Assembly: GCF_014646055.1 (NCBI RefSeq)
Contig: NZ_BMMS01000004.1
Span: 186,001 to 250,000 of the forward strand
Direction: 5' to 3'
DNA: 64,000 nt
From: Wenjunlia tyrosinilytica
GTDB lineage: Bacteria; Actinomycetota; Actinomycetes; Streptomycetales; Streptomycetaceae
Below the pieces are notes generated by a model, which had not been told where the DNA came from, ran no database searches, and saw only the letters and a list, made by a program, of their open reading frames with translations. How positions within the stretch are numbered: the stretch's first letter is position 1; each line of letters begins with the position of its first letter. The translations under genes and the position numbers were made by a program. Positions 1-64,000 of the stretch are shown here, piece by piece.

Positions 1-19
1 GTCGGTCATGGCGCGCAAG

Positions 20-721
20 CTACCGAACGGTACGCGAGGCCGGAAGGGCCGGAAGCCCGATGAAGTCCGCCATCCGCTCGACGGTGAAGCCGAAGAACTC
101 GTCGGCGGGATCGGCCGAGCCCACCAGATGGCCGAACAGCTCGAAACCGATCATCCCGAACAGCTGGGTCCAGGCCACCAGAGCACGGACGAGCACGGTC
201 AGGGGCATGTCCAGCCCGGCGGCCGCCGCGACCTGTCCGGCCTGAGCGGCCAGCCCTTCGGGCAGCTCGTCACCGGTGTCGGGCGGCGAGGCGTCCCGGA
301 CCACCCCCGCGAGTGCCAGAGCGACCCTGCCGGCGGGCTCGATCGTGGCCCGAGGGGCCTGGTAGCCCGGTACCGGTGAGCCGTAGATCAGGGCATATTC
401 ATGAGGGTGAGCCACGGCCCACCCCCGTACGGCGTGACACAGCGCCCGCCACCGCGCACGCGGCTCCTCGGCCGCCGCGGCGGCGGCCTCCGCGGTCTCC
501 CCGAGGGCGTCGTAGGCGTCGATGATCAGCGCGGTGAGCAGGTCGTCCCGGCTGGGGTAGTACCGGTACAGCGCGGAGGACACCATCCCCAGCTCCCGGG
601 CGACGGCCCGCAGCGAGAGCTTCTGCGCCCCCTGCTCGGCCAGCTGCCGTCGCGCCTCCTCCTTGATCTCGCGGGTGAGTTCGGCCCGCGCCCGTTCCCG
701 TGCCGTGCGGCTCGCATTCAT
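20..721 (-). CDS. TetR-family transcriptional regulator
   Basis: Predicted 233-aa DNA-binding repressor. Residues about 10-65 form a TetR-type helix-turn-helix (LSLRAVARELGM followed by ALYRYYPSRDDLL), and the rest is an all-helical ligand/dimerisation domain of the kind found in actinobacterial TetR regulators. The ATG at 721 was chosen because the upstream in-frame extension runs through the divergent promoter and lacks the helix pattern. The gene is divergent from the oxidoreductase at 825. The gap holds two copies of a 13-bp palindrome, so it probably represses both itself and that gene. The ligand is unknown. Confidence 0.9.
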   Translation of the reverse strand: MNASRTARERARAELTREIKEEARRQLAEQGAQKLSLRAVARELGMVSSALYRYYPSRDDLLTALIIDAYDALGETAEAAAAAAEEPRARWRALCHAVRGWAVAHPHEYALIYGSPVPGYQAPRATIEPAGRVALALAGVVRDASPPDTGDELPEGLAAQAGQVAAAAGLDMPLTVLVRALVAWTQLFGMIGFELFGHLVGSADPADEFFGFTVERMADFIGLPALPASRTVR

Positions 722-734
722 GGCACGAGTATAG

Positions 735-800
735 AGAGCACCGCTCTTGACAGTGAACAGCGCACACAAGCACACTGATCTCAAGAGAGAGCACCGCTCT
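735..800. promoter_or_regulatory. Paired TetR operators and promoter
   Basis: The 13-bp palindrome AGAGCACCGCTCT occurs at 735-747 and again at 788-800, where it extends to a 15-bp GAGAGC-ACC-GCTCTC. The centres are 53 bp apart, about five helical turns on the same face. A TTGACA -35 element for the rightward gene lies at 747-752, touching the first operator, with a weak -10 (CACACT) at 771-776. Binding of the adjacent TetR protein is inferred from position and symmetry. Confidence 0.7.
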
Positions 801-824
801 CCAAAGTGCCGAAGGAGCCCCGCC

Positions 825-1265
825 ATGCGTTACATCGAGCCCGACCGGTTCACCAGGAACGTCATGAACCCCCTGGTCGCGGGGCTGACCAAGCTCGGCA
901 TCAGCCTCATGGGCTCCAGGGTGCTCGCGGTGAAGGGCCGCAAGAGCGGCGAATGGCGCACCACCCCGGTCAACCTGCTCGCCCACGGCGGCGCCCACTA
1001 CCTGGTGGCCCCCCGAGGGCAGGCCCAGTGGGTGCGCAATCTGCGTGCGGCCGGCAGCGGTGAGCTGCGAGTGGGCCGCCGCACCGAGGCGTTCACCGCC
1101 AGCGAGCTCCCCGACGCAGACAAGACCCCGGTTCTGCGCGCCTATCTGGACAAGTGGGGCTGGGAGGTGGGCCAGTTCTTCGAGGGCGTGAAGAAGGACG
1201 CCTCCGACGCCCAGCTCGCGCGGATCGCCCCGGGCTTCCCGGTCTTCCGTGTGGAGATCGAATAG
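825..1265 (+). CDS. DDN-type deazaflavin (F420)-dependent oxidoreductase family protein
   Basis: 146-aa protein of the nitroreductase/deazaflavin-dependent (DDN/AclJ) family, a split beta-barrel fold that binds F420 or a related flavin. The diagnostic stretch is VLAVKGRKSGEWRTTPVNLL (about residues 27-46) followed by YLVAPRGQAQWVRNLRAAG. The ATG at 825 is preceded by GAAGGAG at 811-817, an ideal ribosome-binding site. It is transcribed away from the TetR gene and is its likely target. The substrate cannot be told from sequence. Confidence 0.88.
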   Translation: MRYIEPDRFTRNVMNPLVAGLTKLGISLMGSRVLAVKGRKSGEWRTTPVNLLAHGGAHYLVAPRGQAQWVRNLRAAGSGELRVGRRTEAFTASELPDADKTPVLRAYLDKWGWEVGQFFEGVKKDASDAQLARIAPGFPVFRVEIE

Positions 1266-1305
1266 CCGGGTCCGCGTGCGCGAGAGGCGTCACGGGTGCG
1301 CACAG

Positions 1306-1343
1306 CGCCGCGCCGCCCCTCCCGCGGGAGGGGCGGCGCGGCG
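1306..1343. terminator. Bidirectional terminator hairpin
   Basis: A perfect 19-bp GC-rich dyad (arms 1306-1324 and 1325-1343) lies between the converging oxidoreductase and guaA genes. There is no long T tract, as is common for terminators in this group. Confidence 0.85.
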
Positions 1344-1379
1344 ATTCTCGGACGGCGGAGCGCAGGTGACGGGGAGCCG

Positions 1380-2963
1380 CTACTCCCACTCGATGGTGCC
1401 CGGCGGCTTGCTGGTCACGTCGAGGACGACCCGGTTGACGTCCGGCACCTCGTTGGTGATGCGGGTGGAGATCTTCGCCAGCACGTCGTAGGGCAGGCGC
1501 GACCAGTCCGCCGTCATCGCGTCCTCGGAGGAGACCGGGCGCAGGACGACCGGGTGGCCGTAGGTGCGGCCGTCGCCCTGGACACCCACGCTGCGCACAT
1601 CCGCGAGCAGGACGACCGGGCACTGCCAGATCTCGCGGTCCAGGCCCGCGGTGGTCAGCTCCTCGCGGGCAATGGCGTCGGCCTCGCGGAGCAGGTCCAG
1701 GCGCTCCCCGGTGACCTCGCCGATGATGCGGATGCCGAGGCCGGGGCCGGGGAACGGCTGACGCCAGACGATCTCCGACGGCAGGCCGAGCTCCTCGCCG
1801 ACCTTGCGGACCTCGTCCTTGAACAGGCGCCGCAGGGGCTCCACGAGCTGGAACTGGAGGTCCTCGGGGAGGCCGCCCACATTGTGGTGGGACTTGATGT
1901 TGGCGGTGCCGGTGCCGCCGCCGGACTCGACGACGTCCGGGTAGAGCGTGCCCTGGACCAGGAACTCCACCTGCTCGCCGTGGGCACCCGCCTCGGCGAC
2001 GACCTCGGCGGCCGCCCGCTCGAAGACGCGGATGAACTCACGGCCGATGATCTTGCGCTTCTCCTCGGGGTCGGTGGCCCCGGCGAGCGCGTCGAGGAAG
2101 CGCTCCTGCGCGTCCACGACCTTCAGCTGGACGCCGGTCGCGGCCACGAAGTCCTTCTCGACCTGCTCGGCCTCGCCCTTGCGCAGCAGGCCGTGGTCGA
2201 CGAAGACACAGGTCAGCTGGTCGCCGACGGCCTTCTGCACGAGGGCGGCGGCGACGGCGGAGTCCACACCGCCGGAAAGGCCGCAGACGACCCTCTTGCT
2301 GCCGACCTGGGCGCGGATGGCCTCGACGGACTCCTCGACGACGTTGTGCGTGGTCCAGGAGGGACCGAGCCCGGCTCCGCGGTAGAGGAAGTGCTCCAGC
2401 AGCTGCTGGCCGTGCGTGGAGTGCAGCACCTCGGGGTGGTACTGGACGCCGTACAGCCTGGCCTCGTTGTTCTCGAACGCGGCGACGGGGGCGCGCTCGG
2501 TGGTCGCGGTGACCGTGAAGCCCTCGGGGGCGGCGGAGCAGGCGTCGCCGTGCGACATCCACACCGACTGCTCGTCCGGGGTGCCCTCGAAGAGCGTGGA
2601 GCCCTGCTTGGTCACGGTGAGCGGGGTGCGGCCGTACTCGCGCAGGCCGGTGTTGGCGACGGTGCCGCCCAGGGCGAGCGCCATGGCCTGGAAGCCGTAG
2701 CAGATGCCGAAGACCGGGATCCCGGCGTCGAAGATCTCCCGCCCGAGCTGCGGGGCGCCCTCGGCGTAGACGGAGGAGGGGCCGCCGGAGAGGATGATCG
2801 CCTTGGGCCGCTTGGCCAGGATCTCCTCGACGGGCATGGTGTGCGGGACGATCTCGCTGTACACCCGGGCTTCGCGTACGCGGCGGGCGATGAGCTGCGC
2901 GTACTGGGCCCCGAAGTCCACTACGAGGACCGTGTCGGGGGCTGACGGGGACGCTGATGCCAC
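1380..2963 (-). CDS. guaA: GMP synthase (glutamine-hydrolysing)
   Basis: 527-aa cytoplasmic enzyme that aminates XMP to GMP using glutamine and ATP, the last step of guanine nucleotide synthesis. The N-terminal class I glutaminase domain has its nucleophile Cys near residue 88 in GICYGFQ and the HPE triad motif in [10 protein letters not shown]. The ATP-pyrophosphatase P-loop [12 protein letters not shown] follows, then the C-terminal dimerisation domain ending KPPGTIEWE. The GTG at 2963 is chosen because GGAAGG sits just upstream and the protein then starts [17 protein letters not shown], as in relatives. It works with guaB (23.9-25.4 kb). Confidence 0.97.
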
Positions 2964-3100
2964 GGGCGGCCTTCCGGCGATGTTCAAGGGGGTCGCGGCC
3001 AATTCTACCGTCGGCCGGGTACCACCGGTGAACGTGCCAGACGTCTCAGCATCCGGGCGGTGAGTGGCCAGCGGCCGGAGCGGCGGTCCATACTGAGCGC

Positions 3101-3169
3101 ATGTTCCGCGACACATTCGACTTTACCTATGGCACCGGCTGGTCCGGCTGCCATGGCGAGCGTGCGTGA
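3101..3169 (+). CDS. Aromatic-rich leader peptide of an attenuator
   Basis: A 22-codon reading frame starts with ATG and contains Phe at 2, 6 and 8, Tyr at 10 and Trp at 14 ([11 protein letters not shown] then TGWSG), so five of 22 residues are the end products of chorismate. It includes the otherwise rare codons TTT and ACA. A CATACT -10-like hexamer at 3089-3094 would start transcription at or beside the ATG, so translation may be leaderless. The frame ends 23 nt before a strong terminator hairpin and 102 nt before the chorismate mutase gene. Function as a ribosome-stalling leader is inferred. Confidence 0.6.
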
Positions 3170-3192
3170 AGCGGAGATACGCAGACTTCCCA

Positions 3193-3228
3193 TCAGGCGC
3201 CCCGGGCCACTCGGCCCGGGGCGCCTGA
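3193..3228 (+). terminator. Attenuator terminator hairpin upstream of chorismate mutase
   Basis: A perfect 16-bp stem (3193-3208 with 3213-3228) has a 4-nt loop and is followed by CGTTT. It lies inside the leader of the chorismate mutase gene, where no upstream plus-strand gene other than the leader peptide needs terminating. An alternative antiterminator can form because TGGTCCGG at 3140-3147 pairs over 8 bp (one G-U) with CCGGGCCA at 3202-3209, consuming the terminator's left arm. The segment 3131-3152 can fold on itself as a pause hairpin. Confidence 0.65.
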
Positions 3229-3271
3229 CGTTTCCGGACCGGCCGGGACCACACATCCAGGAGACGGCAGC

Positions 3272-3556
3272 ATGAGCACCGGAACCAGCACCGAGGTCAT
3301 GGACGAGAAGGCCGCCGCCGCGATCATCGCCGGCGCGCGCGAGCGCATCGACGGGCTCGACGGGCAGATCCTCGAGTTGATCAAAGCACGGATCGGCGTC
3401 TCGGCCGAGGTGCAGCGGGCACGCTTGGCCTCGGGCGGGCGCAGGCTCTCGCTCAACCGCGAGATGGAGATCCTCCAGCGCTACAGCGACGCTCTCGGCA
3501 GGCCGGGCACCACGCTGGCGATGACACTGCTGGAGCTGTGCCGCGGAAAGGTATGA
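3272..3556 (+). CDS. Chorismate mutase (AroQ type)
   Basis: 94-aa all-helical mutase converting chorismate to prephenate, the branch point to Phe and Tyr. The single-domain AroQ pattern is visible in ERIDGLDGQILELIKARI, VQRARLASGGRRLSLNREME and the C-terminal LLELCRGKV. No prephenate dehydratase or dehydrogenase domain is fused. The ATG at 3272 follows AGGAG at 3259-3263. It is divergent from guaA and preceded by the leader peptide and hairpin described separately, so expression is probably tuned to aromatic amino-acid supply. Confidence 0.9.
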   Translation: MSTGTSTEVMDEKAAAAIIAGARERIDGLDGQILELIKARIGVSAEVQRARLASGGRRLSLNREMEILQRYSDALGRPGTTLAMTLLELCRGKV

Positions 3557-3742
3557 GCGGCGGCGGCGCGGGGCGGGGACCGGCGGCGCGGAAGGGCCGG
3601 GCCGCCCTTGCGGGGCCGGGACGTTCACCCGTACGGCGCGTGACCGGTTTCGAGCCATGTCGTTGGACCCGTTGTCCGTGCCAGCCAGGGGCGGCCATCC
3701 CGTCGGGGACGGGACAGCAACCACGCGTGGACACCGCCAGTC

Positions 3743-3795
3743 CACCGGAACGATGAGACGGGCCTCACGGCCCGTCGTGGGACCTCGTTCCGGTG
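3743..3795. terminator. Nested double hairpin
   Basis: The outer stem pairs 3743-3753 with 3785-3795 (11 bp). The inner stem pairs 3757-3764 with 3769-3776 (8 bp, loop TCAC). It lies about 190 nt downstream of chorismate mutase and could terminate that transcript or be part of a structured RNA. Confidence 0.45.
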
Positions 3796-3842
3796 ATGTG
3801 ACCGGTCAGCAGGGGACAGCAGCCCGGTCACGACTGAGGAAG

Positions 3843-3876
3843 GCGGTCGGTTCCGGGGACGCCTGGAACCGACCGC
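3843..3876. terminator. 12-bp hairpin
   Basis: A perfect 12-bp stem (3843-3854 with 3865-3876) has a 10-nt loop. It resembles a factor-independent terminator without a T tract. Confidence 0.45.
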
Positions 3877-4216
3877 TCCGCGGTGGGCGATGCCTCAGAG
3901 TACTCATGATCAACACGGATGACGTGCAGCGGCGCACTATGGACTGGGCGGAAACGGTTGCGCCAACCGAACGAGGTCGAGCACGATAACCGCAGTAGTC
4001 CCAACTCCTCAATTGGTACAGGCCAATTGGTGCGCCGCACTCGCGTGAGCGCACCACCGCCCAACGTAATCGAATACGGTTGTCGGACGATGAATTCCGC
4101 GCGCTTTTCCGCGTCGCGGCGGTTCCCCGAGGACCGTGGACCCGCAGGCCAGCGGCGCTCCCCCCGGCGCCGCACGCCAGCACCGGCGCTGCCCTGACGC
4201 CGTGTGCTGACAGCCG

Positions 4217-4255
4217 AGGCCCTGCGCCCGGAATTCAATTCCCGGCGCGGGGCCT
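4217..4255 (+). terminator. Terminator-like hairpin with pyrimidine tail
   Basis: A 19-bp stem (4217-4235 with 4237-4255), with one G-U and one mismatch, is followed by TCGCTTTCTCT. No annotated gene ends just upstream, so it may close an unannotated RNA transcribed on the plus strand. Confidence 0.45.
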
Positions 4256-4379
4256 TCGCTTTCTCTGGCGGAATGTCATCTTCTGTTTCGGGATCGAAGA
4301 GACATCGGCACGGCATCGGCCAGGTATCAGCCTTGGCAAAAGGATTGCCCTGCGTGGTCGTCCCCGCAATCATGCGGGG

Positions 4380-5144
4380 ATGCCGAATACCGCGTTGTCA
4401 AGCCGCGTCCCCGCTGTCGGCGTGCACGCCGCTCTCGCCGCGGCCTGGCAGGCCGAGGGCACCCTGCGTGAGCCCTACGGCGGTGGCGCCGCCACCCTGC
4501 CCGGAGTGCGGGTCATGGCCTCGGGCCTGCCCGATGCCCGGTGGTGGAACAACGGGGATGTCGAGCGGCCGGATTTCGACCTTGACGCGGTCCGCGCCTG
4601 GTACGAGGGGCGCGCCGACGAGTGGGGCCTGCGCGTGCCCGCCGGGATGGAGTGGCGGCACGGCGGGACCAAGCTGACTCGCCAGCGCTGCATGGGCCTG
4701 TTTCCCGAGGCGTTCCGCCCGGCGCCGCGCACCGATGCAGTAACGATTCGCCGTGCGGGGCCCGAGGACGTGGAGGCCTTCGCCCATGTCGACGCCACCG
4801 CCTTCGGCGACCCGCCGCAGCGCACCCGCTCCTGGTGCGAGCCCCAGCTGACCAGCGGCGATCCCCGCTTCCACCTTGTCCTGGCCGAGATCGACGGCGA
4901 TCCGATCGGGGTCGCCACGGCGGTGCGGACCGGCGAGAGCGTGGCGGTCTTCGGTGTCGGGGTGCTCGAGGAGGCGCGCCGCCGCGGGATCGGCAGCGCG
5001 CTCACCTCCGTGCTCGTGGCCGAGGCCTTCCACGACGGGGCCAGGCTCTCCGTGCTCAACCCCGACACCCGGGCCGCTGCCCGCCTCTACGCCGGACTCG
5101 GCTTCGTGGAGAGCGGCGGCCTCGACATCTACGTCGCGCTGTAG
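4380..5144 (+). CDS. GNAT-family N-acetyltransferase
   Basis: 254-aa protein. The C-terminal half (from about residue 121, TIRRAGPEDVEAFAHVD) is a GNAT acetyl-CoA-binding domain with the signature RRRGIGSALTSVLVAEAF and the terminal DTRAAARLYAGLGFVESG. The N-terminal half (LAAAWQAEGT ... DARWWNNGDV) is of unrecognised type. The ATG at 4380 sits immediately after a hairpin (4362-4367 with 4374-4379) that overlaps the only purine-rich stretch, so the start is uncertain or translation is structure-controlled. The substrate is unknown. Confidence 0.8.
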   Translation: MPNTALSSRVPAVGVHAALAAAWQAEGTLREPYGGGAATLPGVRVMASGLPDARWWNNGDVERPDFDLDAVRAWYEGRADEWGLRVPAGMEWRHGGTKLTRQRCMGLFPEAFRPAPRTDAVTIRRAGPEDVEAFAHVDATAFGDPPQRTRSWCEPQLTSGDPRFHLVLAEIDGDPIGVATAVRTGESVAVFGVGVLEEARRRGIGSALTSVLVAEAFHDGARLSVLNPDTRAAARLYAGLGFVESGGLDIYVAL

Positions 5145-5300
5145 TCGGCTGCGTCCGGCCGCCGACGGCGGCTTGGCGCTGCCGACGGCGGCTTCGCGCT
5201 GCCGACGGCGGCTTCGCGCCGTGGTCGGCGGCTTCGCGCCGTGGTCGGCGGCTTCGCGCTGTCGTCGGCTACTTCTCGCTGTGGTCGGCGTCGTAGTCGT
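5141..5300. repeat. 20-bp tandem repeat array
   Basis: About eight head-to-tail units of 20 bp, with consensus near GCCGACGGCGGCTTCGCGCT. Three nearly identical copies lie at 5161-5220 and more degenerate copies (GTGGTCGGCGGCTTCGCGCC type) at 5221-5300. The array bridges the converging GNAT and GMC genes and runs into the last codons of the latter. Confidence 0.8.
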
Positions 5301-7020
5301 AGCGCAGGGCGGCGAAGGCGCCCTGCGGCACGGCCGGGTTCTTCGGGGCCACCGGGGTCAGCCGCCGGTAGCCCTCGCCCTGCCGCGGACGCGGGTCCTC
5401 CTCGCCGTTGTTGGGCCAGAAGGACATCGCGCGCTCGGCCTGCGCCGTGATCGTCAGCGAGGGGTTGACCCCGAGGTTCGCCGAGACCGCCGAGCCGTCC
5501 ACCACATGGATGCCGGGGTACCCGTGCACGCGGTGGTAGGGGTCGACGACCCCGTGCTCGGCGTCCGCGCCGATCGGGCAGCCGCCCAGGAAGTGCGCGG
5601 TCATGGGGATGTTGAAGATGTCGCCGACCGTGCCGCCGGGGAAGCCGTTGATGTCCTCGGCGATCAGCGAGGCCGCCTGCTGCGCCTCGGGGATCCAGTT
5701 CGGGTTGGGCGTGCCGTGGCCCTGCCGTGAGCTGAGCCTTCCCTTGCCGAGTCCCTTGCGGCTCAGGTACGTGGTCAGCGAGTTGTCGTGTGTCTGCATG
5801 ACCAGGCCGATGATGGTCCGCTCCGACCAGCGGCGCTTGGACATCGAGCGGACGAAGACACCGGGGTGCGCGGCGGCCAGCGCCAGGAAGCGCAGCCAGC
5901 GCGGGCCTCGTCCGTCGCCCGGCACCTGGATGGTGGACATGAAGCCCATGGCGTTCGAGCCCTTGCCGTAGCGGACCGGCTCGATGTGGGTGGTGGCGTT
6001 GGGGTGGATCGACGAGGTGATGGCGACACCGCGGGTGAAGTCCGGGCGCTGCTTGTAGCGGCGGCCGGTGGTCTGGGAGCCGACCAGCGCCTCGGAGTTG
6101 GTGCGGGTCAGCTCGCCGAGGCGCGCCGACAGGCGGGGCAGGCGGCCCGAGTCGCGCATGGCGTGCAGGAGGGTCTGCGTGCCGTAGGTCCCCGCGGCCA
6201 CGACGACCTGCGGGGCACGCAGGGTCCGCGCCTTCGACCTGGGCTTGTCGGTCGGGACCGTGCGCACGGCGTAGCCGCCGTCCACGTGCTCGGCCAGGCC
6301 CGTCACGGTGGTCATGGGGTGGACCTCGGCCCCCGCCTTCTCCGCGAGGTGGAGGTAGTTCTCGTTCAGGGTGTTCTTCGCGCCCCAGCGGCAGCCGGTC
6401 ATGCACTCGCCGCACTCGGTGCAGGCCCGCCGCTTGGGGCCCGCGCCGCCGAAGTACGGGTCCTCGACCTCACCGCCGGGCTCGGCCCCGGCCGTGCCGT
6501 CGGCGTCCTTGCCGTCTCCGAAGAAGACCCCGACCGGTGCCAGGTGGAAGGTCTCGCCGACGCCCATCCGCTCGGCGGCGCGTCTGAGGTGCACATCGGC
6601 GGGGGTGACGGTCGGGTTGAGCCGGACCCCGAGCATGCGCTTGGCCTGCGCGTAGTACGGGGAGAGCTCGTCCTTCCAGTCGGTGATGCCCGCCCACTGG
6701 GGGTCGTCGAAGAAGGGGTCCAGGGGCTCGTAGAGGGTGTTGGCGTAGTTGAGCGACCCGCCGCCGACGCCCGCGCCCGCGAGGACGAGGACGTCGCGCA
6801 GCAGGTGGATCCGCTGGATGCCGAAGAGCCCGAGGGCCGGTGCCCACAGGTAGTTGCGGACGTCCCAGGAGTTCTTGGGCAGGGTCTGCGCAGTGAACCG
6901 CCGCCCCGCCTCGAGCACGCCGACCCGGTAGCCCTTCTCGGACAGGCGCAGAGCCGAGACGCAGCCGCCGAAGCCGGACCCGATGACGATGACGTCGTAG
7001 TCGTAACCGCTGCCGCTCAA
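5269..7020 (-). CDS. GMC-family FAD oxidoreductase, cholesterol-oxidase-like
   Basis: 583-aa flavoenzyme. The N-terminal Rossmann motif is VIVIGSGFGGCVSALRL and the second FAD contact is AGAGVGGGSLNYANTLY. The C-terminal GMC segment (GGCPIGADAEHGVVDP ... NPSLTITAQAERA) carries the usual catalytic His/Asn region. A Cys cluster of the form C-x2-C-x2-C-x3-C (CTECGECMTGC) lies around residue 185, as in ChoD-like actinobacterial proteins. The TTG at 7020 is chosen because AGGGGG lies 6 nt upstream and the FAD motif starts at once. It follows the dehydrogenase gene by 14 nt, so they are probably co-transcribed. A sterol substrate is inference only. Confidence 0.88.
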   Translation of the reverse strand: MSGSGYDYDVIVIGSGFGGCVSALRLSEKGYRVGVLEAGRRFTAQTLPKNSWDVRNYLWAPALGLFGIQRIHLLRDVLVLAGAGVGGGSLNYANTLYEPLDPFFDDPQWAGITDWKDELSPYYAQAKRMLGVRLNPTVTPADVHLRRAAERMGVGETFHLAPVGVFFGDGKDADGTAGAEPGGEVEDPYFGGAGPKRRACTECGECMTGCRWGAKNTLNENYLHLAEKAGAEVHPMTTVTGLAEHVDGGYAVRTVPTDKPRSKARTLRAPQVVVAAGTYGTQTLLHAMRDSGRLPRLSARLGELTRTNSEALVGSQTTGRRYKQRPDFTRGVAITSSIHPNATTHIEPVRYGKGSNAMGFMSTIQVPGDGRGPRWLRFLALAAAHPGVFVRSMSKRRWSERTIIGLVMQTHDNSLTTYLSRKGLGKGRLSSRQGHGTPNPNWIPEAQQAASLIAEDINGFPGGTVGDIFNIPMTAHFLGGCPIGADAEHGVVDPYHRVHGYPGIHVVDGSAVSANLGVNPSLTITAQAERAMSFWPNNGEEDPRPRQGEGYRRLTPVAPKNPAVPQGAFAALRYDYDADHSEK

Positions 7021-7034
7021 CGATCCCCCTGGGA

Positions 7035-8672
7035 TTACCGGAGCCGGAAGGCCTTCATGACACGCAGGCCCTTCGTCATGAGGGCGGCGTAGCTCTCGTC
7101 GGTCATGCCGAACGAGGGGGCCATGGGCAGCAGGCGCTGCGTGGCCACGGTCTGGGCCTCGGTGTACTTGAGGATCCCCTCGGAGCCGTGGCGGCGGCCG
7201 AGCCCGGACTGGCCCATGCCTCCCATGGGGGCGGCGGCACTCCCATAGGCGGCCGCGTAGCCCTCGTTGACGTTGACCGTTCCGGTGTTCAGTCGGGCGG
7301 CGATCTCCCGGCCGCGCCGGGCGTTCTTCGTCCAGACGCTGGAGTTGAGGCCGTACGGCGTGCCGTTGGCGCGCTCGACCGCCTCGCTCTCGTCCTTGAA
7401 CCGGTAGACGGAGACGACGGGTCCGAAGGTCTCCTCCGTGCACACCGACATGGGCGGCTGGACCCCGTCGAGGATGGTGGGCTCGTAGAACAGCGGGCCG
7501 ACGTCGGGGCGCGCCCGGCCTCCGGCGAGGACGGTGGCGCCCTTGGAGCGGGCCTCGTCCACATGGCGGGAGACGGTCTCCAGCTGACGCTCGGACACCA
7601 GGGAGCCGATCCCGGCGCCGTAGGCGAGCGCGGTCCCCAGCTTGAGCGCCCGGGTGCGGGCGACGAACCTGTCGAGGAAGTCGTCGGCGACGGACTCGTG
7701 GACGTACAGCCGCTCGATGGAGATGCACAGCTGCCCGGCGGAGGAGAAGCAGGCGCGGACGGCGCCCTCGGCGGCGCGGTCGAGGTCGGCGTCGTGCAGG
7801 ACCAGCATGGCGTTCTTGCCGCCGAGTTCGAGGGAGGCCCCGACGAGGCGGGCGGCGGCGCGCTGGGCGACGTCGCGGCCGGTGCGGGTGGACCCGGTGA
7901 ACGAGACGAAGTCACCGCGGTCGACGACGGCGGGCCCGACTACCGGGCCGTCGCCGATGACGATCTGCCACACGGCCTCCGGCAGCCCCGCCTCGATCAG
8001 CAGGCGCCGGGCCCACAGGGCGGTGAGGGCGGTCTGGGTGTCGGGTTTCATGACGACGGCGTTGCCGGCCGCGAAGGCGGGCAGGGCGTCGCCGACGGAG
8101 AGCTCGAACGGGTAGTTCCACGGCGAGACCTGGCCGACGACGCCCTTGGGGCGGCGCAGCACCAGCGCCTGGGTGAGTGCCGGAATGGCGCCGGTCAGGC
8201 GGCGCGGCCTGAGGTAGGAGGCGGCCTTGCGGCCGTAGTGCCGGGCGGCGATGGCGACCGACTGCACCTCCTCCTGGGCGTGCATCCGGGTCTTGCCGGT
8301 CTCGAGCTGGATGAGGTCGAGGATCTCGCTCTGGCGGCCGAGCACGAGGTCGTGGAAGCGCAGCAGTACGGCGGCGCGGTCGCGTACGGGCTTGGCCGCC
8401 CACGCGCTCTGGGCCGCCCGCGCCCGCTCGAAGGCCGCCGCGACGTCGTCCTCGGAGGACGTCGGCAATTCGGCGAGCACCTCGCCCGTGAACGGGCAGT
8501 GGTTGGTCGCCGTGCCACTGCCGCTGAGCCCGGAGGTCAGCTCGGCCAGTACCGCTGGGGTGAGCACGTCGGCAGCGGTACGCGTGCCCGCGGGTGCGAC
8601 CGGATTCCCGTCCGAGGGAGCCGCCGCGGTTGCCGACGCCGCCGTCCTTGCCGTGTCCACAGAGTCCGTCAT
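7035..8672 (-). CDS. gabD2: Succinate-semialdehyde dehydrogenase (NADP+)
   Basis: 545-aa aldehyde dehydrogenase that oxidises succinic semialdehyde to succinate, the exit of the GABA and alternative 2-oxoglutarate routes. The superfamily motifs are present: VSPWNYPFELSVGDALPA, FTGSTRTGRDVAQRA, the catalytic Glu in LELGGKNAML and the nucleophile Cys in FSSAGQLCISIERL. A low-complexity Ala/Thr-rich N-terminus of about 40 residues precedes the catalytic domain. It is upstream of the GMC oxidoreductase in the same direction. Assignment to the GabD2 subgroup is by overall resemblance. Confidence 0.88.
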   Translation of the reverse strand: MTDSVDTARTAASATAAAPSDGNPVAPAGTRTAADVLTPAVLAELTSGLSGSGTATNHCPFTGEVLAELPTSSEDDVAAAFERARAAQSAWAAKPVRDRAAVLLRFHDLVLGRQSEILDLIQLETGKTRMHAQEEVQSVAIAARHYGRKAASYLRPRRLTGAIPALTQALVLRRPKGVVGQVSPWNYPFELSVGDALPAFAAGNAVVMKPDTQTALTALWARRLLIEAGLPEAVWQIVIGDGPVVGPAVVDRGDFVSFTGSTRTGRDVAQRAAARLVGASLELGGKNAMLVLHDADLDRAAEGAVRACFSSAGQLCISIERLYVHESVADDFLDRFVARTRALKLGTALAYGAGIGSLVSERQLETVSRHVDEARSKGATVLAGGRARPDVGPLFYEPTILDGVQPPMSVCTEETFGPVVSVYRFKDESEAVERANGTPYGLNSSVWTKNARRGREIAARLNTGTVNVNEGYAAAYGSAAAPMGGMGQSGLGRRHGSEGILKYTEAQTVATQRLLPMAPSFGMTDESYAALMTKGLRVMKAFRLR

Positions 8673-8773
8673 GCGTCGAAGCGTAGGCCCGCGGACCCGC
8701 CGTGTGTACCCAGCGGTAACAATTTTCCGCGCCGGTGGAAGGACATGAGGAGCCGCGCCCGGCCCGCAGGGCG

Positions 8774-10165
8774 TCAGGCGCTCAGCTGCCGGATCGCCTC
8801 GCCTATGGCTCGGTGGAAGGTGGGGTAGGCCCAGATCATCTGGGTCAGGTCGGACAGGGGGACTCTCGCGTGGACCGCCACGGCCAGAGCGCCCAGGACT
8901 TCGCCGCCCGTCGGGCCGGCCGAGGTGGCGCCGACCAGCACTCCTTCACGGGTGTCGGCGACGAGTTTGACGAAGCCCTGGTTGCCCGTGCGGTGGATGC
9001 GGCCGCGGGTGCTGCGGGCGATGTCCGTGAGGGCCGCGCGTACCTCCAAGCCCCGCTCGCGGGCCTGCGCCTCGGTCAGGCCCACCGCGCCGATCTCCGG
9101 GTCGGTGAAGGTCACCCTCGGCAGGGCGTGGTACCGGGCGGGTGGGCCTCCCCGGCCCAGCACCCCGTTGATCACGAGGTCCGCCTGGTACAGCGAGACA
9201 TGCGTGAACGCCCCCTTGCCCGTGATGTCGCCCAGTGCCCAGACGCCCGGGGTGCTGCCCGAGGCGGACACCACCCGCATCCGCTCGTCGACGGGCATGA
9301 CCCGCGCGTCCGGGTCGATGCCGAGCACACCCACACCGACGCGCCCGAGGTTGGAGCGGCGGCCGGTGGCGACGAGCAGGCGCTCGGCGGTGAACCGCTC
9401 GCCGCGCTCGCACTCCGCGGTGAACCCGCCGTCGTCATGGCGGACCGCGACCACCTTGGCGCCCGTGTGCACGGCGAGACCGTCGGCCGTCAGGATCCGC
9501 ATCAGCAGTTCGTCCGCCTCCGGCTCCTCCATCGGCACCAGCCTCGGCGCGGCCTCGACCACGGTCACGGCTGTGCCGAAACGGCTGAATCCCTGCCCGA
9601 GTTCGAGGCCCACCGCTCCCCCGCCGAGAACGATCAGGGACGTGGGCGCCCCCTCGGTCTCCAGCGCCTCGCGGTTGGTCCAGTACGGCGTCCCGGCCAG
9701 GCCCGGTATCGGCGGGGCGGCCGGTTCCGTACCCGTGGCGATGACGATGGCGCGACTCGCCCGAAGGATCGTCTCCCCGCCGTCGGGGTCCTCGACGGTG
9801 ACCTCGTCCGGCGCCGTCAGCCGGCCCGTGCCGCGCAGAAAGCGGCCGCCCCGCGACACGAGGCGGTCGACGGCGGCCTTGTCGTTCCAGTCGCCGGTGA
9901 CCTCCCGGATGTTGCGGGCGACCGGCCGCCAGTCGGCGCAGACCATGGCCGTCCCCGCCATGCCCGGGATCCGGTGGCCCTCGGCGACCAGATCGGCGCC
10001 GCGCACCACGGTCTTCGAGGGGATGCACCCCCAGTAGGGACACTCCCCGCCGACGAGCCGGTGATCGACACCCACGACGTCGAGCCCCGCGTCCGCGAGC
10101 CTTCCCGCCACCTCCTCGCCCCCGGGACCGAGCCCGATGACGACCGCGTCCACGTGCACAGACAT
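8774..10165 (-). CDS. Pyridine nucleotide-disulfide oxidoreductase (flavoprotein reductase)
   Basis: 463-aa class I flavoprotein disulfide reductase related to dihydrolipoamide dehydrogenase and mercuric reductase. It has the FAD motif VVIGLGPGGEEVAGRL, the redox disulfide in GGECPYWGCIPSK (C-x4-C near residue 42), the NAD(P) motif VLGGGAVGLELGQGF and the second FAD motif GVWALGDITGKGAFTH. The C-terminal interface has YPTFHRAIGEAI with the conserved His/Glu pair. No 2-oxo acid dehydrogenase genes adjoin it, so the partner is unknown. It is a standalone gene, 99 nt upstream of which lies the last kinase of the array. Confidence 0.88.
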   Translation of the reverse strand: MSVHVDAVVIGLGPGGEEVAGRLADAGLDVVGVDHRLVGGECPYWGCIPSKTVVRGADLVAEGHRIPGMAGTAMVCADWRPVARNIREVTGDWNDKAAVDRLVSRGGRFLRGTGRLTAPDEVTVEDPDGGETILRASRAIVIATGTEPAAPPIPGLAGTPYWTNREALETEGAPTSLIVLGGGAVGLELGQGFSRFGTAVTVVEAAPRLVPMEEPEADELLMRILTADGLAVHTGAKVVAVRHDDGGFTAECERGERFTAERLLVATGRRSNLGRVGVGVLGIDPDARVMPVDERMRVVSASGSTPGVWALGDITGKGAFTHVSLYQADLVINGVLGRGGPPARYHALPRVTFTDPEIGAVGLTEAQARERGLEVRAALTDIARSTRGRIHRTGNQGFVKLVADTREGVLVGATSAGPTGGEVLGALAVAVHARVPLSDLTQMIWAYPTFHRAIGEAIRQLSA

Positions 10166-10264
10166 GGAGATGCTCCCTCCACCGGCGGGCAGGGGTCCTC
10201 CCTCCCACGGTACTCGTGCGCAGGTCGGCGCAGGTGGCCGATCGGCCGATCACCCGCACTCCGG

Positions 10265-11176
10265 TCACGGCGGGGTCGAACGCCACCAGGGACGACGCCG
10301 GTTCGGCCGCGCCGGCGGGGGCACGGACGGCGGCTCGGCGGGCATGGGACCGGCCGCGGCGACCGCGCGCAGCGCCTGCTCGATGTGCCGCACCGAGGGC
10401 CGCTCGGCGGGCTCCTTGCTCAGCAGCCGCATGATGAGCGGGATGAGCGGCCCCGCCCGCCGGGGGATCTGGGGGAAGTCGGAGACCACCGCCTGGAGCG
10501 TGGACAAAGTGGTGCGGCGGCGGAACGGCGAGCGGCCCTCGACCGCTTCGAAGAGCAGCACCCCCAGCGACCACAGGTCCGACTCGGGCCCGGCCGGCCG
10601 CCATAAGGCGCGCTCGGGGGCGAGGTACTCGGGTGAGCCGAGGATCGTGCCGGACTCGGTCAGGGGACGCTCCCCCTCCACCATCGCCATCCCGAAGTCG
10701 CTGAGGACGACCCTTCCGTCCGTGCCCAGCAGGACGTTCCCCGGTTTGACGTCCCGGTGCAGCACCCCCGCCCGGTGCGCGGCGTCGAGCGCCCCGACCA
10801 CCGGCATCGCGATCCGGGCGGCCTCCTGCGGGGGGATCGTCCCCTCGATCTCCAGCAGATCGGCCAGGGAGCGCCCGTGCACGTACTCCATGACGATCCA
10901 GGGCCGCCCGAGCTCGACGACCACCTCCTGGATGGCGACCACGGCGGGATGCCGGATACGGGAAGCCGCTCTCGCCTCCCGCCGCATCCGCAAGTAGGCC
11001 GTCTCGCGCTCCCGTTGGGTGAGCGTGTCGGTCACCCTGGGCTCCTTGACGGCGACGTCGCGCCCCGTGGCCTCGTCGTGCGCCAGCCACACGGTGCCCA
11101 TCCCGCCGTGCCCCAGCCGCTCGCACAACCGGTACCGGCCGCCGATCAACCGCCCGGACCCCGCATCGGTCGTCAT
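10265..11176 (-). CDS. Soluble Ser/Thr protein kinase
   Basis: 303-aa Hanks-type kinase. The glycine loop LGHGGMGTVW is at about 21-30, followed by the catalytic Lys44 in VAVK, then HRDVKPGN, DFGMA and the substrate-loop motif GSPEYLAPE. All key catalytic residues are present. The C-terminus is a short Pro/Arg-rich tail with no membrane segment, unlike its neighbours, so this is the cytoplasmic member of the array. The ATG at 11176 follows a GGGGG ribosome site. It is the promoter-distal gene of five co-directional kinase genes. Confidence 0.92.
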   Translation of the reverse strand: MTTDAGSGRLIGGRYRLCERLGHGGMGTVWLAHDEATGRDVAVKEPRVTDTLTQRERETAYLRMRREARAASRIRHPAVVAIQEVVVELGRPWIVMEYVHGRSLADLLEIEGTIPPQEAARIAMPVVGALDAAHRAGVLHRDVKPGNVLLGTDGRVVLSDFGMAMVEGERPLTESGTILGSPEYLAPERALWRPAGPESDLWSLGVLLFEAVEGRSPFRRRTTLSTLQAVVSDFPQIPRRAGPLIPLIMRLLSKEPAERPSVRHIEQALRAVAAAGPMPAEPPSVPPPARPNRRRPWWRSTPP

Positions 11177-11240
11177 GCCCCCATCATGCGACCAGTGCGG
11201 CACGCGGGTCACCAGGGCAAGGGGGCCACCACCCGTGCCG

Positions 11241-12848
11241 TCAACGCGGTTGGAAGGACTTCTCCGTGGTCTCGAAGTACCGGCGCCCCTCGGCCTCGTC
11301 GGCCACGGGCGACGAGACCCACAGGTCGTACATCCGCCCGTTCTCGATCCAGCTCATGTCCAGGGTGTGCCGCTCGCCCTCGCCGAAGCCCTTCCAGCGG
11401 AACTCCCACAGCACGGCGGGATGGCCGTGGTGGACGGTCTCCGTCAGGGTGCCGTCGCGGTAGCCGGGGTAGGCGGCGGGGGCCTTGTCGATCTGCCGCT
11501 GCATGACGCCGAGGGCGCCTCCGGGACCGGGGTCCTGCTGGGGGCGGATGCCGAGGCGGAACGTCTTCGCCGCCGAGTAGTAGAAGACCCGGTCGCCCTC
11601 GGCGCTGCGCCGCCAGCCGCGGGGGACGGCCAGGGAGAAGCCGGCCGGGTCCTCGGCCCGCGCGAAGTCCGCCGGAAGCCGCCCGGGGCGGGCCGCGGAG
11701 CCGGACGGGGACCTCGGTCCCGGCAGAGCGGGAAGCCCGCTGGCCACCCGGTCCGGAGTGGTCCTCGGGGTGTGGGCGGAGACGTCGGGCTCGGCGCCGG
11801 AGGTGAACGCGACCACGGCCGCCGTCCCCGTGGCCGCCACCGCCGCCGCGGTCAGGGCGATGAGGGCCCGGCGGCGCGGCCGGCGCTCGGTGGTGGGAGC
11901 GGGGGTGGTGGGAGCGGGGGTGGTGGTGGGCACGGTCGGCCCGGCGTCCGCGGGGGCCGCCGGGGTCGCGGCGGCGGGGACGTCCGCCGGCCTCGAGGCG
12001 CCCCCGGGTGCGTCCATACGGCCCGTGGCCAGGTAGTCCCGCAGGAGCCCCTGCGCCCGCGCCGGGGACAGCCGGTCGGTGGGATCACGCCGTAGAAGCC
12101 CGCGGATGACGGGCGCCAGGGGCTCGGCCTCGGGAGGCAGCACCGGCTCCTCGTACATCACCGCGTGCAGCACCGCGCTCATCGAGGTGCGGTGGAACAG
12201 CGACTTGCCCGCCAGCACCGCGGTCATCAGCACACCCAGCGACCACAGGTCGGACTCCGGTCCCGCCCGGCGGCCCTCCACCCGTTCGGGGGCCGCGTAC
12301 TCCGGCGAGCCGACGAACTCCCCCTCGGTGGTGAGCGTGGAGCTTCCGTGGAGCTGGGCGATGCCGAAGTCGGTGAGCACCACGCGCCGCTCGGGCCCGT
12401 TCTCCACGAGGACGTTGGCGGGCTTGACGTCACGGTGGAGCACGCCCATCGCATGGGCCGCGCCGAGGGCTTCGAGCAGCGCCAGGGCGATCCTGGCCGT
12501 CTCACCGGGAGTCAGCGGTCCGCGGCCGGCGAGGTGCCCGGCGAGGGAGTCCCCGTCGACCAGTTCCATGACGATCCAGGGGCGGTCGTCCTGCTCGATG
12601 ACGTCGTGGGGGACGATGACGCCGGGGTGCTTGACCTTGGCGGCCGAACGGGCCTCACGCAGCGTGCGTTCGCGGTACCGGAGGCGTTCCTGCTCGGGCA
12701 GGCCGTCGGGCAGGTCGACCTCCTTGACGGCGACGTCCCGGCCGAGCAGCTCGTCGTGCGCCCGCCAGACGGTGCCCATGCCGCCGCGCCCGAGCCGGGC
12801 CGTGAGCCGGTAACGGCCGGCGATCAGCTCTCCCCCATCGATGCTCAC
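11241..12848 (-). CDS. Membrane Ser/Thr protein kinase with extracytoplasmic domain
   Basis: 535-aa receptor-type kinase. The intact N-terminal kinase domain has LGRGGMGTVW, VAVKEV, HRDVKPAN, DFGIAQ and GSPEYAAPE. A Pro/Thr-rich linker follows, then one membrane helix (ALIALTAAAVAATGTAAVV, about residue 340). The outside domain begins DPAGFSLAVPRGWRR and contains PGYRDG, AVLWEF and a final YFETTEKSFQ, a pattern shared with the neighbouring kinases. GTG at 12848 is preferred by alignment with kinase N-termini; an ATG at 12875 is possible. The ligand is unknown. Confidence 0.9.
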   Translation of the reverse strand: MSIDGGELIAGRYRLTARLGRGGMGTVWRAHDELLGRDVAVKEVDLPDGLPEQERLRYRERTLREARSAAKVKHPGVIVPHDVIEQDDRPWIVMELVDGDSLAGHLAGRGPLTPGETARIALALLEALGAAHAMGVLHRDVKPANVLVENGPERRVVLTDFGIAQLHGSSTLTTEGEFVGSPEYAAPERVEGRRAGPESDLWSLGVLMTAVLAGKSLFHRTSMSAVLHAVMYEEPVLPPEAEPLAPVIRGLLRRDPTDRLSPARAQGLLRDYLATGRMDAPGGASRPADVPAAATPAAPADAGPTVPTTTPAPTTPAPTTERRPRRRALIALTAAAVAATGTAAVVAFTSGAEPDVSAHTPRTTPDRVASGLPALPGPRSPSGSAARPGRLPADFARAEDPAGFSLAVPRGWRRSAEGDRVFYYSAAKTFRLGIRPQQDPGPGGALGVMQRQIDKAPAAYPGYRDGTLTETVHHGHPAVLWEFRWKGFGEGERHTLDMSWIENGRMYDLWVSSPVADEAEGRRYFETTEKSFQPR

Positions 12849-13088
12849 GCGCCCATGATGCCGCAGGCGGGACACGGCCGGATCACAGACCTGGGGCCTG
12901 AATGGTGGAGAGGAACCACAGCGCGGCGGTGTACCGCGTCACGGCGATGGCGGTGACGAGCACTTCGCCCCCACGGGCAGCGCCCAGCAGGTGAGGCGGC
13001 GGCCGAGGATCCATCGCCGGGGGACCCACCGGGGAGCCCTGGAGGCGGCAGCGCGGGCGACGGACCGGCGGGAGCCACCGGCGGGCGC

Positions 13089-14891
13089 TCACTCGCCGTA
13101 CTTGTAGGTCTCCGCCGCCTTCTCGAAGTACCGGGAGATGTCGGAGCGGTCCCGGTCGGGGCCGTAGACGAAGACCACGTGGTACTTGCCGTCCTGGAGC
13201 ATCGCCAGATTGCGGCCGTAGTAGTCGCGGTTGCCCTTGCGCCAGCTGAACTCGCCCTCGACCGCCGGGTTCCCGTTGAGCGTCAGCCTGGTGAGCCCGG
13301 CCGCCGCCGACCAGTCCGCCTTGCGGTAGACCCGCAACTCCGGCTCGCTGCCCACCTGGTAGTCCGCCACGTCGTTGCCGTAGCGCTCGGCGGTGTCCCG
13401 GCCGGGGACGACGATCATCTCGACGTCGTCGCCGTCGTCGAACCACACCTGCCCATTGCCCGTCGCCCCCTTGACCTCCATGTCCCGGTGGAGCGCGAGC
13501 TGGAAGCCCGAGGGGTCCTTGTGGATGCCGAAGTCCGTGCTCAGGTCGGGCGGGGGCGCGGCGGGCGCGCTGCTGGCCGAGCCGGCCGGGCCCGTGCCCC
13601 CCTGGCCGCTCGAGCCGTCCTCGGCCGCCCCGTTCCTGCCGGGCAGCACGAGCGCGGCGATCACCAGCACGGCCACCACCAGCAGGACCACGAGGCCCAC
13701 GAGGAGAAGGCCGAGCCGCCGGGGGCCGGAGCGCTTGCGCTTGCCCCGGGCGTGCTTGCCGTGGGCCACCAGCGCCTTGCTGTTGCGGTGGCGTTTGGCG
13801 ACCTCGCCGCGGCGCCGCACCTCCACGATCTTGTGCGCGTCGGCCGGGACGGAGACGGTCTCCCGGCCGAGGTCGGGCTCGGGCGCGGTACGGATCAGTG
13901 AGCGCAGCCAGCCGCGCACGTCCTCGGGGTCGGGGCGCTCCTGCGGGTTCTTGCGCAGCAGCGACTCGACGATGGGGCGCAGCGGCCCGCACTCCTCGGC
14001 GAACGCGGGCGGCTCGGTCCGGACGATCTCGGCCAGATCCACGGGGCTGTCCTCCGGAAAGGGAGGGTGCCCCTGAATGGCCCGGAACAGCAGAACGCCC
14101 AGTGCCCACATGTCGCTGGGCGGCCCGTCGGCGACCACTTCGGGGGCATAGCCGTTGACCCCCGGCAGCGGGCCCGCCTGCTCGGGCGCCCACCGCTCGG
14201 AGCGCGCGCCGATCACCCCCATCCGCGCCAGGCGCGCCCTTTCGGCGGCCGGGCCCTGGCGGACGCGGGGCGGCATGTCCTGGGGCGGCAGCGAGCCGTC
14301 CTCCTGCGGCCCGACGGCCGGCGGGGGCACGGGGTCATTGCCGACCAGCGCCTCCTCGGCGGCGGCGACGGCCATCCCCGTGAGCATGGCCCGGCCGTCG
14401 TCGCACAGCAGGACGGTGTCGGCGGTGACATTGCGGTGGGTCCACGCGCTCGTGTGCACGGCCCGCAGCGCCCCGAGGACATCGGCGCCGATCTCGGCCG
14501 CGCGGTAGGGCGAGAGGCGTTCCTCGGCCAGGATCGCGGACAGCGGCTGCGCCATCACCCATTCGGTGACGACCCACAGGCTCCCGCCGTCGAGGAAGAC
14601 GTCGTACACCTGGACCAGGGCGGGGTGGTCCGGTATTCGGGCGGCGGCCAGGGCGGCCCGCAGCGCCCGCTGCCCCGGGTCGTCCTCGGGGCCGAGCACA
14701 TCCGGCGGTTCCTCGCCGGGCGGGGCGAACGCCACCTCGGCGCTGACCACTTCGGGCAGCGGCACCTGGTGGACCAGGACCTCCTGGCCGCTGTAGGTGT
14801 CGAACGCGGGGAGCTGCGAAGGCTCTTCGCCGACGGGCATGGCGGGCAGCCGGTACCGCTCGACGAGCACTCGCCCGGCATATTCGTCCAC
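13089..14891 (-). CDS. Membrane-anchored pseudokinase with extracytoplasmic domain
   Basis: 600-aa protein with the same architecture as its neighbours (kinase fold, basic linker, membrane helix LLLVGLVVLLVVAVLVIAAL, outside domain with DPSGFQLALH ... ISRYFEKAAETY) but a kinase domain that has lost catalysis. No glycine loop is present. The VAVK Lys is replaced (VLVHQV), HRD-K is HRNVTADT, and DFG is replaced by LTGMAVAA. Late-lobe motifs persist (SDMWALGVLLFRAIQGHPPF), so the fold is kept. GTG at 14891 has a perfect GGGGAGG four bases upstream. It probably acts as a scaffold or regulator of adjacent kinases. Confidence 0.88.
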   Translation of the reverse strand: MDEYAGRVLVERYRLPAMPVGEEPSQLPAFDTYSGQEVLVHQVPLPEVVSAEVAFAPPGEEPPDVLGPEDDPGQRALRAALAAARIPDHPALVQVYDVFLDGGSLWVVTEWVMAQPLSAILAEERLSPYRAAEIGADVLGALRAVHTSAWTHRNVTADTVLLCDDGRAMLTGMAVAAAEEALVGNDPVPPPAVGPQEDGSLPPQDMPPRVRQGPAAERARLARMGVIGARSERWAPEQAGPLPGVNGYAPEVVADGPPSDMWALGVLLFRAIQGHPPFPEDSPVDLAEIVRTEPPAFAEECGPLRPIVESLLRKNPQERPDPEDVRGWLRSLIRTAPEPDLGRETVSVPADAHKIVEVRRRGEVAKRHRNSKALVAHGKHARGKRKRSGPRRLGLLLVGLVVLLVVAVLVIAALVLPGRNGAAEDGSSGQGGTGPAGSASSAPAAPPPDLSTDFGIHKDPSGFQLALHRDMEVKGATGNGQVWFDDGDDVEMIVVPGRDTAERYGNDVADYQVGSEPELRVYRKADWSAAAGLTRLTLNGNPAVEGEFSWRKGNRDYYGRNLAMLQDGKYHVVFVYGPDRDRSDISRYFEKAAETYKYGE

Positions 14892-14968
14892 AGCACCTCC
14901 CCGACTGCCCGGTACAGCTTGCCACCGAACGCTTTGCGATCGGTACGCTCTGTGCAGGTTGGGGGGAG

Positions 14969-16831
14969 CTACTTGGCCGGTTCGAAGGATTCGAAGAACG
15001 TTTTGAGGGTTTTCTTGTTCTTCGCGCTGCCCCACTCGGCCTCGGGAGCGGTGAACATGATGGCGTAGGCGTGGCCGCTGTCGACCACGAACCCGCGGTT
15101 GAGGACGTGCATCCTCCTGCCGTTGGTGGTGCGGTTGAACTCCCAGTCGGCGGCGTCGTAGTCGCGGTACTTCACGGCGTGGACGGCGATCTCGCGGTAG
15201 CCGGGGATGGCGGGGTCGCGCGAGGCCCGCTGCCAGTCGCCCAGGGCGCTGGAGCCGGGGGTGTGGGTGAAGTCGACGAGGAGCTCGCGCCCGTCCTTGC
15301 CGCGGAACTTCGAGCCGTTGCCGTGGCCGTTGTCGCCGACGCGGCTCCAGCCGTTCGGCAGGGCGATGGAGAAGCCCTCGCCGTCCTTGTAGACGTGGAA
15401 GCCGCCCGGTGCGCCGCCGGACTGGTTCTGGCCCGAGGAGGACGTGCCGCCCTTGCCCTTGCCGTCCGCCGTTCCGGAGTCGTCCTTGGACCCCTTGCCC
15501 TTGCCGTCGGACGTGGTGGAGTCCTTCGAGGCCCGGGTGTCCTTGCCGCTGTCCTTGTCCGCCGCCTTCTTCTTCGGGTCGGCGGAGGGGCTCTGCGACT
15601 TGGCGCCACCGGCGCCCGCGGAGGAGGACGTGCCGCCCTTGCCCTTGCTGCCCTTGTCGCCGCCGCCCCAGGCCAGCGCGACGACCGTGATGACGGCCGC
15701 CACGGCCAGGACGGCGGCGGCGATGAGGATCAGGAGCCGCTTGCGCGGCACGGTCTCCAGCAGGGGCCTGCGCACCTGGGCGGCCGCAGGGGTCGACGAG
15801 GCGGTGGGCGGGGCCTGCGAAGGGGTGGTCGGCTGCGCGGCCGCACGCGATTCGGGCGAGCGGGATTCGGGCGAGCGGGATTCGGCCGGCCGGGCTGCGG
15901 CGCCCGGGACGCCCGAGTCCTCGGTGCGTGGCTTGGGCAGGGGAAGGGCGGCCGTGGCGTCGGGGACGGCCGGCTTGGGCGCGGGCTCGGGCTTGGGCTC
16001 CGGGGAATGCACGACGCGGCGCAGCATCCCGCGCACCTCGGGCTCCTCCAGCCGCTGCTGGGGGTCCTTGCGCAGCAGGCCGTAGATCGCCTCGGAGAGC
16101 GGGCCCGCGTTGACCGGGGTGTCGATCGGCTCGGTCATGACCGCGGTCAGCGTGGCGATCGCCGAGCCCTTGTCGTACGGCGGGTGGCCCTCGACGGCAG
16201 CGTAGAGCAGCGCGCCCAGGGACCACAGGTCGCTGGCCGGGCCCGGCTTGTGGCCCCTGGCCCGCTCCGGCGAGATGTACGAGGGGGCGCCCACGAGCAT
16301 GCCGGTGGACGTCACCGAGGGGTCGCCGTCGATCTGGGCGATGCCGAAGTCGGTGAGCACGACCCTGCCGTCCTCGGCGATCAGCACATTGGACGGCTTC
16401 ACATCGCGGTGCAGGATGCCCTCGCGGTGGGCGGCGCGCAGCACATCGAGGACCGCGAGACCGACCTCGGCGGCCCGACGGGGCGTCAGCGGCCCGTCCT
16501 CACGGATGACGTCGGACAGCGACCGGCTCTCGACCAGCTCCATGACGATCCACGGCCGGTCGTCCTCCTCGACCACGTCGAAGACCACGACGGCGCCGGT
16601 GCTGCGGATGCGGGCGGTCGCCTTCGCCTCGCGCAGCGTCCGCGTGATGAGGCGGCGCTTCTCGTCGTCGTCCACATTGCCGGGGAAGCGGAGCTCCTTG
16701 ACGGCCACCGTCCGGCCGAGCGTCTCGTCGGATGCCCGCCACACGGTGCCCATGCCGCCGCGGCCGAGAACCTCGCCCAGCCGGTAGCGGTCCGCCAGGA
16801 GACGACCGGTGGTGCCCTGCGCCTGGGTCAT
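14969..16831 (-). CDS. Membrane Ser/Thr protein kinase with extracytoplasmic domain
   Basis: 620-aa receptor-type kinase. The active-site motifs are intact: LGRGGMGTVW, VAVKEL, HRDVKPSN, DFGIAQ and GAPSYISPE. A linker containing three PESRS-type repeats precedes the membrane helix (LLILIAAAVLAVAAVITVVAL). Outside the cell is a Lys/Ser/Gly-rich low-complexity stalk (KGKGGTSSS appears twice), then the conserved domain (GFSIALPNGWSRV ... IPGYREIAV ... FFESFEPAK). ATG at 16831 follows AAGGA. The stop is 77 nt before the pseudokinase start, so the two are likely co-transcribed. Confidence 0.92.
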   Translation of the reverse strand: MTQAQGTTGRLLADRYRLGEVLGRGGMGTVWRASDETLGRTVAVKELRFPGNVDDDEKRRLITRTLREAKATARIRSTGAVVVFDVVEEDDRPWIVMELVESRSLSDVIREDGPLTPRRAAEVGLAVLDVLRAAHREGILHRDVKPSNVLIAEDGRVVLTDFGIAQIDGDPSVTSTGMLVGAPSYISPERARGHKPGPASDLWSLGALLYAAVEGHPPYDKGSAIATLTAVMTEPIDTPVNAGPLSEAIYGLLRKDPQQRLEEPEVRGMLRRVVHSPEPKPEPAPKPAVPDATAALPLPKPRTEDSGVPGAAARPAESRSPESRSPESRAAAQPTTPSQAPPTASSTPAAAQVRRPLLETVPRKRLLILIAAAVLAVAAVITVVALAWGGGDKGSKGKGGTSSSAGAGGAKSQSPSADPKKKAADKDSGKDTRASKDSTTSDGKGKGSKDDSGTADGKGKGGTSSSGQNQSGGAPGGFHVYKDGEGFSIALPNGWSRVGDNGHGNGSKFRGKDGRELLVDFTHTPGSSALGDWQRASRDPAIPGYREIAVHAVKYRDYDAADWEFNRTTNGRRMHVLNRGFVVDSGHAYAIMFTAPEAEWGSAKNKKTLKTFFESFEPAK

Positions 16832-17082
16832 CGACGTCCTTCTCTTATCGATCGATGTGATGCTGCGTGGGCCAGACTCCCGCACGGTCGTGGCCGCCCC
16901 TATCATCCCCTGACCGTCGGACACATTTGCGCGCGGCCCTGGATCCCGACCGACGGTCGCACCGATTGTCCGATACGAACCCGCGGTCCGTTTCCCTGCC
17001 TTCGAGCGGGCGGCGGCGCCCGACGCCTCAACTCCCTTGCATCTGTACCCAAAAGCGTCGCCCACCCACGCAACGGGCCGAC

Positions 17083-18786
17083 TCAGCCGTCCAGCCGGAA
17101 GCTGTCCGCGGCCGTGCGGAAGTACTTCACGCACTCCCTCCACCGCGCGTCGGGGGCGGACAGGTAGATCGCGTAGCCCCGCTGGCCCTCGGCGGTGAAT
17201 CCGAGGTCCTGGGCGTGCCACTTGCGCCGCGCGCCCTGCCAGGTGAACTCCCAGATGGCGGCGGGCCGCCCCTGGTACCTGGTCTCGTTCATGCGCAGGT
17301 TCTCGTAGCCGGGAGACTTCTTCTGGACGTCCGGCTCGATGGCGCGCCAGTGCTCGATGCTGCTGTCGCCCGCGAAGTCCAGGACGTTGAACTTCAGCCC
17401 CATCAGCTCGTCGGGGGAGAGGTAGTTCACCTCCTGGCCGGACGTCCTCTCCACCCGGTGCCAGGATTGCGGAACGGTGACGGAGAAGCCGAGCCGGTCG
17501 TGGACGCGCCGGAAACCCTCGGGGACAGCCGGCACGGGAGGCAGGGAGGGACTCGCCTCGGGCGTGTTCGACGAGTGTCCGCCGGAGGCCTGGTTCGCCG
17601 AGTCGTGGCGCTGGGACCACAGCGCGGCACCGCCGCCCGCGAGCACCGTGACCAGGAGCACGGCCGCCACCGTCACGGCGGGCGACCGGCCCCGGGTCCT
17701 GCCACGGCGAAGCCGGCCGGCGAGGACCGTCTGGGAACCGGTGTCGCCCTCACCGTGCGAGGGCGGGCCCTGCGGGGGATCGAGGTGGCGGCTCGTGGCG
17801 GCGGAGTCGTCCGGGGGAGAACCGGTGTGCTGGGAGAGCTGGGTGGCGTGGGGCCGCTGGGGTTCTTGCGGGTGGGGCAAGGGCACCGGGGCGGCCGGAG
17901 TGTCGGACAGGTGGCCCACGAGGACCGTGTCGACCGAGCCTGCGAGCTGCCGCTCCAACTGCTCGACCGTCATCCGCCGCTCCGGATCCTTCTCCAGGAG
18001 CGCCTTGATGAGCGGGGTCAGCACACCCGCCCGCCGCGGCGGCGGGAAGGGCTCGGCGGCGATGGCGTACGCCGTCTCGATCGGGGTGTCCCGGTGGAAC
18101 GGCGCCTCGCCCTCCAGTGCCTGGTACAGCGTCGCACCCAGGGCCCACAGGTCCGAGGCGGTCCCCGGGCCCGCGCCCCTGATGCGCTCCGGTGAGAGGT
18201 AGTCGAAGGAACCGACCAGCTCCCCGGTCCTGGTCAGCGTCGACGACCCCGAGGCCACGGCGATGCCGAAGTCGGTGAGCACGACCCTGCCGTCCGGTCG
18301 GCCCTGTTCGTCCTCACCGGAGCCGCCGTGGGAGCTGTCGGTGCCCAGCAGCACATTGGCGGGCTTGACGTCCCGGTGCAGGACCCCGGCCCGGTGGGCG
18401 GCGCGCAGGGCGGCGGCCATGCCCCGGCCGATCCTCGCCGCCTCGCGCTGCGAGATGGGGCCGTCCTTCTTGAGCACGTCGCCGAGGGTGCGCGAGGGCA
18501 CGTACTCCATGACGATGCACGGCAGGCCGTCGTCCTCCACGACGTCATGGACCACGACGACGTTGGGGTGGGTGATCCTGGCCGCGCTGCGGGCCTCCCG
18601 GCGGGTGCGCTCGTACAGGGTGCCGCGTTCCTCGTCCGACAGGTGGGGCGGGACATGGAGCTTCTTCACGGCGACGTGGCGGCCGAGGAGTTCGTCCTCG
18701 GCCCGCCACACCGTGCCCATGCCACCGCGGCCTATGCGTTCGACCAGCCGGTACCTTCCGGCCACGACCCGCTCATGATCGGACAC
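17083..18786 (-). CDS. Membrane Ser/Thr protein kinase with extracytoplasmic domain
   Basis: 567-aa receptor-type kinase and the promoter-proximal gene of the five-gene array. It has IGRGGMGTVW, VAVKKL, HRDVKPAN, DFGIAV and GSFDYLSPE. A Gly/Asp/Glu-rich insertion (about 18 residues) separates the catalytic loop from DFG, which the others lack. A single membrane helix (AVTVAAVLLVTVLAGGGAAL) precedes an outside domain with the family pattern (GFSVTVPQSWHRV, PGYENLR, AAIWEFTW, YFRTAADSFRL). GTG at 18786 is preceded by AGGGG. Confidence 0.92.
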   Translation of the reverse strand: MSDHERVVAGRYRLVERIGRGGMGTVWRAEDELLGRHVAVKKLHVPPHLSDEERGTLYERTRREARSAARITHPNVVVVHDVVEDDGLPCIVMEYVPSRTLGDVLKKDGPISQREAARIGRGMAAALRAAHRAGVLHRDVKPANVLLGTDSSHGGSGEDEQGRPDGRVVLTDFGIAVASGSSTLTRTGELVGSFDYLSPERIRGAGPGTASDLWALGATLYQALEGEAPFHRDTPIETAYAIAAEPFPPPRRAGVLTPLIKALLEKDPERRMTVEQLERQLAGSVDTVLVGHLSDTPAAPVPLPHPQEPQRPHATQLSQHTGSPPDDSAATSRHLDPPQGPPSHGEGDTGSQTVLAGRLRRGRTRGRSPAVTVAAVLLVTVLAGGGAALWSQRHDSANQASGGHSSNTPEASPSLPPVPAVPEGFRRVHDRLGFSVTVPQSWHRVERTSGQEVNYLSPDELMGLKFNVLDFAGDSSIEHWRAIEPDVQKKSPGYENLRMNETRYQGRPAAIWEFTWQGARRKWHAQDLGFTAEGQRGYAIYLSAPDARWRECVKYFRTAADSFRLDG

Positions 18787-18833
18787 CTGGACCCCTGTTT
18801 TCCCCGAGCACTTACCTCGCGCGCCGCCGTCTG

Positions 18834-20540
18834 TTACAGGGGAACGATATCCGGGGCACCGAGCCGCGCGGCGTCCGCGGTCTGGTCGTCGGGCTGGCGC
18901 TGCGACTCCCTTTCGGCCTCGACGCGCTTCTCGTAGTGCGCGACCTCGCGTTCGATCTGCGCCGTGTCCCAGCCCAGGACGGGCGCCATGAGCTCGGCGA
19001 CCTCCCTGGCGCACCGGGTCCCGCGGTCGAATGTCTCGATCGAGATCCGCATCCGCCGGGTGAGCACGTCGTCCAGATGCCGCGCCCCCTCGTAGGCGGC
19101 GGCGTAGACGGCCTCGGCGCGCAGGTAGTCGTCGGCGCCGGTGAGGGCACGGCCGAGGGACGGGTCCTCGGAGATGAGGGCCAGCACTTCCTCGGTGAGC
19201 GCCCCGTACCGGTTGAGCAGGTGCTCCACCCGGGCGACATGCAGCCCGGACTCGGCGGCGATCCTGGCGCGGGCGTTCCACAGCGCCGGGTAGCCCTCCG
19301 CGCCGACCAGTTGGGTGGTCTCGGTGACGCAGGGGCCCACACGGCTGTCGAGGCCGTGCACGGCCGCGTCGACCGCGTCCTTGGCCATCACCCGGTAGGT
19401 CGTGTACTTGCCGCCCGCCACGACCACCAGGCCGGGGACGGGGTGGGCGACCGTGTGCTCGCGCGACAGCTTGCTCGTCGCGTCGGACTCGCCGGCCAGC
19501 AGCGGGCGCAGCCCCGCGTAGACGCCCTCCACGTCGTCGCGGGTCAGGGGCACGTTCAGCACCGAGTTCACATGCTGGAGGAGGTAGTCGATGTCGGCGC
19601 TGGATGCGGCCGGGTGCGCCTTGTCCAGGTCCCAGTCGGTGTCGGTCGTGCCGACGACCCAGTGGCGGCCCCAGGGGATCACGAACAGCACGCTCTTCTC
19701 GGTGCGCAGGATCAGCCCCGTGCTGGAGTGGATCCGGTCCTTCGGCACGACGAGGTGGATGCCCTTGGACGCGCGGACGTGGAACTGGCCGCGCTCGCCC
19801 ACAAGGGCCTGTGTGTCGTCCGTCCACACCCCGGTGGCGTTGACCACCTGGCGGGCGCGGACCTCGAACTCGCCCCCCTGCTCCAGATCGTGCACCCGGG
19901 CACCGACGACACGCTCTCCCTCGCGCAGGAAGCCGACGACCCGAGCCCGGTTGGCCACATGCGCCCCGTAGGCGGTCGCGGTCCTGATCAGGGTGGTGAC
20001 GTAGCGGGCGTCGTCCACCTGGGCGTCGTAGTACTGGATGGCGCCGACGAGGGCGTCCTTCCTCAGGGCGGGGGCGACCTGCAGGGCCTGGGTCCGCGTC
20101 AGATGGCGGTGGTGCGGCAGGCCCCGGCCGTGGCCGGAGGAGACGCTCATGGCGTCGTACAGCGCGACACCGGATCCGGCGTAGACACGCTCCCAGCCGT
20201 GGTGCTGGAGCGGGTACAGGAAGGGCACCGGCTTGACGAGGTGCGGGGCGAGCCGCTCCAGCAGCAGCCCGCGTTCCTTGAGCGCCTCCCTCACGAGGGC
20301 GAAGTCGAGCATCTCCAGGTAGCGCAGTCCGCCGTGGATGAGCTTGCTGGATCGGCTCGACGTCCCCGCCGCCCAGTCACGTGCCTCCACCAGCGCGGTG
20401 CTCAGGCCGCGCGTGGCCGCGTCGAGCGCGGTACCGGCTCCGACGATGCCTCCGCCCACGACCAGTACGTCCAGTTCGTGCTCCACCATCGCGGCGAGCG
20501 CGCTGCCGCGCTCGGCCGGCCCTAGGTTCGCGGTCCTCAA
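18834..20540 (-). CDS. glpD: Glycerol-3-phosphate dehydrogenase (FAD, respiratory)
   Basis: 568-aa membrane-associated flavoenzyme oxidising glycerol 3-phosphate to dihydroxyacetone phosphate and feeding electrons to quinone. The FAD motif is VLVVGGGIVGAGTALDAATRG. Further signatures are SRSSKLIHGGLRYLE, VVNATGVWTDD, and GGKYTTYRVMAKDAVDAA in the C-terminal part. Its length fits the family. The start is a TTG; an internal ATG (MVEHELDVLVV) 17 codons later is the alternative. glpK and glpF are not nearby. The upstream gene in the opposite direction is a nucleotide-sugar dehydrogenase homologue. Confidence 0.95.
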   Translation of the reverse strand: MRTANLGPAERGSALAAMVEHELDVLVVGGGIVGAGTALDAATRGLSTALVEARDWAAGTSSRSSKLIHGGLRYLEMLDFALVREALKERGLLLERLAPHLVKPVPFLYPLQHHGWERVYAGSGVALYDAMSVSSGHGRGLPHHRHLTRTQALQVAPALRKDALVGAIQYYDAQVDDARYVTTLIRTATAYGAHVANRARVVGFLREGERVVGARVHDLEQGGEFEVRARQVVNATGVWTDDTQALVGERGQFHVRASKGIHLVVPKDRIHSSTGLILRTEKSVLFVIPWGRHWVVGTTDTDWDLDKAHPAASSADIDYLLQHVNSVLNVPLTRDDVEGVYAGLRPLLAGESDATSKLSREHTVAHPVPGLVVVAGGKYTTYRVMAKDAVDAAVHGLDSRVGPCVTETTQLVGAEGYPALWNARARIAAESGLHVARVEHLLNRYGALTEEVLALISEDPSLGRALTGADDYLRAEAVYAAAYEGARHLDDVLTRRMRISIETFDRGTRCAREVAELMAPVLGWDTAQIEREVAHYEKRVEAERESQRQPDDQTADAARLGAPDIVPL

Positions 20541-20737
20541 CTCGGCCTCCCGGTCTCATGACGCTTTCCGACACTGCCGCTTCGGTTCACAGCCGCACCG
20601 ATTCGATACTGCCCTGATTCCCTGGCGATGACGGATCCGACGAACACTTATGCCCGAATTACCCTCAATGCGGAATATCAGTTGTATTGATGCTTATTCT
20701 ATCTATCCGGCACCCCTCCGCAGGAAGGACGCGCCCC

Positions 20738-21994
20738 ATGCCTGCAGACCTCGTGGTCATCGGACTCAATTTCGCCGGACTCCCGCTCGCCCAGGCCGCC
20801 ACCGCCGCCGGACTCGACGTCATCGGCTACGACACCGACGAGCTCGTCGTCGCCGGACTGAACTCGGGCCGCAGCCCCGTCGACGACCTCGCCGCCGCCG
20901 ACATCCGCCGCATGCTCGCCTCCGGATTCCGCGCCACCGGCGATCCCGCCGCACTCGGCCGCGCACGGACCGTGGTCATCTGCGAGCCCACACCGCTCGC
21001 CGAGGACCGCACTCCCGACCTGACCGCCGTGCGCGCCGCCGCCCACGCAATCGCCTCCCAGATGCGCCCGCGCACCACGGTGATCCTGGAATCGACCGCA
21101 TATCCCGGCACCACGGAGGAAATCCTCCGGCCCATCCTGGAGACCTCCGGACTCACCTGCGGACGCGACTTCCACCTCGCCGCCTCCCCCACCCGCGTCG
21201 ACCCCGGAAACCGCGAATTCGGCATCGCCAACACCCCCAAGGTCGTCGGCGGCACCACCCCAGCGTGCACCGACGCCGCGGCGGCGTTCTACAACCGCCT
21301 CACCGACCGCGTCGTACGCGCCCGCGGCTGCCGCGAGGCCGAGACCGTGAAGCTGCTGGAGAGCAACTACCGGCATGTGAATGTCGCCCTCGCCAATGAG
21401 ATGGCCGTCTTCTGCCACGACTTCGGCATCGACCTGTGGGACGTCATCCGCTGCGCCGAGACCAAGCCCTTCGGCTTCCAGGCGTTCCGCCCCGGCCCCG
21501 GCGTCGGCGGCTACTCCACCCCGCTGGACCCCAACTACCTGCCGCACCAGGGCCGCACCATCGGCTACCCCTTCCGCATGGCCGAGCTGGCCGGGGAGAT
21601 CAACGACCGGATGCCCCGCTACGTGGTCCACCGCGCCTCGGCCCTCCTCAACGAGGACGGCAAGGCCGTACGCGGCGCCCGCATCCTCCTGCTCGGGGTG
21701 ACCTACAAGGCGGACGTCGCCGACACCCGCCGCTCCCCCGCCCGGGCCGTCGCCGCCCGCCTGCTCGAACTCGGCGCCCAGCTGTGCTTCCACGACCCCT
21801 ACGTCCAGCAGTGGAACGTCCTGGACCGCCCGGTGCCGCGCGCCTGCTCACTCTACGAGGCCGCCGCGGACGCCGACCTCACCCTCCTGCTGCAACCGCA
21901 CCGCACATACGACCTCCAGGGGCTCGCGGTGAAGGCACAGCGGCTGCTCGACACCCAGGGCGCCACCCCGGCGGGGGCGGCGGACCGGCTGTAG
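20738..21994 (+). CDS. UDP-glucose/GDP-mannose dehydrogenase family protein lacking the catalytic Cys
   Basis: 418-aa protein with the two-domain nucleotide-sugar dehydrogenase fold. The N-terminal Rossmann part starts VVIGLNFAGLPLAQA, the linker helix has VKLLESNYRHVNVALANEM, and the C-terminal part has LGVTYKADVADTRRSPA. The usual catalytic motif GxGGxC is instead GPGVGGYSTPLDPNYL, so the nucleophile position (residue 260) is Ser, and SPERxxPG reads SPTRVDPG. ATG at 20738 follows AGGAAGGA. It is a standalone gene divergent from glpD. It may be a changed-specificity enzyme or a non-oxidising homologue. Confidence 0.85.
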   Translation: MPADLVVIGLNFAGLPLAQAATAAGLDVIGYDTDELVVAGLNSGRSPVDDLAAADIRRMLASGFRATGDPAALGRARTVVICEPTPLAEDRTPDLTAVRAAAHAIASQMRPRTTVILESTAYPGTTEEILRPILETSGLTCGRDFHLAASPTRVDPGNREFGIANTPKVVGGTTPACTDAAAAFYNRLTDRVVRARGCREAETVKLLESNYRHVNVALANEMAVFCHDFGIDLWDVIRCAETKPFGFQAFRPGPGVGGYSTPLDPNYLPHQGRTIGYPFRMAELAGEINDRMPRYVVHRASALLNEDGKAVRGARILLLGVTYKADVADTRRSPARAVAARLLELGAQLCFHDPYVQQWNVLDRPVPRACSLYEAAADADLTLLLQPHRTYDLQGLAVKAQRLLDTQGATPAGAADRL

Positions 21995-22118
21995 ACACGG
22001 ACGGGCCGGGAGACGAACCGACCGACAGAGGGACCGGCCGAGCGACGGACCGATGAGAGACGGACCGGCTGCGCAGAGGGTCCGGCTGCGCAGACGGCCT
22101 GGTTGCGCAGACGGCCGT

Positions 22119-22152
22119 GCCCCCGTTCCCAGGGGCCCTGGGGGACGGGGGC
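22119..22152. terminator. Terminator hairpin between converging genes
   Basis: The arms GCCCCCGTTCCCAGGG (22119-22134) and 22136-22152 form a long stem with one bulge, between the sugar dehydrogenase homologue and guaB3. Just upstream, 22061-22117 has degenerate repeats of GGCTGCGCAGACGGCC type. Confidence 0.7.
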
Positions 22153-22200
22153 GCGAGCCGTCGAACGGGCGCGGCTGTGCGGCTCAGGCCTTGAGGCGGC

Positions 22201-23325
22201 TCAGACCTTCAGGACCGGCGCGACGGTCACCTCGACGCGCTGGAACTCCTTCAGCTCCGAGTAGCCCGTCGTGGCCATGGCCCGGCGCAGGGCGCCGAAG
22301 AAGTTCATGGAGCCGTCCGGGGTGTGCGACGGGCCGAGCAGGACCTCCTCGGTGGTGCCGACCAGGCCGAGGTTCACCCGCTTGCCGCGTGGCAGCTCCT
22401 CGTGGACGGCCTCCATGCCCCAGTGGTGGCCGCGGCCGGGCGAGTCCGTGGCACGGGCCAGCGGGGAGCCCATCATGACGGCGTCGGCGCCGCACGCGAC
22501 GGCCTTCGGCAGGTCGCCGCTGAAGCCGACACCGCCGTCGGCGATGACGTGCACGTAGCGGCCGCCGGACTCGTCCATGTAGTCCCGGCGGGCCGCCGCG
22601 ACGTCGGCGACGGCGGTGGCCATCGGGACCTGGATGCCGAGAACATTGCGGGTGGTGTGGGCGGCACCGCCGCCGAAGCCCACGAGGACACCCGCGGCAC
22701 CGGTGCGCATCAGATGCAGGGCGGCGGTGTAGGTGGCGCAGCCGCCGACGATCACGGGAACGTCGAGCTCGTAGATGAACTGCTTGAGGTTCAGCGGTTC
22801 GGCACGGCCCGAGACGTGCTCGGCGGAGACGGTGGTGCCGCGGATGACGAAGATGTCCACGCCCGCGTCCACGACCGCCTTGGAGAACTGGGCGGTGTGC
22901 TGCGGGGAGAGGGCCGCGGCGGTGACCACGCCGGCCTGGCGCACCTCCTTGATCCGCTGCCCGATCAGCTCCTCCTTGATCGGGGCAGCGTAGATCTCCT
23001 GGAGGCGGCGGGTCGCCTCGGCCTCGTCGGCCAGCTCGGCGATCTCGTCCAGCAGCGGCTGCGGGTCCTCGTAGCGGGTCCACAGGCCCTCGAGGTTCAG
23101 CACGCCGAGGCCGCCGAGGTTGCCGATCGCGATGGCGGTCGCGGGCGAGACCACGGAGTCCATGGGGGCGGCGAGGAAGGGCAGCTCGAAGCGGTAGGCG
23201 TCGATCTGCCAGGCGATGGAGACGTCCTTCGGGTCCCGGGTCCGGCGGCTCGGCACCACGGCGATGTCGTCGAACGCGTACGCCCGGCGTCCGCGCTTGC
23301 CCCGCCCGATCTCGATCTCGGTCAC
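22201..23325 (-). CDS. guaB3: GuaB3 family IMP dehydrogenase-related protein
   Basis: 374-aa (beta/alpha)8 protein of the GuaB3 group, commonly beside guaB in actinobacteria. It begins with the GuaB3-type IGRGKRGRRAYAFDDIAVVPSR and keeps the phosphate-binding IADGGVGFSGDLPKAVACGADAVMMGSPLA. The IMPDH catalytic loop GSICTTR is replaced by GGAAHTTR, so the nucleophilic Cys is His. It has no CBS domains, consistent with its short length. Its exact reaction is not established from sequence. It lies 535 nt downstream of guaB across a tandem-repeat array. Confidence 0.93.
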   Translation of the reverse strand: MTEIEIGRGKRGRRAYAFDDIAVVPSRRTRDPKDVSIAWQIDAYRFELPFLAAPMDSVVSPATAIAIGNLGGLGVLNLEGLWTRYEDPQPLLDEIAELADEAEATRRLQEIYAAPIKEELIGQRIKEVRQAGVVTAAALSPQHTAQFSKAVVDAGVDIFVIRGTTVSAEHVSGRAEPLNLKQFIYELDVPVIVGGCATYTAALHLMRTGAAGVLVGFGGGAAHTTRNVLGIQVPMATAVADVAAARRDYMDESGGRYVHVIADGGVGFSGDLPKAVACGADAVMMGSPLARATDSPGRGHHWGMEAVHEELPRGKRVNLGLVGTTEEVLLGPSHTPDGSMNFFGALRRAMATTGYSELKEFQRVEVTVAPVLKV

Positions 23326-23458
23326 GTGTTGCTGCCCTTCTCGTGTTCTGCCTGGCGCGGGACCACAACGTGAGCCCGTGCCAGTATCGCCGAGACGCCC
23401 CCGAAGGAGCCGCCCCGTCTCACCCCGGCCCCTGCGGGACCGGCCCGCGCCTATCTGC

Positions 23459-23857
23459 TCGCGCTCCGCCTCGACTCCACTGCGGCCGGGCCCACACCCT
23501 CGTCCCTCGGGCGCACCCCCAGCCTCCGCTGCATCTCAGCTCGCCGCTCAGCCCCAACACTCGCGCTCCGCCTCGACTCCACTGCGGCCGGGCCCACACC
23601 CTCGTCCCTCGGGCGCACCCCCAGCCTCCGCTGCATCTCAGCTCGCCGCTCAGCCCCAACACTCGCGCTCCGCCTCGACTCCACTGCGGCCGGGCCCACA
23701 CCCTCGTCCCTCGGGCGCACCCCCAGCCTCCGCTGCATCTCGGCTCGCCGCTCAGCCCCAACACTCGCGCTCCGCCTCGACTCCACTGCGGCCGGGCCCA
23801 CACCCTCGTCCCTCGGGCACACCCCCAGCCTCCGCTGCATCTCAGCTCGCCGCTCAG
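23459..23857. repeat. Four-copy 102-bp tandem repeat
   Basis: Units start at 23459, 23561, 23663 and 23765, exactly 102 bp apart, and the last ends just before the guaB stop codon. Copies differ at only a few positions (for example CAGCTCGCC versus CGGCTCGCC in copy 3, and GGGCAC versus GGGCGC in copy 4). The period is a multiple of three, so some frames read through, but none has a ribosome site. The array fills most of the guaB-guaB3 gap. Confidence 0.92.
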
Positions 23858-23860
23858 CCC

Positions 23861-26168
<2,308 letters not shown>

Positions 26169-26349
26169 CGGTCCATGGTGCCTGGCGGCTCCGCGATCCG
26201 CGGCACCGCGTCCGTACTTGTGCACCGAAGCGTTATGAGACTGAGCTGCCTGTGCCGCGGTCATCTCACGCCCCGAAATCCGGTCCCCGTCCACGCCCAT
26301 GCCTCAAGCATGCGTCCTCCGAGCGGAAACCGTGAGCATCGGCGGGACA

Positions 26350-26411
26350 TCGCCGCCGCCCGAGGCGGCGGCGGCGACCTTCCCTCCGCACCCGGAACCG
26401 GGTCGGAGGGC
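26350..26411 (-). terminator. Two hairpins after bldM
   Basis: An 11-bp stem pairs 26350-26360 with 26367-26377. It is followed on the plus-strand map by a second, compound stem at 26383-26411 (CCCTCCG ... CGGAGGG outside, ACCCGG-AA-CCGGGT inside). They lie just downstream of the bldM stop and upstream of the sigma factor, so they probably terminate bldM transcription. Confidence 0.6.
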
Positions 26412-26432
26412 CCCAGGGGGACCGGACACGGC

Positions 26433-27044
26433 CTAGCGGACCAGGCCCCAACGGAAGCCGAGCGCCACCGCGTGCGCGCGGTCCGAGGCGCCCAGCTTCT
26501 TGAACAGCCGCCGTGCGTGCGTCTTCACCGTGTCCTCGGAGAGGAAGAGCTCGCGGCCGATCTCGGCGTTGCTTCGGCCATGGCTCATTCCTTCGAGAAC
26601 CTGGATCTCGCGGGCGGTCAGCGTGGGCGCCGCGCCCATCTCGGCCGAGCGCAGTCTCCTGGGAGCGAGCCGCCAGGTCGGATCGGCGAGCGCCTGGGTC
26701 ACGGTGGCCCGCAGCTCGGCGCGCGAGGCGTCCTTGTGCAGGTAACCGCGGGCACCGGCGGCCACCGCCAGCGCGACCCCGTCCAGGTCCTCGGCGACGG
26801 TCAGCATGATGATGCGGGCACCGGGGTCGGCCGAGAGAAGGCGGCGGACCGTCTCGACTCCGCCGAGTCCGGGCATTCGGACGTCCATCAGAATCAGATC
26901 GGAGCGGTCGGCTCCCCAGCGGCGGAGGACTTCCTCGCCGTTGGTGGCAGTCGTCACCCTCTCGACGCCGGGCACGGTGGCGACCGCGCGGCGGAGTGCT
27001 TCTCGGGCAAGCGGGGAGTCGTCGCAGACGAGGACGGATGTCAT
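26433..27044 (-). CDS. bldM: BldM, orphan response regulator for aerial mycelium formation
   Basis: 203-aa NarL/FixJ-type regulator. The receiver domain (VLVCDDSPLAREALRRAV, Asp54 in ILMDVRMPGLGG, Lys in GYLHKDASR) is joined to a LuxR-type helix-turn-helix (LTAREIQVLEGMSHGRSNAEIGRELFLSEDTVKTHARRLFKKLG). The match to S. coelicolor BldM is essentially full length as I recall it, and the neighbouring whiD supports this. No sensor kinase adjoins. BldM is known to activate development as a homodimer and as a heterodimer with WhiI, with Asp54 not needed. ATG at 27044 follows GGAGGA. Confidence 0.95.
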   Translation of the reverse strand: MTSVLVCDDSPLAREALRRAVATVPGVERVTTATNGEEVLRRWGADRSDLILMDVRMPGLGGVETVRRLLSADPGARIIMLTVAEDLDGVALAVAAGARGYLHKDASRAELRATVTQALADPTWRLAPRRLRSAEMGAAPTLTAREIQVLEGMSHGRSNAEIGRELFLSEDTVKTHARRLFKKLGASDRAHAVALGFRWGLVR

Positions 27045-27165
27045 GGCCGTCCTCCGCAGATCCGCGTCACGTTGGGCCTCCAGGCTGGTACGAATCGTGA
27101 TCGATGCGGTCGGTGGCGTCCGGCACCCGATGGATGCCCGGCGCCCGATAACCGCCTCCGCACTC

Positions 27166-27193
27166 CTAACGACGGTCACTCGAAAGAGTTACG
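27166..27193 (-). promoter_or_regulatory. Sigma-BldN-type promoter of bldM
   Basis: Read on the minus strand, CGTAAC (27193-27188) and CGTTAG (27171-27166) are separated by exactly 16 nt. This closely fits the sigma-BldN consensus CGTAAC-N16-CGTTGA that I recall from bldMp1 and the chaplin promoters. The predicted start near 27159 gives a leader of about 115 nt. Confidence 0.75.
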
Positions 27194-27533
27194 GAGTTTG
27201 GCAGCCGTCGCCAATACTCTACGTGATCGACCAGCTACGGATCAGTAGCACCGCGCCGATCGAACCTGCGCGCCGCGCCCGGGGCTGATCCGGGAGGGGT
27301 CGACCGGCTCGCCGCTGACCCAACGAGTACACCCGCTTGCAGGACACGCCCTGGACCCTCATGTCGCGGACACCCGGGATGGATGTCATATTTTGCACTG
27401 TTTGGACCCATTTTTGGGCTAACGCAGGGCTTGGTGGGTACATCCGCGAAGAGTCATATTTCCAGCTACTTTGACAGTAGTCATAACGACTCCCCTGCAA
27501 TGACCGGTCACTCGCCTCCCAAGGGGATGAGCA
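27194..27533 (+). promoter_or_regulatory. Upstream region of whiD
   Basis: 340 bases without a supportable gene. Around 27380-27500 the DNA is unusually A/T-rich for this genome (for example CATATTTTGCACTGTTTGG), and AGTCAT recurs near 27452 and 27479. A TTGACA at 27471-27476 has a weak partner TGCAAT at 27496-27501 (19-nt spacer). AAGGGGATGAG just before 27534 is the whiD ribosome-binding site. Specific regulators cannot be assigned by eye. Confidence 0.45.
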
Positions 27534-27836
27534 ATGGCAGATTTCTCCCGTCTTCCCGGTCCCAACGCGGACCTGTGGGACTGGCAGCTTCTGGCCGCGT
27601 GCCGCGGTGTGGACAGCGCGCTCTTCTTCCACCCCGAGGGCGAGCGCGGCGCCGCGCGCAGTGCCCGTGAGGCGGCGGCCAAGGAGGTCTGCATGCGGTG
27701 CCCGGTCCGAGCGCAGTGCGCGGCGCACGCGCTGGCCGTCCGAGAGCCCTACGGTGTGTGGGGCGGGCTCACGGAGGACGAGCGCGAGGAGCTTCAGGGC
27801 AGGGCCCGGCACCGGCTGATCAGCACGAGGCAGTAG
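27534..27836 (+). CDS. whiD: WhiD, WhiB-like iron-sulfur regulator of spore maturation
   Basis: 100-aa Wbl protein. Four Cys (23, 53, 56, 62, the last three in CMRCPVRAQC) bind a [4Fe-4S] cluster sensitive to O2 and NO. The turn motif GVWGGLTEDER is followed by a basic C-terminus. WhiD is required late in sporulation, for septum placement and spore maturation. The sequence start MADFSRLPGPNADLWDWQ and its place beside bldM identify it. It is divergent from bldM across about 490 bp. The C-terminal tail after ARHRLISTRQ is short. Confidence 0.93.
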   Translation: MADFSRLPGPNADLWDWQLLAACRGVDSALFFHPEGERGAARSAREAAAKEVCMRCPVRAQCAAHALAVREPYGVWGGLTEDEREELQGRARHRLISTRQ

Positions 27837-27999
27837 GAGGAGGCGGGGAGTCTCGACGGAAACGTTTCTTCTGGCGTGCGAACCACTGGGCGCAAGGGCC
27901 GGTGGGTGGAAGACCACCGGGTGGAGAGGCCACTGGGTGCAGGGGCCACCGGATGGAAATCGAATGGCCGCAGTCACCCGTTCGGCCTACCGTTCGACC

Positions 28000-28650
28000 A
28001 TGGCGCTTCTTCTCTCCGTGAACATCGGCCACCCCCGTCCGAACCCGTGGAAGAAGACCCTGACCACGGGCATCGACAAACGCCCGGTCGAGGGCCCGGT
28101 GGCGGTGGGCGCCCCCGGGCCCAGAGGTACGGGCGCGGTGGGGCTCGCCGGCGACCGCGTCCACGACGTGGAGCACCACGGCGGCGACGACCAGGCGGTC
28201 TACGCGTACGCGCGCGAGGACCTCGACGACTGGGCCCGCGAGCTGGACCGGGCGCTGCCGGGCGGCGTGTTCGGCGAGAACCTCACGACGACGGGCCTCG
28301 ACGTCAACGGCGCTCTGGTGGGCGAGCGCTGGCGGATCGGCGCGGATGTGCTGCTGGAGGTGTCGGCCCCGCGGATCCCCTGCGGGACGTTCCGCGGCTG
28401 GATGGACGAGACCGGCTGGGCCAAGCGCTTCACCGACCGCGCTCTGCCCGGCGCCTATCTGCGGGTCGTCGAACCGGGTGAGATCGCGGCCGGCGACGAG
28501 ATCACCGTGGTGGAGCGGCCGGACCACGGCGTGACCATCGCGCTGACATTCCGCGCGCTGATGGGCGAGCGGGACCTCCTCCCGGAGCTGCTGAAGGCGG
28601 ACGCACTCCCCGAGGGAACCAAGGCGGGGATCAGACGGAAGCTGGGCTGA
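28000..28650 (+). CDS. MOSC domain protein
   Basis: 216-aa stand-alone MOSC domain protein (molybdenum-cofactor sulfurase C-terminal fold), of the YiiM type. It has LLSVNIGHPRPNPWKKT, GLAGDRVHDVEHHGGDDQAVYAYAREDLDDW, the conserved Cys in RIPCGTFRGWMDE, and VFGENLTTTGLDV. Such proteins act with molybdenum cofactor or as 6-N-hydroxylaminopurine resistance factors; the specific role here is unknown. ATG at 28000 is favoured by family N-termini, though no clear ribosome site is visible, and ATG at 27964 is possible. Short G/C-rich imperfect repeats (GGGTGCAGGGGCCACC type) lie at 27886-27957. Confidence 0.85.
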   Translation: MALLLSVNIGHPRPNPWKKTLTTGIDKRPVEGPVAVGAPGPRGTGAVGLAGDRVHDVEHHGGDDQAVYAYAREDLDDWARELDRALPGGVFGENLTTTGLDVNGALVGERWRIGADVLLEVSAPRIPCGTFRGWMDETGWAKRFTDRALPGAYLRVVEPGEIAAGDEITVVERPDHGVTIALTFRALMGERDLLPELLKADALPEGTKAGIRRKLG

Positions 28651-28751
28651 GGCCCCGAAAGGGCGGCGCCGATCCCGCCCGGCCGATCCCGGCCGACGCC
28701 GCCGAGCGGCGCCCGGGAGGCCCCGGACACACGACGCCTGGACACACGCGA

Positions 28752-28789
28752 GAGGCCCGGCTCCCCTGCGGCGAGGGGAGCCGGGCCTC
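28752..28789. terminator. Bidirectional terminator
   Basis: A perfect 16-bp stem (28752-28767 with 28774-28789, loop GCGGCG) lies between the converging MOSC and groEL genes. Confidence 0.85.
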
Positions 28790-28841
28790 CTGCGGCTGTA
28801 CGGCCGCGACGACCCGGGGCGACCTGGACGGCCGCCGGGGG

Positions 28842-30497
<1,656 letters not shown>

Positions 30498-30593
30498 CTA
30501 ACTGTCGCCCGCGTGCGTCCGCCCCGGGCCCCGTCAGGCTGACTCGGGCTCCGGGGCGGTTGCGGCAGGCTGTTGCAACAGGCTGCGGGTTGA

Positions 30594-30902
30594 CTACTTC
30601 TCGACGATCGCGAGGACGTCGCGAGCCGAGAGGACGAGGTACTCCTCGCCGTGGTACTTCACCTCGGTGCCGCCGTACTTGCTGTACAGGACAACGTCGC
30701 CGACGGAAACGTCGAGCGGCAGGCGGTTGCCGTCCTCGAACCGGCCCGGACCGACAGCCAGGACGACGCCCTCCTGGGGCTTCTCCTTGGCCGTGTCCGG
30801 AATGACCAGGCCCGAGGCCGTGGTCTGCTCGGCGTCGAGCGGCTGGACCACGATGCGGTCCTCGAGCGGCTTGATGGCAACCTTGGTGCTGGCGGTCGTC
30901 AC
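30594..30902 (-). CDS. groES: Co-chaperonin GroES
   Basis: 102-aa 10-kDa co-chaperonin that caps the GroEL cavity. It has [20 protein letters not shown], the [11 protein letters not shown] motif and [15 protein letters not shown] near the C-terminus. GTG at 30902 is preceded by a strong GGGGGAGG site. It is the first gene of groES-groEL1. The 5' leader of about 129 nt contains one CIRCE element at the predicted transcription start. Confidence 0.97.
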
Positions 30903-31005
30903 GATCCGACCTCCCCCTTCGGAGATCTCACGGGAGTGTGTCTGTGGTGGCGACCTGGTAGGCCCGTCGTCGCGGGTGCCGGACCTGCCCCGTCGCTTGT
31001 TGGTG

Positions 31006-31032
31006 CTGGCACCCTCGGGGTGAGAGTGCCAA
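31006..31032. promoter_or_regulatory. CIRCE operator 2 (imperfect)
   Basis: CTGGCACCC-N9-GAGTGCCAA is an imperfect CIRCE dyad with the diagnostic 9-nt spacer. It overlaps the predicted groES transcription start. HrcA is the expected repressor; hrcA is not in this window. Confidence 0.75.
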
Positions 31033-31037
31033 TGCTG

Positions 31038-31067
31038 ACACTAGGCCGGTCGTTAGCACTCAGTCAA
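31038..31067 (-). promoter_or_regulatory. groES-groEL1 promoter
   Basis: On the minus strand, TTGACT (31067-31062) and TAGTGT (31043-31038) are 18 nt apart, a housekeeping-type promoter. It sits between and overlaps the two CIRCE operators. Confidence 0.75.
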
Positions 31068-31079
31068 CTAGAGTGCCAA
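31053..31079. promoter_or_regulatory. CIRCE operator 1
   Basis: TTAGCACTC-N9-GAGTGCCAA matches the CIRCE consensus at all but one or two positions. It covers the -35 region of the groES promoter, so HrcA binding would block polymerase. Confidence 0.92.
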
Positions 31080-31124
31080 TGTCGTGGCGATCACGAGCCA
31101 ATTGCAGCTAGTCGTACAGCGGTG

Positions 31125-32243
31125 CTACAGGTAGTCCTCGAGCCTGCCGACGGCGAATCCCTGCTCGGCGATGGCGCCCAGGACCACGCGGGCCATGTCG
31201 TTCATCGTCCCGTCCCACTCGGCCGGGCCCCGGAAATGGGTGAGGATGATGTCACCCGGACGCAGCCGTCGGTTCTCCTCCTGCCAGTCGATGCGGTCCG
31301 CCCACGCCTCCAGCCCCCACATCACGACGACCTCGATGCCGCAGGCCTTGGCGGCGCGCAGCGTCTTGCGGTCGAAGTTGCCGTAGGGCGGGCGGAACAG
31401 GCGCGGGGTGACTCCGAGTTCGCGCCGGAGGTTCTCCTGCTGGCGGCAGATCTCCTGGCGCTGCCTGCGGTAGGAGAGCTCCTCCAGGTCGGGGTGCGTG
31501 ATGGTGTGGTTGTGGACTCCGTCACCGAGTCGCTGAAGGCGGCGGAAGTAGCCGTAGTCGTTCTTGGCCTCGTCGTGGGTGAGGAAGGCACTGACCGGCA
31601 CCTGGAGGTCGCGCAGCAGGGACAGGAACTTCCGGTCCTTCTCGGTCCCGTCGTCGATGGTCAGGAAGACGACTCTGTCCTTGGTCCCGACGCGCCCGAC
31701 CACCGGGGGCAGCCCCGGGCCGCCGGCCTTGCCCGCGATGTTCTCGACGGCGGGCTTCACGGCGGGCGGGAAGGGGGCGAGCCGGACGGGCCTGTCCAGG
31801 CCCCAGTGGCGGAACGCGGTGAGGCGCCGGGCGTAGGCCGACAGGGTGAGCGTGCGCTCCCTCGACGCCGCGGACGGCGGGGGGCCGTGGGGCGCCGCCT
31901 GGGGAGCGGCCGCCGCGTTCGGGCCGAGCGGGGCGGAGGGCGCCGAGACGTCCGAGTGGCCCGAGGTGAGGAACGCCGGTGTGGCCAGGTGCGGGCCGGC
32001 CGGCACCGGGGGCCGCGCGGGCGCGGCGCCGTCGTCGGGCGGGGCGGGCGGAGGGGCCGCCGCCGACAGCCGGATCATCCCCTCCGGCACGGACGCGGCG
32101 GAGGCGGCCGTCCGGGAGTCGCGGGAGCGCTGGACACCGGCCAGTTGCAGCGAGGCGCACGTCGCGGCGAGCGCGACGGCGACGGCGAGTGATCTCCGAG
32201 TTGTCCGCCAAGCACTACGTCCCGATTGTCGGATTAGATCCAT
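31125..32243 (-). CDS. Secreted or membrane-anchored polysaccharide deacetylase
   Basis: 372-aa NodB-homology deacetylase. The N-terminus MDLIRQSGRSAWRTTRRS is followed by the hydrophobic LAVAVALAATCASLQLAG, a signal or anchor segment. A Pro/Ala-rich linker of about 100 residues leads to the catalytic domain. This shows VVFLTIDDGTEKD (general base and metal Asp), NHTITHPDLEEL (metal His pair), FRPPYGNFDRKTL and GDIILTHFRG. It likely removes N-acetyl groups from cell-wall glycan or similar polymer outside the membrane. ATG at 32243 has only a weak ribosome site. It is divergent from the methyltransferase gene. Confidence 0.9.
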   Translation of the reverse strand: MDLIRQSGRSAWRTTRRSLAVAVALAATCASLQLAGVQRSRDSRTAASAASVPEGMIRLSAAAPPPAPPDDGAAPARPPVPAGPHLATPAFLTSGHSDVSAPSAPLGPNAAAAPQAAPHGPPPSAASRERTLTLSAYARRLTAFRHWGLDRPVRLAPFPPAVKPAVENIAGKAGGPGLPPVVGRVGTKDRVVFLTIDDGTEKDRKFLSLLRDLQVPVSAFLTHDEAKNDYGYFRRLQRLGDGVHNHTITHPDLEELSYRRQRQEICRQQENLRRELGVTPRLFRPPYGNFDRKTLRAAKACGIEVVVMWGLEAWADRIDWQEENRRLRPGDIILTHFRGPAEWDGTMNDMARVVLGAIAEQGFAVGRLEDYL

Positions 32244-32437
32244 AACGGGATGCTGCCTGCTCCCCCTTGCCCTCCCCGGACGGCGCCCCGATGTGTCCAC
32301 CGCTAGGGCTAAGGCGCCCCCGGGGCGGGGCGGGCCCAGGGCGGGCGGGCCGCCCCGGCGGGGCGACCGGGCCCCTTCAGGAGGCGACCGCACGGCCGTC
32401 GGCAGGGCCATCGGGGCGCCTTCGGCACAATGGCGCG

Positions 32438-33601
32438 GTGGAAGAAGCGACGATCAGCGCGCTGCTGGCGGACGAAGGCCAGCGGCTTCTCTCCGAGCTG
32501 CGCGACTACGAGCAGGGGCGGGAGCTGGCGCTGGCCACGAGGCTGCGGCGCGACCATCCGCCGGAGCTGGTCTCGGCGGCGCTGGCGCAGGCCCGGCTGC
32601 GGCAGCGGGCGAAGGCGAAGTTCGGCGAGGAGGCCGAGCGGATGTACTTCACCCCCGACGGCGTCGAGCAGGCCACCAGGGCGTCGGTCGCGGTGTACCG
32701 GGCGGGCCGCTTCGCCGGGCTCGGGGTCCGGCGGCTGGCCGACCTGTGCTGCGGAATCGGCGGCGACGCGATCGGGCTGGCGCGGGCGGGTGTCGAGGTG
32801 CTGGCCGTGGACCGCTCCCCGGTGACCTGCGCGGTGGCGCGGGCGAACGCCGGGGCGCTCGGCCTCGCCGACCGGATCGAGGTGCGGTGCGCCGACGTCG
32901 CCGATGTGGACGTCTCGGGATTCGACGCCGTGTTCGTCGACCCGGCCCGGCGCGGCGCCAGGGGCCGCGTCTTCGACCCGGAGGCGTACTCGCCGCCGCT
33001 GTCCTGGGCGGTCGAGGCGGCCCGCGAGGCCCGGGTCGCCGCGCTGAAGGTCGCCCCGGGCATCCCCCACGAGGCGGTCCCCGAGGGCGCCGAGGCGGAG
33101 TGGGTCTCGGACCGGGGGGATGTGAAGGAGGCCGTGCTGTGGTTCGGCGCGGGCGACGGGGTACGGGCCACGCTCCTGCCGGACGGCCACACGCTCGCCG
33201 GGGCGGGCCTTCCCGACCCGCCGGTGGGTCCGGTGGACCGCTACCTGTACGAGCCGGACGGCGCGGTCATCCGCGCCCACCTGGTGGCGGAGGTCGCCCA
33301 ACGGGTCCGCGGAACGCTGATCGACCCCACCATCGCGTATGTGACGGCGCCCGAACGGGTGGCGACGCCGTATGCCCAGGCGTACGAGATCACCGATGTG
33401 CTCCCGTTCAACCTCAAGCGGCTCAAGGCCCTGCTGCGGCAGCGGGCGGTGGGCACCGTGGTGATCAAGAAGCGCGGCTCGGCCGTGGAGCCGGAGGAGT
33501 TGCGCAGACGGCTGAAGCCGGAGGGGCCCAACTCGGTGACGGTCTTCCTCACCCGCGTCGCCGGGGCCCCGAGCATGCTGCTTGGGCACCCGGCGACGTG
33601 A
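32438..33601 (+). CDS. Class I SAM-dependent methyltransferase with THUMP-like C-terminal domain
   Basis: 387-aa protein. The SAM-binding motif I is LADLCCGIGGDAIGLARAG, then VLAVDRSPVTCAVARANA, and the motif IV-like AVFVDPARRGARGR resembles RNA or DNA base methyltransferases. The C-terminal segment (ITDVLPFNLKRLKALLRQ, VIKKRGSAVEPEELRRRL) fits the THUMP-like domain attached to this family, suggesting an RNA substrate. GTG at 32438 begins the conserved EEATISALLADEGQRLL. It is a single gene, divergent from the deacetylase. The substrate is not known. Confidence 0.87.
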   Translation: MEEATISALLADEGQRLLSELRDYEQGRELALATRLRRDHPPELVSAALAQARLRQRAKAKFGEEAERMYFTPDGVEQATRASVAVYRAGRFAGLGVRRLADLCCGIGGDAIGLARAGVEVLAVDRSPVTCAVARANAGALGLADRIEVRCADVADVDVSGFDAVFVDPARRGARGRVFDPEAYSPPLSWAVEAAREARVAALKVAPGIPHEAVPEGAEAEWVSDRGDVKEAVLWFGAGDGVRATLLPDGHTLAGAGLPDPPVGPVDRYLYEPDGAVIRAHLVAEVAQRVRGTLIDPTIAYVTAPERVATPYAQAYEITDVLPFNLKRLKALLRQRAVGTVVIKKRGSAVEPEELRRRLKPEGPNSVTVFLTRVAGAPSMLLGHPAT

Positions 33602-33668
33602 GGGCCGGTACCGGGCCCGAGAGCCGCCACCGGCATCGGAGCCGGTGCCGACCGGGTGGGAGCCGGTG

Positions 33669-34150
33669 TCAGCGGCTGGCCGTCCTCTGCGAGGACGGGT
33701 CCGGGCTCGGAGCCCGGCGCTCGCGGGCCGGCTGGGCGGCGGAGTGGGCCTGAGCGGGCAGGTCGCCGTTGTGGTACGGGACGTAGGTGAACATCCGGCT
33801 GTTGGCGCTGATGGCCGTACCGGCGTCGTTGAGCGCGCCGGGCGGGACCGCGCCGTTGCCTCCGAACGCCGCCACGAAGTTCAGACCCGCCGCCTCACGG
33901 CGCGGGAAGGTCCTGTCGGCGCCGGACAGGGACGTGGCGCCGGTCCACAGCAGCGGGCCGTAGGTGGCCGTGGCCGAGGAGGCCGAGACGCCTGCGCGCC
34001 GGCTGCGGGTGCCGGCCGGCGCCGCCGCGCCGGGGGCGCCCCCCACCAGAACCTGGCGAGGGAGACAGCCGTCCCCTCATGGCTGCCACTGGTGATCGGG
34101 TAGTAGTACCCGCTCGAGGGCCAGTGCGGCAGCGAGGCTGGGGACTCGCC
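33669..34150 (-). pseudogene. Decayed gene fragment with a frameshift
   Basis: Coding-like codon bias continues on the minus strand through two frames. From 34150 down to about 34060 the frame reads SLPHWPSSGYYYPITSGS then HEGTAVSLARFWW. From about 34050 to the stop at 33669 a different frame reads ATYGPLLWTGATSLSGADR ... NSRMFTYVPYHNGDLPAQA. The first part has no start codon and follows directly, in frame, after the stop of the 34151-34408 gene. The two parts look like one protein broken by a frameshift and missing its N-terminus. The family is not recognised. Confidence 0.45.
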
Positions 34151-34408
34151 TCAGTCGGTGCGGACCGATGCGAAGCGCCAGCGGTGCGGGGGACGGGCCA
34201 GCAGATCGGCCGGGGGCTCGGGGAGTTCGGGCAGCGGCGCGTCGAAGTCCGCGTCCCACCAGGTAATGGCGAGCACGCGGTCCCCGGGGGCGGTGAACAG
34301 CTCCGAGCGCAGGGGCCGCTCGGGCAGTTCCTGGGCCCCCGCCCACTCCAGGAGGTCCGCGCCTCGGCCGTCGGCGGCACGGGCCTCCCACATCAGGGCG
34401 ACGGTCAT
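34151..34408 (-). CDS. Small conserved protein after tsaD
   Basis: 85-aa acidic protein of unrecognised function ([20 protein letters not shown] ... [23 protein letters not shown] ... [10 protein letters not shown]). The beta-strand-like [14 protein letters not shown] and the pattern ITWWD suggest a small ferredoxin-fold monooxygenase-like (ABM) protein, but this is weak. ATG at 34408 overlaps the tsaD stop codon in ATGA, so it is translationally coupled as the last gene of tsaB-rimI-tsaD. Confidence 0.75.
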
Positions 34409-35580
34409 GAGTAGAGGTTCTCGCCGCTGAGCTCGTGCGCATGGTCGTGGCTGTGGCCGCCCGTGCCATGGGCGCGGCCCCCGTGGCCGGGCACGTGACC
34501 GGGGCCGCTTGGGCCGCTTCCACCGTGCGCGTGCGCGGGGTCCGGCACCGAGATCTCCGTCACCGGGAGGGAGGAGTCGGCGGGCAGGTCGAGCGCCGAG
34601 GGGGCACGGCCGCGGGCGACCATCTCCGCGCCGAGGGCGGCCACCATGGCCCCGTTGTCCGTGCAGAGCTTGGGCCGGGGCACCCGCAGGGTGATGCCCC
34701 TGTCCTCGCACCGCTGTGCGGCGAGGGCCCGCAGGCGGGAGTTGGCCGCCACCCCTCCGCCGATCATCAGATGGTCGACGCCGTTGTCCTTGCAGGCGCG
34801 GACGGCCTTGCGGGTCAGCACATCGACCACGGCCTCCTGGAACGACGCGGCGACATCCGCCACCGGCACATCCTCCCCCGCGCGCTGCCTGGCCTCGACC
34901 CAGCGGGCCACCGCGGTCTTCAGCCCCGAGAACGAGAAGTCGTAGAGGGGATCCCGTCCGCCGGTCAGGCCGCGGGGGAACGCGATGGCGGCGGGGTCGC
35001 CGTCGCGGGCCTGCCGGTCGATGGCCGGGCCGCCGGGGAAGCCGAGGCCCAGCACGCGGGCCACCTTGTCGAACGCCTCGCCCGCCGCGTCGTCGATCGT
35101 GGCCCCCAGCGGGCGCACGTCCGAGGTGATGTCGGGCGCGAGGAGCAGGGAGGAGTGGCCGCCGGAGACGAGCAGCGCCATCGTCGGTTCGGGCAGCGCG
35201 CCGTGCTCGAGCTGGTCCACGCAGATGTGGGAGGCGAGGTGGTTCACGCCGTAGAGCGGCTTGCCCAGCGCGTAGGCGTACGCCTTGGCGGCGGCGACGC
35301 CCACGAGCAGCGCTCCGGCGAGCCCGGGACCGGCGGTGACCGCCACCCCGTCGAGGTCCGACGCCTTGATCCCGGCGTCCTTCAGCGCCCGCTGGATGGT
35401 GGGCACCATCGCTTCGAGGTGGGCCCGGCTGGCGACCTCCGGCACGACCCCGCCGAAACGGGCGTGCTCGTCCACGCTGGAGGCGATGGCGTCCGCGAGC
35501 AGGGTGTGGCCGCGCACGATGCCCACGCCGGTCTCGTCGCAGGAGGTCTCGATGCCGAGGACCAGGGGTTCGTCAGCCAT
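34405..35580 (-). CDS. tsaD: tRNA N6-adenosine threonylcarbamoyltransferase
   Basis: 391-aa ASKHA-fold enzyme that transfers threonylcarbamoyl to A37 of ANN-decoding tRNAs, working with TsaB and TsaE. It has [15 protein letters not shown], the metal-binding HxxxH in [23 protein letters not shown] and the C-terminal [12 protein letters not shown]. The last about 50 residues are a family-atypical Gly/His-rich tail ([19 protein letters not shown] ... [11 protein letters not shown]). Start ATG overlaps the rimI stop by 8 nt. Confidence 0.96.
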
Positions 35581-36154
35581 GAGTGGTTCCTTGTACGGGG
35601 CCTTGTACGGGGCCTTCTGCGGGGCCGTCGATGGGGCCGTGCGGGGGGCTCGCGGAGGGGTCGGTCAGGCGCATGACGAGGGCGTCGACGTTACCGGGCT
35701 GGTAGTAGCCGCGCCGGATGCCGACGGGCTCGAAGCCGAACCGCTCGTAGAGCCGCTGGGCCCGGGTGTTGTCGACGCGCACCTCGAGGAGCACGTCCGC
35801 GCACTCGAACGCGGTGGCCTGGCGGAGCAGGTCGGACAGCAGCCGGGCGCCGAGCCCGCTGCCCCACTGGTCGCGGGCGACGGCGATGGTCTGCACATCC
35901 CCCTCCCCGGCCACGGCCATCAGGCCCGCGTAGCCGACGAGCCTTCCGTCGAGCTCGGCGACGACGTAGTAGCGGGTGGCGCGGGGGTGCCGGGTCTCGG
36001 CGAGCTCGGACCAGAACATGCCCTTGGACCAGGCGTCCGCGGGGAACAGCTCGTGTTCGAGGTCCAGCACGGGCGCTATGTCCCACCAGCGCATCTCACG
36101 CAGGATCGCGCCGGACGGCTGGGCCGGGGCGGAGGAGGCGGACGGGGCGGTCAC
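35573..36154 (-). CDS. rimI: Ribosomal protein S18-alanine N-acetyltransferase
   Basis: 193-aa GNAT acetyltransferase placed between tsaB and tsaD, the classic position of RimI. The acetyl-CoA site is [19 protein letters not shown], followed by [28 protein letters not shown]. The substrate is inferred from family and context. GTG at 36154 overlaps the tsaB stop (GTGA). The C-terminus has a repetitive [17 protein letters not shown] tail that looks like an in-frame repeat expansion (matching DNA repeats at 35590-35635). Confidence 0.9.
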
Positions 36155-36810
36155 CGCGGCAGGACCGCCTTGTAGCCGGCCGGGACCTTGGCGTCGGGCC
36201 GGCGCAGGTAGAGCGGGCGCGGGGGCAGCAACTCCCCACCCGCCGCCAGCCGCACGGCGGCCAGGCGGGCGAGGGCGGCGGCCGACGGGTGCTCGGGGGC
36301 ACCCTCGATCACCTCGGGGAACGTCTCGGGGTAGAGCAGGGCTCCTGCGCCGGCGGCGGGCAGTCCGGCGACCTGGTCGGCGATGTCGTCCGGCCGGTCC
36401 ACGCAGGGCTCGCCGACCCGTGTCGTCGCGTTGTCGTAGCGCGCCCAGTAGACCTCTTTGCGGCGGGCGTCGGTGGCCACGGTGAACGGGCCCTCGCGGC
36501 CGGTGGCATGGGCGATCCCGTCGAGGCTGCACAGGCCGTGGACGGGCAGGCCGAGCGCGTCGCCGAACGACAGGGCGGTCACCAGTCCCACGCGCAGCCC
36601 CGTGTAGGGGCCGGGTCCGACCCCGACGACGAGGTCGGTCACCCGGTCGAGCCGGGTTCCCGCCTCGGCCAGCACCCGGTCGACGGCGGGCAGGAGCAGC
36701 TCGCCGTGGCGGCGCGCGTCCACCTCGGTCGATTCCGCGACGACGTCCTCCCCGTCGTGCAGGGCGGCGGTGACGGCGGGGGTGGAGGTGTCGAAAGCGA
36801 GCAGCAGCAC
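36151..36810 (-). CDS. tsaB: tRNA threonylcarbamoyladenosine synthesis protein TsaB
   Basis: 219-aa inactive ASKHA homologue that partners TsaD in t6A synthesis. The N-terminus MLLLAFDTSTPAVTAALHDG and the signature VVGVGPGPYTGLRVGLVTA are diagnostic, with HGLCSLDGIAHA following. It is the first gene of tsaB-rimI-tsaD-(34151-34408), with all junctions overlapping. tsaE lies about 1.1 kb upstream on the same strand, across a divergent gene. Confidence 0.95.
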   Translation of the reverse strand: MLLLAFDTSTPAVTAALHDGEDVVAESTEVDARRHGELLLPAVDRVLAEAGTRLDRVTDLVVGVGPGPYTGLRVGLVTALSFGDALGLPVHGLCSLDGIAHATGREGPFTVATDARRKEVYWARYDNATTRVGEPCVDRPDDIADQVAGLPAAGAGALLYPETFPEVIEGAPEHPSAAALARLAAVRLAAGGELLPPRPLYLRRPDAKVPAGYKAVLPR

Positions 36811-36945
36811 GCCGACAAGCCTACGGCTCTCCGATGGCGGCGCTCACCGCTGTGGCGCGTGACGAGTGGCACGATAAGGAGCATTGAGAACAAAGGCGAC
36901 ATCTGTCGCACCGAACATCCGGCGGCGGTCAACGGGAGGCCCGGG

Positions 36946-37512
36946 GTGGCAAGGATGAGTTCCGGGGCCGCGGTGGGCTGGATCACGGCGGGGGCGCTCG
37001 GCCTCCTGTGGGTGCTGGCCGCGCAGGCGTCGGACAGCGCGGCGGGGCCGTCCGCGGGGGCCCTGCCGGGATCGGTGAGCGCTCCGCCCGCGGAGGCCAT
37101 GAAGCGGCCCGGCCGCCCCGCCGAGAGCCACCCCGCCCTCCCCGACGCCTCGGGCACGGGCCCCCGCGTGGTGTACGGCATCTCCGCCCGGCGGGTCTGG
37201 CTGGTCAGGGAGGGCGCCGAGGTCGCCCGCACCTTCCGGGTGAAGCCGGGCACGGTGGACCCGATCCCCGGCGAGTACGCGGTGCGCACCCGCTCGAACA
37301 CCGCGGTGGGCTCGGACGGCGTCCCGGTGGAACACGTGGTGCGCTTCGCCGTCCTGGGTGAAACGGTGATCGGCTTCAGCGCGGCGGTGGGCGACCCGAA
37401 GCCGCCCAGGACCGAGGCCCGCCGCACGGGCGGCATCAGACAGGCCAGGCCGGACGGCGAAGCGATGTGGCGCTTCGCGGGCATCGGCGTCAAGGTCGTG
37501 GTGGTGCCGTAG
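36946..37512 (+). CDS. L,D-transpeptidase-like protein with lost catalytic motif
   Basis: 188-aa membrane-anchored protein. An N-terminal hydrophobic segment (AAVGWITAGALGLLWVLAAQA) leads to a Pro/Ala linker and then a YkuD-like beta domain (VVYGISARRVWLVREGAEVARTF ... DPIPGEYAVRTRSNTAVG). The place where active enzymes have SHGCIRM reads RTGGIRQARPDGEAMWRFA, so both the catalytic Cys and its preceding His are absent. GTG at 36946 follows GGGAGG; ATG at 36955 is the alternative. It is divergent from tsaB. A binding or regulatory role in the cell wall is plausible. Confidence 0.8.
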   Translation: MARMSSGAAVGWITAGALGLLWVLAAQASDSAAGPSAGALPGSVSAPPAEAMKRPGRPAESHPALPDASGTGPRVVYGISARRVWLVREGAEVARTFRVKPGTVDPIPGEYAVRTRSNTAVGSDGVPVEHVVRFAVLGETVIGFSAAVGDPKPPRTEARRTGGIRQARPDGEAMWRFAGIGVKVVVVP

Positions 37513-37608
37513 GGGCGGCGGCCCAAGGCGGCGGATTCGGCGTGCCGGGCGCGGCGGGGACGCGTTGGCACCCGCCTGTCCGCCCGGGCGGGAATTCCCC
37601 CGAACGGG

Positions 37609-37806
37609 TTAGGCGGCGTCCCGGCTTTCGCCGTGGGCGGCTTCGTCGGCGGTTTCGTCGGCGGCTTGGGCGGGTGCTTCGGCGGGGGCCTCCGGGGCGG
37701 GAGGTGGGGTGGAGACCGCTTCGGCGGCGGCTCGGGCGGCCAGTAGTGCTCGCACCGACGGGGTCGCCTCGGCGCCGGACGCGTCCGGTGTGCTCTCGGC
37801 GGACAT
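37609..37806 (-). CDS. Small Ala/Glu/Pro-rich protein
   Basis: 65-aa protein, MSAESTPDASGAEATPSVRA then LLAARAAAEAVSTPPPAPEAPAEAP and an acidic tail. It has no recognised domain. A perfect AGGAGG lies 6 nt before the ATG at 37806, and codon bias is coding-like, so it is very probably translated. It follows tsaE by 113 nt and converges with the L,D-transpeptidase-like gene. Its low-complexity composition suggests a disordered protein. Confidence 0.7.
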   Translation of the reverse strand: MSAESTPDASGAEATPSVRALLAARAAAEAVSTPPPAPEAPAEAPAQAADETADEAAHGESRDAA

Positions 37807-37919
37807 GACGCCTCCTGGCAGACGCAGACATGGTTAGGCACCCCTAACCAGGACTTCCATCTGACCATGCCGGGGGTGCCGCGCGCAACATCTTGCCGAC
37901 ACCGCGTCGGAACGTGTCC

Positions 37920-38462
37920 CTAGTGCCCTTCGAGCAGCCCCGAGAAGTCCTGCTCCACCCACCGCCGCCCCACGCCGGTCAGCGTCACCCGGCGCACATC
38001 GTCGTCGCCGTCCGCCGGCTCCGTCACCCCGACGGCCCGCTCGATCACGACCTGGAGGCGCTCCTCCGACAGGTCCTCGACCTTGCCCTCGCCCCACTCC
38101 ACGACGACCACCGACTCCGGCAGCGAGACATCGAGGTCCAGGTCCTCCATCTCGTCCAGGCCGCCCCCCAGCCGGTAGGCGTCGACGTGCACCAGAGGAG
38201 GCCCGCCCACCGTCGACGGGTGCACCCGCGCGATGACGAACGTGGGGGACGTGACCGCCCCCCGCACCCCCAGGCCCTCGCCGAGCCCCCTGGTCAGCGT
38301 GGTCTTGCCCGCGCCCAGCTCGCCCGAGAGCAGCACCAGGTCCCCGGGGCGCAGCAGTGCGGCGAGCCCCCTTCCGAGCTCACGCATCCGCTCGGCGGTG
38401 GCCACGGTGGCCGTGACCATCGGGACGGGCCCCGCGCAGGGCTCCAATGCGGTGTCTTCCAT
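37920..38462 (-). CDS. tsaE: tRNA threonylcarbamoyladenosine synthesis ATPase TsaE
   Basis: 180-aa P-loop ATPase required for turnover of the TsaB-TsaD complex. The Walker A motif is LSGELGAGKTTLTRGLGEGLG, followed by VTSPTFVIARVH, HVDAYRL and VVVEWGEGKVEDL. ATG at 38462 lies 11 nt after the hydrolase stop, so it is co-transcribed with alr and the hydrolase. The C-terminus (GVGRRWVEQDFSGLL) is somewhat longer than the family core. Confidence 0.94.
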   Translation of the reverse strand: MEDTALEPCAGPVPMVTATVATAERMRELGRGLAALLRPGDLVLLSGELGAGKTTLTRGLGEGLGVRGAVTSPTFVIARVHPSTVGGPPLVHVDAYRLGGGLDEMEDLDLDVSLPESVVVVEWGEGKVEDLSEERLQVVIERAVGVTEPADGDDDVRRVTLTGVGRRWVEQDFSGLLEGH

Positions 38463-38473
38463 GCCTACCGATG

Positions 38474-39769
38474 CTAGAGCCCCACCGCGGGTTCGGTTCG
38501 CGCGGCGGCCTCGCCGAGGGCGCGCACGGTGTCCGGGAGGCAGGCCCCCACCGCGTCCGCCGCCCGGGCGAGCAGGCCGCACAGGTGGGCGTTGACCACC
38601 TCGGGGCGCTCCAGCATGACCAGGTGCCCGGTGTCGGGCAGGACGACCAGGTCGGCCAGCGGCAGTTTCGCGGCGATGGCGGAGCTGTGCTCGGCCGGGG
38701 TCAGCAGGTCCTTGGTTCCGGCGAGAACGAGCGCGGGCACCCCGCGGATGTGGTCGAGCGCCTCGGTCTTCTCATGGGCGGTGATCGCCGGGTAGAGCTC
38801 CGCGACCACGTCGATCGGTGTGGCCTCGATCATCCGCTCGGCGAAACGCGCCACCGCCGGGTCCACGTCCGGTCCGCCGAACGAGTAGCGCTTGATCAGC
38901 CCCGCCAGGACATCGGCGACCGTCCGCCGCCCCCGCTCCACCAGGTCCACCTGGCGGCCCAGCACCCGAAGCACACCCGGTGCCACCTTGTGCAGCGCCT
39001 TGGCGCCGACCGACGGCAGGCCGAACGTGACCGTGCCCCAACTGCCCGCGGTGGTGCCGATGAAGGCGACCCCCGCCACCCGTTCGCGCACGGTCTCGGG
39101 GAACTGGTCGGCGAACGCCATCACGGTCATCCCGCCCATCGAGTGCCCCACCAGGACCAGCGGTCCCTGCGGCGCGGCGGCGTCCACGACGGCCTTCAGG
39201 TCCCGGCCGAGCTGGTCGATCGTGGCGGGCACCCCCTCCAACTGCGCCTTGCCGCGCTCGGACCGGCCATGGCTGCGCTGGTCCCAGTAGACGGCCCTGA
39301 CCCGCCCGCGCAGGAGTTCGCGCTGGAAGTGGAAGGCGTCCTGGTTGAGCGTGTAGCCGTGGCAGAACACCACGGTCAGCGGGGGCCGAGCGGCCGAGCC
39401 CTTGGAACGGCGCCGCACCCGCCAGCCGCGGCGCTGCTGGGGCACCTTCGGGTCGGCCGGCTCCACGTCGTCGATCTCGTAGTACAGCTCGGTGCCGTCC
39501 TCGGCCACGGCCGTTCCCGGTTCACCGCGCAGGGCGCCGAACGGGTCCGCGGCGTCCAGCGCGAGCTGTGCGTTGCGGCGGATGGTGCGGCCGACCGTCA
39601 GCCGTTCGACGGCCACACCCGCTGCCGCGCCCGCGGCGACGACCCCGACGGCCAACCCGAGCACCCCCGCGTTCTTCCCGGCCCGGCCCCAGCGCCCGGC
39701 GTCCGACGTGGCGGCTTTCGCGGCCTCCACCAGCGCCTCCGCCGTTCGGGCGGCTTCCCCGTCAGGCAC
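38474..39769 (-). CDS. Alpha/beta hydrolase with N-terminal membrane segment
   Basis: 431-aa alpha/beta-hydrolase fold protein. A hydrophobic helix (AGVLGLAVGVVAAGAAAGVAV, about residues 40-60) probably anchors it. The catalytic triad is visible as Ser in VLVGHSMGGMTV, Asp in LAGTKDLLTPAEHS and His in PDTGHLVMLERPE. The oxyanion region is VVFCHGYTLNQDAF. GTG at 39769 overlaps the alr stop by 8 nt and has GGAGG 8 nt upstream, implying coupled translation. The substrate is unknown; placement with alr hints at envelope-related function. Confidence 0.87.
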   Translation of the reverse strand: MPDGEAARTAEALVEAAKAATSDAGRWGRAGKNAGVLGLAVGVVAAGAAAGVAVERLTVGRTIRRNAQLALDAADPFGALRGEPGTAVAEDGTELYYEIDDVEPADPKVPQQRRGWRVRRRSKGSAARPPLTVVFCHGYTLNQDAFHFQRELLRGRVRAVYWDQRSHGRSERGKAQLEGVPATIDQLGRDLKAVVDAAAPQGPLVLVGHSMGGMTVMAFADQFPETVRERVAGVAFIGTTAGSWGTVTFGLPSVGAKALHKVAPGVLRVLGRQVDLVERGRRTVADVLAGLIKRYSFGGPDVDPAVARFAERMIEATPIDVVAELYPAITAHEKTEALDHIRGVPALVLAGTKDLLTPAEHSSAIAAKLPLADLVVLPDTGHLVMLERPEVVNAHLCGLLARAADAVGACLPDTVRALGEAAARTEPAVGL

Positions 39770-40979
39770 CGCCGACACCTCCGGCCCCCTCGACTTCATC
39801 GACAGCATCGACTTCGTCGACCGCGTTGACCGCATCGACTTCATCGACCGCATTGACGTGGACGCGCGGAACTCGGGCGCCGACGCGGGTGACGATCTCG
39901 TAGACGATGCTCCCGCAGGCCGCCGCCCAGTCCTCGGCGGTCGGCTCCCCGCGGTCGCCGGGGCCGAACAGCACGGCCTCGTCACCGGCGTGCGCCGCAT
40001 CGCCCCCGAGGTCCACCACGAACTGGTCCATGGCCACCCGCCCGGCCACCGTGCGCCACTTGCCCGCGACGAGCACCGGGCCGGTCCCCGACGCATGCCG
40101 GGGGATGCCGTCTCCGTAACCGGCCGGAACGAGCGCCAGGGTGGTCTCGCCGGGCGTGGTGTAGGTGTGGCCGTACGAGACGCCGTGCCCGGCCGGAACC
40201 CGCTTGACGCCCGCCAGCCGCGCGGACAGCGTCATCGCCGGGCGCAGCCCGAAGTCCGCGGGGCCGCCGACCTGCGGCACCGGGGAGAGCCCGTAGACCG
40301 CCAGCCCAGGGCGGACGAGGTCGAAATGGGACTCGGGCAGGGTCAGGGTGGCCGGCGAGTTGGCCATGTGACGCACCTCGGGCCGGATCCCGGCGACCTC
40401 GGCGATCTTCAGCGCCTCGTGGAAGGCCGACAGCTGCGTCGCGATCGACGGGTGGCCCGGCTCGTCGGCACAGGCGAAATGCGACCACAGACCGGTGACG
40501 TCGGCCAGGCCCTCGGCCTCGGCGGCCCGCGCCGCGGACACCAGCGCCGCCCAGTCGGCGGGCTGGCAGCCGTTGCGGCCGAGCCCGGTGTCGGCCTTGA
40601 GCTGGATCCTGGCGGTGCGGCCGGTCGTCCTCGCCGCCGCGACCGCCTCGCGCAGCGCCCATTCACCGCTGACCGAGATGTCGATGTCCGCCGAGACCGC
40701 CTCGGCCCAGGGGTCGCCGGGCGTCCACAGCCAGCACAGCACCGGGCCGGGAAGCCCGGCGGCGCGCAGGGCCAGCGCCTCGTGCGGGGTGGCCGCGGCC
40801 AGCCATGCGGCGCCCGCCCGCTTGGCCGCGCGGGCGCAGGCGAGCGCGCCGTGTCCGTAGCCGTCGGCCTTGACCACGGCCATGACGGCGGCGCCCCGGG
40901 CACGGGCTCTCAGGGCCCGCACATTGGCCCGGACCGCGGCCAGGTCGACCGTCGCTTGCACTCGCATCGCAGTTTCCAT
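39762..40979 (-). CDS. alr: Alanine racemase
   Basis: 405-aa PLP enzyme making D-alanine for peptidoglycan. The PLP Lys is in MAVVKADGYGHGALACARAA. The PLP-phosphate motif HMANSPATL and the second catalytic Tyr in VSYGHTYTTPGET are present. The C-terminal end carries an extra repetitive tail (VNAVDEVDAVNAVDEVDAV type, about 24 residues) not part of the family core, matching DNA repeats at 39790-39858. ATG at 40979 is used; ATG at 40967 is possible. Part of nnr-alr-hydrolase-tsaE. Confidence 0.95.
   Translation of the reverse strand: METAMRVQATVDLAAVRANVRALRARARGAAVMAVVKADGYGHGALACARAAKRAGAAWLAAATPHEALALRAAGLPGPVLCWLWTPGDPWAEAVSADIDISVSGEWALREAVAAARTTGRTARIQLKADTGLGRNGCQPADWAALVSAARAAEAEGLADVTGLWSHFACADEPGHPSIATQLSAFHEALKIAEVAGIRPEVRHMANSPATLTLPESHFDLVRPGLAVYGLSPVPQVGGPADFGLRPAMTLSARLAGVKRVPAGHGVSYGHTYTTPGETTLALVPAGYGDGIPRHASGTGPVLVAGKWRTVAGRVAMDQFVVDLGGDAAHAGDEAVLFGPGDRGEPTAEDWAAACGSIVYEIVTRVGARVPRVHVNAVDEVDAVNAVDEVDAVDEVEGAGGVGGA
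39790..39858. repeat. 18-bp repeats inside the alr 3' end
   Basis: Near-identical 18-bp units of TCGACTTCATCGACCGCA type start at 39790, 39808 and 39835 with a 9-bp half unit between. They encode the Val/Asp/Ala repeat tail of alanine racemase in frame, so copy-number change would lengthen or shorten the tail without breaking the gene. Confidence 0.85.
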
Positions 40980-41022
40980 CCCGGCCAGTGTCTCAAGAGC
41001 GCCGACCGGGGTGGGAGACGAC

Positions 41023-42474
41023 TCACGACCGGACGTCGATCCACACCGCGGGAAGGGCCTCGGCGATGTCCGGCGCGGTGATCGGCGAGCCCGTGGGCCC
41101 CGCGGCCAGCCGCCCGGCCAGACCATGCAGGTAGGCGGCGACGGAACCGGCGTCGCGCGGCTCCAGACCGCCCGCCAGCAGCGACCCGGCGAGCCCCGAC
41201 AGCACATCACCGCTGCCCGCCGTGCCCAGCCAGCCGGTGCCGGTGGAGTTGACCCGCACGGGGGCACCGGTGTGCGCCACCAGGGTCGTCGAGCCCTTGA
41301 GCAGGGCGGTCGCCCGGTACCGCTCGGCCAGGCGCCGCACATGCTCCAGCCGCGACGCCTCGACCAGTTCGCGGGAGGTGTCGAGCAGGACCGCCGCCTC
41401 CCCGGCGTGCGGAGTCAGCAGGAGGGGCCCGGCGGGCTCGGCGGAGCCGGAGGCGAGCAGGCTCTTGAGCAGGGCGAGGCCGTCGGCGTCGACCAGGACC
41501 GGGACGCCCGAGCGCAGCACGTCCTGAACCGCCTGGTGCGCCTCGGGGGTGTCGCCGAGTCCTGGGCCGACCACCCAGGCCTGCACCCGGCCGGCCTTCG
41601 AGGGCGGGCCGGTGTGCACGAGCGTCTCGGGGAAGCGCCGTACGACGTCGTCGGCGGCGGGGCCGACATACCGGACGGCGCCCGCTCCCCCGCGCAGGGC
41701 GCCCGCCACTGCCAGGACGGCCGCCCCCGGGTAGCGGGCGGAGCCGGCCACGACGCCGACGACTCCTCGCCGGTACTTGTCGCTCTCCGGCGCGGGCACC
41801 GGCAGCAGGGCGGCCACATCGGCGTGCTGGAGGGCCTCGACGGCGGGAGGGCCGGGGCCGATGCCGATCTCGACGAGCCTGACCGTGCCGGCGTGGTGCG
41901 CACCGGGATCGATGAGGAGACCGGGCTTGTGGGTGCCGAAGGTCACGGTGACGTCCGCGCGGACTGCGGCGCCGCGCACCTCGCCGGTGTCGGGGTCGAT
42001 ACCGCTGGGCAGGTCGACGGCGACCGTGAGGACACCGCATGCCCGCGCCGCGCGGGTTAGAGCGGCGGCGTTCTCCCGCAGGCCGCCCTTGCCGCCGATG
42101 CCCACGATGCCGTCCAGGACGAGGTCGGCCTGCTGGATCAGGCGCTCCCCGCTGGCCCGGTCGCCGGTGGCGCGGCCGCCGGCGGCACGCAGCGCGACCA
42201 GGCCCGGCCCATGGACCCGTTCGGGAGAGAGCAGGACGGCGGTGACCCCGGCGCCGCGCCGGGCGAGCCGCGCCCCGGCGTACAGGGCGTCACCGCCGTT
42301 GTCGCCGCTGCCGACGAGCAGGACGACGCGCGATCCGTAGACATGGCCGAGCAGGTCGGCGCAGGTGGCGGCGAGCCCGGCGGCCGCCCGCTGCATCAGC
42401 GCGCCTTCCGGCAGCCGGGCCATGAGCTCGGCCTCGGCGGCCCTGACATCCTCGACGGCGTGGGCTCTGCGCAT
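41023..42474 (-). CDS. nnr: Bifunctional NAD(P)HX epimerase/dehydratase
   Basis: 483-aa metabolite-repair enzyme restoring hydrated NADH and NADPH. The N-terminal YjeF-type epimerase half has VVLLVGSGDNGGDALYAGARL and VLDGIVGIGGKGGL. The C-terminal ADP-dependent dehydratase half has VVAGSARYPGAAVLAVAGAL, LLTPHAGEAAVLLD, LKGSTTLVAHTGAPVRVN and the catalytic TGSGDVLSGLAGSLLA-like segment (GTAGSGDVLSG). It sits between acpS and alr on the same strand with short gaps (22 and 43 nt). Confidence 0.95.
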   Translation of the reverse strand: MRRAHAVEDVRAAEAELMARLPEGALMQRAAAGLAATCADLLGHVYGSRVVLLVGSGDNGGDALYAGARLARRGAGVTAVLLSPERVHGPGLVALRAAGGRATGDRASGERLIQQADLVLDGIVGIGGKGGLRENAAALTRAARACGVLTVAVDLPSGIDPDTGEVRGAAVRADVTVTFGTHKPGLLIDPGAHHAGTVRLVEIGIGPGPPAVEALQHADVAALLPVPAPESDKYRRGVVGVVAGSARYPGAAVLAVAGALRGGAGAVRYVGPAADDVVRRFPETLVHTGPPSKAGRVQAWVVGPGLGDTPEAHQAVQDVLRSGVPVLVDADGLALLKSLLASGSAEPAGPLLLTPHAGEAAVLLDTSRELVEASRLEHVRRLAERYRATALLKGSTTLVAHTGAPVRVNSTGTGWLGTAGSGDVLSGLAGSLLAGGLEPRDAGSVAAYLHGLAGRLAAGPTGSPITAPDIAEALPAVWIDVRS

Positions 42475-42496
42475 GCCCTCAAGCGTAGGGCGCGCC

Positions 42497-42865
42497 TCAG
42501 CCCTCCGCGATCACGACGGCGGAAGCGACGCCCGCGTCGTGACTGAGCGACACATGCCAGCCCTGGACGCCGAGTTCGGCGGCGGCGTCGGCCACCGTGC
42601 CGGTGACCTCCAGCCGGGGGCGGCCGGAGTTCTCGGTGACGACCTCGGCGTCGGTCCAGCGCAGGCCGACGGGCGCCCCCAAAGCCTTGGCCAACGCTTC
42701 CTTGGCCGCGAAACGGGCCGCCAGAGAGGCGACGCCGCGGCGCTCACCGCTGGGGAGGTAGAGCTCGGAACGGGTGAAGAGCCTGGCGGCCATGCCGGGG
42801 GTGCGCTTGAGCGACTCCTCGAAGCGGTCGACCTCCGCCACGTCGATACCGACGCCGATGATCAC
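42497..42865 (-). CDS. acpS: Holo-[acyl-carrier-protein] synthase
   Basis: 122-aa trimeric AcpS-type phosphopantetheinyl transferase activating fatty-acid ACP using CoA. The start [19 protein letters not shown] includes the Mg2+ Asp, and [19 protein letters not shown] is the second metal/CoA motif. It heads the acpS-nnr-alr gene string. A 16-bp tandem repeat lies immediately upstream of its start. Confidence 0.95.
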
Positions 42866-42876
42866 GCGGTGCCTCT

Positions 42877-42940
42877 CAGGGATCGTGCGGTTCAGGGATC
42901 GTGCGGTTCAGGGATCGTGCGGTTCAGGGATCGTGCGGTC
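42877..42940. repeat. 16-bp tandem repeat, four copies
   Basis: CAGGGATCGTGCGGTT is repeated head to tail at 42877, 42893, 42909 and 42925, the last with one change. It begins 12 bases upstream of the acpS start codon, inside its presumed leader or promoter. Confidence 0.95.
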
Positions 42941-43102
42941 CGGCAGCCGCGGTGGCGGCTGCCGCGATGACCCGCCCGCAGGGGCGGACGGCGCTTCCTA
43001 GTCATGCGCCCGGCCGACCGGCTCCGCGTCGGCTCGGCTCCGCGCCGGTCGACGCGGACGCGGCCGGCGCGAAACCGGTCGGGCCTCGGGCCCGTTGGGC
43101 GC

Positions 43103-44950
43103 CTATTCGACGGTGACGGACTTCGCCAGGTTGCGGGGCTGGTCGACCTCGTTGCCGCGGGCCGTTGCCAGCTCGCATGCGAAGACCTGCAACGGGACCG
43201 TGGCCACCAGCGGCTGGAGGAGTGTCGGGGTCGCCGGGATCGAGATGAGGTGGTCGGCGTACGGCACGACCGTCTGGTCGCCCTCCTCGGCGATCACGAT
43301 CGTCCGGGCGCCACGGGCCCTGATCTCCTGGATATTGGAGACGATCTTGTCGTGCAGGACCGAGCGGCCGCGCGGGGACGGCACCACCACGACGACCGGG
43401 AGGTCCTCCTCGATCAGCGCGATGGGGCCGTGCTTGAGCTCGCCCGCGGCGAAGCCCTCGGCGTGCATGTACGCCAGTTCCTTGAGCTTGAGCGCGCCCT
43501 CCAGCGCCACCGGGTAGCCGACGTGGCGGCCCAGGAACAGGACGGTGTTCTTGTCCTTCAGCGACCGGGCCAGCTCGCGCACCGGCTCCATCGTGTCCAG
43601 GACCTGCTCGACCTGCTTGGAGATGTCGGACAGCTCGCGGATGACCGCGTAGATCTCGTCGCCCCACTTGGTGCCGCGCACCTGGCCCAGGTAGAGCGCC
43701 ACGAGGTAGCAGGCGACGAGCTGCGTCAGGAACGCCTTCGTGGACGCGACGGCGACCTCGGGGCCCGCGTGCGTGTAGAGCACCGCGTCGGACTCACGGG
43801 GGATGGTGGAGCCATTGGTGTTGCAGATCGCCAGCACCTTCGAGCCCTGCTCGCGGGCGTGGCGCAGCGCCATCAGCGTGTCCATGGTCTCGCCGGACTG
43901 CGAGATCGCCACGACGAGTGTGCGCGGGTCCAGGATCGGGTCCCGGTAGCGGAACTCGCTCGCCAGCTCCACCTCGCACGGCACCCGCGTCCAGTGCTCG
44001 ATCGCGTACTTGGCGATCATGCCCGCGTGGAACGCCGTGCCGCAGGCGACGATCACGATCTTGTCGATCTCGCGAAGGGCCGGTTCGGGGATGCGCACCT
44101 CGTCCAGCGTCAGCCGCCCCGAGGCGTCGATGCGGCCCAGGAGGGTGTCGGCGACCGCCTTGGGCTGCTCGGCGATCTCCTTGAGCATGAAGTAGTCGTA
44201 GCCGCCCTTCTCGGCGGCCGAGGCGTCCCAGTCGACGTGGTACTCGCGGACCTCGGCGGGGTTGCCGTCGAAGTCGGTGACGGTCACGCCCTCGCGGCGC
44301 AGCTCCACCACCTGGTCCTGGCCCAGCTCTACGGCCTCGCGGGTGTGCGCGATGAACGCGGCCACGTCGGACGCCAGGAAGTTCTCGCCGTCACCGACGC
44401 CGACCACCAGCGGGGAGTTGCGGCGGGCGCCCACCACCACATCGGGCGCGTCCGCGTGCACGGCGACCAGCGTGAACGCCCCGTCGAGGCGCCGGCACAC
44501 CTGCCGCATCGCCTCGGCGAGGTCGGGGACCTGAGAGAACTGCTCGGCCAGCAGATGGGTGACGACCTCGGTGTCGGTCTCCGAGACGAGTGTGTGGCCG
44601 CGCTCGGACAGCTCGGCACGCAGGGCCGCGAAGTTCTCGATGATGCCGTTGTGGACGACGGCGACCCGGCCCGCGTTGTCCAGGTGGGGGTGGGCGTTGG
44701 CGTCCGTAGGACCGCCGTGGGTGGCCCAGCGGGTGTGCCCGATGCCGGTGTGGCCGGTCGGCAGGGGGTGGTCCGCGAGGGCCTTCTCCAGATTGGCCAG
44801 CTTCCCGGCCTTCTTGTCCGCGGCCAGCCCGCCGTCGGCGAGCACCGCCACCCCGGCCGAGTCGTAGCCCCGGTACTCCAGGCGCTTGAGCCCGGCGATG
44901 ACAACGTCCAGGGCCGACTGCCCGCCCACGTATCCAACGATTCCGCACAT
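43103..44950 (-). CDS. glmS: Glutamine--fructose-6-phosphate aminotransferase (isomerising)
   Basis: 615-aa enzyme making glucosamine 6-phosphate, the entry to UDP-GlcNAc and cell-wall synthesis. After Met removal Cys2 (MCGIVGYVGG) is the glutaminase nucleophile. GIGHTRWATHGGPTDANAHP and VHNGIIENF belong to the same domain. Two SIS domains follow (ACGTAFHAGMIAKYAIE, AISQSGETMDTL, CNTNGSTIPRESD), ending NLAKSVTVE. No glmS ribozyme is evident, as expected outside Firmicutes. It acts upstream of GlmM encoded 3.4 kb away. Confidence 0.97.
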   Translation of the reverse strand: MCGIVGYVGGQSALDVVIAGLKRLEYRGYDSAGVAVLADGGLAADKKAGKLANLEKALADHPLPTGHTGIGHTRWATHGGPTDANAHPHLDNAGRVAVVHNGIIENFAALRAELSERGHTLVSETDTEVVTHLLAEQFSQVPDLAEAMRQVCRRLDGAFTLVAVHADAPDVVVGARRNSPLVVGVGDGENFLASDVAAFIAHTREAVELGQDQVVELRREGVTVTDFDGNPAEVREYHVDWDASAAEKGGYDYFMLKEIAEQPKAVADTLLGRIDASGRLTLDEVRIPEPALREIDKIVIVACGTAFHAGMIAKYAIEHWTRVPCEVELASEFRYRDPILDPRTLVVAISQSGETMDTLMALRHAREQGSKVLAICNTNGSTIPRESDAVLYTHAGPEVAVASTKAFLTQLVACYLVALYLGQVRGTKWGDEIYAVIRELSDISKQVEQVLDTMEPVRELARSLKDKNTVLFLGRHVGYPVALEGALKLKELAYMHAEGFAAGELKHGPIALIEEDLPVVVVVPSPRGRSVLHDKIVSNIQEIRARGARTIVIAEEGDQTVVPYADHLISIPATPTLLQPLVATVPLQVFACELATARGNEVDQPRNLAKSVTVE

Positions 44951-45200
44951 GCGTGCCAGCTTAAGTGCCTCTCGGCTCCGTCCGTCCCACCCCGGCCGCT
45001 CGTCCCGCCGGACCCGCCCCCACCGGAGGACGACCGTGCGCCGGATGTCCCCGGCGCAAGGTCAAGGCTCACCGCGGACGGCGGGACCTCCGTCCTCGAG
45101 GTGCGGGGCGCCTATGACATGGCTCACGCCGGGGCGCCGGTGCCGCGCGCTCCTCGATCCGCGCGGCGCCGACGGCCCCTGCCCAACCGCCATCCGCGTG

Positions 45201-46019
45201 TCAGGACCTCGCGCGGTACGCCCGCATCGCCAGAGGGGCGAAGACCGCGGCTATGCCCGCCGCCCAGACGAGGGTCCACAGCACCGGTGAGGCCACCTCG
45301 CCGCCCGTCGTCAGACCGCGGAAGGCGTCCGACAGATGGGAGACCGGGTTCACCTTCACCCATGCCTGCAGCCAGCCCGGCATCGTGTCCTCGCGCACGA
45401 AGGCGCTGCTGGTGAAGGTGAGCGGCATCATCGTGGTGAACGCGAAGACCTGCACCTTCTCCGGGTCGCTCGCCACCATGCCGATCAGCACCGCCATCCA
45501 CGCCATCGACAGGGTGAACAACAGCAGGAGCCCCACTCCCGCCAGAACGCTGCCGACGCTCGTGTGGAAGCGGAAGCCGAGCAGCACACCGAGGCCGAAC
45601 ATCAGCGCGAGCGACCACACCTGCTTGATCGTGTCGGCGACCACCCGCCCCAGCAGGGGCGCTATCCGGGCGATGGGCAGGCTCCGCAGCCGGTCGAAGA
45701 CGCCCTTGGTCAGGTCGGTGTTCAGCCCGATGCCCGTACTCAGCGTGCCGAACAGCGCGTTCTGCACGATCAGGCCGGCCAGCGCGTACTGCAGGTACTC
45801 CTTCGGGGACCCGGCCATCTGGCCGCCGAAGACATAGGTGAACAGGATCACGAACATCACCGGCTGGACGCTGAGGTCGATCAGCTCCATCGGGTTGTGC
45901 TTGATCTGCACCAGATTCCGCCAGGCCATCGTGGCGGTCTGCTCCAGCGCGGCCGCCGGGCGCACTCGCCCGCTCTTGGCCATCGACGGAGCGGCCACGG
46001 TCGCGGTCGCCGCGCTCAT
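45201..46019 (-). CDS. ABC-2 type exporter permease (DrrB-like)
   Basis: 272-aa integral membrane protein with about six helices (VMFVILFTYVFGG, LVWAAGIAAVFAPLAM and others). It carries the ABC-2 loop signature GVFDRLRSLPIARIAPLLGR that contacts the ATPase. It pairs with the ATPase upstream, with overlapping start and stop codons (ATGA at 46016-46019). The family exports drugs, polyketides or lipids; the substrate is not evident and no biosynthetic cluster adjoins. Confidence 0.92.
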   Translation of the reverse strand: MSAATATVAAPSMAKSGRVRPAAALEQTATMAWRNLVQIKHNPMELIDLSVQPVMFVILFTYVFGGQMAGSPKEYLQYALAGLIVQNALFGTLSTGIGLNTDLTKGVFDRLRSLPIARIAPLLGRVVADTIKQVWSLALMFGLGVLLGFRFHTSVGSVLAGVGLLLLFTLSMAWMAVLIGMVASDPEKVQVFAFTTMMPLTFTSSAFVREDTMPGWLQAWVKVNPVSHLSDAFRGLTTGGEVASPVLWTLVWAAGIAAVFAPLAMRAYRARS

Positions 46020-47023
46020 GCCGACATCCCCACCTTCTCGAAGTCCCGCTCGTCCGCCGGGTCACCGGCCTGCTCGCCGGTCCCGTCCGTCTCCTCGGCC
46101 CGGCGCCCGGTCAGTGCCAGGAACACCTCGTCGAGGCTGGAGCGGCGCAGCGCCAGCTCCCCCACGGCCACACCTTCCTGATCGAGCCTGCGCACGATCG
46201 CGGGCATCATCGCCGGATCGTTCACCGGGGCGGTCACCACACCGCCCTCGATCTTGGCCCCGGGACCGGCGGCCTCCGCCATCAGTGCGTGCGTCCTCGC
46301 CAGATCCTCCGGCGAGAGCGGCCTGACCTGGAGCACCTGGCCGCCCACCTGGGACTTCAGCTCGTCCGGAGTGCCGTCGGCGATGACCCGGCCCTTGTCG
46401 ATCACCACGATGTCGTCGGCGAGCTGGTCCGCCTCCTCCAGATACTGCGTGGTCAGCAGGACGGTGACCCCGTCGCCGACCAGGCCCCGCACGATCTCCC
46501 ACAGCTCCCCGCGGCTGTGCGGGTCCAGGCCCGTGGTCGGCTCGTCGAGGAAGAGGATCCTCGGCCGTCCCACCAGGCTGGCCGCCAGATCGAGGCGGCG
46601 CCGCATACCGCCGGAGAACGTCTTGGCGGCGCGCCCGCCCGCGTGGCTCAGGCGGAAGCTCTCCAGCAGCTCGGCGGCCCGCGCCTTCGCCTCGCTCCTG
46701 GGCAGCCCCAGCAGGCGGCCGATCATCAGCAGGTTCTCGTAGCCGGTGAGCATCTCGTCCACCGCTGCGTACTGCCCCGTCAGGCCGACTTCGGCCCGCA
46801 CCAGGCCCGCCTCGCGCACCACGTCGTGGCCGCCGACGAGCGCCCTGCCCCCGTCGGGCCGCAGCAGCGTGGCCAGGATCCGCACGGCCGTGGTCTTCCC
46901 GGCACCGTTGGGACCCAGCACGCCCAGTACCGTGCCGGTGCGCGCGACCAGATCGACCCCGGCGAGCGCCTCGGTCTCCTTGAACCGCTTGACCAGGCCT
47001 TCAGCCTGGATCGCGTAGGTCAT
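46016..47023 (-). CDS. ABC exporter ATP-binding protein (DrrA-like)
   Basis: 335-aa ATPase. Walker A is GPNGAGKTTAVRIL, the signature motif is FSGGMRRRLDLAASL and Walker B is ILFLDEPTTGLDPHS, followed by the switch His-equivalent region LLTTQYLEEADQLAD. The extra C-terminal domain (RRSSLDEVFLALTGR) is characteristic of DrrA-type daunorubicin-resistance ATPases. ATG at 47023 follows AAGGGA. It is the first gene of a two-gene operon with the permease. Confidence 0.93.
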   Translation of the reverse strand: MTYAIQAEGLVKRFKETEALAGVDLVARTGTVLGVLGPNGAGKTTAVRILATLLRPDGGRALVGGHDVVREAGLVRAEVGLTGQYAAVDEMLTGYENLLMIGRLLGLPRSEAKARAAELLESFRLSHAGGRAAKTFSGGMRRRLDLAASLVGRPRILFLDEPTTGLDPHSRGELWEIVRGLVGDGVTVLLTTQYLEEADQLADDIVVIDKGRVIADGTPDELKSQVGGQVLQVRPLSPEDLARTHALMAEAAGPGAKIEGGVVTAPVNDPAMMPAIVRRLDQEGVAVGELALRRSSLDEVFLALTGRRAEETDGTGEQAGDPADERDFEKVGMSA

Positions 47024-47233
47024 GAGCCGTCCCTTGCCTCTCGGTGTGCGGACGCCCCCGCGCCCACCGACCACCATGCCAGGCACCACTGACAGCCCGT
47101 CCACAACCGGCTGACAGCGCCCTGGCCGGTGCCCGGCGAGCTATTTCCCGCCACCCGCCCCGGCCATTCCCGCCACCCGCGCGTGCCTCGTCGCGCCGCC
47201 CCGCCGACCGTGAATAGAGCACCTGTGCCCACA

Positions 47234-48211
47234 ATGGACGCTGTGATCGCGACTACGACGACGTCCAGTCCCTACGTGGACCTGTCCCGCGCCGAATGGA
47301 GCGCGCTGCGGGACAAGACCCCGCTGCCGCTGACCGCCGAGGAGGTCGAGCGGCTGCGCGGCCTCGGCGACGTGGTGGACCTGGACGAGGTCGTCGACGT
47401 CTACCTGCCGCTGTCCCGCCTGCTGAACCTCTACGTGGCCGCCACCAACGGCCTGCGCGGCGCCCTCAACACCTTCCTCGGCGACACCCGCAACGGCCAC
47501 GGCCCGCAGTCGGGCACCCCGTTCGTCATCGGGGTCGCGGGCAGCGTGGCCGTCGGCAAGTCCACGACCGCGCGCATCCTCCAGGCGCTGCTCGCCCGCT
47601 GGCCCGAGCACCCGCGCGTGGAGCTGATCACCACGGACGGCTTCCTCTTTCCCAAGGCGGAGCTGGAGCGGCGCGGCCTGATGTCGTACAAGGGCTTCCC
47701 CGAGTCCTACGACCGGCGGGCGCTGACGCGTTTCGTCGCCGACGTCAAGGCGGGCAAGGAAGCGGTCTCAGCGCCCGTGTACTCCCACCTCACCTACGAC
47801 ATCGTGCCCGGTGCCACCCAGACCGTGCGCCGCCCGGACATCCTGATCGTCGAGGGGCTGAACGTCCTTCAGCCGGCCCTTCCCGGCAAGGACGGCCGCA
47901 CCCGGGTCGCCGTCGCCGACTTCTTCGACTTCAGCGTCTACGTGGACGCGCGCACCGACGACATCGAGCACTGGTACCTCAGCCGATTCCGCAAGCTGCG
48001 TCAGACCGCGTTCCAGGACCCGCACTCGTACTTCCACCGCTACACCCAGGTCTGCGAGGAGGAGGCGATGGACTACGGCACCATGATCTGGCGCACCGTC
48101 AACAAGCCCAACCTGCTGGAGAACGTCCTGCCGACCCGTGGCCGCTCCACCTTGATCCTGCGCAAGGGCGGCGACCACAAGGTCCAGCGCCTGAGCCTGC
48201 GCAAGCTCTGA
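47234..48211 (+). CDS. coaA: Pantothenate kinase (type I)
   Basis: 325-aa enzyme phosphorylating pantothenate, the first step of CoA synthesis. The P-loop is [40 protein letters not shown] and [15 protein letters not shown] are type I CoaA signatures, and [19 protein letters not shown] closes the protein. The start is uncertain: ATG 47234 is used, but a GTG at 47225 three codons upstream is equally possible and neither has a clear ribosome site, so a leaderless transcript is conceivable. Single gene, convergent with glmM. Confidence 0.94.
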
Positions 48212-48242
48212 CCTCCCGCTCGCCCGGCCGCGGCGCGAATGG

Positions 48243-48278
48243 CGGACGCCCGCCCCGCAGGGACAGGGCGGGCGTCCG
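48243..48278. terminator. Bidirectional terminator between coaA and glmM
   Basis: A perfect 13-bp stem (48243-48255 with 48266-48278, 10-nt loop) is followed on the plus strand by AAGAAAG. It lies between the two converging genes. Confidence 0.85.
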
Positions 48279-48305
48279 AAGAAAGGGTTCAGCAGCCGGG
48301 GGCGG

Positions 48306-49673
48306 TCAGTTGCCCAGGACCCGTTTGACCACGTCGGCCAGGCGTCCGGCCACGGCATGCGCCTGGTCGGTGTCGGCGGCCTCGACCATGACGCGCACCA
48401 GCGGCTCCGTCCCGGACGAGCGCAGCAGGACCCGGCCGGTGGCGCCGAGCTCACGCTCGGCCTCGCCGACGGCCGCGGCCAGCTCCGCGGAGCTGGAGAC
48501 CCGTGACTTGTCGACGTCGGGCACGTTGATGAGCACCTGCGGGAGCCGGGTCATCACCGCGGCGAGCTCGGACAGCGGCTGCTTGGTCGCCGCGAGCCGC
48601 GCGGCGAGCATCAGGCCGGTGAGCGCGCCGTCGCCGGTGGTGGCGTGGTCGAGCAGGATGACGTGCCCGGACTGCTCGCCGCCGAGGGCGTAGCCGCCGC
48701 TCTTCATCTGCTCCAGCACATAGCGGTCGCCGACCGAGGTCTGGATCAGGCGGATGCCCTCGCGCTCGAGCGCCAGCTTGAAGCCGAGGTTGGACATGAC
48801 AGTGGCCACGACGGTGTTCTCGCGCAGCGTCCCGGCGTCCCGCATGGCGACGGCGAGGACCGCGAGGATCTGGTCGCCGTCGATCTCGGTGCCCTCGGCG
48901 TCCACGGCCAGGCAGCGGTCGGCGTCGCCGTCGTGCGCCACGCCGAGGTCGGCGCCGCACTCGACCACGGCCGCCTGAAGCCTGCCGAGGTGCGTGGAGC
49001 CGTAGCCGTCGTTGATGTTGAGGCCGTCCGGGTCGGCGCCGATGGTGATCACCTCGGCGCCCGCGCGGGTGAATGCCTCCGGGGAGACCCGGGCCGCCGC
49101 TCCGTGCGCGCCGTCGATGACGACCTTGAGCCCGTCGAGGCGGTTGGGCAGCACCGCGACGAGGTGGGCGACGTACTGGTCGAAGCCCTCGCCGTAGTCG
49201 GTGACCCGGCCGACGCCCGCGCCGGTCGGGCGGTCCCAGTCGGCGTCACCGGCGCCGCCGTAGCGGTCGTAGTGCGCCTCGATGGCGTCCTCGATCTCGT
49301 CGGCCAGCTTGTGGCCGCCGCGGGCGAGGAACTTGATCCCGTTGTCGGGCATCGGGTTGTGGCTGGCGGAGAGCATCACGCCGAGGTCGGCGCCCAGCGC
49401 GCCGGTGAGATACGCCACCGCCGGAGTGGGCAGCACACCGACGCGCAGGACGTCCACGCCTGCGCTGGCGAGTCCGGCGACCACGGCGGCCTCCAGGAAC
49501 TCACCCGAAGCACGGGGATCACGCCCCACCACCGCCACCGGTCGATGGCCCTCGAAGGCGCCGGCGTCCGCCAGCACATGCGCCGCCGCCACCGACAGGC
49601 CGAGCGCGAGCTCGGCGGTCAGGTCCCGGTTGGCGACGCCGCGCACGCCGTCCGTGCCGAAGAGTCGTCCCAC
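48306..49673 (-). CDS. glmM: Phosphoglucosamine mutase
   Basis: 455-aa phosphohexomutase interconverting glucosamine 6- and 1-phosphate, the step after GlmS. The N-terminus is [20 protein letters not shown], the phosphoserine loop [18 protein letters not shown], the metal loop [15 protein letters not shown], and the phosphate site [17 protein letters not shown] near the C-terminus. GTG at 49673 is preceded by GGAGGA. It lies directly downstream of rplM-rpsI, from which it is separated by a strong terminator. Confidence 0.97.
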
Positions 49674-49762
49674 AGTGATTCCTCCGAGAGTGCGAGAGAA
49701 ACGGACGGCAGATGACAGTCCCGACGTGACCTGCTGGCCCTAGTTTCCCCGATAAAAAGACA

Positions 49763-49800
49763 AACGCCTCGGAGGCACAGGTTCGTGCCTCCGAGGCGTT
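49763..49800 (-). terminator. Rho-independent terminator of rplM-rpsI
   Basis: A perfect 16-bp stem (49763-49778 with 49785-49800, loop AGGTTC) is followed on the minus strand by TTGTCTTTTTATC. This is the most canonical intrinsic terminator in the window. Confidence 0.95.
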
Positions 49801-49862
49801 CGTAGGTTCCGTATCCGGACCGGGAGACCAGCGGCCACGCCGATCCCGATAGGGAGGCCTGT

Positions 49863-50357
49863 TTAGCGCTTGCTGTACTGCGGCGCCTTGCGGGCCTTCT
49901 TCAGACCTGCCTTCTTGCGCTCGACGGCGCGGGCGTCCCGGGTGAGGAAGCCGGCCTTCTTGAGCGGGCCGCGGTTGTTGTCGGGGTCGGCCTCGTTCAG
50001 CGAACGGGCGACACCGAGGCGCAGCGCGTAGGCCTGGCCGGAGATGCCGCCGCCGCTGATGCGGACGAAGACGTCGTACTTGCCGTCGAGCTCAAGGATC
50101 TTGAAGGGCTCGTTGACGGCCTGCTGGTGCACCTTGTTGGGGAAGTACTCCTCAAGGGTGCGACCGTTGATCTTCCACTGGCCGGTGCCGGGGACGATGC
50201 GCACACGGGCGATCGCCTCCTTGCGGCGGCCGGTGCCGGCGCCCGGGATCGCTTCACCGAAGCGGCCGGCGAGCGACTCGGACGTGTAGTTCTCCTGGTC
50301 CTGCGCCTCAACGGTCTCCTCGACCTCGAGGGGGGCCTCAGCGGTGGTCTCGGCCAC
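49863..50357 (-). CDS. rpsI: 30S ribosomal protein S9
   Basis: 164-aa small-subunit protein. The C-terminal core is intact: [35 protein letters not shown] and the tRNA-contacting tail [12 protein letters not shown]. The N-terminal about 35 residues are an acidic extension ([17 protein letters not shown]) usual in actinobacteria. GTG at 50357 follows GAGGAG. Second gene of rplM-rpsI. Confidence 0.97.
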
Positions 50358-50399
50358 GAATGCTCCTCAGATTTCTTCTCGTCAGGGGTGTGGCCGGGA

Positions 50400-50843
50400 C
50401 TACTGCGCGACCTGAGTGATCTCGAACGGCACCGGCTGCTGGGCAGCGTGCGGGTGCTCGGAGCCGGAGTACACCTTCAGCTTGGACAGCATCTGGCGAC
50501 CCAGGGTGTTCTTGGGGAGCATGCCCTTGATGGCCTTCTCCACGGCCCTCTCGGGGTTCTTGTCCAGCAGCTCGTCGTAGCGGACGGAGCGCAGACCACC
50601 CGGGTAGCCGGAGTGGCGGTAGGCCATCTTCTGGGTCCGCTTGTTGCCGGAGAGGTGCACCTTGTCGGCGTTGATGATGATGACGAAGTCACCAGTGTCG
50701 ACATGCGGCGCGTACACCGGCTTGTGCTTGCCCCGGAGCAGAGACGCGGCCTGGGAGGCCAGTCGGCCGAGCACGACGTCGGTCGCGTCGATTACGTGCC
50801 ACTGACGCTGGACATCGCCGGGCTTAGGGCTGTACGTGCGCAC
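50400..50843 (-). CDS. rplM: 50S ribosomal protein L13
   Basis: 147-aa large-subunit assembly protein ([74 protein letters not shown]). GTG at 50843 begins the conserved RTYSPK, with AAGG upstream. First gene of rplM-rpsI; a palindrome lies about 100 nt upstream. Confidence 0.97.
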
Positions 50844-50945
50844 GGTCGTAGCCTTCGCTTCTTCAGTGAGTGGGTCCTGACAGGACCGCCCGGACGTGAA
50901 CAATCGGCCTAACCGATCAGTGCCCGGATGGTCCGGCGTAGTGAC

Positions 50946-50959
50946 TTCTCACGTGAGAA
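50946..50959. promoter_or_regulatory. 14-bp palindrome upstream of rplM
   Basis: TTCTCACGTGAGAA is a perfect palindrome in the rplM promoter region, 103 nt before the start codon. It could be an operator. The intergenic DNA to 51056 shows no other gene. Confidence 0.4.
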
Positions 50960-51056
50960 CGAGCAAGCCAATACGCACAACGAACTCGCAGAATACCGGT
51001 CTGGGGCGGCCAGGGTCAAAACGCGCTGCCGGAGCCCCGGAACGACCGGGCAGATT

Positions 51057-52379
51057 TTACGGCGTTCCAGCCGCTCCTTCGCGCAGGCCCGCCGGTGCGG
51101 CGGCGGGTTCCCCACCCGTCCGGCCGCACGGTCCCACTCCCTCCGCCACCGCCTTCCCCACGCGCCGCCCGGCGCCGTGCTCCGATCCCTGCCCCGCCTC
51201 CCGCTCGGGGACCGCCGCCCGCCCGGCCGCCACGCACCTGTGCGCCACCACGGCGGCCAGGGCGCAGAACATCCAGGCGTCCTTGAACGCCCGGCGCTCC
51301 TGAGTGGCCAGATAGGGCCAGACGAACGCGTGCACCTGCGGAATCAGCGCGAACCAGAACCACGGGGAGCGCGCCGCCGAGCCGCGCACCGGCATCGAGG
51401 CGAGCAGCGGCAGGAGCACGACGAGCACGTAGTGGAGGAAGGACGGCCGGGAGACGAGGAACACCGAGAGCATGATCATCGAGCCGGTCTCCACCAGCCG
51501 CAGCCGCTCGTCCCCTCCCCGCCGCCAGCGCATCCACGCGACATACAGACCGGCCAGCGCGAGCGCCCCGGCGGCGCACATGGCCGGGCCCTGCGGCAGT
51601 CCCAGCCTGGGCAGCACCGTGGACAGGGAGCCGTCGAAGGGTCGGGCGTAGTTGTCCTGGCCCTGGAAGAGGAAGGGCAGGGTCTTGGTGATGAACAGCG
51701 TCGGACGCGGCATCGCCAGCGCCGCCAGCAGCGAGGCCACCGCCGGGATCGCCGCCGCGAGCGCGAAGGCCCTCGGCCGCCGGGCGAACAGCAGGATCAG
51801 GGCGAACGGTACGAGCATCGGCTTGAAGGCGATGGCCACGCCCACCACGGCGCCCGCCGCGGTCCAGCGCGAGCGCAGCGCCATCAACAGCGCGAACGGC
51901 ATGGCGGCGACGGAGAACGCGGTCCAGTTGGCCAGGCCCACCACATCGCGGAACGGCGCGAAGTAGACCAGGGCGGCCACCCCCAGCACGGCCAGCCGAC
52001 TGCCCGGGGAGACCGAGAAGATCCGCAGCGAGCACCACCAGCCGAACATCACCAGGGCGGTGGCCGCGAACGGCGCCCCCCACAGCACCGCCCGCTCGGG
52101 CATCAGCGCTTCGGGGACGGCGGCGAAGACACTGCTCGGAAGATAGAGGAACCGCTTGTCCGCGTAGGGGGACCCGCCCTCCATCAGGGTCCTGGCGGCC
52201 TTGACCACGAAGTAGTTGTCCATGCCGGGCCGCGTGCCGCTGACCGCGACCGACACCGACAGCAGGAGCATGAAGACGGCCGCGGCCCTGGCGGTCCGGG
52301 AGGCGGGGGAGCACAACCAGGCCCCGATCCCCGCCCCCCCATCCACTTTGCCAGCAATGCCTGAATTGTTCCGCTGCAT
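51057..52379 (-). CDS. Membrane glycosyltransferase-like protein (GT87/DUF2029 type)
   Basis: About 440-aa polytopic membrane protein with roughly ten hydrophobic helices, for example AAAVFMLLLSVSVAVSG, ALVMFGWWCSL and LVVLLPLLASM. An early Asp motif is present in GTRPGMDNYFVVKAARTLMEGGSPYADKR, as in GT-C polyprenyl-phosphate-sugar transferases of the GT87 family. It would act on lipid-linked sugars at the outer face of the membrane. The C-terminus is a disordered Ala/Gly/Arg tail. ATG at 52379 has no clear ribosome site, so the start is uncertain. Acceptor and donor are unknown. Confidence 0.78.
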   Translation of the reverse strand: MQRNNSGIAGKVDGGAGIGAWLCSPASRTARAAAVFMLLLSVSVAVSGTRPGMDNYFVVKAARTLMEGGSPYADKRFLYLPSSVFAAVPEALMPERAVLWGAPFAATALVMFGWWCSLRIFSVSPGSRLAVLGVAALVYFAPFRDVVGLANWTAFSVAAMPFALLMALRSRWTAAGAVVGVAIAFKPMLVPFALILLFARRPRAFALAAAIPAVASLLAALAMPRPTLFITKTLPFLFQGQDNYARPFDGSLSTVLPRLGLPQGPAMCAAGALALAGLYVAWMRWRRGGDERLRLVETGSMIMLSVFLVSRPSFLHYVLVVLLPLLASMPVRGSAARSPWFWFALIPQVHAFVWPYLATQERRAFKDAWMFCALAAVVAHRCVAAGRAAVPEREAGQGSEHGAGRRVGKAVAEGVGPCGRTGGEPAAAPAGLREGAAGTP

Positions 52380-52439
52380 GAACGGGATCGTAAGCGGGCG
52401 GGCTCCACCGCTCCGGGACCACACGCCAACGCGGGCGTT

Positions 52440-54059
52440 CTACCGCTCCCGCGCCACGCGGGCCTCGTCCCACACCGGCTCCGTCGCCTCCCGCACCACC
52501 CCGTCCTGCCCGAAGACCAGGAAGCGGTCGAAGGAGCGGGCGAACCACCGGTCGTGCGTGACCGCCAGCACCGTGCCCTGGTACGCCTCCAGCCCCTCCT
52601 GCAGCGCCTCGGCGCTCTCCAGGTCGAGGTTGTCCGTGGGCTCGTCGAGCAGGAGCGCCGTCGCCCCGTCCAGCTCCAGCAGGAGGATCTGGAAACGGGC
52701 CTGCTGGCCGCCCGAGAGCCGGTCGAAGGGCTGGTCGCCCTGCCGCTCCAGCTCGTAGCGGCGCAGCACGCTCATCGCCCCGCCCCGGTCCTTGGCGTGC
52801 TCGGTCCACAGGATGTCGACCAGCGCGCGCCCGACCAGCTCCGGATGCGTGTGAGTCTGGGCGAAGTGGCCCGGCACCACCCGCGCGCCCAGCTTCCAGA
52901 GACCGGTGTGCGCCACCGGGCCGCCCGCGAGCAACCGCAGGAAGTGCGACTTCCCCGAGCCGTTGGAGCCCAGCACCGCCACCCGCTCGCCGTAGAAGAC
53001 CTCCAGGTCGAACGGCTTCATCAGACCGGTCAGCTCCAGGCGCTCGCAGGTGACCGCCCGTACCCCGGTGCGGCCGCCCCGCAGCCGCATCGTGATGTTC
53101 TGCTCGCGCGGGGGCTCCTGGGGAGGGCCCGCCTCCTCGAACCTGCGCAGCCGTGTCTGCGCCGCCTGGCAGCGACTGGCCATGCCGTCGTTGTACTTCG
53201 CCTTCTGCTTGAGCGTACTCACCAGCTGCTGGAGTTTGGCGTGCTGCTCGTCCCAGCGGCGGCGCAGCTCCTCGAACCGCGCGAAGCGCTCCTTGCGCGC
53301 CTCGTGGAACGTGGCGAAGCCCGCGCCGTGCACCCAGACGTCCGACCCCGCGGGGCCCGGCTCGACACTGACGACCTTCTCGGCGGCGCGGGCGAGCAGT
53401 TCCCGGTCGTGGGAGACGAACAGCACGGTCTTCGGGGTCTGCCGCAACTGCTCCTCCAGCCAGCGCTTGCCGGGCACGTCCAGGTAGTTGTCCGGCTCGT
53501 CGAGCAGGAGCACCTCCTCCGGTCCGCGCAGCAGGGCCTCCAGGACGAGCCGCTTCTGCTCGCCCCCGGACAGCGTCGAGACCTCGCGCCACTGCACCCG
53601 CTCGTAGGGAGCGCCGAGCGCGGCCATCGTGCACATGTCCCAGACGGTCTCGGCGTCGTAGCCGCCGACCTCCGCCCAGTCGCTGAGCGCCTGCGCGTAG
53701 TCGAGCTGCGCGGGCTCGTCGTCGCGCGCCATGATCGCCAGCTCCGCCTCGTCGACCGCCCTGGCCGCCGTCCGCAGCCCCGGACGGGCCACCGACACCA
53801 GCAGATCGCGCACGGTGGTGTCGTCGCGGACCGAACCGACGAACTGCGGCATCACCCCGAGGCCGCCGCTGACGACGACCGAGCCGCCGTGCGGTTCCAG
53901 CTCCCCCGCGATCATCCGCAGCAGGGTGGTCTTCCCCGCCCCGTTGGCCCCGACCAGGGCGACCGCCGCGCCCTCCCCCACCCGGAAGGAGGCATCCGAG
54001 AACAGCACCCGCCCGTCCGGCAGGTAGTACTCCAAGTGCGCAGCCTCGAGGTGTCCCAT
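52440..54059 (-). CDS. ABC-F family ATPase
   Basis: 539-aa soluble protein with two ATP-binding cassettes and no membrane domain. Cassette 1 has GANGAGKTTLLRMIAGE, LSGGEQKRLVLEALL and VLLLDEPDNYLD. Cassette 2 has GSNGSGKSHFLRLLAGG, LSGGQQARFQILLLEL and LLLDEPTDNLDLESAE. A charged linker (ARKERFARFEELRRRWDEQ) joins them, as in ABC-F translation factors and antibiotic-resistance proteins acting at the ribosomal E site. No drug-producing genes adjoin, so a housekeeping translation role is more likely. ATG at 54059 is used; GTG at 54086 is possible. Confidence 0.92.
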   Translation of the reverse strand: MGHLEAAHLEYYLPDGRVLFSDASFRVGEGAAVALVGANGAGKTTLLRMIAGELEPHGGSVVVSGGLGVMPQFVGSVRDDTTVRDLLVSVARPGLRTAARAVDEAELAIMARDDEPAQLDYAQALSDWAEVGGYDAETVWDMCTMAALGAPYERVQWREVSTLSGGEQKRLVLEALLRGPEEVLLLDEPDNYLDVPGKRWLEEQLRQTPKTVLFVSHDRELLARAAEKVVSVEPGPAGSDVWVHGAGFATFHEARKERFARFEELRRRWDEQHAKLQQLVSTLKQKAKYNDGMASRCQAAQTRLRRFEEAGPPQEPPREQNITMRLRGGRTGVRAVTCERLELTGLMKPFDLEVFYGERVAVLGSNGSGKSHFLRLLAGGPVAHTGLWKLGARVVPGHFAQTHTHPELVGRALVDILWTEHAKDRGGAMSVLRRYELERQGDQPFDRLSGGQQARFQILLLELDGATALLLDEPTDNLDLESAEALQEGLEAYQGTVLAVTHDRWFARSFDRFLVFGQDGVVREATEPVWDEARVARER

Positions 54060-54158
54060 GGGCAGGGATTCTTCCCCCGTCCGCACGCCCGCCCAACCGG
54101 TTTTCCCAACAGGCGGCCGGAGCCGGGGCGGGACGGGGGCAGGCCCTAGGATTCCGGC

Positions 54159-55106
54159 ATGAGCGACGGGTGGGGAGCGGGATCAGGACCGGGACGGGGA
54201 CCAGGGCCTGGACCGGGATCCGGACCGGGCGACGGTCGGCAGGACGGGGGGCAGGACGGGCGGCAGGGCGGCCAGCCGCACAGCCCCTGGCCGCCCGCGG
54301 GGCAGCCCGGTGTTCCGGCTCCGCGCAACCCCGGCGAGCCCGACTGGGACGCCCTCGCCGCCGCCACCGCCCGCGGGACCCGCAGGCGCAGGCTGTTCAT
54401 GATCGGCGGGGGCGCGCTGGCCGCGGCCGCCGTGGCCGGGATCGTGGCCGTCGCCATCAGCCGCAGCGGCTCGCACTCCTCGCACGACCCCGCAGCCGAT
54501 CTGCCCTCCGCCTCCGCGCTGCCGCCGGACCCGGGCCCGTCCGCGCCCGACTTCCCCGCGGTGAGCCGGCCGCCGGCGCCGGACCCGCTGGCATTCATCT
54601 CCAGCGCCGGGAAGGACACCGCGCCGCTCACGCCGGGCACCCTCTTCCCCGACAAGCGCATGAGCATCGATGACCGCTCCTACACCAGGGCCACCACCAG
54701 CACCACCAAGAACTGCGCGAGCGTCACACAGGGCGGCCTCGGCTCCGTGCTCGCCCGCAACGGCTGCCACCAGGTCCTTCGGGCCACCTACGTACGCGAC
54801 GGCAAGGCGGTGACCGTCGGCGTCGCCGTCTTCGACGACGCCAAGGCGGCGAGCCGGGCGCGCAAGCAGGCGACGGGCAATATCGCGGCGATGTCCGGCG
54901 GCGGCGTCGGCACCTTCTGCCGTCCGGTCGCCTGCTGGCGCACCAGCAACGCCGTGGGCCGCTACGCCTACTTCACCATCGCCGGTCCCGCGGACGGCGG
55001 CGCCGCCTCGGGCGGCGACAGGGCCGCCAAGCAGGCCGGGCGGGACGCCGGCACCTTCGCCTTCGACCGCATCGTCCAGCGGGGCAGGGACGCGGCGGCC
55101 CGCTGA
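54159..55106 (+). CDS. Membrane-anchored protein of unknown function
   Basis: 315-aa protein with a Gly/Pro-rich repetitive N-terminus (GPGRGPGPGPGSGPGDG) of about 55 residues. A basic stop-transfer (ARGTRRRRL) and one helix (FMIGGGALAAAAVAGIVAVAI) follow, then a Pro/Ala linker and an exported globular domain with four Cys (NCASVTQGGLGSVL, NGCHQVLRATYVRDGK, GTFCRPVACWR) probably forming two disulfides. The topology is cytoplasmic N-terminus, outside C-terminus. It converges with the kinase gene 28 bp away. No family is recognised. Confidence 0.85.
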   Translation: MSDGWGAGSGPGRGPGPGPGSGPGDGRQDGGQDGRQGGQPHSPWPPAGQPGVPAPRNPGEPDWDALAAATARGTRRRRLFMIGGGALAAAAVAGIVAVAISRSGSHSSHDPAADLPSASALPPDPGPSAPDFPAVSRPPAPDPLAFISSAGKDTAPLTPGTLFPDKRMSIDDRSYTRATTSTTKNCASVTQGGLGSVLARNGCHQVLRATYVRDGKAVTVGVAVFDDAKAASRARKQATGNIAAMSGGGVGTFCRPVACWRTSNAVGRYAYFTIAGPADGGAASGGDRAAKQAGRDAGTFAFDRIVQRGRDAAAR

Positions 55107-55134
55107 CCGCGCTCCCCGGCCCGCGGGAGAAGCG

Positions 55135-57078
55135 TCAGGATGTGCGGTCCACGGAGAAGCTGGTGCAGCTGGGGCCCGTCACGGAGCCGTCGAGATGACT
55201 GGGAGTACCGGAGTCGTATCGGGCCGACAGGTCCACCATGAGGTAGCCCGGCGGCTGGCTGATCCAGTGGTCGCCGGTCAGCTCCAGCGAGCTCCCGTCG
55301 AAGGAACCGGTCATGGCGAACGAGCCTCGGGGCACCCCGGGATTCGACGGTGCGGGATAGAAGCTGAAGACGGCGTCCACATCGCCGTCGCCCGCGTCCT
55401 TGATGGTGAGCACCAGCCCGGTGACGCCCTGGTTGCAGATGTAGCTGCCCCGCCAGGTGCCCAGCACGGGCTCCGCGGTCGATCCCGAGCGCTGGTCTGC
55501 GCTCGCTGAGGCCTCGTCCACGGAAGAGCTCGGCTCCGCGCTGTACGAGGGGCTCTCGGACACCGGAGGGCTCGGCTCCGAGGAACTGGACGGGCTCTCG
55601 TAGGCGCTCTCGGAGCCGGAGGGGCCGGCGGCCGGGCTGCCGTGGTCCGTGGACGGCGAGGCGGACGAACGGGATGAGGCAGCCGAGTCCGCCCTGAGCT
55701 GGTGCGGCAGGAACCAGGCCAGGAACGCGATGGCGAGCACGGCCGCCGCGGCGACGATCCACTTCGCCGCGCCCGCCCCGCGCCCGCCGCGGGAGTCCGG
55801 GGGGATGTGCGGGTGCGCGTACGGGTTGGGGGGCGCATCCGCACCGATGGCGGTGTACCCGGGTCCCCCCGGAGGCGGAGTCTCCGGGACCAGCGGCGGG
55901 GGGCCGAAGCCGGAGGTCGCCCCCGGCGGGGAGACGTACGGCGCTCCGGGCGGGGGTGTGCTCGGTACCGCGGGAGGGGGAGCCATGGGCGGCATGGGCG
56001 GCATGGGCGCGGAGAGCTTCGCGTCGTGGCCGAGCGGTGCGGTCGTGGGCGCAGCGTCCCCACGGGGCTCCTGGGGCCTCCAGGGGCCCTGGGGCATCTG
56101 GGGCTCCGGGAGCGTCCGGGACTCCGTGAGGTTCTGGGCCTCGGGGAGGTTCTGGGGATCCTGAGCGGCCTGATGAGGTGAGTCCTCGGTGCGCTCCCTC
56201 ACCGTCCCCGCGACCGCGGGCGGCAGCCACGCCGAGCCCGCGAAGGCGAGGGTCGGCTGCTCGGCGCCCACCGTCTCGGCCAGCTCATTGAGGATCTCTC
56301 CCAGCCCCGGCCGGTCCTGCGGCCTCTTCGCGAGGCAGTGCGCGACCATCGGGCGCAGCCGCTCCGGCACGGCCCGCAGGTCCGGCTCGTTGTACACGAT
56401 CCGGAACATCAGTCCCTGCGCCGAGCCCGTCCCGAAGGGCCCCGTCCCCGAAGCGGTGAACGCGAGCACCGAGCCGAGGGAGAAGATGTCGCTCGGCGGT
56501 CCCACCGGCTCGCCCGTGAGCTGCTCGGGCGACATGAAGCCCGGCGTACCGACCACCACACCGGTGCGGGTGAGCGCGCTGGCCTCGTTGGCGACGGAGA
56601 TGCCGAAGTCGATGACGCGGGGGCCGTCGGCGGCGAGCAGGATGTTGGACGGCTTGAGGTCGCGGTGGACCAGGTCGGCGGCGTGGATCGCCTCCAGGGC
56701 CTCGGCGAGCCCGGCGGCCAGCGCGGTGATGGGCGCCTGGGGCCAGGCGCCGTGCTCGGCCACGGCGACATCCAGCGAGACCCCGGGCACGTAGGCCGTC
56801 GCCAGCCATGGCGGTGAGCCCTCCGGGTCCGCGTCGACCACCCCGGCCGTGAACACACCGTTCACCCGCCGGGCGGCCGCCACCTCACGCGCGAAGCGCT
56901 GCCGGAACTCGCGGTCCTCGGCCAGCTCGGGCCGCACCACCTTGACGGCGAAGGCGCGACCACCGCGCGACCTGCCGAGATACACCCGCCCCATACCGCC
57001 CGCACCGAGGCGGGCGACGATCCGATACTGCCCCACCTGTGCCGGATCGCCCGGCTCCAGGGCTTTCAAAGACTCCAC
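55135..57078 (-). CDS. Membrane Ser/Thr protein kinase
   Basis: 647-aa receptor-type kinase, not part of the 10-19 kb array. Catalytic motifs are complete: LGAGGMGRVYLG, FAVKVV, HRDLKPSN, DFGIS, GTPGFMSPE. A very long Pro-rich linker (about residues 290-430, with PPMPPMAPPP stretches) leads to a membrane helix (WIVAAAAVLAIAFLAWFL). A Ser/Glu-rich stalk and a C-terminal beta-rich domain (GTWRGSYICNQGVTGLVLTI ... PSCTSFSVDR) follow. That outside domain is unrelated to the GFSLAVP domain of the other kinases. Start GTG at 57078. Confidence 0.92.
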   Translation of the reverse strand: MESLKALEPGDPAQVGQYRIVARLGAGGMGRVYLGRSRGGRAFAVKVVRPELAEDREFRQRFAREVAAARRVNGVFTAGVVDADPEGSPPWLATAYVPGVSLDVAVAEHGAWPQAPITALAAGLAEALEAIHAADLVHRDLKPSNILLAADGPRVIDFGISVANEASALTRTGVVVGTPGFMSPEQLTGEPVGPPSDIFSLGSVLAFTASGTGPFGTGSAQGLMFRIVYNEPDLRAVPERLRPMVAHCLAKRPQDRPGLGEILNELAETVGAEQPTLAFAGSAWLPPAVAGTVRERTEDSPHQAAQDPQNLPEAQNLTESRTLPEPQMPQGPWRPQEPRGDAAPTTAPLGHDAKLSAPMPPMPPMAPPPAVPSTPPPGAPYVSPPGATSGFGPPPLVPETPPPGGPGYTAIGADAPPNPYAHPHIPPDSRGGRGAGAAKWIVAAAAVLAIAFLAWFLPHQLRADSAASSRSSASPSTDHGSPAAGPSGSESAYESPSSSSEPSPPVSESPSYSAEPSSSVDEASASADQRSGSTAEPVLGTWRGSYICNQGVTGLVLTIKDAGDGDVDAVFSFYPAPSNPGVPRGSFAMTGSFDGSSLELTGDHWISQPPGYLMVDLSARYDSGTPSHLDGSVTGPSCTSFSVDRTS

Positions 57079-57175
57079 CGGGCCCCCCTTGCGGCGATGT
57101 CGTCATCAGGCTATCGGCCGCGGACCCCGTGGACAGGGCAAACCGGATGTTCTCCCGCGCCCTGCGGGCCCGGGC

Positions 57176-58021
57176 TCAGCAGCCCCCCACGACGGGCAGC
57201 GACCGCTTGCTGCGTGCCTCCAGGTTCCGCGCCGCCAGCAGCTCGTCCGCCGGGTAGCCGACCTCCTCCAGGGTCAGCCCGTGCGGGCGCACCACATTGA
57301 CCGCCGAGTGCCGCACCCGCCCCGCCAGCACCTCGGCCGGGAAGTCCACCGGACGGTGTCCGTCGCCCACCAGGAGCATCGAGCCCACCAGTGCCCGCAC
57401 CATGTTGTGGCAGAAGGCGTCGGCGCGGACGGTCGCCACCGCCAGCCCCTCAGGGGCGCGCTCCCACTCCAGCCTCTGGAGCGTGCGGATCGTCGTGGCG
57501 CCCTCACGCTTCTTGCAGTACGCCGCGAAGTCGTGCTCGCCCAGCAGCTTGGCCGCGGCCTCGTTCATCAGGTCCACGTCCAGCGGGCGGTCGTGCCAGA
57601 GCACAAAGCCCCTCAGCAGCGGATCGACCCCGCCGGGGTGGTCGCCGACCCGGTAGGCGTACCGCCGCCAGATCGCCGAGAAACGGGCGTCGAAGCCCTC
57701 CGGCGCACGGGTCACCCGCCACACCCGGACGTCGTGCGGCAGCCGCCCTGCGAGCCGCCGCAGCAGCTTCCCCCCGTGCTCCTGCCACACCCGCTCGTCG
57801 AGGTCCACGTGCGCCACCTGCCCGCGCGCGTGCACCCCCGCGTCGGTACGGCCCGCCACGGTCAGCTCCACCGGCTCGGGCAGCCGCAGCACGGTCCGGA
57901 TCGCCGACTCCAGCTCCCCCTGCACCGTGCGCCGCTCGCGCTGCTTGGCCCAGCCCGAGAAGTCCCGGCCGTCGTAACTCAGGTCCAGCCGGACCCGTAC
58001 CTCGCCCACTCGCACTCCCAC
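57176..58021 (-). CDS. truA: tRNA pseudouridine(38-40) synthase
   Basis: 281-aa enzyme modifying tRNA anticodon-stem uridines. The catalytic Asp is in [33 protein letters not shown] near the N-terminus and [19 protein letters not shown] near the C-terminus are family signatures. It follows rplQ in the alpha-operon block, with a hairpin between them. The start at 58021 ([15 protein letters not shown]) could be a few codons shorter. Confidence 0.95.
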
Positions 58022-58030
58022 ATACGCGGA

Positions 58031-58064
58031 CGGACCCGCTCTCCCCTGGGGAAGAGCGGGTCCG
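58031..58064 (-). terminator. Hairpin between rplQ and truA
   Basis: CGGACCCGCTCT ... AGAGCGGGTCCG forms a stem of about 16 bp with one bulge and a minimal loop. It probably ends most transcripts of the ribosomal operon before truA. Confidence 0.75.
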
Positions 58065-58084
58065 TCACCGAAACCTCGGACGCG

Positions 58085-58618
58085 TCAGGCGTCCTTGGAC
58101 TCCTCGGCCGGAGCCTCGGCGGCCTCGGTCTCGTCGGTCTTCCCGAGACCCTCGAGAGCCTTGTCGCCGGCCTCGGCCTTGGCCGACTCCTTGGCAGCCG
58201 ACTCCTTGGCCGCGCGCTTGGTGGCGCCCTCGGCCTCGCCCACCGCGGTCTGCTGGACGGTCAGCGCCTCGACCAGCTCGATCACGGCCATCGGGGCGTT
58301 GTCGCCACGACGGGGACCGATCTTGGTGATGCGGGTGTAGCCGCCCGGACGGTTCTCGAAGCGAGGACCGATCTCCGCGAAGAGGGTGTGCACGACGCTC
58401 TTGTCGCCGATGACCTCGTGCACCTGGCGACGCGCGTGCAGGTCGCCGCGCTTGGCCTTGGTGACCAGGCGCTCGGCGAACGGACGCAGGCGGCGGGCCT
58501 TGGCCTCGGTCGTGGTGATGCGGCCGTGCTCGAAGAGAGCGGTGGCCAGGTTGCGCAGCATGAGACGCTCGTGCGCTGCGCTGCCGCCCAGACGGGCGCC
58601 CTTGGTGGGCTTCGGCAT
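58085..58618 (-). CDS. rplQ: 50S ribosomal protein L17
   Basis: 177-aa protein. The core ([58 protein letters not shown]) is followed by an actinobacterial C-terminal extension of about 60 residues rich in Ala, Glu and Lys (repeats of AAKES). ATG at 58618 has GGAGGAG upstream. Follows rpoA. Confidence 0.97.
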
Positions 58619-58768
58619 GGTGTTTCTCCTCCATGTCTGCACCGGCCGTATCAGGTACCGGTGTCAGTTCGGTGGGGCGGTGTTGCCCCACCGAAGTCCG
58701 TGGCGGAGCCGCGGGACACCGGCCCCACGGCTCCGACGAGCCTCACGGCTCGGTACTGCGGGTGTCGC

Positions 58769-59791
58769 TCAGTACTGCTCGGTCTCCACGAAGCCCGAGT
58801 CGGCGTCGTCGTCGGCGCCGAAGGCGTCGGCGGCGGCGGTCGGGTCGAATCCGGGCGGGCTGTCCTTGAGCGCCAGGCCCATGCCGGCCAGCTTCGCCTT
58901 GACCTCGTCGATCGACTTCGCACCGAAGTTGCGGATGTCGAGCAGATCGGCCTCGGAACGCGCCACGAGCTCACCCACGGAGTGGATGCCCTCGCGCTTG
59001 AGGCAGTTGTAGGAGCGGACGGTGAGCTCCAGCTCCTCGATCGGCAGCGCCAGGTCGGCGGCGAGGGCGGCGTCCGTCGGGGACGGGCCCATGTCGATGC
59101 CCTCGGCGTCGACGTTCAGCTCGCGGGCGAGGCCGAACAGCTCGACGAGGGTCTTGCCGGCCGAAGCCATGGCGTCACGCGGACGCATGGCCTGCTTGGT
59201 CTCGACGTCGACGATCAGCTTGTCGAAGTCGGTGCGCTGCTCGACGCGGGTGGCTTCCACCTTGTAGGTGACCTTGAGCACCGGGCTGTAGATCGAGTCG
59301 ACCGGGATCCGGCCGATCTCCTGGCCCGACTGCTTGTTCTGCACGGCGGAGACGTAGCCGCGGCCGCGCTCGACGGTCAGCTCCATCTCCAGCTTGCCCT
59401 TGCCGTTCAGCGTGGCGAGGACCAGCTCCGGGTTGTGCACCTCGACACCGGCCGGCGGAGCGATGTCCGCGGCGGTGACCAGGCCCGGGCCCTGCTTGCG
59501 CAGGTACATCACGACCGGCTCGTCGTGCTCCGAGGAGACGACGAGCTGCTTGATGTTGAGGATGACGTCGGTGACGTCCTCCTTGACGCCCGGCACGGTG
59601 GTGAACTCGTGCAGGACGCCGTCGACCCGGATGCTGGTGACCGCGGCACCGGGGATCGAGGAGAGCAGGGTACGACGCAGGGAGTTGCCGAGGGTGTAGC
59701 CGAAGCCCGGCTCCAGCGGCTCGATCACGAACCGGGAGCGGAATTCGTCGACGACCTCTTCGGTCAGCGTCGGCCGCTGAGCGATGAGCAT
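58769..59791 (-). CDS. rpoA: DNA-directed RNA polymerase alpha subunit
   Basis: 340-aa subunit. The N-terminal assembly domain ([40 protein letters not shown]) is joined to the C-terminal DNA- and activator-contacting domain ([37 protein letters not shown]). ATG at 59791 follows GGAGGAC. A hairpin lies in the rpsD-rpoA gap. Confidence 0.98.
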
Positions 59792-59846
59792 GGGGATGTC
59801 CTCCAGTCTTCGGCGCCCGCTATTTGACGCCGAGGCTTCAAGGGTA

Positions 59847-59881
59847 CGGGCGGTTCGGCGGAAAACACACCGAACCGCCCG
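59847..59881 (-). terminator. Hairpin in the rpsD-rpoA gap
   Basis: A 12-bp stem (59847-59858 with 59870-59881) has an 11-nt A-rich loop. It lies within the alpha operon, so it may be a partial terminator, a processing site or an S4-response structure rather than a full stop. Confidence 0.5.
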
Positions 59882-59893
59882 TTTTCAGAGCTC

Positions 59894-60520
59894 TTACTTG
59901 GAGTAGAGCTCCACAATCAGCTGCTCCTGCACCTGGGTGTCGATCACCTGGCGCTGGGGCAGAGCGTGCACGAGCACCCTCATCTTCGACGGGATGACCT
60001 CGAGCCACGCCGGAACGGTCCGCTCGCCGGCCTCGGCACGGGCCACCACGAACGGGGTCAGCTCGAGCGAGTCCTTGCGGACCTGGACGATGTCGTTCTC
60101 GCTGACGCGAGCCGACGGGATATCCGTCTTGCGGCCGTTGACCTCGATGTGGCCGTGGCGGACCAGCTGACGGGCGTGGTCGCGGGACTTGGCGAAGCCG
60201 GCCCGGTAGACCACGTTGTCGAGGCGGGTCTCGAGGATGCGCAGCAGGTTCTCGCCAGTCTTGCCCTGCTTGCGGTTGGCTTCCTCGTAGTAACCGCGGA
60301 ACTGCTTCTCAAGGACACCGTAGATACGAGCGCACTTCTGCTTCTCACGCTTCTGAAGCAGGTACTCGCTGTCCTTGGTGCGCCCGCGCCCGTGCTCACC
60401 CGGGGGGTAAGGACGGATCTCGATCGGGCACTTTGCGCTCTCGCACTTGCTCCCCTTGAGGAAGAGCTTCTGCTTCTCCCGACGGCAACGCTTGCAGTCG
60501 GCCCCGGTGTAACGCGCCAT
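59894..60520 (-). CDS. rpsD: 30S ribosomal protein S4, zinc-binding form
   Basis: 208-aa primary 16S-binding protein. Unlike the Cys-free form, the N-terminus has a zinc-ribbon set of four Cys (DCKRCRREK and SKCESAKCP, residues about 9-32). It keeps RPYPPGEHGRGR, ILETRLDNVVYRAGF and the S4 domain RQLVRHGHIEVNGRKTDIP. It sits between rpsK and rpoA, the ancestral alpha-operon order. In S. coelicolor I recall rpsD being elsewhere in the chromosome and Cys-free. Confidence 0.96.
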   Translation of the reverse strand: MARYTGADCKRCRREKQKLFLKGSKCESAKCPIEIRPYPPGEHGRGRTKDSEYLLQKREKQKCARIYGVLEKQFRGYYEEANRKQGKTGENLLRILETRLDNVVYRAGFAKSRDHARQLVRHGHIEVNGRKTDIPSARVSENDIVQVRKDSLELTPFVVARAEAGERTVPAWLEVIPSKMRVLVHALPQRQVIDTQVQEQLIVELYSK

Positions 60521-60546
60521 TGTCTCGTTTCTCCTACTTCAGCTGG

Positions 60547-60951
60547 TCAGACGCGGCGGCGCTTCGGCGGGCGGCAGCCGTTGTGCGGGGTCGGGGTGAC
60601 GTCCTGGATCGAACCCACCTCGAGGCCGGTGGCCTGGAGGGAGCGGATCGCGGTCTCACGGCCGGAGCCGGGACCCTTGACGAAGACGTCGACCTTGCGC
60701 ATGCCGTGCTCCTGCGCGCGACGGGCGGCCGACTCGGCGGCCATCTGCGCGGCGAACGGGGTCGACTTGCGCGAGCCCTTGAAGCCGACGTGGCCGGCAG
60801 AGGCCCAGGAGATCACGTTGCCCGAGGGGTCGGTGATCGAAACGATGGTGTTGTTGAACGTGCTCTTGATGTGAGCGTGCCCGTGGGCGACGTTCTTCTT
60901 CTCCTTGCGGCGCACCTTCTTGGCGCCGGCCTGACGGCTCTTCGGAGGCAT
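60547..60951 (-). CDS. rpsK: 30S ribosomal protein S11
   Basis: 134-aa protein of the small-subunit platform ([54 protein letters not shown]). ATG at 60951 follows AGGAG. Alpha-operon position between rpsM and rpsD. Confidence 0.98.
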
Positions 60952-61017
60952 GTGGTGAGAACTCCTGTGAGGTGATCGGTCCTACGGCTTCGGACCGCTG
61001 GGTCGTGAAGCTGAGGA

Positions 61018-61398
61018 CTACTTCTTGCCCGGCTTCTTCTTACCGGCGATGGCGCGACGCGGGCCCTTGCGGGTGCGGGCGTTCGTGTGGGTGCGCTGGC
61101 CGCGGACCGGAAGGCCGCGGCGGTGGCGCAGACCCTCGTAGCAGCCGATCTCCACCTTGCGGCGGATGTCCGCCTGGATCTCGCGGCGGAGGTCACCCTC
61201 GGTCTTGTAGTTCGCCTCCACCCAGTCGCGGAGCTTGACGAGGTCTTCCTCGGCCAGGTCGCGGACGCGGACGTCCGGGTTCACGCCGGTGTTCTTGAGC
61301 GTCTCCTGGGCACGGGTACGACCGATGCCGAAGACATAGGTGAGAGCGACCTCCACGCGCTTCTCGCGCGGGAGGTCAACGCCAACGAGGCGTGCCAT
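61018..61398 (-). CDS. rpsM: 30S ribosomal protein S13
   Basis: 126-aa head protein contacting P-site tRNA and bridging to the 50S ([55 protein letters not shown]). ATG at 61398 with GGAG upstream. A 169-nt leader with hairpins separates it from rpmJ. Confidence 0.98.
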
Positions 61399-61443
61399 TT
61401 ATGTGGCTCCAGTTGCTATTCGGAGGTCTTCCGCAGCACCGTT

Positions 61444-61484
61444 CCCGGAGGTCCTGCCTCCGGGTCCCCGGCCTCCGACCGGGG
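61444..61484 (-). other. Two hairpins in the rpmJ-rpsM gap
   Basis: Stems 61444-61451 with 61457-61464 (8 bp) and 61466-61471 with 61479-61484 (6 bp) lie side by side in the 169-nt gap. They could be an internal promoter leader, an autoregulatory target or a processing signal. Confidence 0.4.
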
Positions 61485-61567
61485 GTGTCGTCCCGAGGGG
61501 GGTCGGGTGACTGCGTATGAACGTGTTGAACGCGTCGCTGAGAAGAAGCCGCGAGTGCGGTGGTGCG

Positions 61568-61681
61568 TCAGCCCTGGCGCTGCTTGTGGCGCAGGTTGTC
61601 GCAGATCACCATGACCCGGCCGTGGCGGCGGATCACCTTGCACTTGTCGCAGATCTTCTTGACGCTCGGCTTGACCTTCAT
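61568..61681 (-). CDS. rpmJ: 50S ribosomal protein L36
   Basis: 37-aa protein, [20 protein letters not shown] continuing [17 protein letters not shown]. The zinc ligands C-x2-C, Cys27 and His32 are present, so this is the zinc-containing form. It lies between infA and rpsM as in other bacteria. Confidence 0.97.
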
Positions 61682-61738
61682 GTGATGTGAGGTTCTCCGG
61701 GTCGTGCCGAAGCCCCGAGCGATCGGGGCGGCGGCGAT

Positions 61739-61960
61739 CTACTTGTAGCGGTAGACGATCCGTCCGCGCGTCAGGTCGTAGGGAGACAACTCCACGACGA
61801 CCCGGTCGTCAGGAAGGATACGGATGTAGTGCATCCGCATCTTGCCGCTGATGTGCGCGAGGACCTTGTGCCCGTTCTGGAGCTCCACCCTGAACATCGC
61901 GTTCGGCAGAGACTCGATCACGGTGCCCTCGATTTCGATGGCCCCTTGCTTCTTGGGCAC
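61739..61960 (-). CDS. infA: Translation initiation factor IF-1
   Basis: 73-aa OB-fold factor ([39 protein letters not shown]-like [18 protein letters not shown], ending RIVYRYK). GTG at 61960 was chosen because GGAAGG precedes it and length equals the family standard. First small gene after map. Confidence 0.97.
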
Positions 61961-62125
61961 GCTTCGCCTTCCGAGATCGGCTACCTTGGTCGGCTGACGC
62001 GCGCCCATACGCGGGCGTGCGGGCACACGTGAGCCGACGCATCAGTCTACGTCAGGGCATGCCGAATGACGAATCGAGGGCCCGAGGGCCCCGTCACTGG
62101 GAATGCTGCCCACCGCTGAAGATCA

Positions 62126-62962
62126 TTACGCTGCCGGATCCGGGGCGGTCTGGATGCCGTACTCGGCGAGCTTGGCCCTGCCGCCGTCCACCGCGGTCAG
62201 CACCAGGGGGCCCTCCTCGGTGAGCGCGACCGAGTGCTCCCAGTGCGAGGACCAGCTGCCGTCGTCGGTCTTGACCGTCCAGTCGTCCTCGAGCACATGG
62301 GTGCGGGAGGTGCCCAGGCTCACCATGGGCTCGATGGCGATGCAGAACCCCGGGACCAGCTTGGGGCCTCGGCCGCGCCGGCGGTCCACGTAGTTCAGCA
62401 GGTGCGGGTCCATGTGCATGGCCGAGCCGATGCCGTGGCCGCCGTAGTCCTCGACGATCCCGTACTTGCCGCAGGCGGGACGCGGCTGGCGGCGGATGTA
62501 GCCCTCGATGGCCTTGGAGATGTCCACGAGCCGGTTGCCCTTGCGGACCGCGGCGATACCGGCCCACATCGACTCCTCCGTCACCCGGCTGAGCTCGTGC
62601 AGCTCCGGAGCGTGCCCCTCGCCCACGAACGCGGTGAACGCGGCGTCGCCGTGCCAGCCGTCCACGATCGCGCCCGCGTCGATGGAGATGATGTCGCCGT
62701 CCTTCAGGACGGTGCCGGTGCCGGGGATCCCATGGACCACGACCTCGTTGACCGAGGTGCAGATCGTGGCCGGGAAGCCGCCGTAGCCGAGGAAGTTCGG
62801 CTTGGCGCCGTGGTCGGCGAGCACCTTGCGGGCGACGTCGTCCAGGTCCTTGGTGGTGGCGCCCGGCACGGCCGCCTCCCCGCAGGCCTGGTGGATGCGC
62901 GCGACGACCAGCCCGGCCTCGCGCATCTTCGCGATCTGCTCGGGGGTCTTGATCTCCACCAT
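62126..62962 (-). CDS. map: Methionine aminopeptidase
   Basis: 278-aa type I enzyme removing initiator Met. Metal ligands are in DAGAIVDGWHGDAAFTAFVG (Asp pair), YGGHGIGSAMHMDPHLLNY (His) and CIAIEPMVSLG (Glu), plus the final SSHWEHSVALTEEG. The N-terminal KTPEQIAKMREAGLVVARI is typical. ATG at 62962 follows GAAGGCGC; an upstream ATG at 63013 is unlikely. Located between adk and infA. Confidence 0.96.
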   Translation of the reverse strand: MVEIKTPEQIAKMREAGLVVARIHQACGEAAVPGATTKDLDDVARKVLADHGAKPNFLGYGGFPATICTSVNEVVVHGIPGTGTVLKDGDIISIDAGAIVDGWHGDAAFTAFVGEGHAPELHELSRVTEESMWAGIAAVRKGNRLVDISKAIEGYIRRQPRPACGKYGIVEDYGGHGIGSAMHMDPHLLNYVDRRRGRGPKLVPGFCIAIEPMVSLGTSRTHVLEDDWTVKTDDGSWSSHWEHSVALTEEGPLVLTAVDGGRAKLAEYGIQTAPDPAA

Positions 62963-63089
62963 GCGCCTTCGCCCTTCCAGCCACTCACGGGCAGCGGCCG
63001 ACCGCCGCCCCACTCAAGATTACGGCCGCGGCGCCCAGCAGGGCACCGCGGCCGTACTCACACATCGCTCAGGAGCGCGCACTCACCGC

Positions 63090-63761
63090 TCAGGCGGCGC
63101 CGGACTCCTGCGTCCTCGACTTCAAGGCGTCCAGCGCCCGCTCGGTCACCTCGTCGACCTTGCCCAGGGCGGAGATCGTCTTCACCAGCCCCTGGTTCTT
63201 GTAGTAGCCGATGATCGGCTCGGTCTGGTTGTGGTACTCCTCCAGGCGGCGGCGCACGATCTGCTCGTTGTCGTCCTCGCGCTGGTAGAGCTCACCGCCG
63301 CACACGTCGCACACGCCCTCGGCCTTCGGAGGGCCGTAGACGACGTGGAAGACGTGGCTGCTGTCGTTGCGGCAGATGCGCCGGCCGGCGATCCGCTTCA
63401 CGACCTCGTCCTCGGGGACCTCCAGGTCCAGCACCGCGTCCAGGCCGATGTTCTGCTCGCGGAGGAACTCGTCCAGCGCCTCGGCCTGGTGCAGATTCCT
63501 CGGGAACCCGTCCAGCAGGAACCCGTTCCCGGTGTCCGGCTTCTGGAGACGGTCCTTCGCCATCGCGATGGTGACCGAGTCCGGAACGAGGAGGCCCTGC
63601 TTCATGTAGGACTGGGCTTCCTTGCCCAGGGCGGTGCCCTGGCTGATGTTCGCGCGAAAGAGGTCACCCGTGGAGATGTGCGGGATGGCCAGCTCCTTGG
63701 CGAGGAACTGCGCCTGGGTACCCTTGCCTGCCCCAGGCGGCCCGACGAGGACGATACGCAT
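63090..63761 (-). CDS. adk: Adenylate kinase
   Basis: 223-aa enzyme balancing AMP, ADP and ATP. The P-loop is GPPGAGKGTQAQFLA, the NMP-binding part HISTGDLFRANI, GFLLDGFPRNLHQAEAL, and the LID domain begins RRICRNDSSHVFHVVYGPP with a C-x2-C (VCDVCGG), a partial zinc-finger LID. ATG shares one base with the secY stop codon (TGATG), so it is translationally coupled to secY. Confidence 0.97.
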   Translation of the reverse strand: MRIVLVGPPGAGKGTQAQFLAKELAIPHISTGDLFRANISQGTALGKEAQSYMKQGLLVPDSVTIAMAKDRLQKPDTGNGFLLDGFPRNLHQAEALDEFLREQNIGLDAVLDLEVPEDEVVKRIAGRRICRNDSSHVFHVVYGPPKAEGVCDVCGGELYQREDDNEQIVRRRLEEYHNQTEPIIGYYKNQGLVKTISALGKVDEVTERALDALKSRTQESGAA

Positions 63762-64000
63762 CAGCGGAGGAACCCTTCGTAGTTGCGCTGCTGGAGCTGG
63801 CTCTCGATCTGCTTCACGGTCTCCAGGCCGACACCCACGATGATCAGGATGCTTGTTCCACCGAACGGGAAGTTCTGGTTCGCGTTGAACAGCACCAGTG
63901 CCACCGTCGGGACGAGAGCGATCAGACCCAGGTACAGCGAACCCGGCCAGGTGATGCGGTTCAGCACGTAGCTCAGGTACTCCGCGGTGGGTCGGCCCGC
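63761..64000 (-). CDS. secY: Protein translocase subunit SecY (3' part)
   Basis: The last about 79 codons of SecY are present and the 5' part lies beyond the window edge at 64000. Visible are [19 protein letters not shown], the helices [16 protein letters not shown] and [19 protein letters not shown], and the end RNYEGFLR. SecY forms the membrane channel for protein export. It precedes adk in the same transcript. Confidence 0.95.

Follow-up and report, generated by a model that had tools for sequence, protein, structure and literature searches.

The stretch of 308 bases between the divergent guaA gene and the chorismate mutase (CM) gene raises the question of whether the expression of the latter is controlled ahead of its start codon and, if so, by which amino acid. 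This enzyme commits its substrate, chorismate, to the Phe and Tyr branch and not to the Trp branch. In the window, a term used here for the whole 64-kb stretch of DNA that was analysed (G+C content of 71.9%), the order of elements between the two genes is, from 5' to 3', a -10 box, a frame of 22 codons, two hairpins designated H1 and H2, and a stem of 16 bp (Table 1). A preliminary description of this DNA had assigned the gene after the leader to a chorismate mutase. This was confirmed by two profiles, as the protein starting at 3272 scored 107.6 bits with NCBIfam PRK07857 (cut-off 73) and 33.1 with Pfam CM_2 (cut-off 27). As detailed below, the intergenic stretch very probably acts as a ribosome-mediated transcription attenuator of the CM gene, and its signal is probably Phe, perhaps Tyr, and not Trp.

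Table 1. Features of the guaA-CM locus, in positions of the window
Feature	Position	Strand	Remarks
guaA (GMP synthase), divergent neighbour	1380..2963	-	GTG start assumed at 2963
-10 box CATACT, leader promoter (predicted)	3089..3094	+	ends 6 nt before the start codon
Leader frame, 22 codons, probably translated leaderless	3101..3169	+	sequence and relatives
Control codons TTT-ACC-TAT (Phe-Thr-Tyr)	3122..3130	+	TTT in 89/90, TAT in 90/90 loci
H1, hairpin over the Tyr codon	3127..3156	+	arms 3127-3134/3149-3156; inner 3135-3138/3144-3147
Antiterminator strand UGGUCCGG	3140..3147	+	pairs with 3202-3209
H2, stop-codon hairpin, antiterminator tip	3163..3183	+	arms 3163-3168/3178-3183
Terminator stem-loop, perfect 16 bp, loop of 4 nt	3193..3228	+	arms 3193-3208/3213-3228
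Terminator 5' arm segment CCGGGCCA	3202..3209	+	pairs with 3140-3147
AGGAG, ribosome binding site of CM	3259..3263	+	by eye
Chorismate mutase gene, monofunctional, 94 aa	3272..3556	+	profile matches

In the leader frame, codons 2, 6 and 8 encode Phe, codon 10 Tyr and codon 14 Trp. The three Phe, one Tyr and one Trp reported earlier, as well as the coordinates of the frame, are correct. In a protein search, a CM match was obtained in 325 of 394 genomes of the family to which the window belongs as part of a small genus, and which is the Streptomycetaceae as judged from named genomes with this element. At the 90 best-scoring of these family loci, a short frame with F-T-Y-G preceded the gene in every case and the exact core TTTACCTATGG was present in 89, a degree of conservation that excludes chance. 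The absence of the frame or of its Phe and Tyr codons from close relatives, which would have spoken against the preliminary description, was therefore not seen in any of these loci. The same core pattern was found once without mismatch in the genome of the window, at the site described here, together with 13 matches containing one mismatch.

The choice of codons is equally constant, since the conserved Phe is encoded by TTT and the conserved Tyr by TAT at all the best family loci but one, where the Phe codon differs. Both codons are rare in the window (TTT, 8 of 368 Phe codons; TAT, 17 of 277 Tyr codons), as counted in 44 long ORFs that were chosen for high GC3, a choice which favours TTC and TAC. 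A control that does not depend on this choice is provided by the Phe codon located two codons upstream of the conserved TTT, which is TTC in 80 of the 80 leaders where it is present. The wobble base of the Tyr codon is explained by its pairing in H1. For TTT, no pairing that could account for its retention was found, and this rare codon is nevertheless kept across families. In the 84 leaders that could be parsed, two Phe were counted in 63, one Tyr in 76, and Trp was missing from 71, in agreement with the earlier proposal that the response is not to Trp. About two Phe codons and one Tyr codon per leader are few for an attenuator, which counts against attenuation.

The distance between the end of the -10 box and the start codon is 6 or 7 nt in 82 of the 84 parsed relatives, and the frame opens with ATG in 82 of them and with GTG in the two others. 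The six other leaders of the 90 fell outside this spacing parse (L007, L010, L012, L019 and L023, box at the edge of the stretch; L090, no clear box). In other families, the leaders often display the same arrangement of -10 box and start codon, mostly with GTG. This spacing suggests that the leader is transcribed as a leaderless mRNA.

The perfect 16-bp stem described before the CM start is indeed present, with a loop of 4 nt. It lacks a long run of T, which is a point against attenuation. Four distinct perfect stems of at least 16 bp were found in the window, against none in five Markov-generated sequences of 64 kb. The three others, of 16-17 bp (1306-1343, 28752-28789 and 49763-49800), are probably ordinary terminators. 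Elsewhere in the window, the L17 ribosomal protein leader (RF03132; 58637-58693, minus strand, 69.9 bits) was the only Rfam match at its gathering score. In 39 family sequences, 98.4% of the cells at the positions of the terminator pairs are paired, and three pairs are changed on both sides. The region 3080-3285 folds better than 200 of 200 shuffled sequences (z = -4.9), the folding of H2 alone being slightly better than that of its shuffles (mean z = -0.8). The competing pairing of 8 bp also exists as described, one of its base pairs being G.U. Antiterminator and terminator are mutually exclusive, as segment 3202-3208 of the 5' arm is common to both.

In the mechanism that we propose, transcription would start at about the leader start codon, so that a ribosome would load at once on the leaderless mRNA. 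When Phe-tRNA, and perhaps Tyr-tRNA, is scarce, this ribosome would stall at TTT-ACC-TAT and cover the 5' arm of H1. The antiterminator strand would then be free to pair with its partner, with H2 as the apical stem, and the long antiterminator thus formed would hold the 5' arm of the terminator and permit read-through into CM. With charged tRNA in good supply, the ribosome would proceed to the stop codon in H2 and destroy the antiterminator, and the 16-bp terminator would form.

These states were modelled by folding transcripts that end just past the 5' arm of the terminator and in which a ribosome was masked, with assumed values for the footprint lengths. Six sequences were folded: three from the family of the window, two from family f37 and one from f59. 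With the ribosome masked at TTT, the long antiterminator, tipped by H2, was predicted in all six; a ribosome masked over the stop codon left the terminator as the sole predicted structure, again in all six, and the full-length unmasked RNA also gave the terminator in 6/6. In the shortened transcript without a ribosome, the antiterminator was the minimum-energy fold in five of the six sequences, so that a protective role of H1 is clear only in the window sequence. A stall at the Tyr codon left the antiterminator nearly intact in the window (-32.7 vs -33.6 kcal/mol), but weakened the modelled antiterminator in the five other sequences (for L003, -21.7 vs -34.1 kcal/mol). Phe is therefore probably the main signal and Tyr a possible one. 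The earlier claim that a stall at the Phe/Tyr codons frees the antiterminator strand holds at Phe in all six folds; at Tyr, the structure was weakened in five of them.

The pairing of these elements was then compared between relatives. In this comparison, which the preliminary description had proposed, both the terminator and the antiterminator stems covary, and the same was observed for H1 and H2, two hairpins that the description does not mention. For H1, 30 sequences from five families were considered: the position of the Tyr wobble base is U-A in 16 (the family sequences) and C-G in 14 (those of other families), and the innermost position is paired in 22 (A-U, U-A, G-C, C-G or G-U), the bases of the 8 others being unpaired there. 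For H2, a perfect 5-bp partner, G.U being allowed, of an arm that ends in the TG of the stop codon was present in 32 of 42 distinct sequences, compared with a mean of 6.5 and a maximum of 13 in 300 shuffles; two leaders with TAG as the stop codon were left out of this test. The arm GCTTG is matched by the stretch downstream of it in 23/25 cases and by the stretches of the other arms in 2/17, and the corresponding values for the arm GTCTG are 7/8 and 2/34. Five rare H2 arms among the 42 distinct sequences had no perfect partner.

The letters of the antiterminator vary from family to family, with UGGUCCGG:CCGGGCCA in the window, GAGUCCGG:CCGGGCUC in f37 and GGACUCCGG:CCGGAGUCC in f46, while the pairing is kept. 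Within the family of the window, matched strands gave -18.0 kcal/mol and permuted ones -17.2 kcal/mol (p = 0.0002, 35 combinations, kinship ignored). Between families, eight hand-picked representatives, two of which came from f37, gave -19.1 kcal/mol against -15.4 kcal/mol when permuted, and none of 20000 permutations was as good, kinship again being ignored. Among 18 sequences with a matched antiterminator, three were unconvincing (L293, L319 and L335) and one was weak (L318). A plain fold of the alignment misses H2 and the antiterminator, because the stop region is wrongly aligned by MAFFT and the register of the antiterminator shifts between two leader classes.

In order to follow the element among named genomes, a pattern scan blind to the neighbouring genes was used, which gave at least 120 matches. 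Among the 80 matches listed, all belong to Streptomyces, Streptacidiphilus or Actinacidiphila; CM lies downstream on the same strand in 76, and the remaining four end less than 250 bases from the motif. A divergent guaA lies upstream in 75 of the 80 listed, and the terminator there consequently ends no neighbouring upstream gene. In the five others, less than 175 bases were present upstream (L204, L230 and L240), guaA was located downstream on the same strand (L172) or gave no match (L217). A +1 frame that starts with the ATG of TATGGC appears open in some species and was examined as a coding candidate; it is broken by indels in relatives (L013, L017 and L033), so that the downstream conservation is that of an RNA and not of a protein.

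A covariance model, R1, was built from 39 of the 90 family leaders. In an order-wide sample, R1 was matched at an E value of 1e-6 or better in 179 of 182 family genomes, 180 of these 182 being from genus g9, and was missed in three (G115, G173 and G219); in two other families of the same order, one of 15 genomes was matched. In the genome of the window, the search for further copies gave weak matches only. Genus g14, which is absent from the order-wide sample, had no comparable R1 match in 61 genomes (best E value 1.2e-5), and two of its loci (L164 and L165) were read and judged to be other than the leader element. The protein search gave no CM match in 51 of these 61 genomes; with the CM match mostly gone and no strong leader match, both may have been lost or replaced together in this genus.

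R1 also pointed to two f37 genomes of another order in which a leader (SYFYYGTG or RFFYYGTG) precedes a CM match. Four weak matches outside the family (L150, L151, L162 and L163) looked like chance on reading. A CM match was present in 134 of 150 genomes of this other order, and 50 of the loci were read, namely the 30 best matches and 20 lower ones picked for family breadth. A leader with F-F/Y-Y-G or a close variant preceded CM at 43 of the 50, two f50 leaders being without the glycine, and none was found at the other seven (L305, L313, L314, L321, L323, L332 and L336). In two sets of control windows, 2 of 1798 and none of 120 passed the same motif test. Such leaders occur in ten families (f4, f37, f46, f48, f49, f50, f51, f52, f57 and f59), and at least one TTT is present in 42 of the 43 motifs. 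A stem followed the leader at the 25 loci listed by one scan and at 13 of 16 in another. No such stem was detected by the scan behind the leaders of L322, L324, L331 and L312, where the switch before CM may work in another way.

In family f17, R1 matches led to 11 loci with frames resembling MQRNFWRFYGYRP... (L148, L149, L152, L153 and L155-L161). In 7 of the 10 examined, a gene starting with MV-I/V-VM is located 98-132 bases after the leader, and the one downstream protein that was tested is a DAHP synthase (478.6 bits with NCBIfam PRK08673, cut-off 335). These loci present a leaderless-looking aromatic leader and a terminator before a DAHP synthase gene, and a second aromatic attenuator is probable there. 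It is possible, though we would not yet call it probable, that all these leaders represent one old actinomycete element. Its core F-F/Y-Y-G (F-T-Y-G in the family of the window), together with a matched antiterminator and the hairpin that covers the Tyr codon, would have been kept before CM in 11 families and would also control DAHP synthase in a further one. In much of the Actinomycetes, aromatic amino-acid synthesis would then be governed at two of its entry points by one homologous sensor.

Other explanations of the conserved stretch were considered. The leader peptide might itself be the active species, F-x-Y-G-x-G/R acting in the exit tunnel as an arrest sequence or in trans as an effector, with tRNA charging being secondary. 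The recurrence of F, Y and G across families, often with R, P and V as the next residues, is in favour of such a peptide. However, the RNA is kept in relatives where the stop codon is shifted by 3 or 9 bases or where the C-terminus is shifted, and the bases that encode G and the next residues sit in H1 and the antiterminator, which can account for their conservation; we consider an active peptide unlikely. An RNA that binds a protein or a ligand in the manner of a riboswitch, the frame being incidental, would fit the strong conservation observed outside the frame too. Yet no Rfam family was matched at its gathering score in this region, the best weak match reaching 20.4 bits where 112 are required. 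The start codon and the aromatic codons are moreover found again in distant families whose other leader residues differ, which makes an incidental frame very improbable.

With the same leader peptide as the sensor, the output could still differ, and control could be exerted through termination by Rho or through the accessibility of the CM start instead of by an intrinsic terminator. The four loci of the other order that have no stem in the scan are in favour of such an output, but the perfect stem in the window and the retention of its pairs across the 39 family sequences (98.4%) argue against it, and it appears unlikely. Attenuation by the intrinsic terminator, governed by the position of the ribosome on the leader, is thus the reading that we retain.

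Attenuators of this type are known for aromatic genes. In Corynebacterium glutamicum, the leader AroR precedes aroF (DAHP synthase), contains Phe-Tyr-Phe and acts by attenuation (PMC11802643, PMC4046766); a response to Phe, but none to Tyr, is reported for it. Likened by description, AroR and the window leader are both actinomycete aromatic leader peptides associated with attenuation, but AroR controls a DAHP synthase gene whereas the window leader precedes CM. The f17 leader resembles AroR by its target and the window leader by its sequence. In E. coli, the Phe leader peptide pheL precedes pheA, the gene of a CM-PDT (PMC11802643). Likened by description, pheL and the window leader are both Phe peptides before a CM activity; however, the E. 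coli enzyme is bifunctional and its host a gammaproteobacterium, while the CM of the window is monofunctional. The table of an RNA-seq study of Streptomyces lividans contains eight leader peptides (trpL, leuL, ilvL and others), mostly leaderless, with none for Phe/Tyr and none before CM (PMC8079986). Like the window leader, which is probably leaderless, these are short frames before amino-acid genes. The E. coli pheL peptide, for its part, has a far higher content of Phe, and a ribosome binding site precedes it. For the Phe and Tyr operons of Actinobacteria, a 2005 survey states that no conserved upstream RNA structures or RNA regulation were seen (PMC1262725). In the open-licence literature, with subscription papers mostly outside the search, no report of a CM attenuator in Actinobacteria was found, in line with the impression first given that none had been described for this gene. 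The type of switch is thus known, while its CM version seems undescribed and seems notable for its reach and for its probable leaderless start.

If the attenuator operates as proposed, a switch would have been overlooked in nearly all the sampled genomes of the main Streptomyces-containing genus. It would offer a handle on the supply of aromatic precursors in antibiotic producers, and a clean system in which attenuation from a leaderless leader could be followed in GC-rich bacteria.
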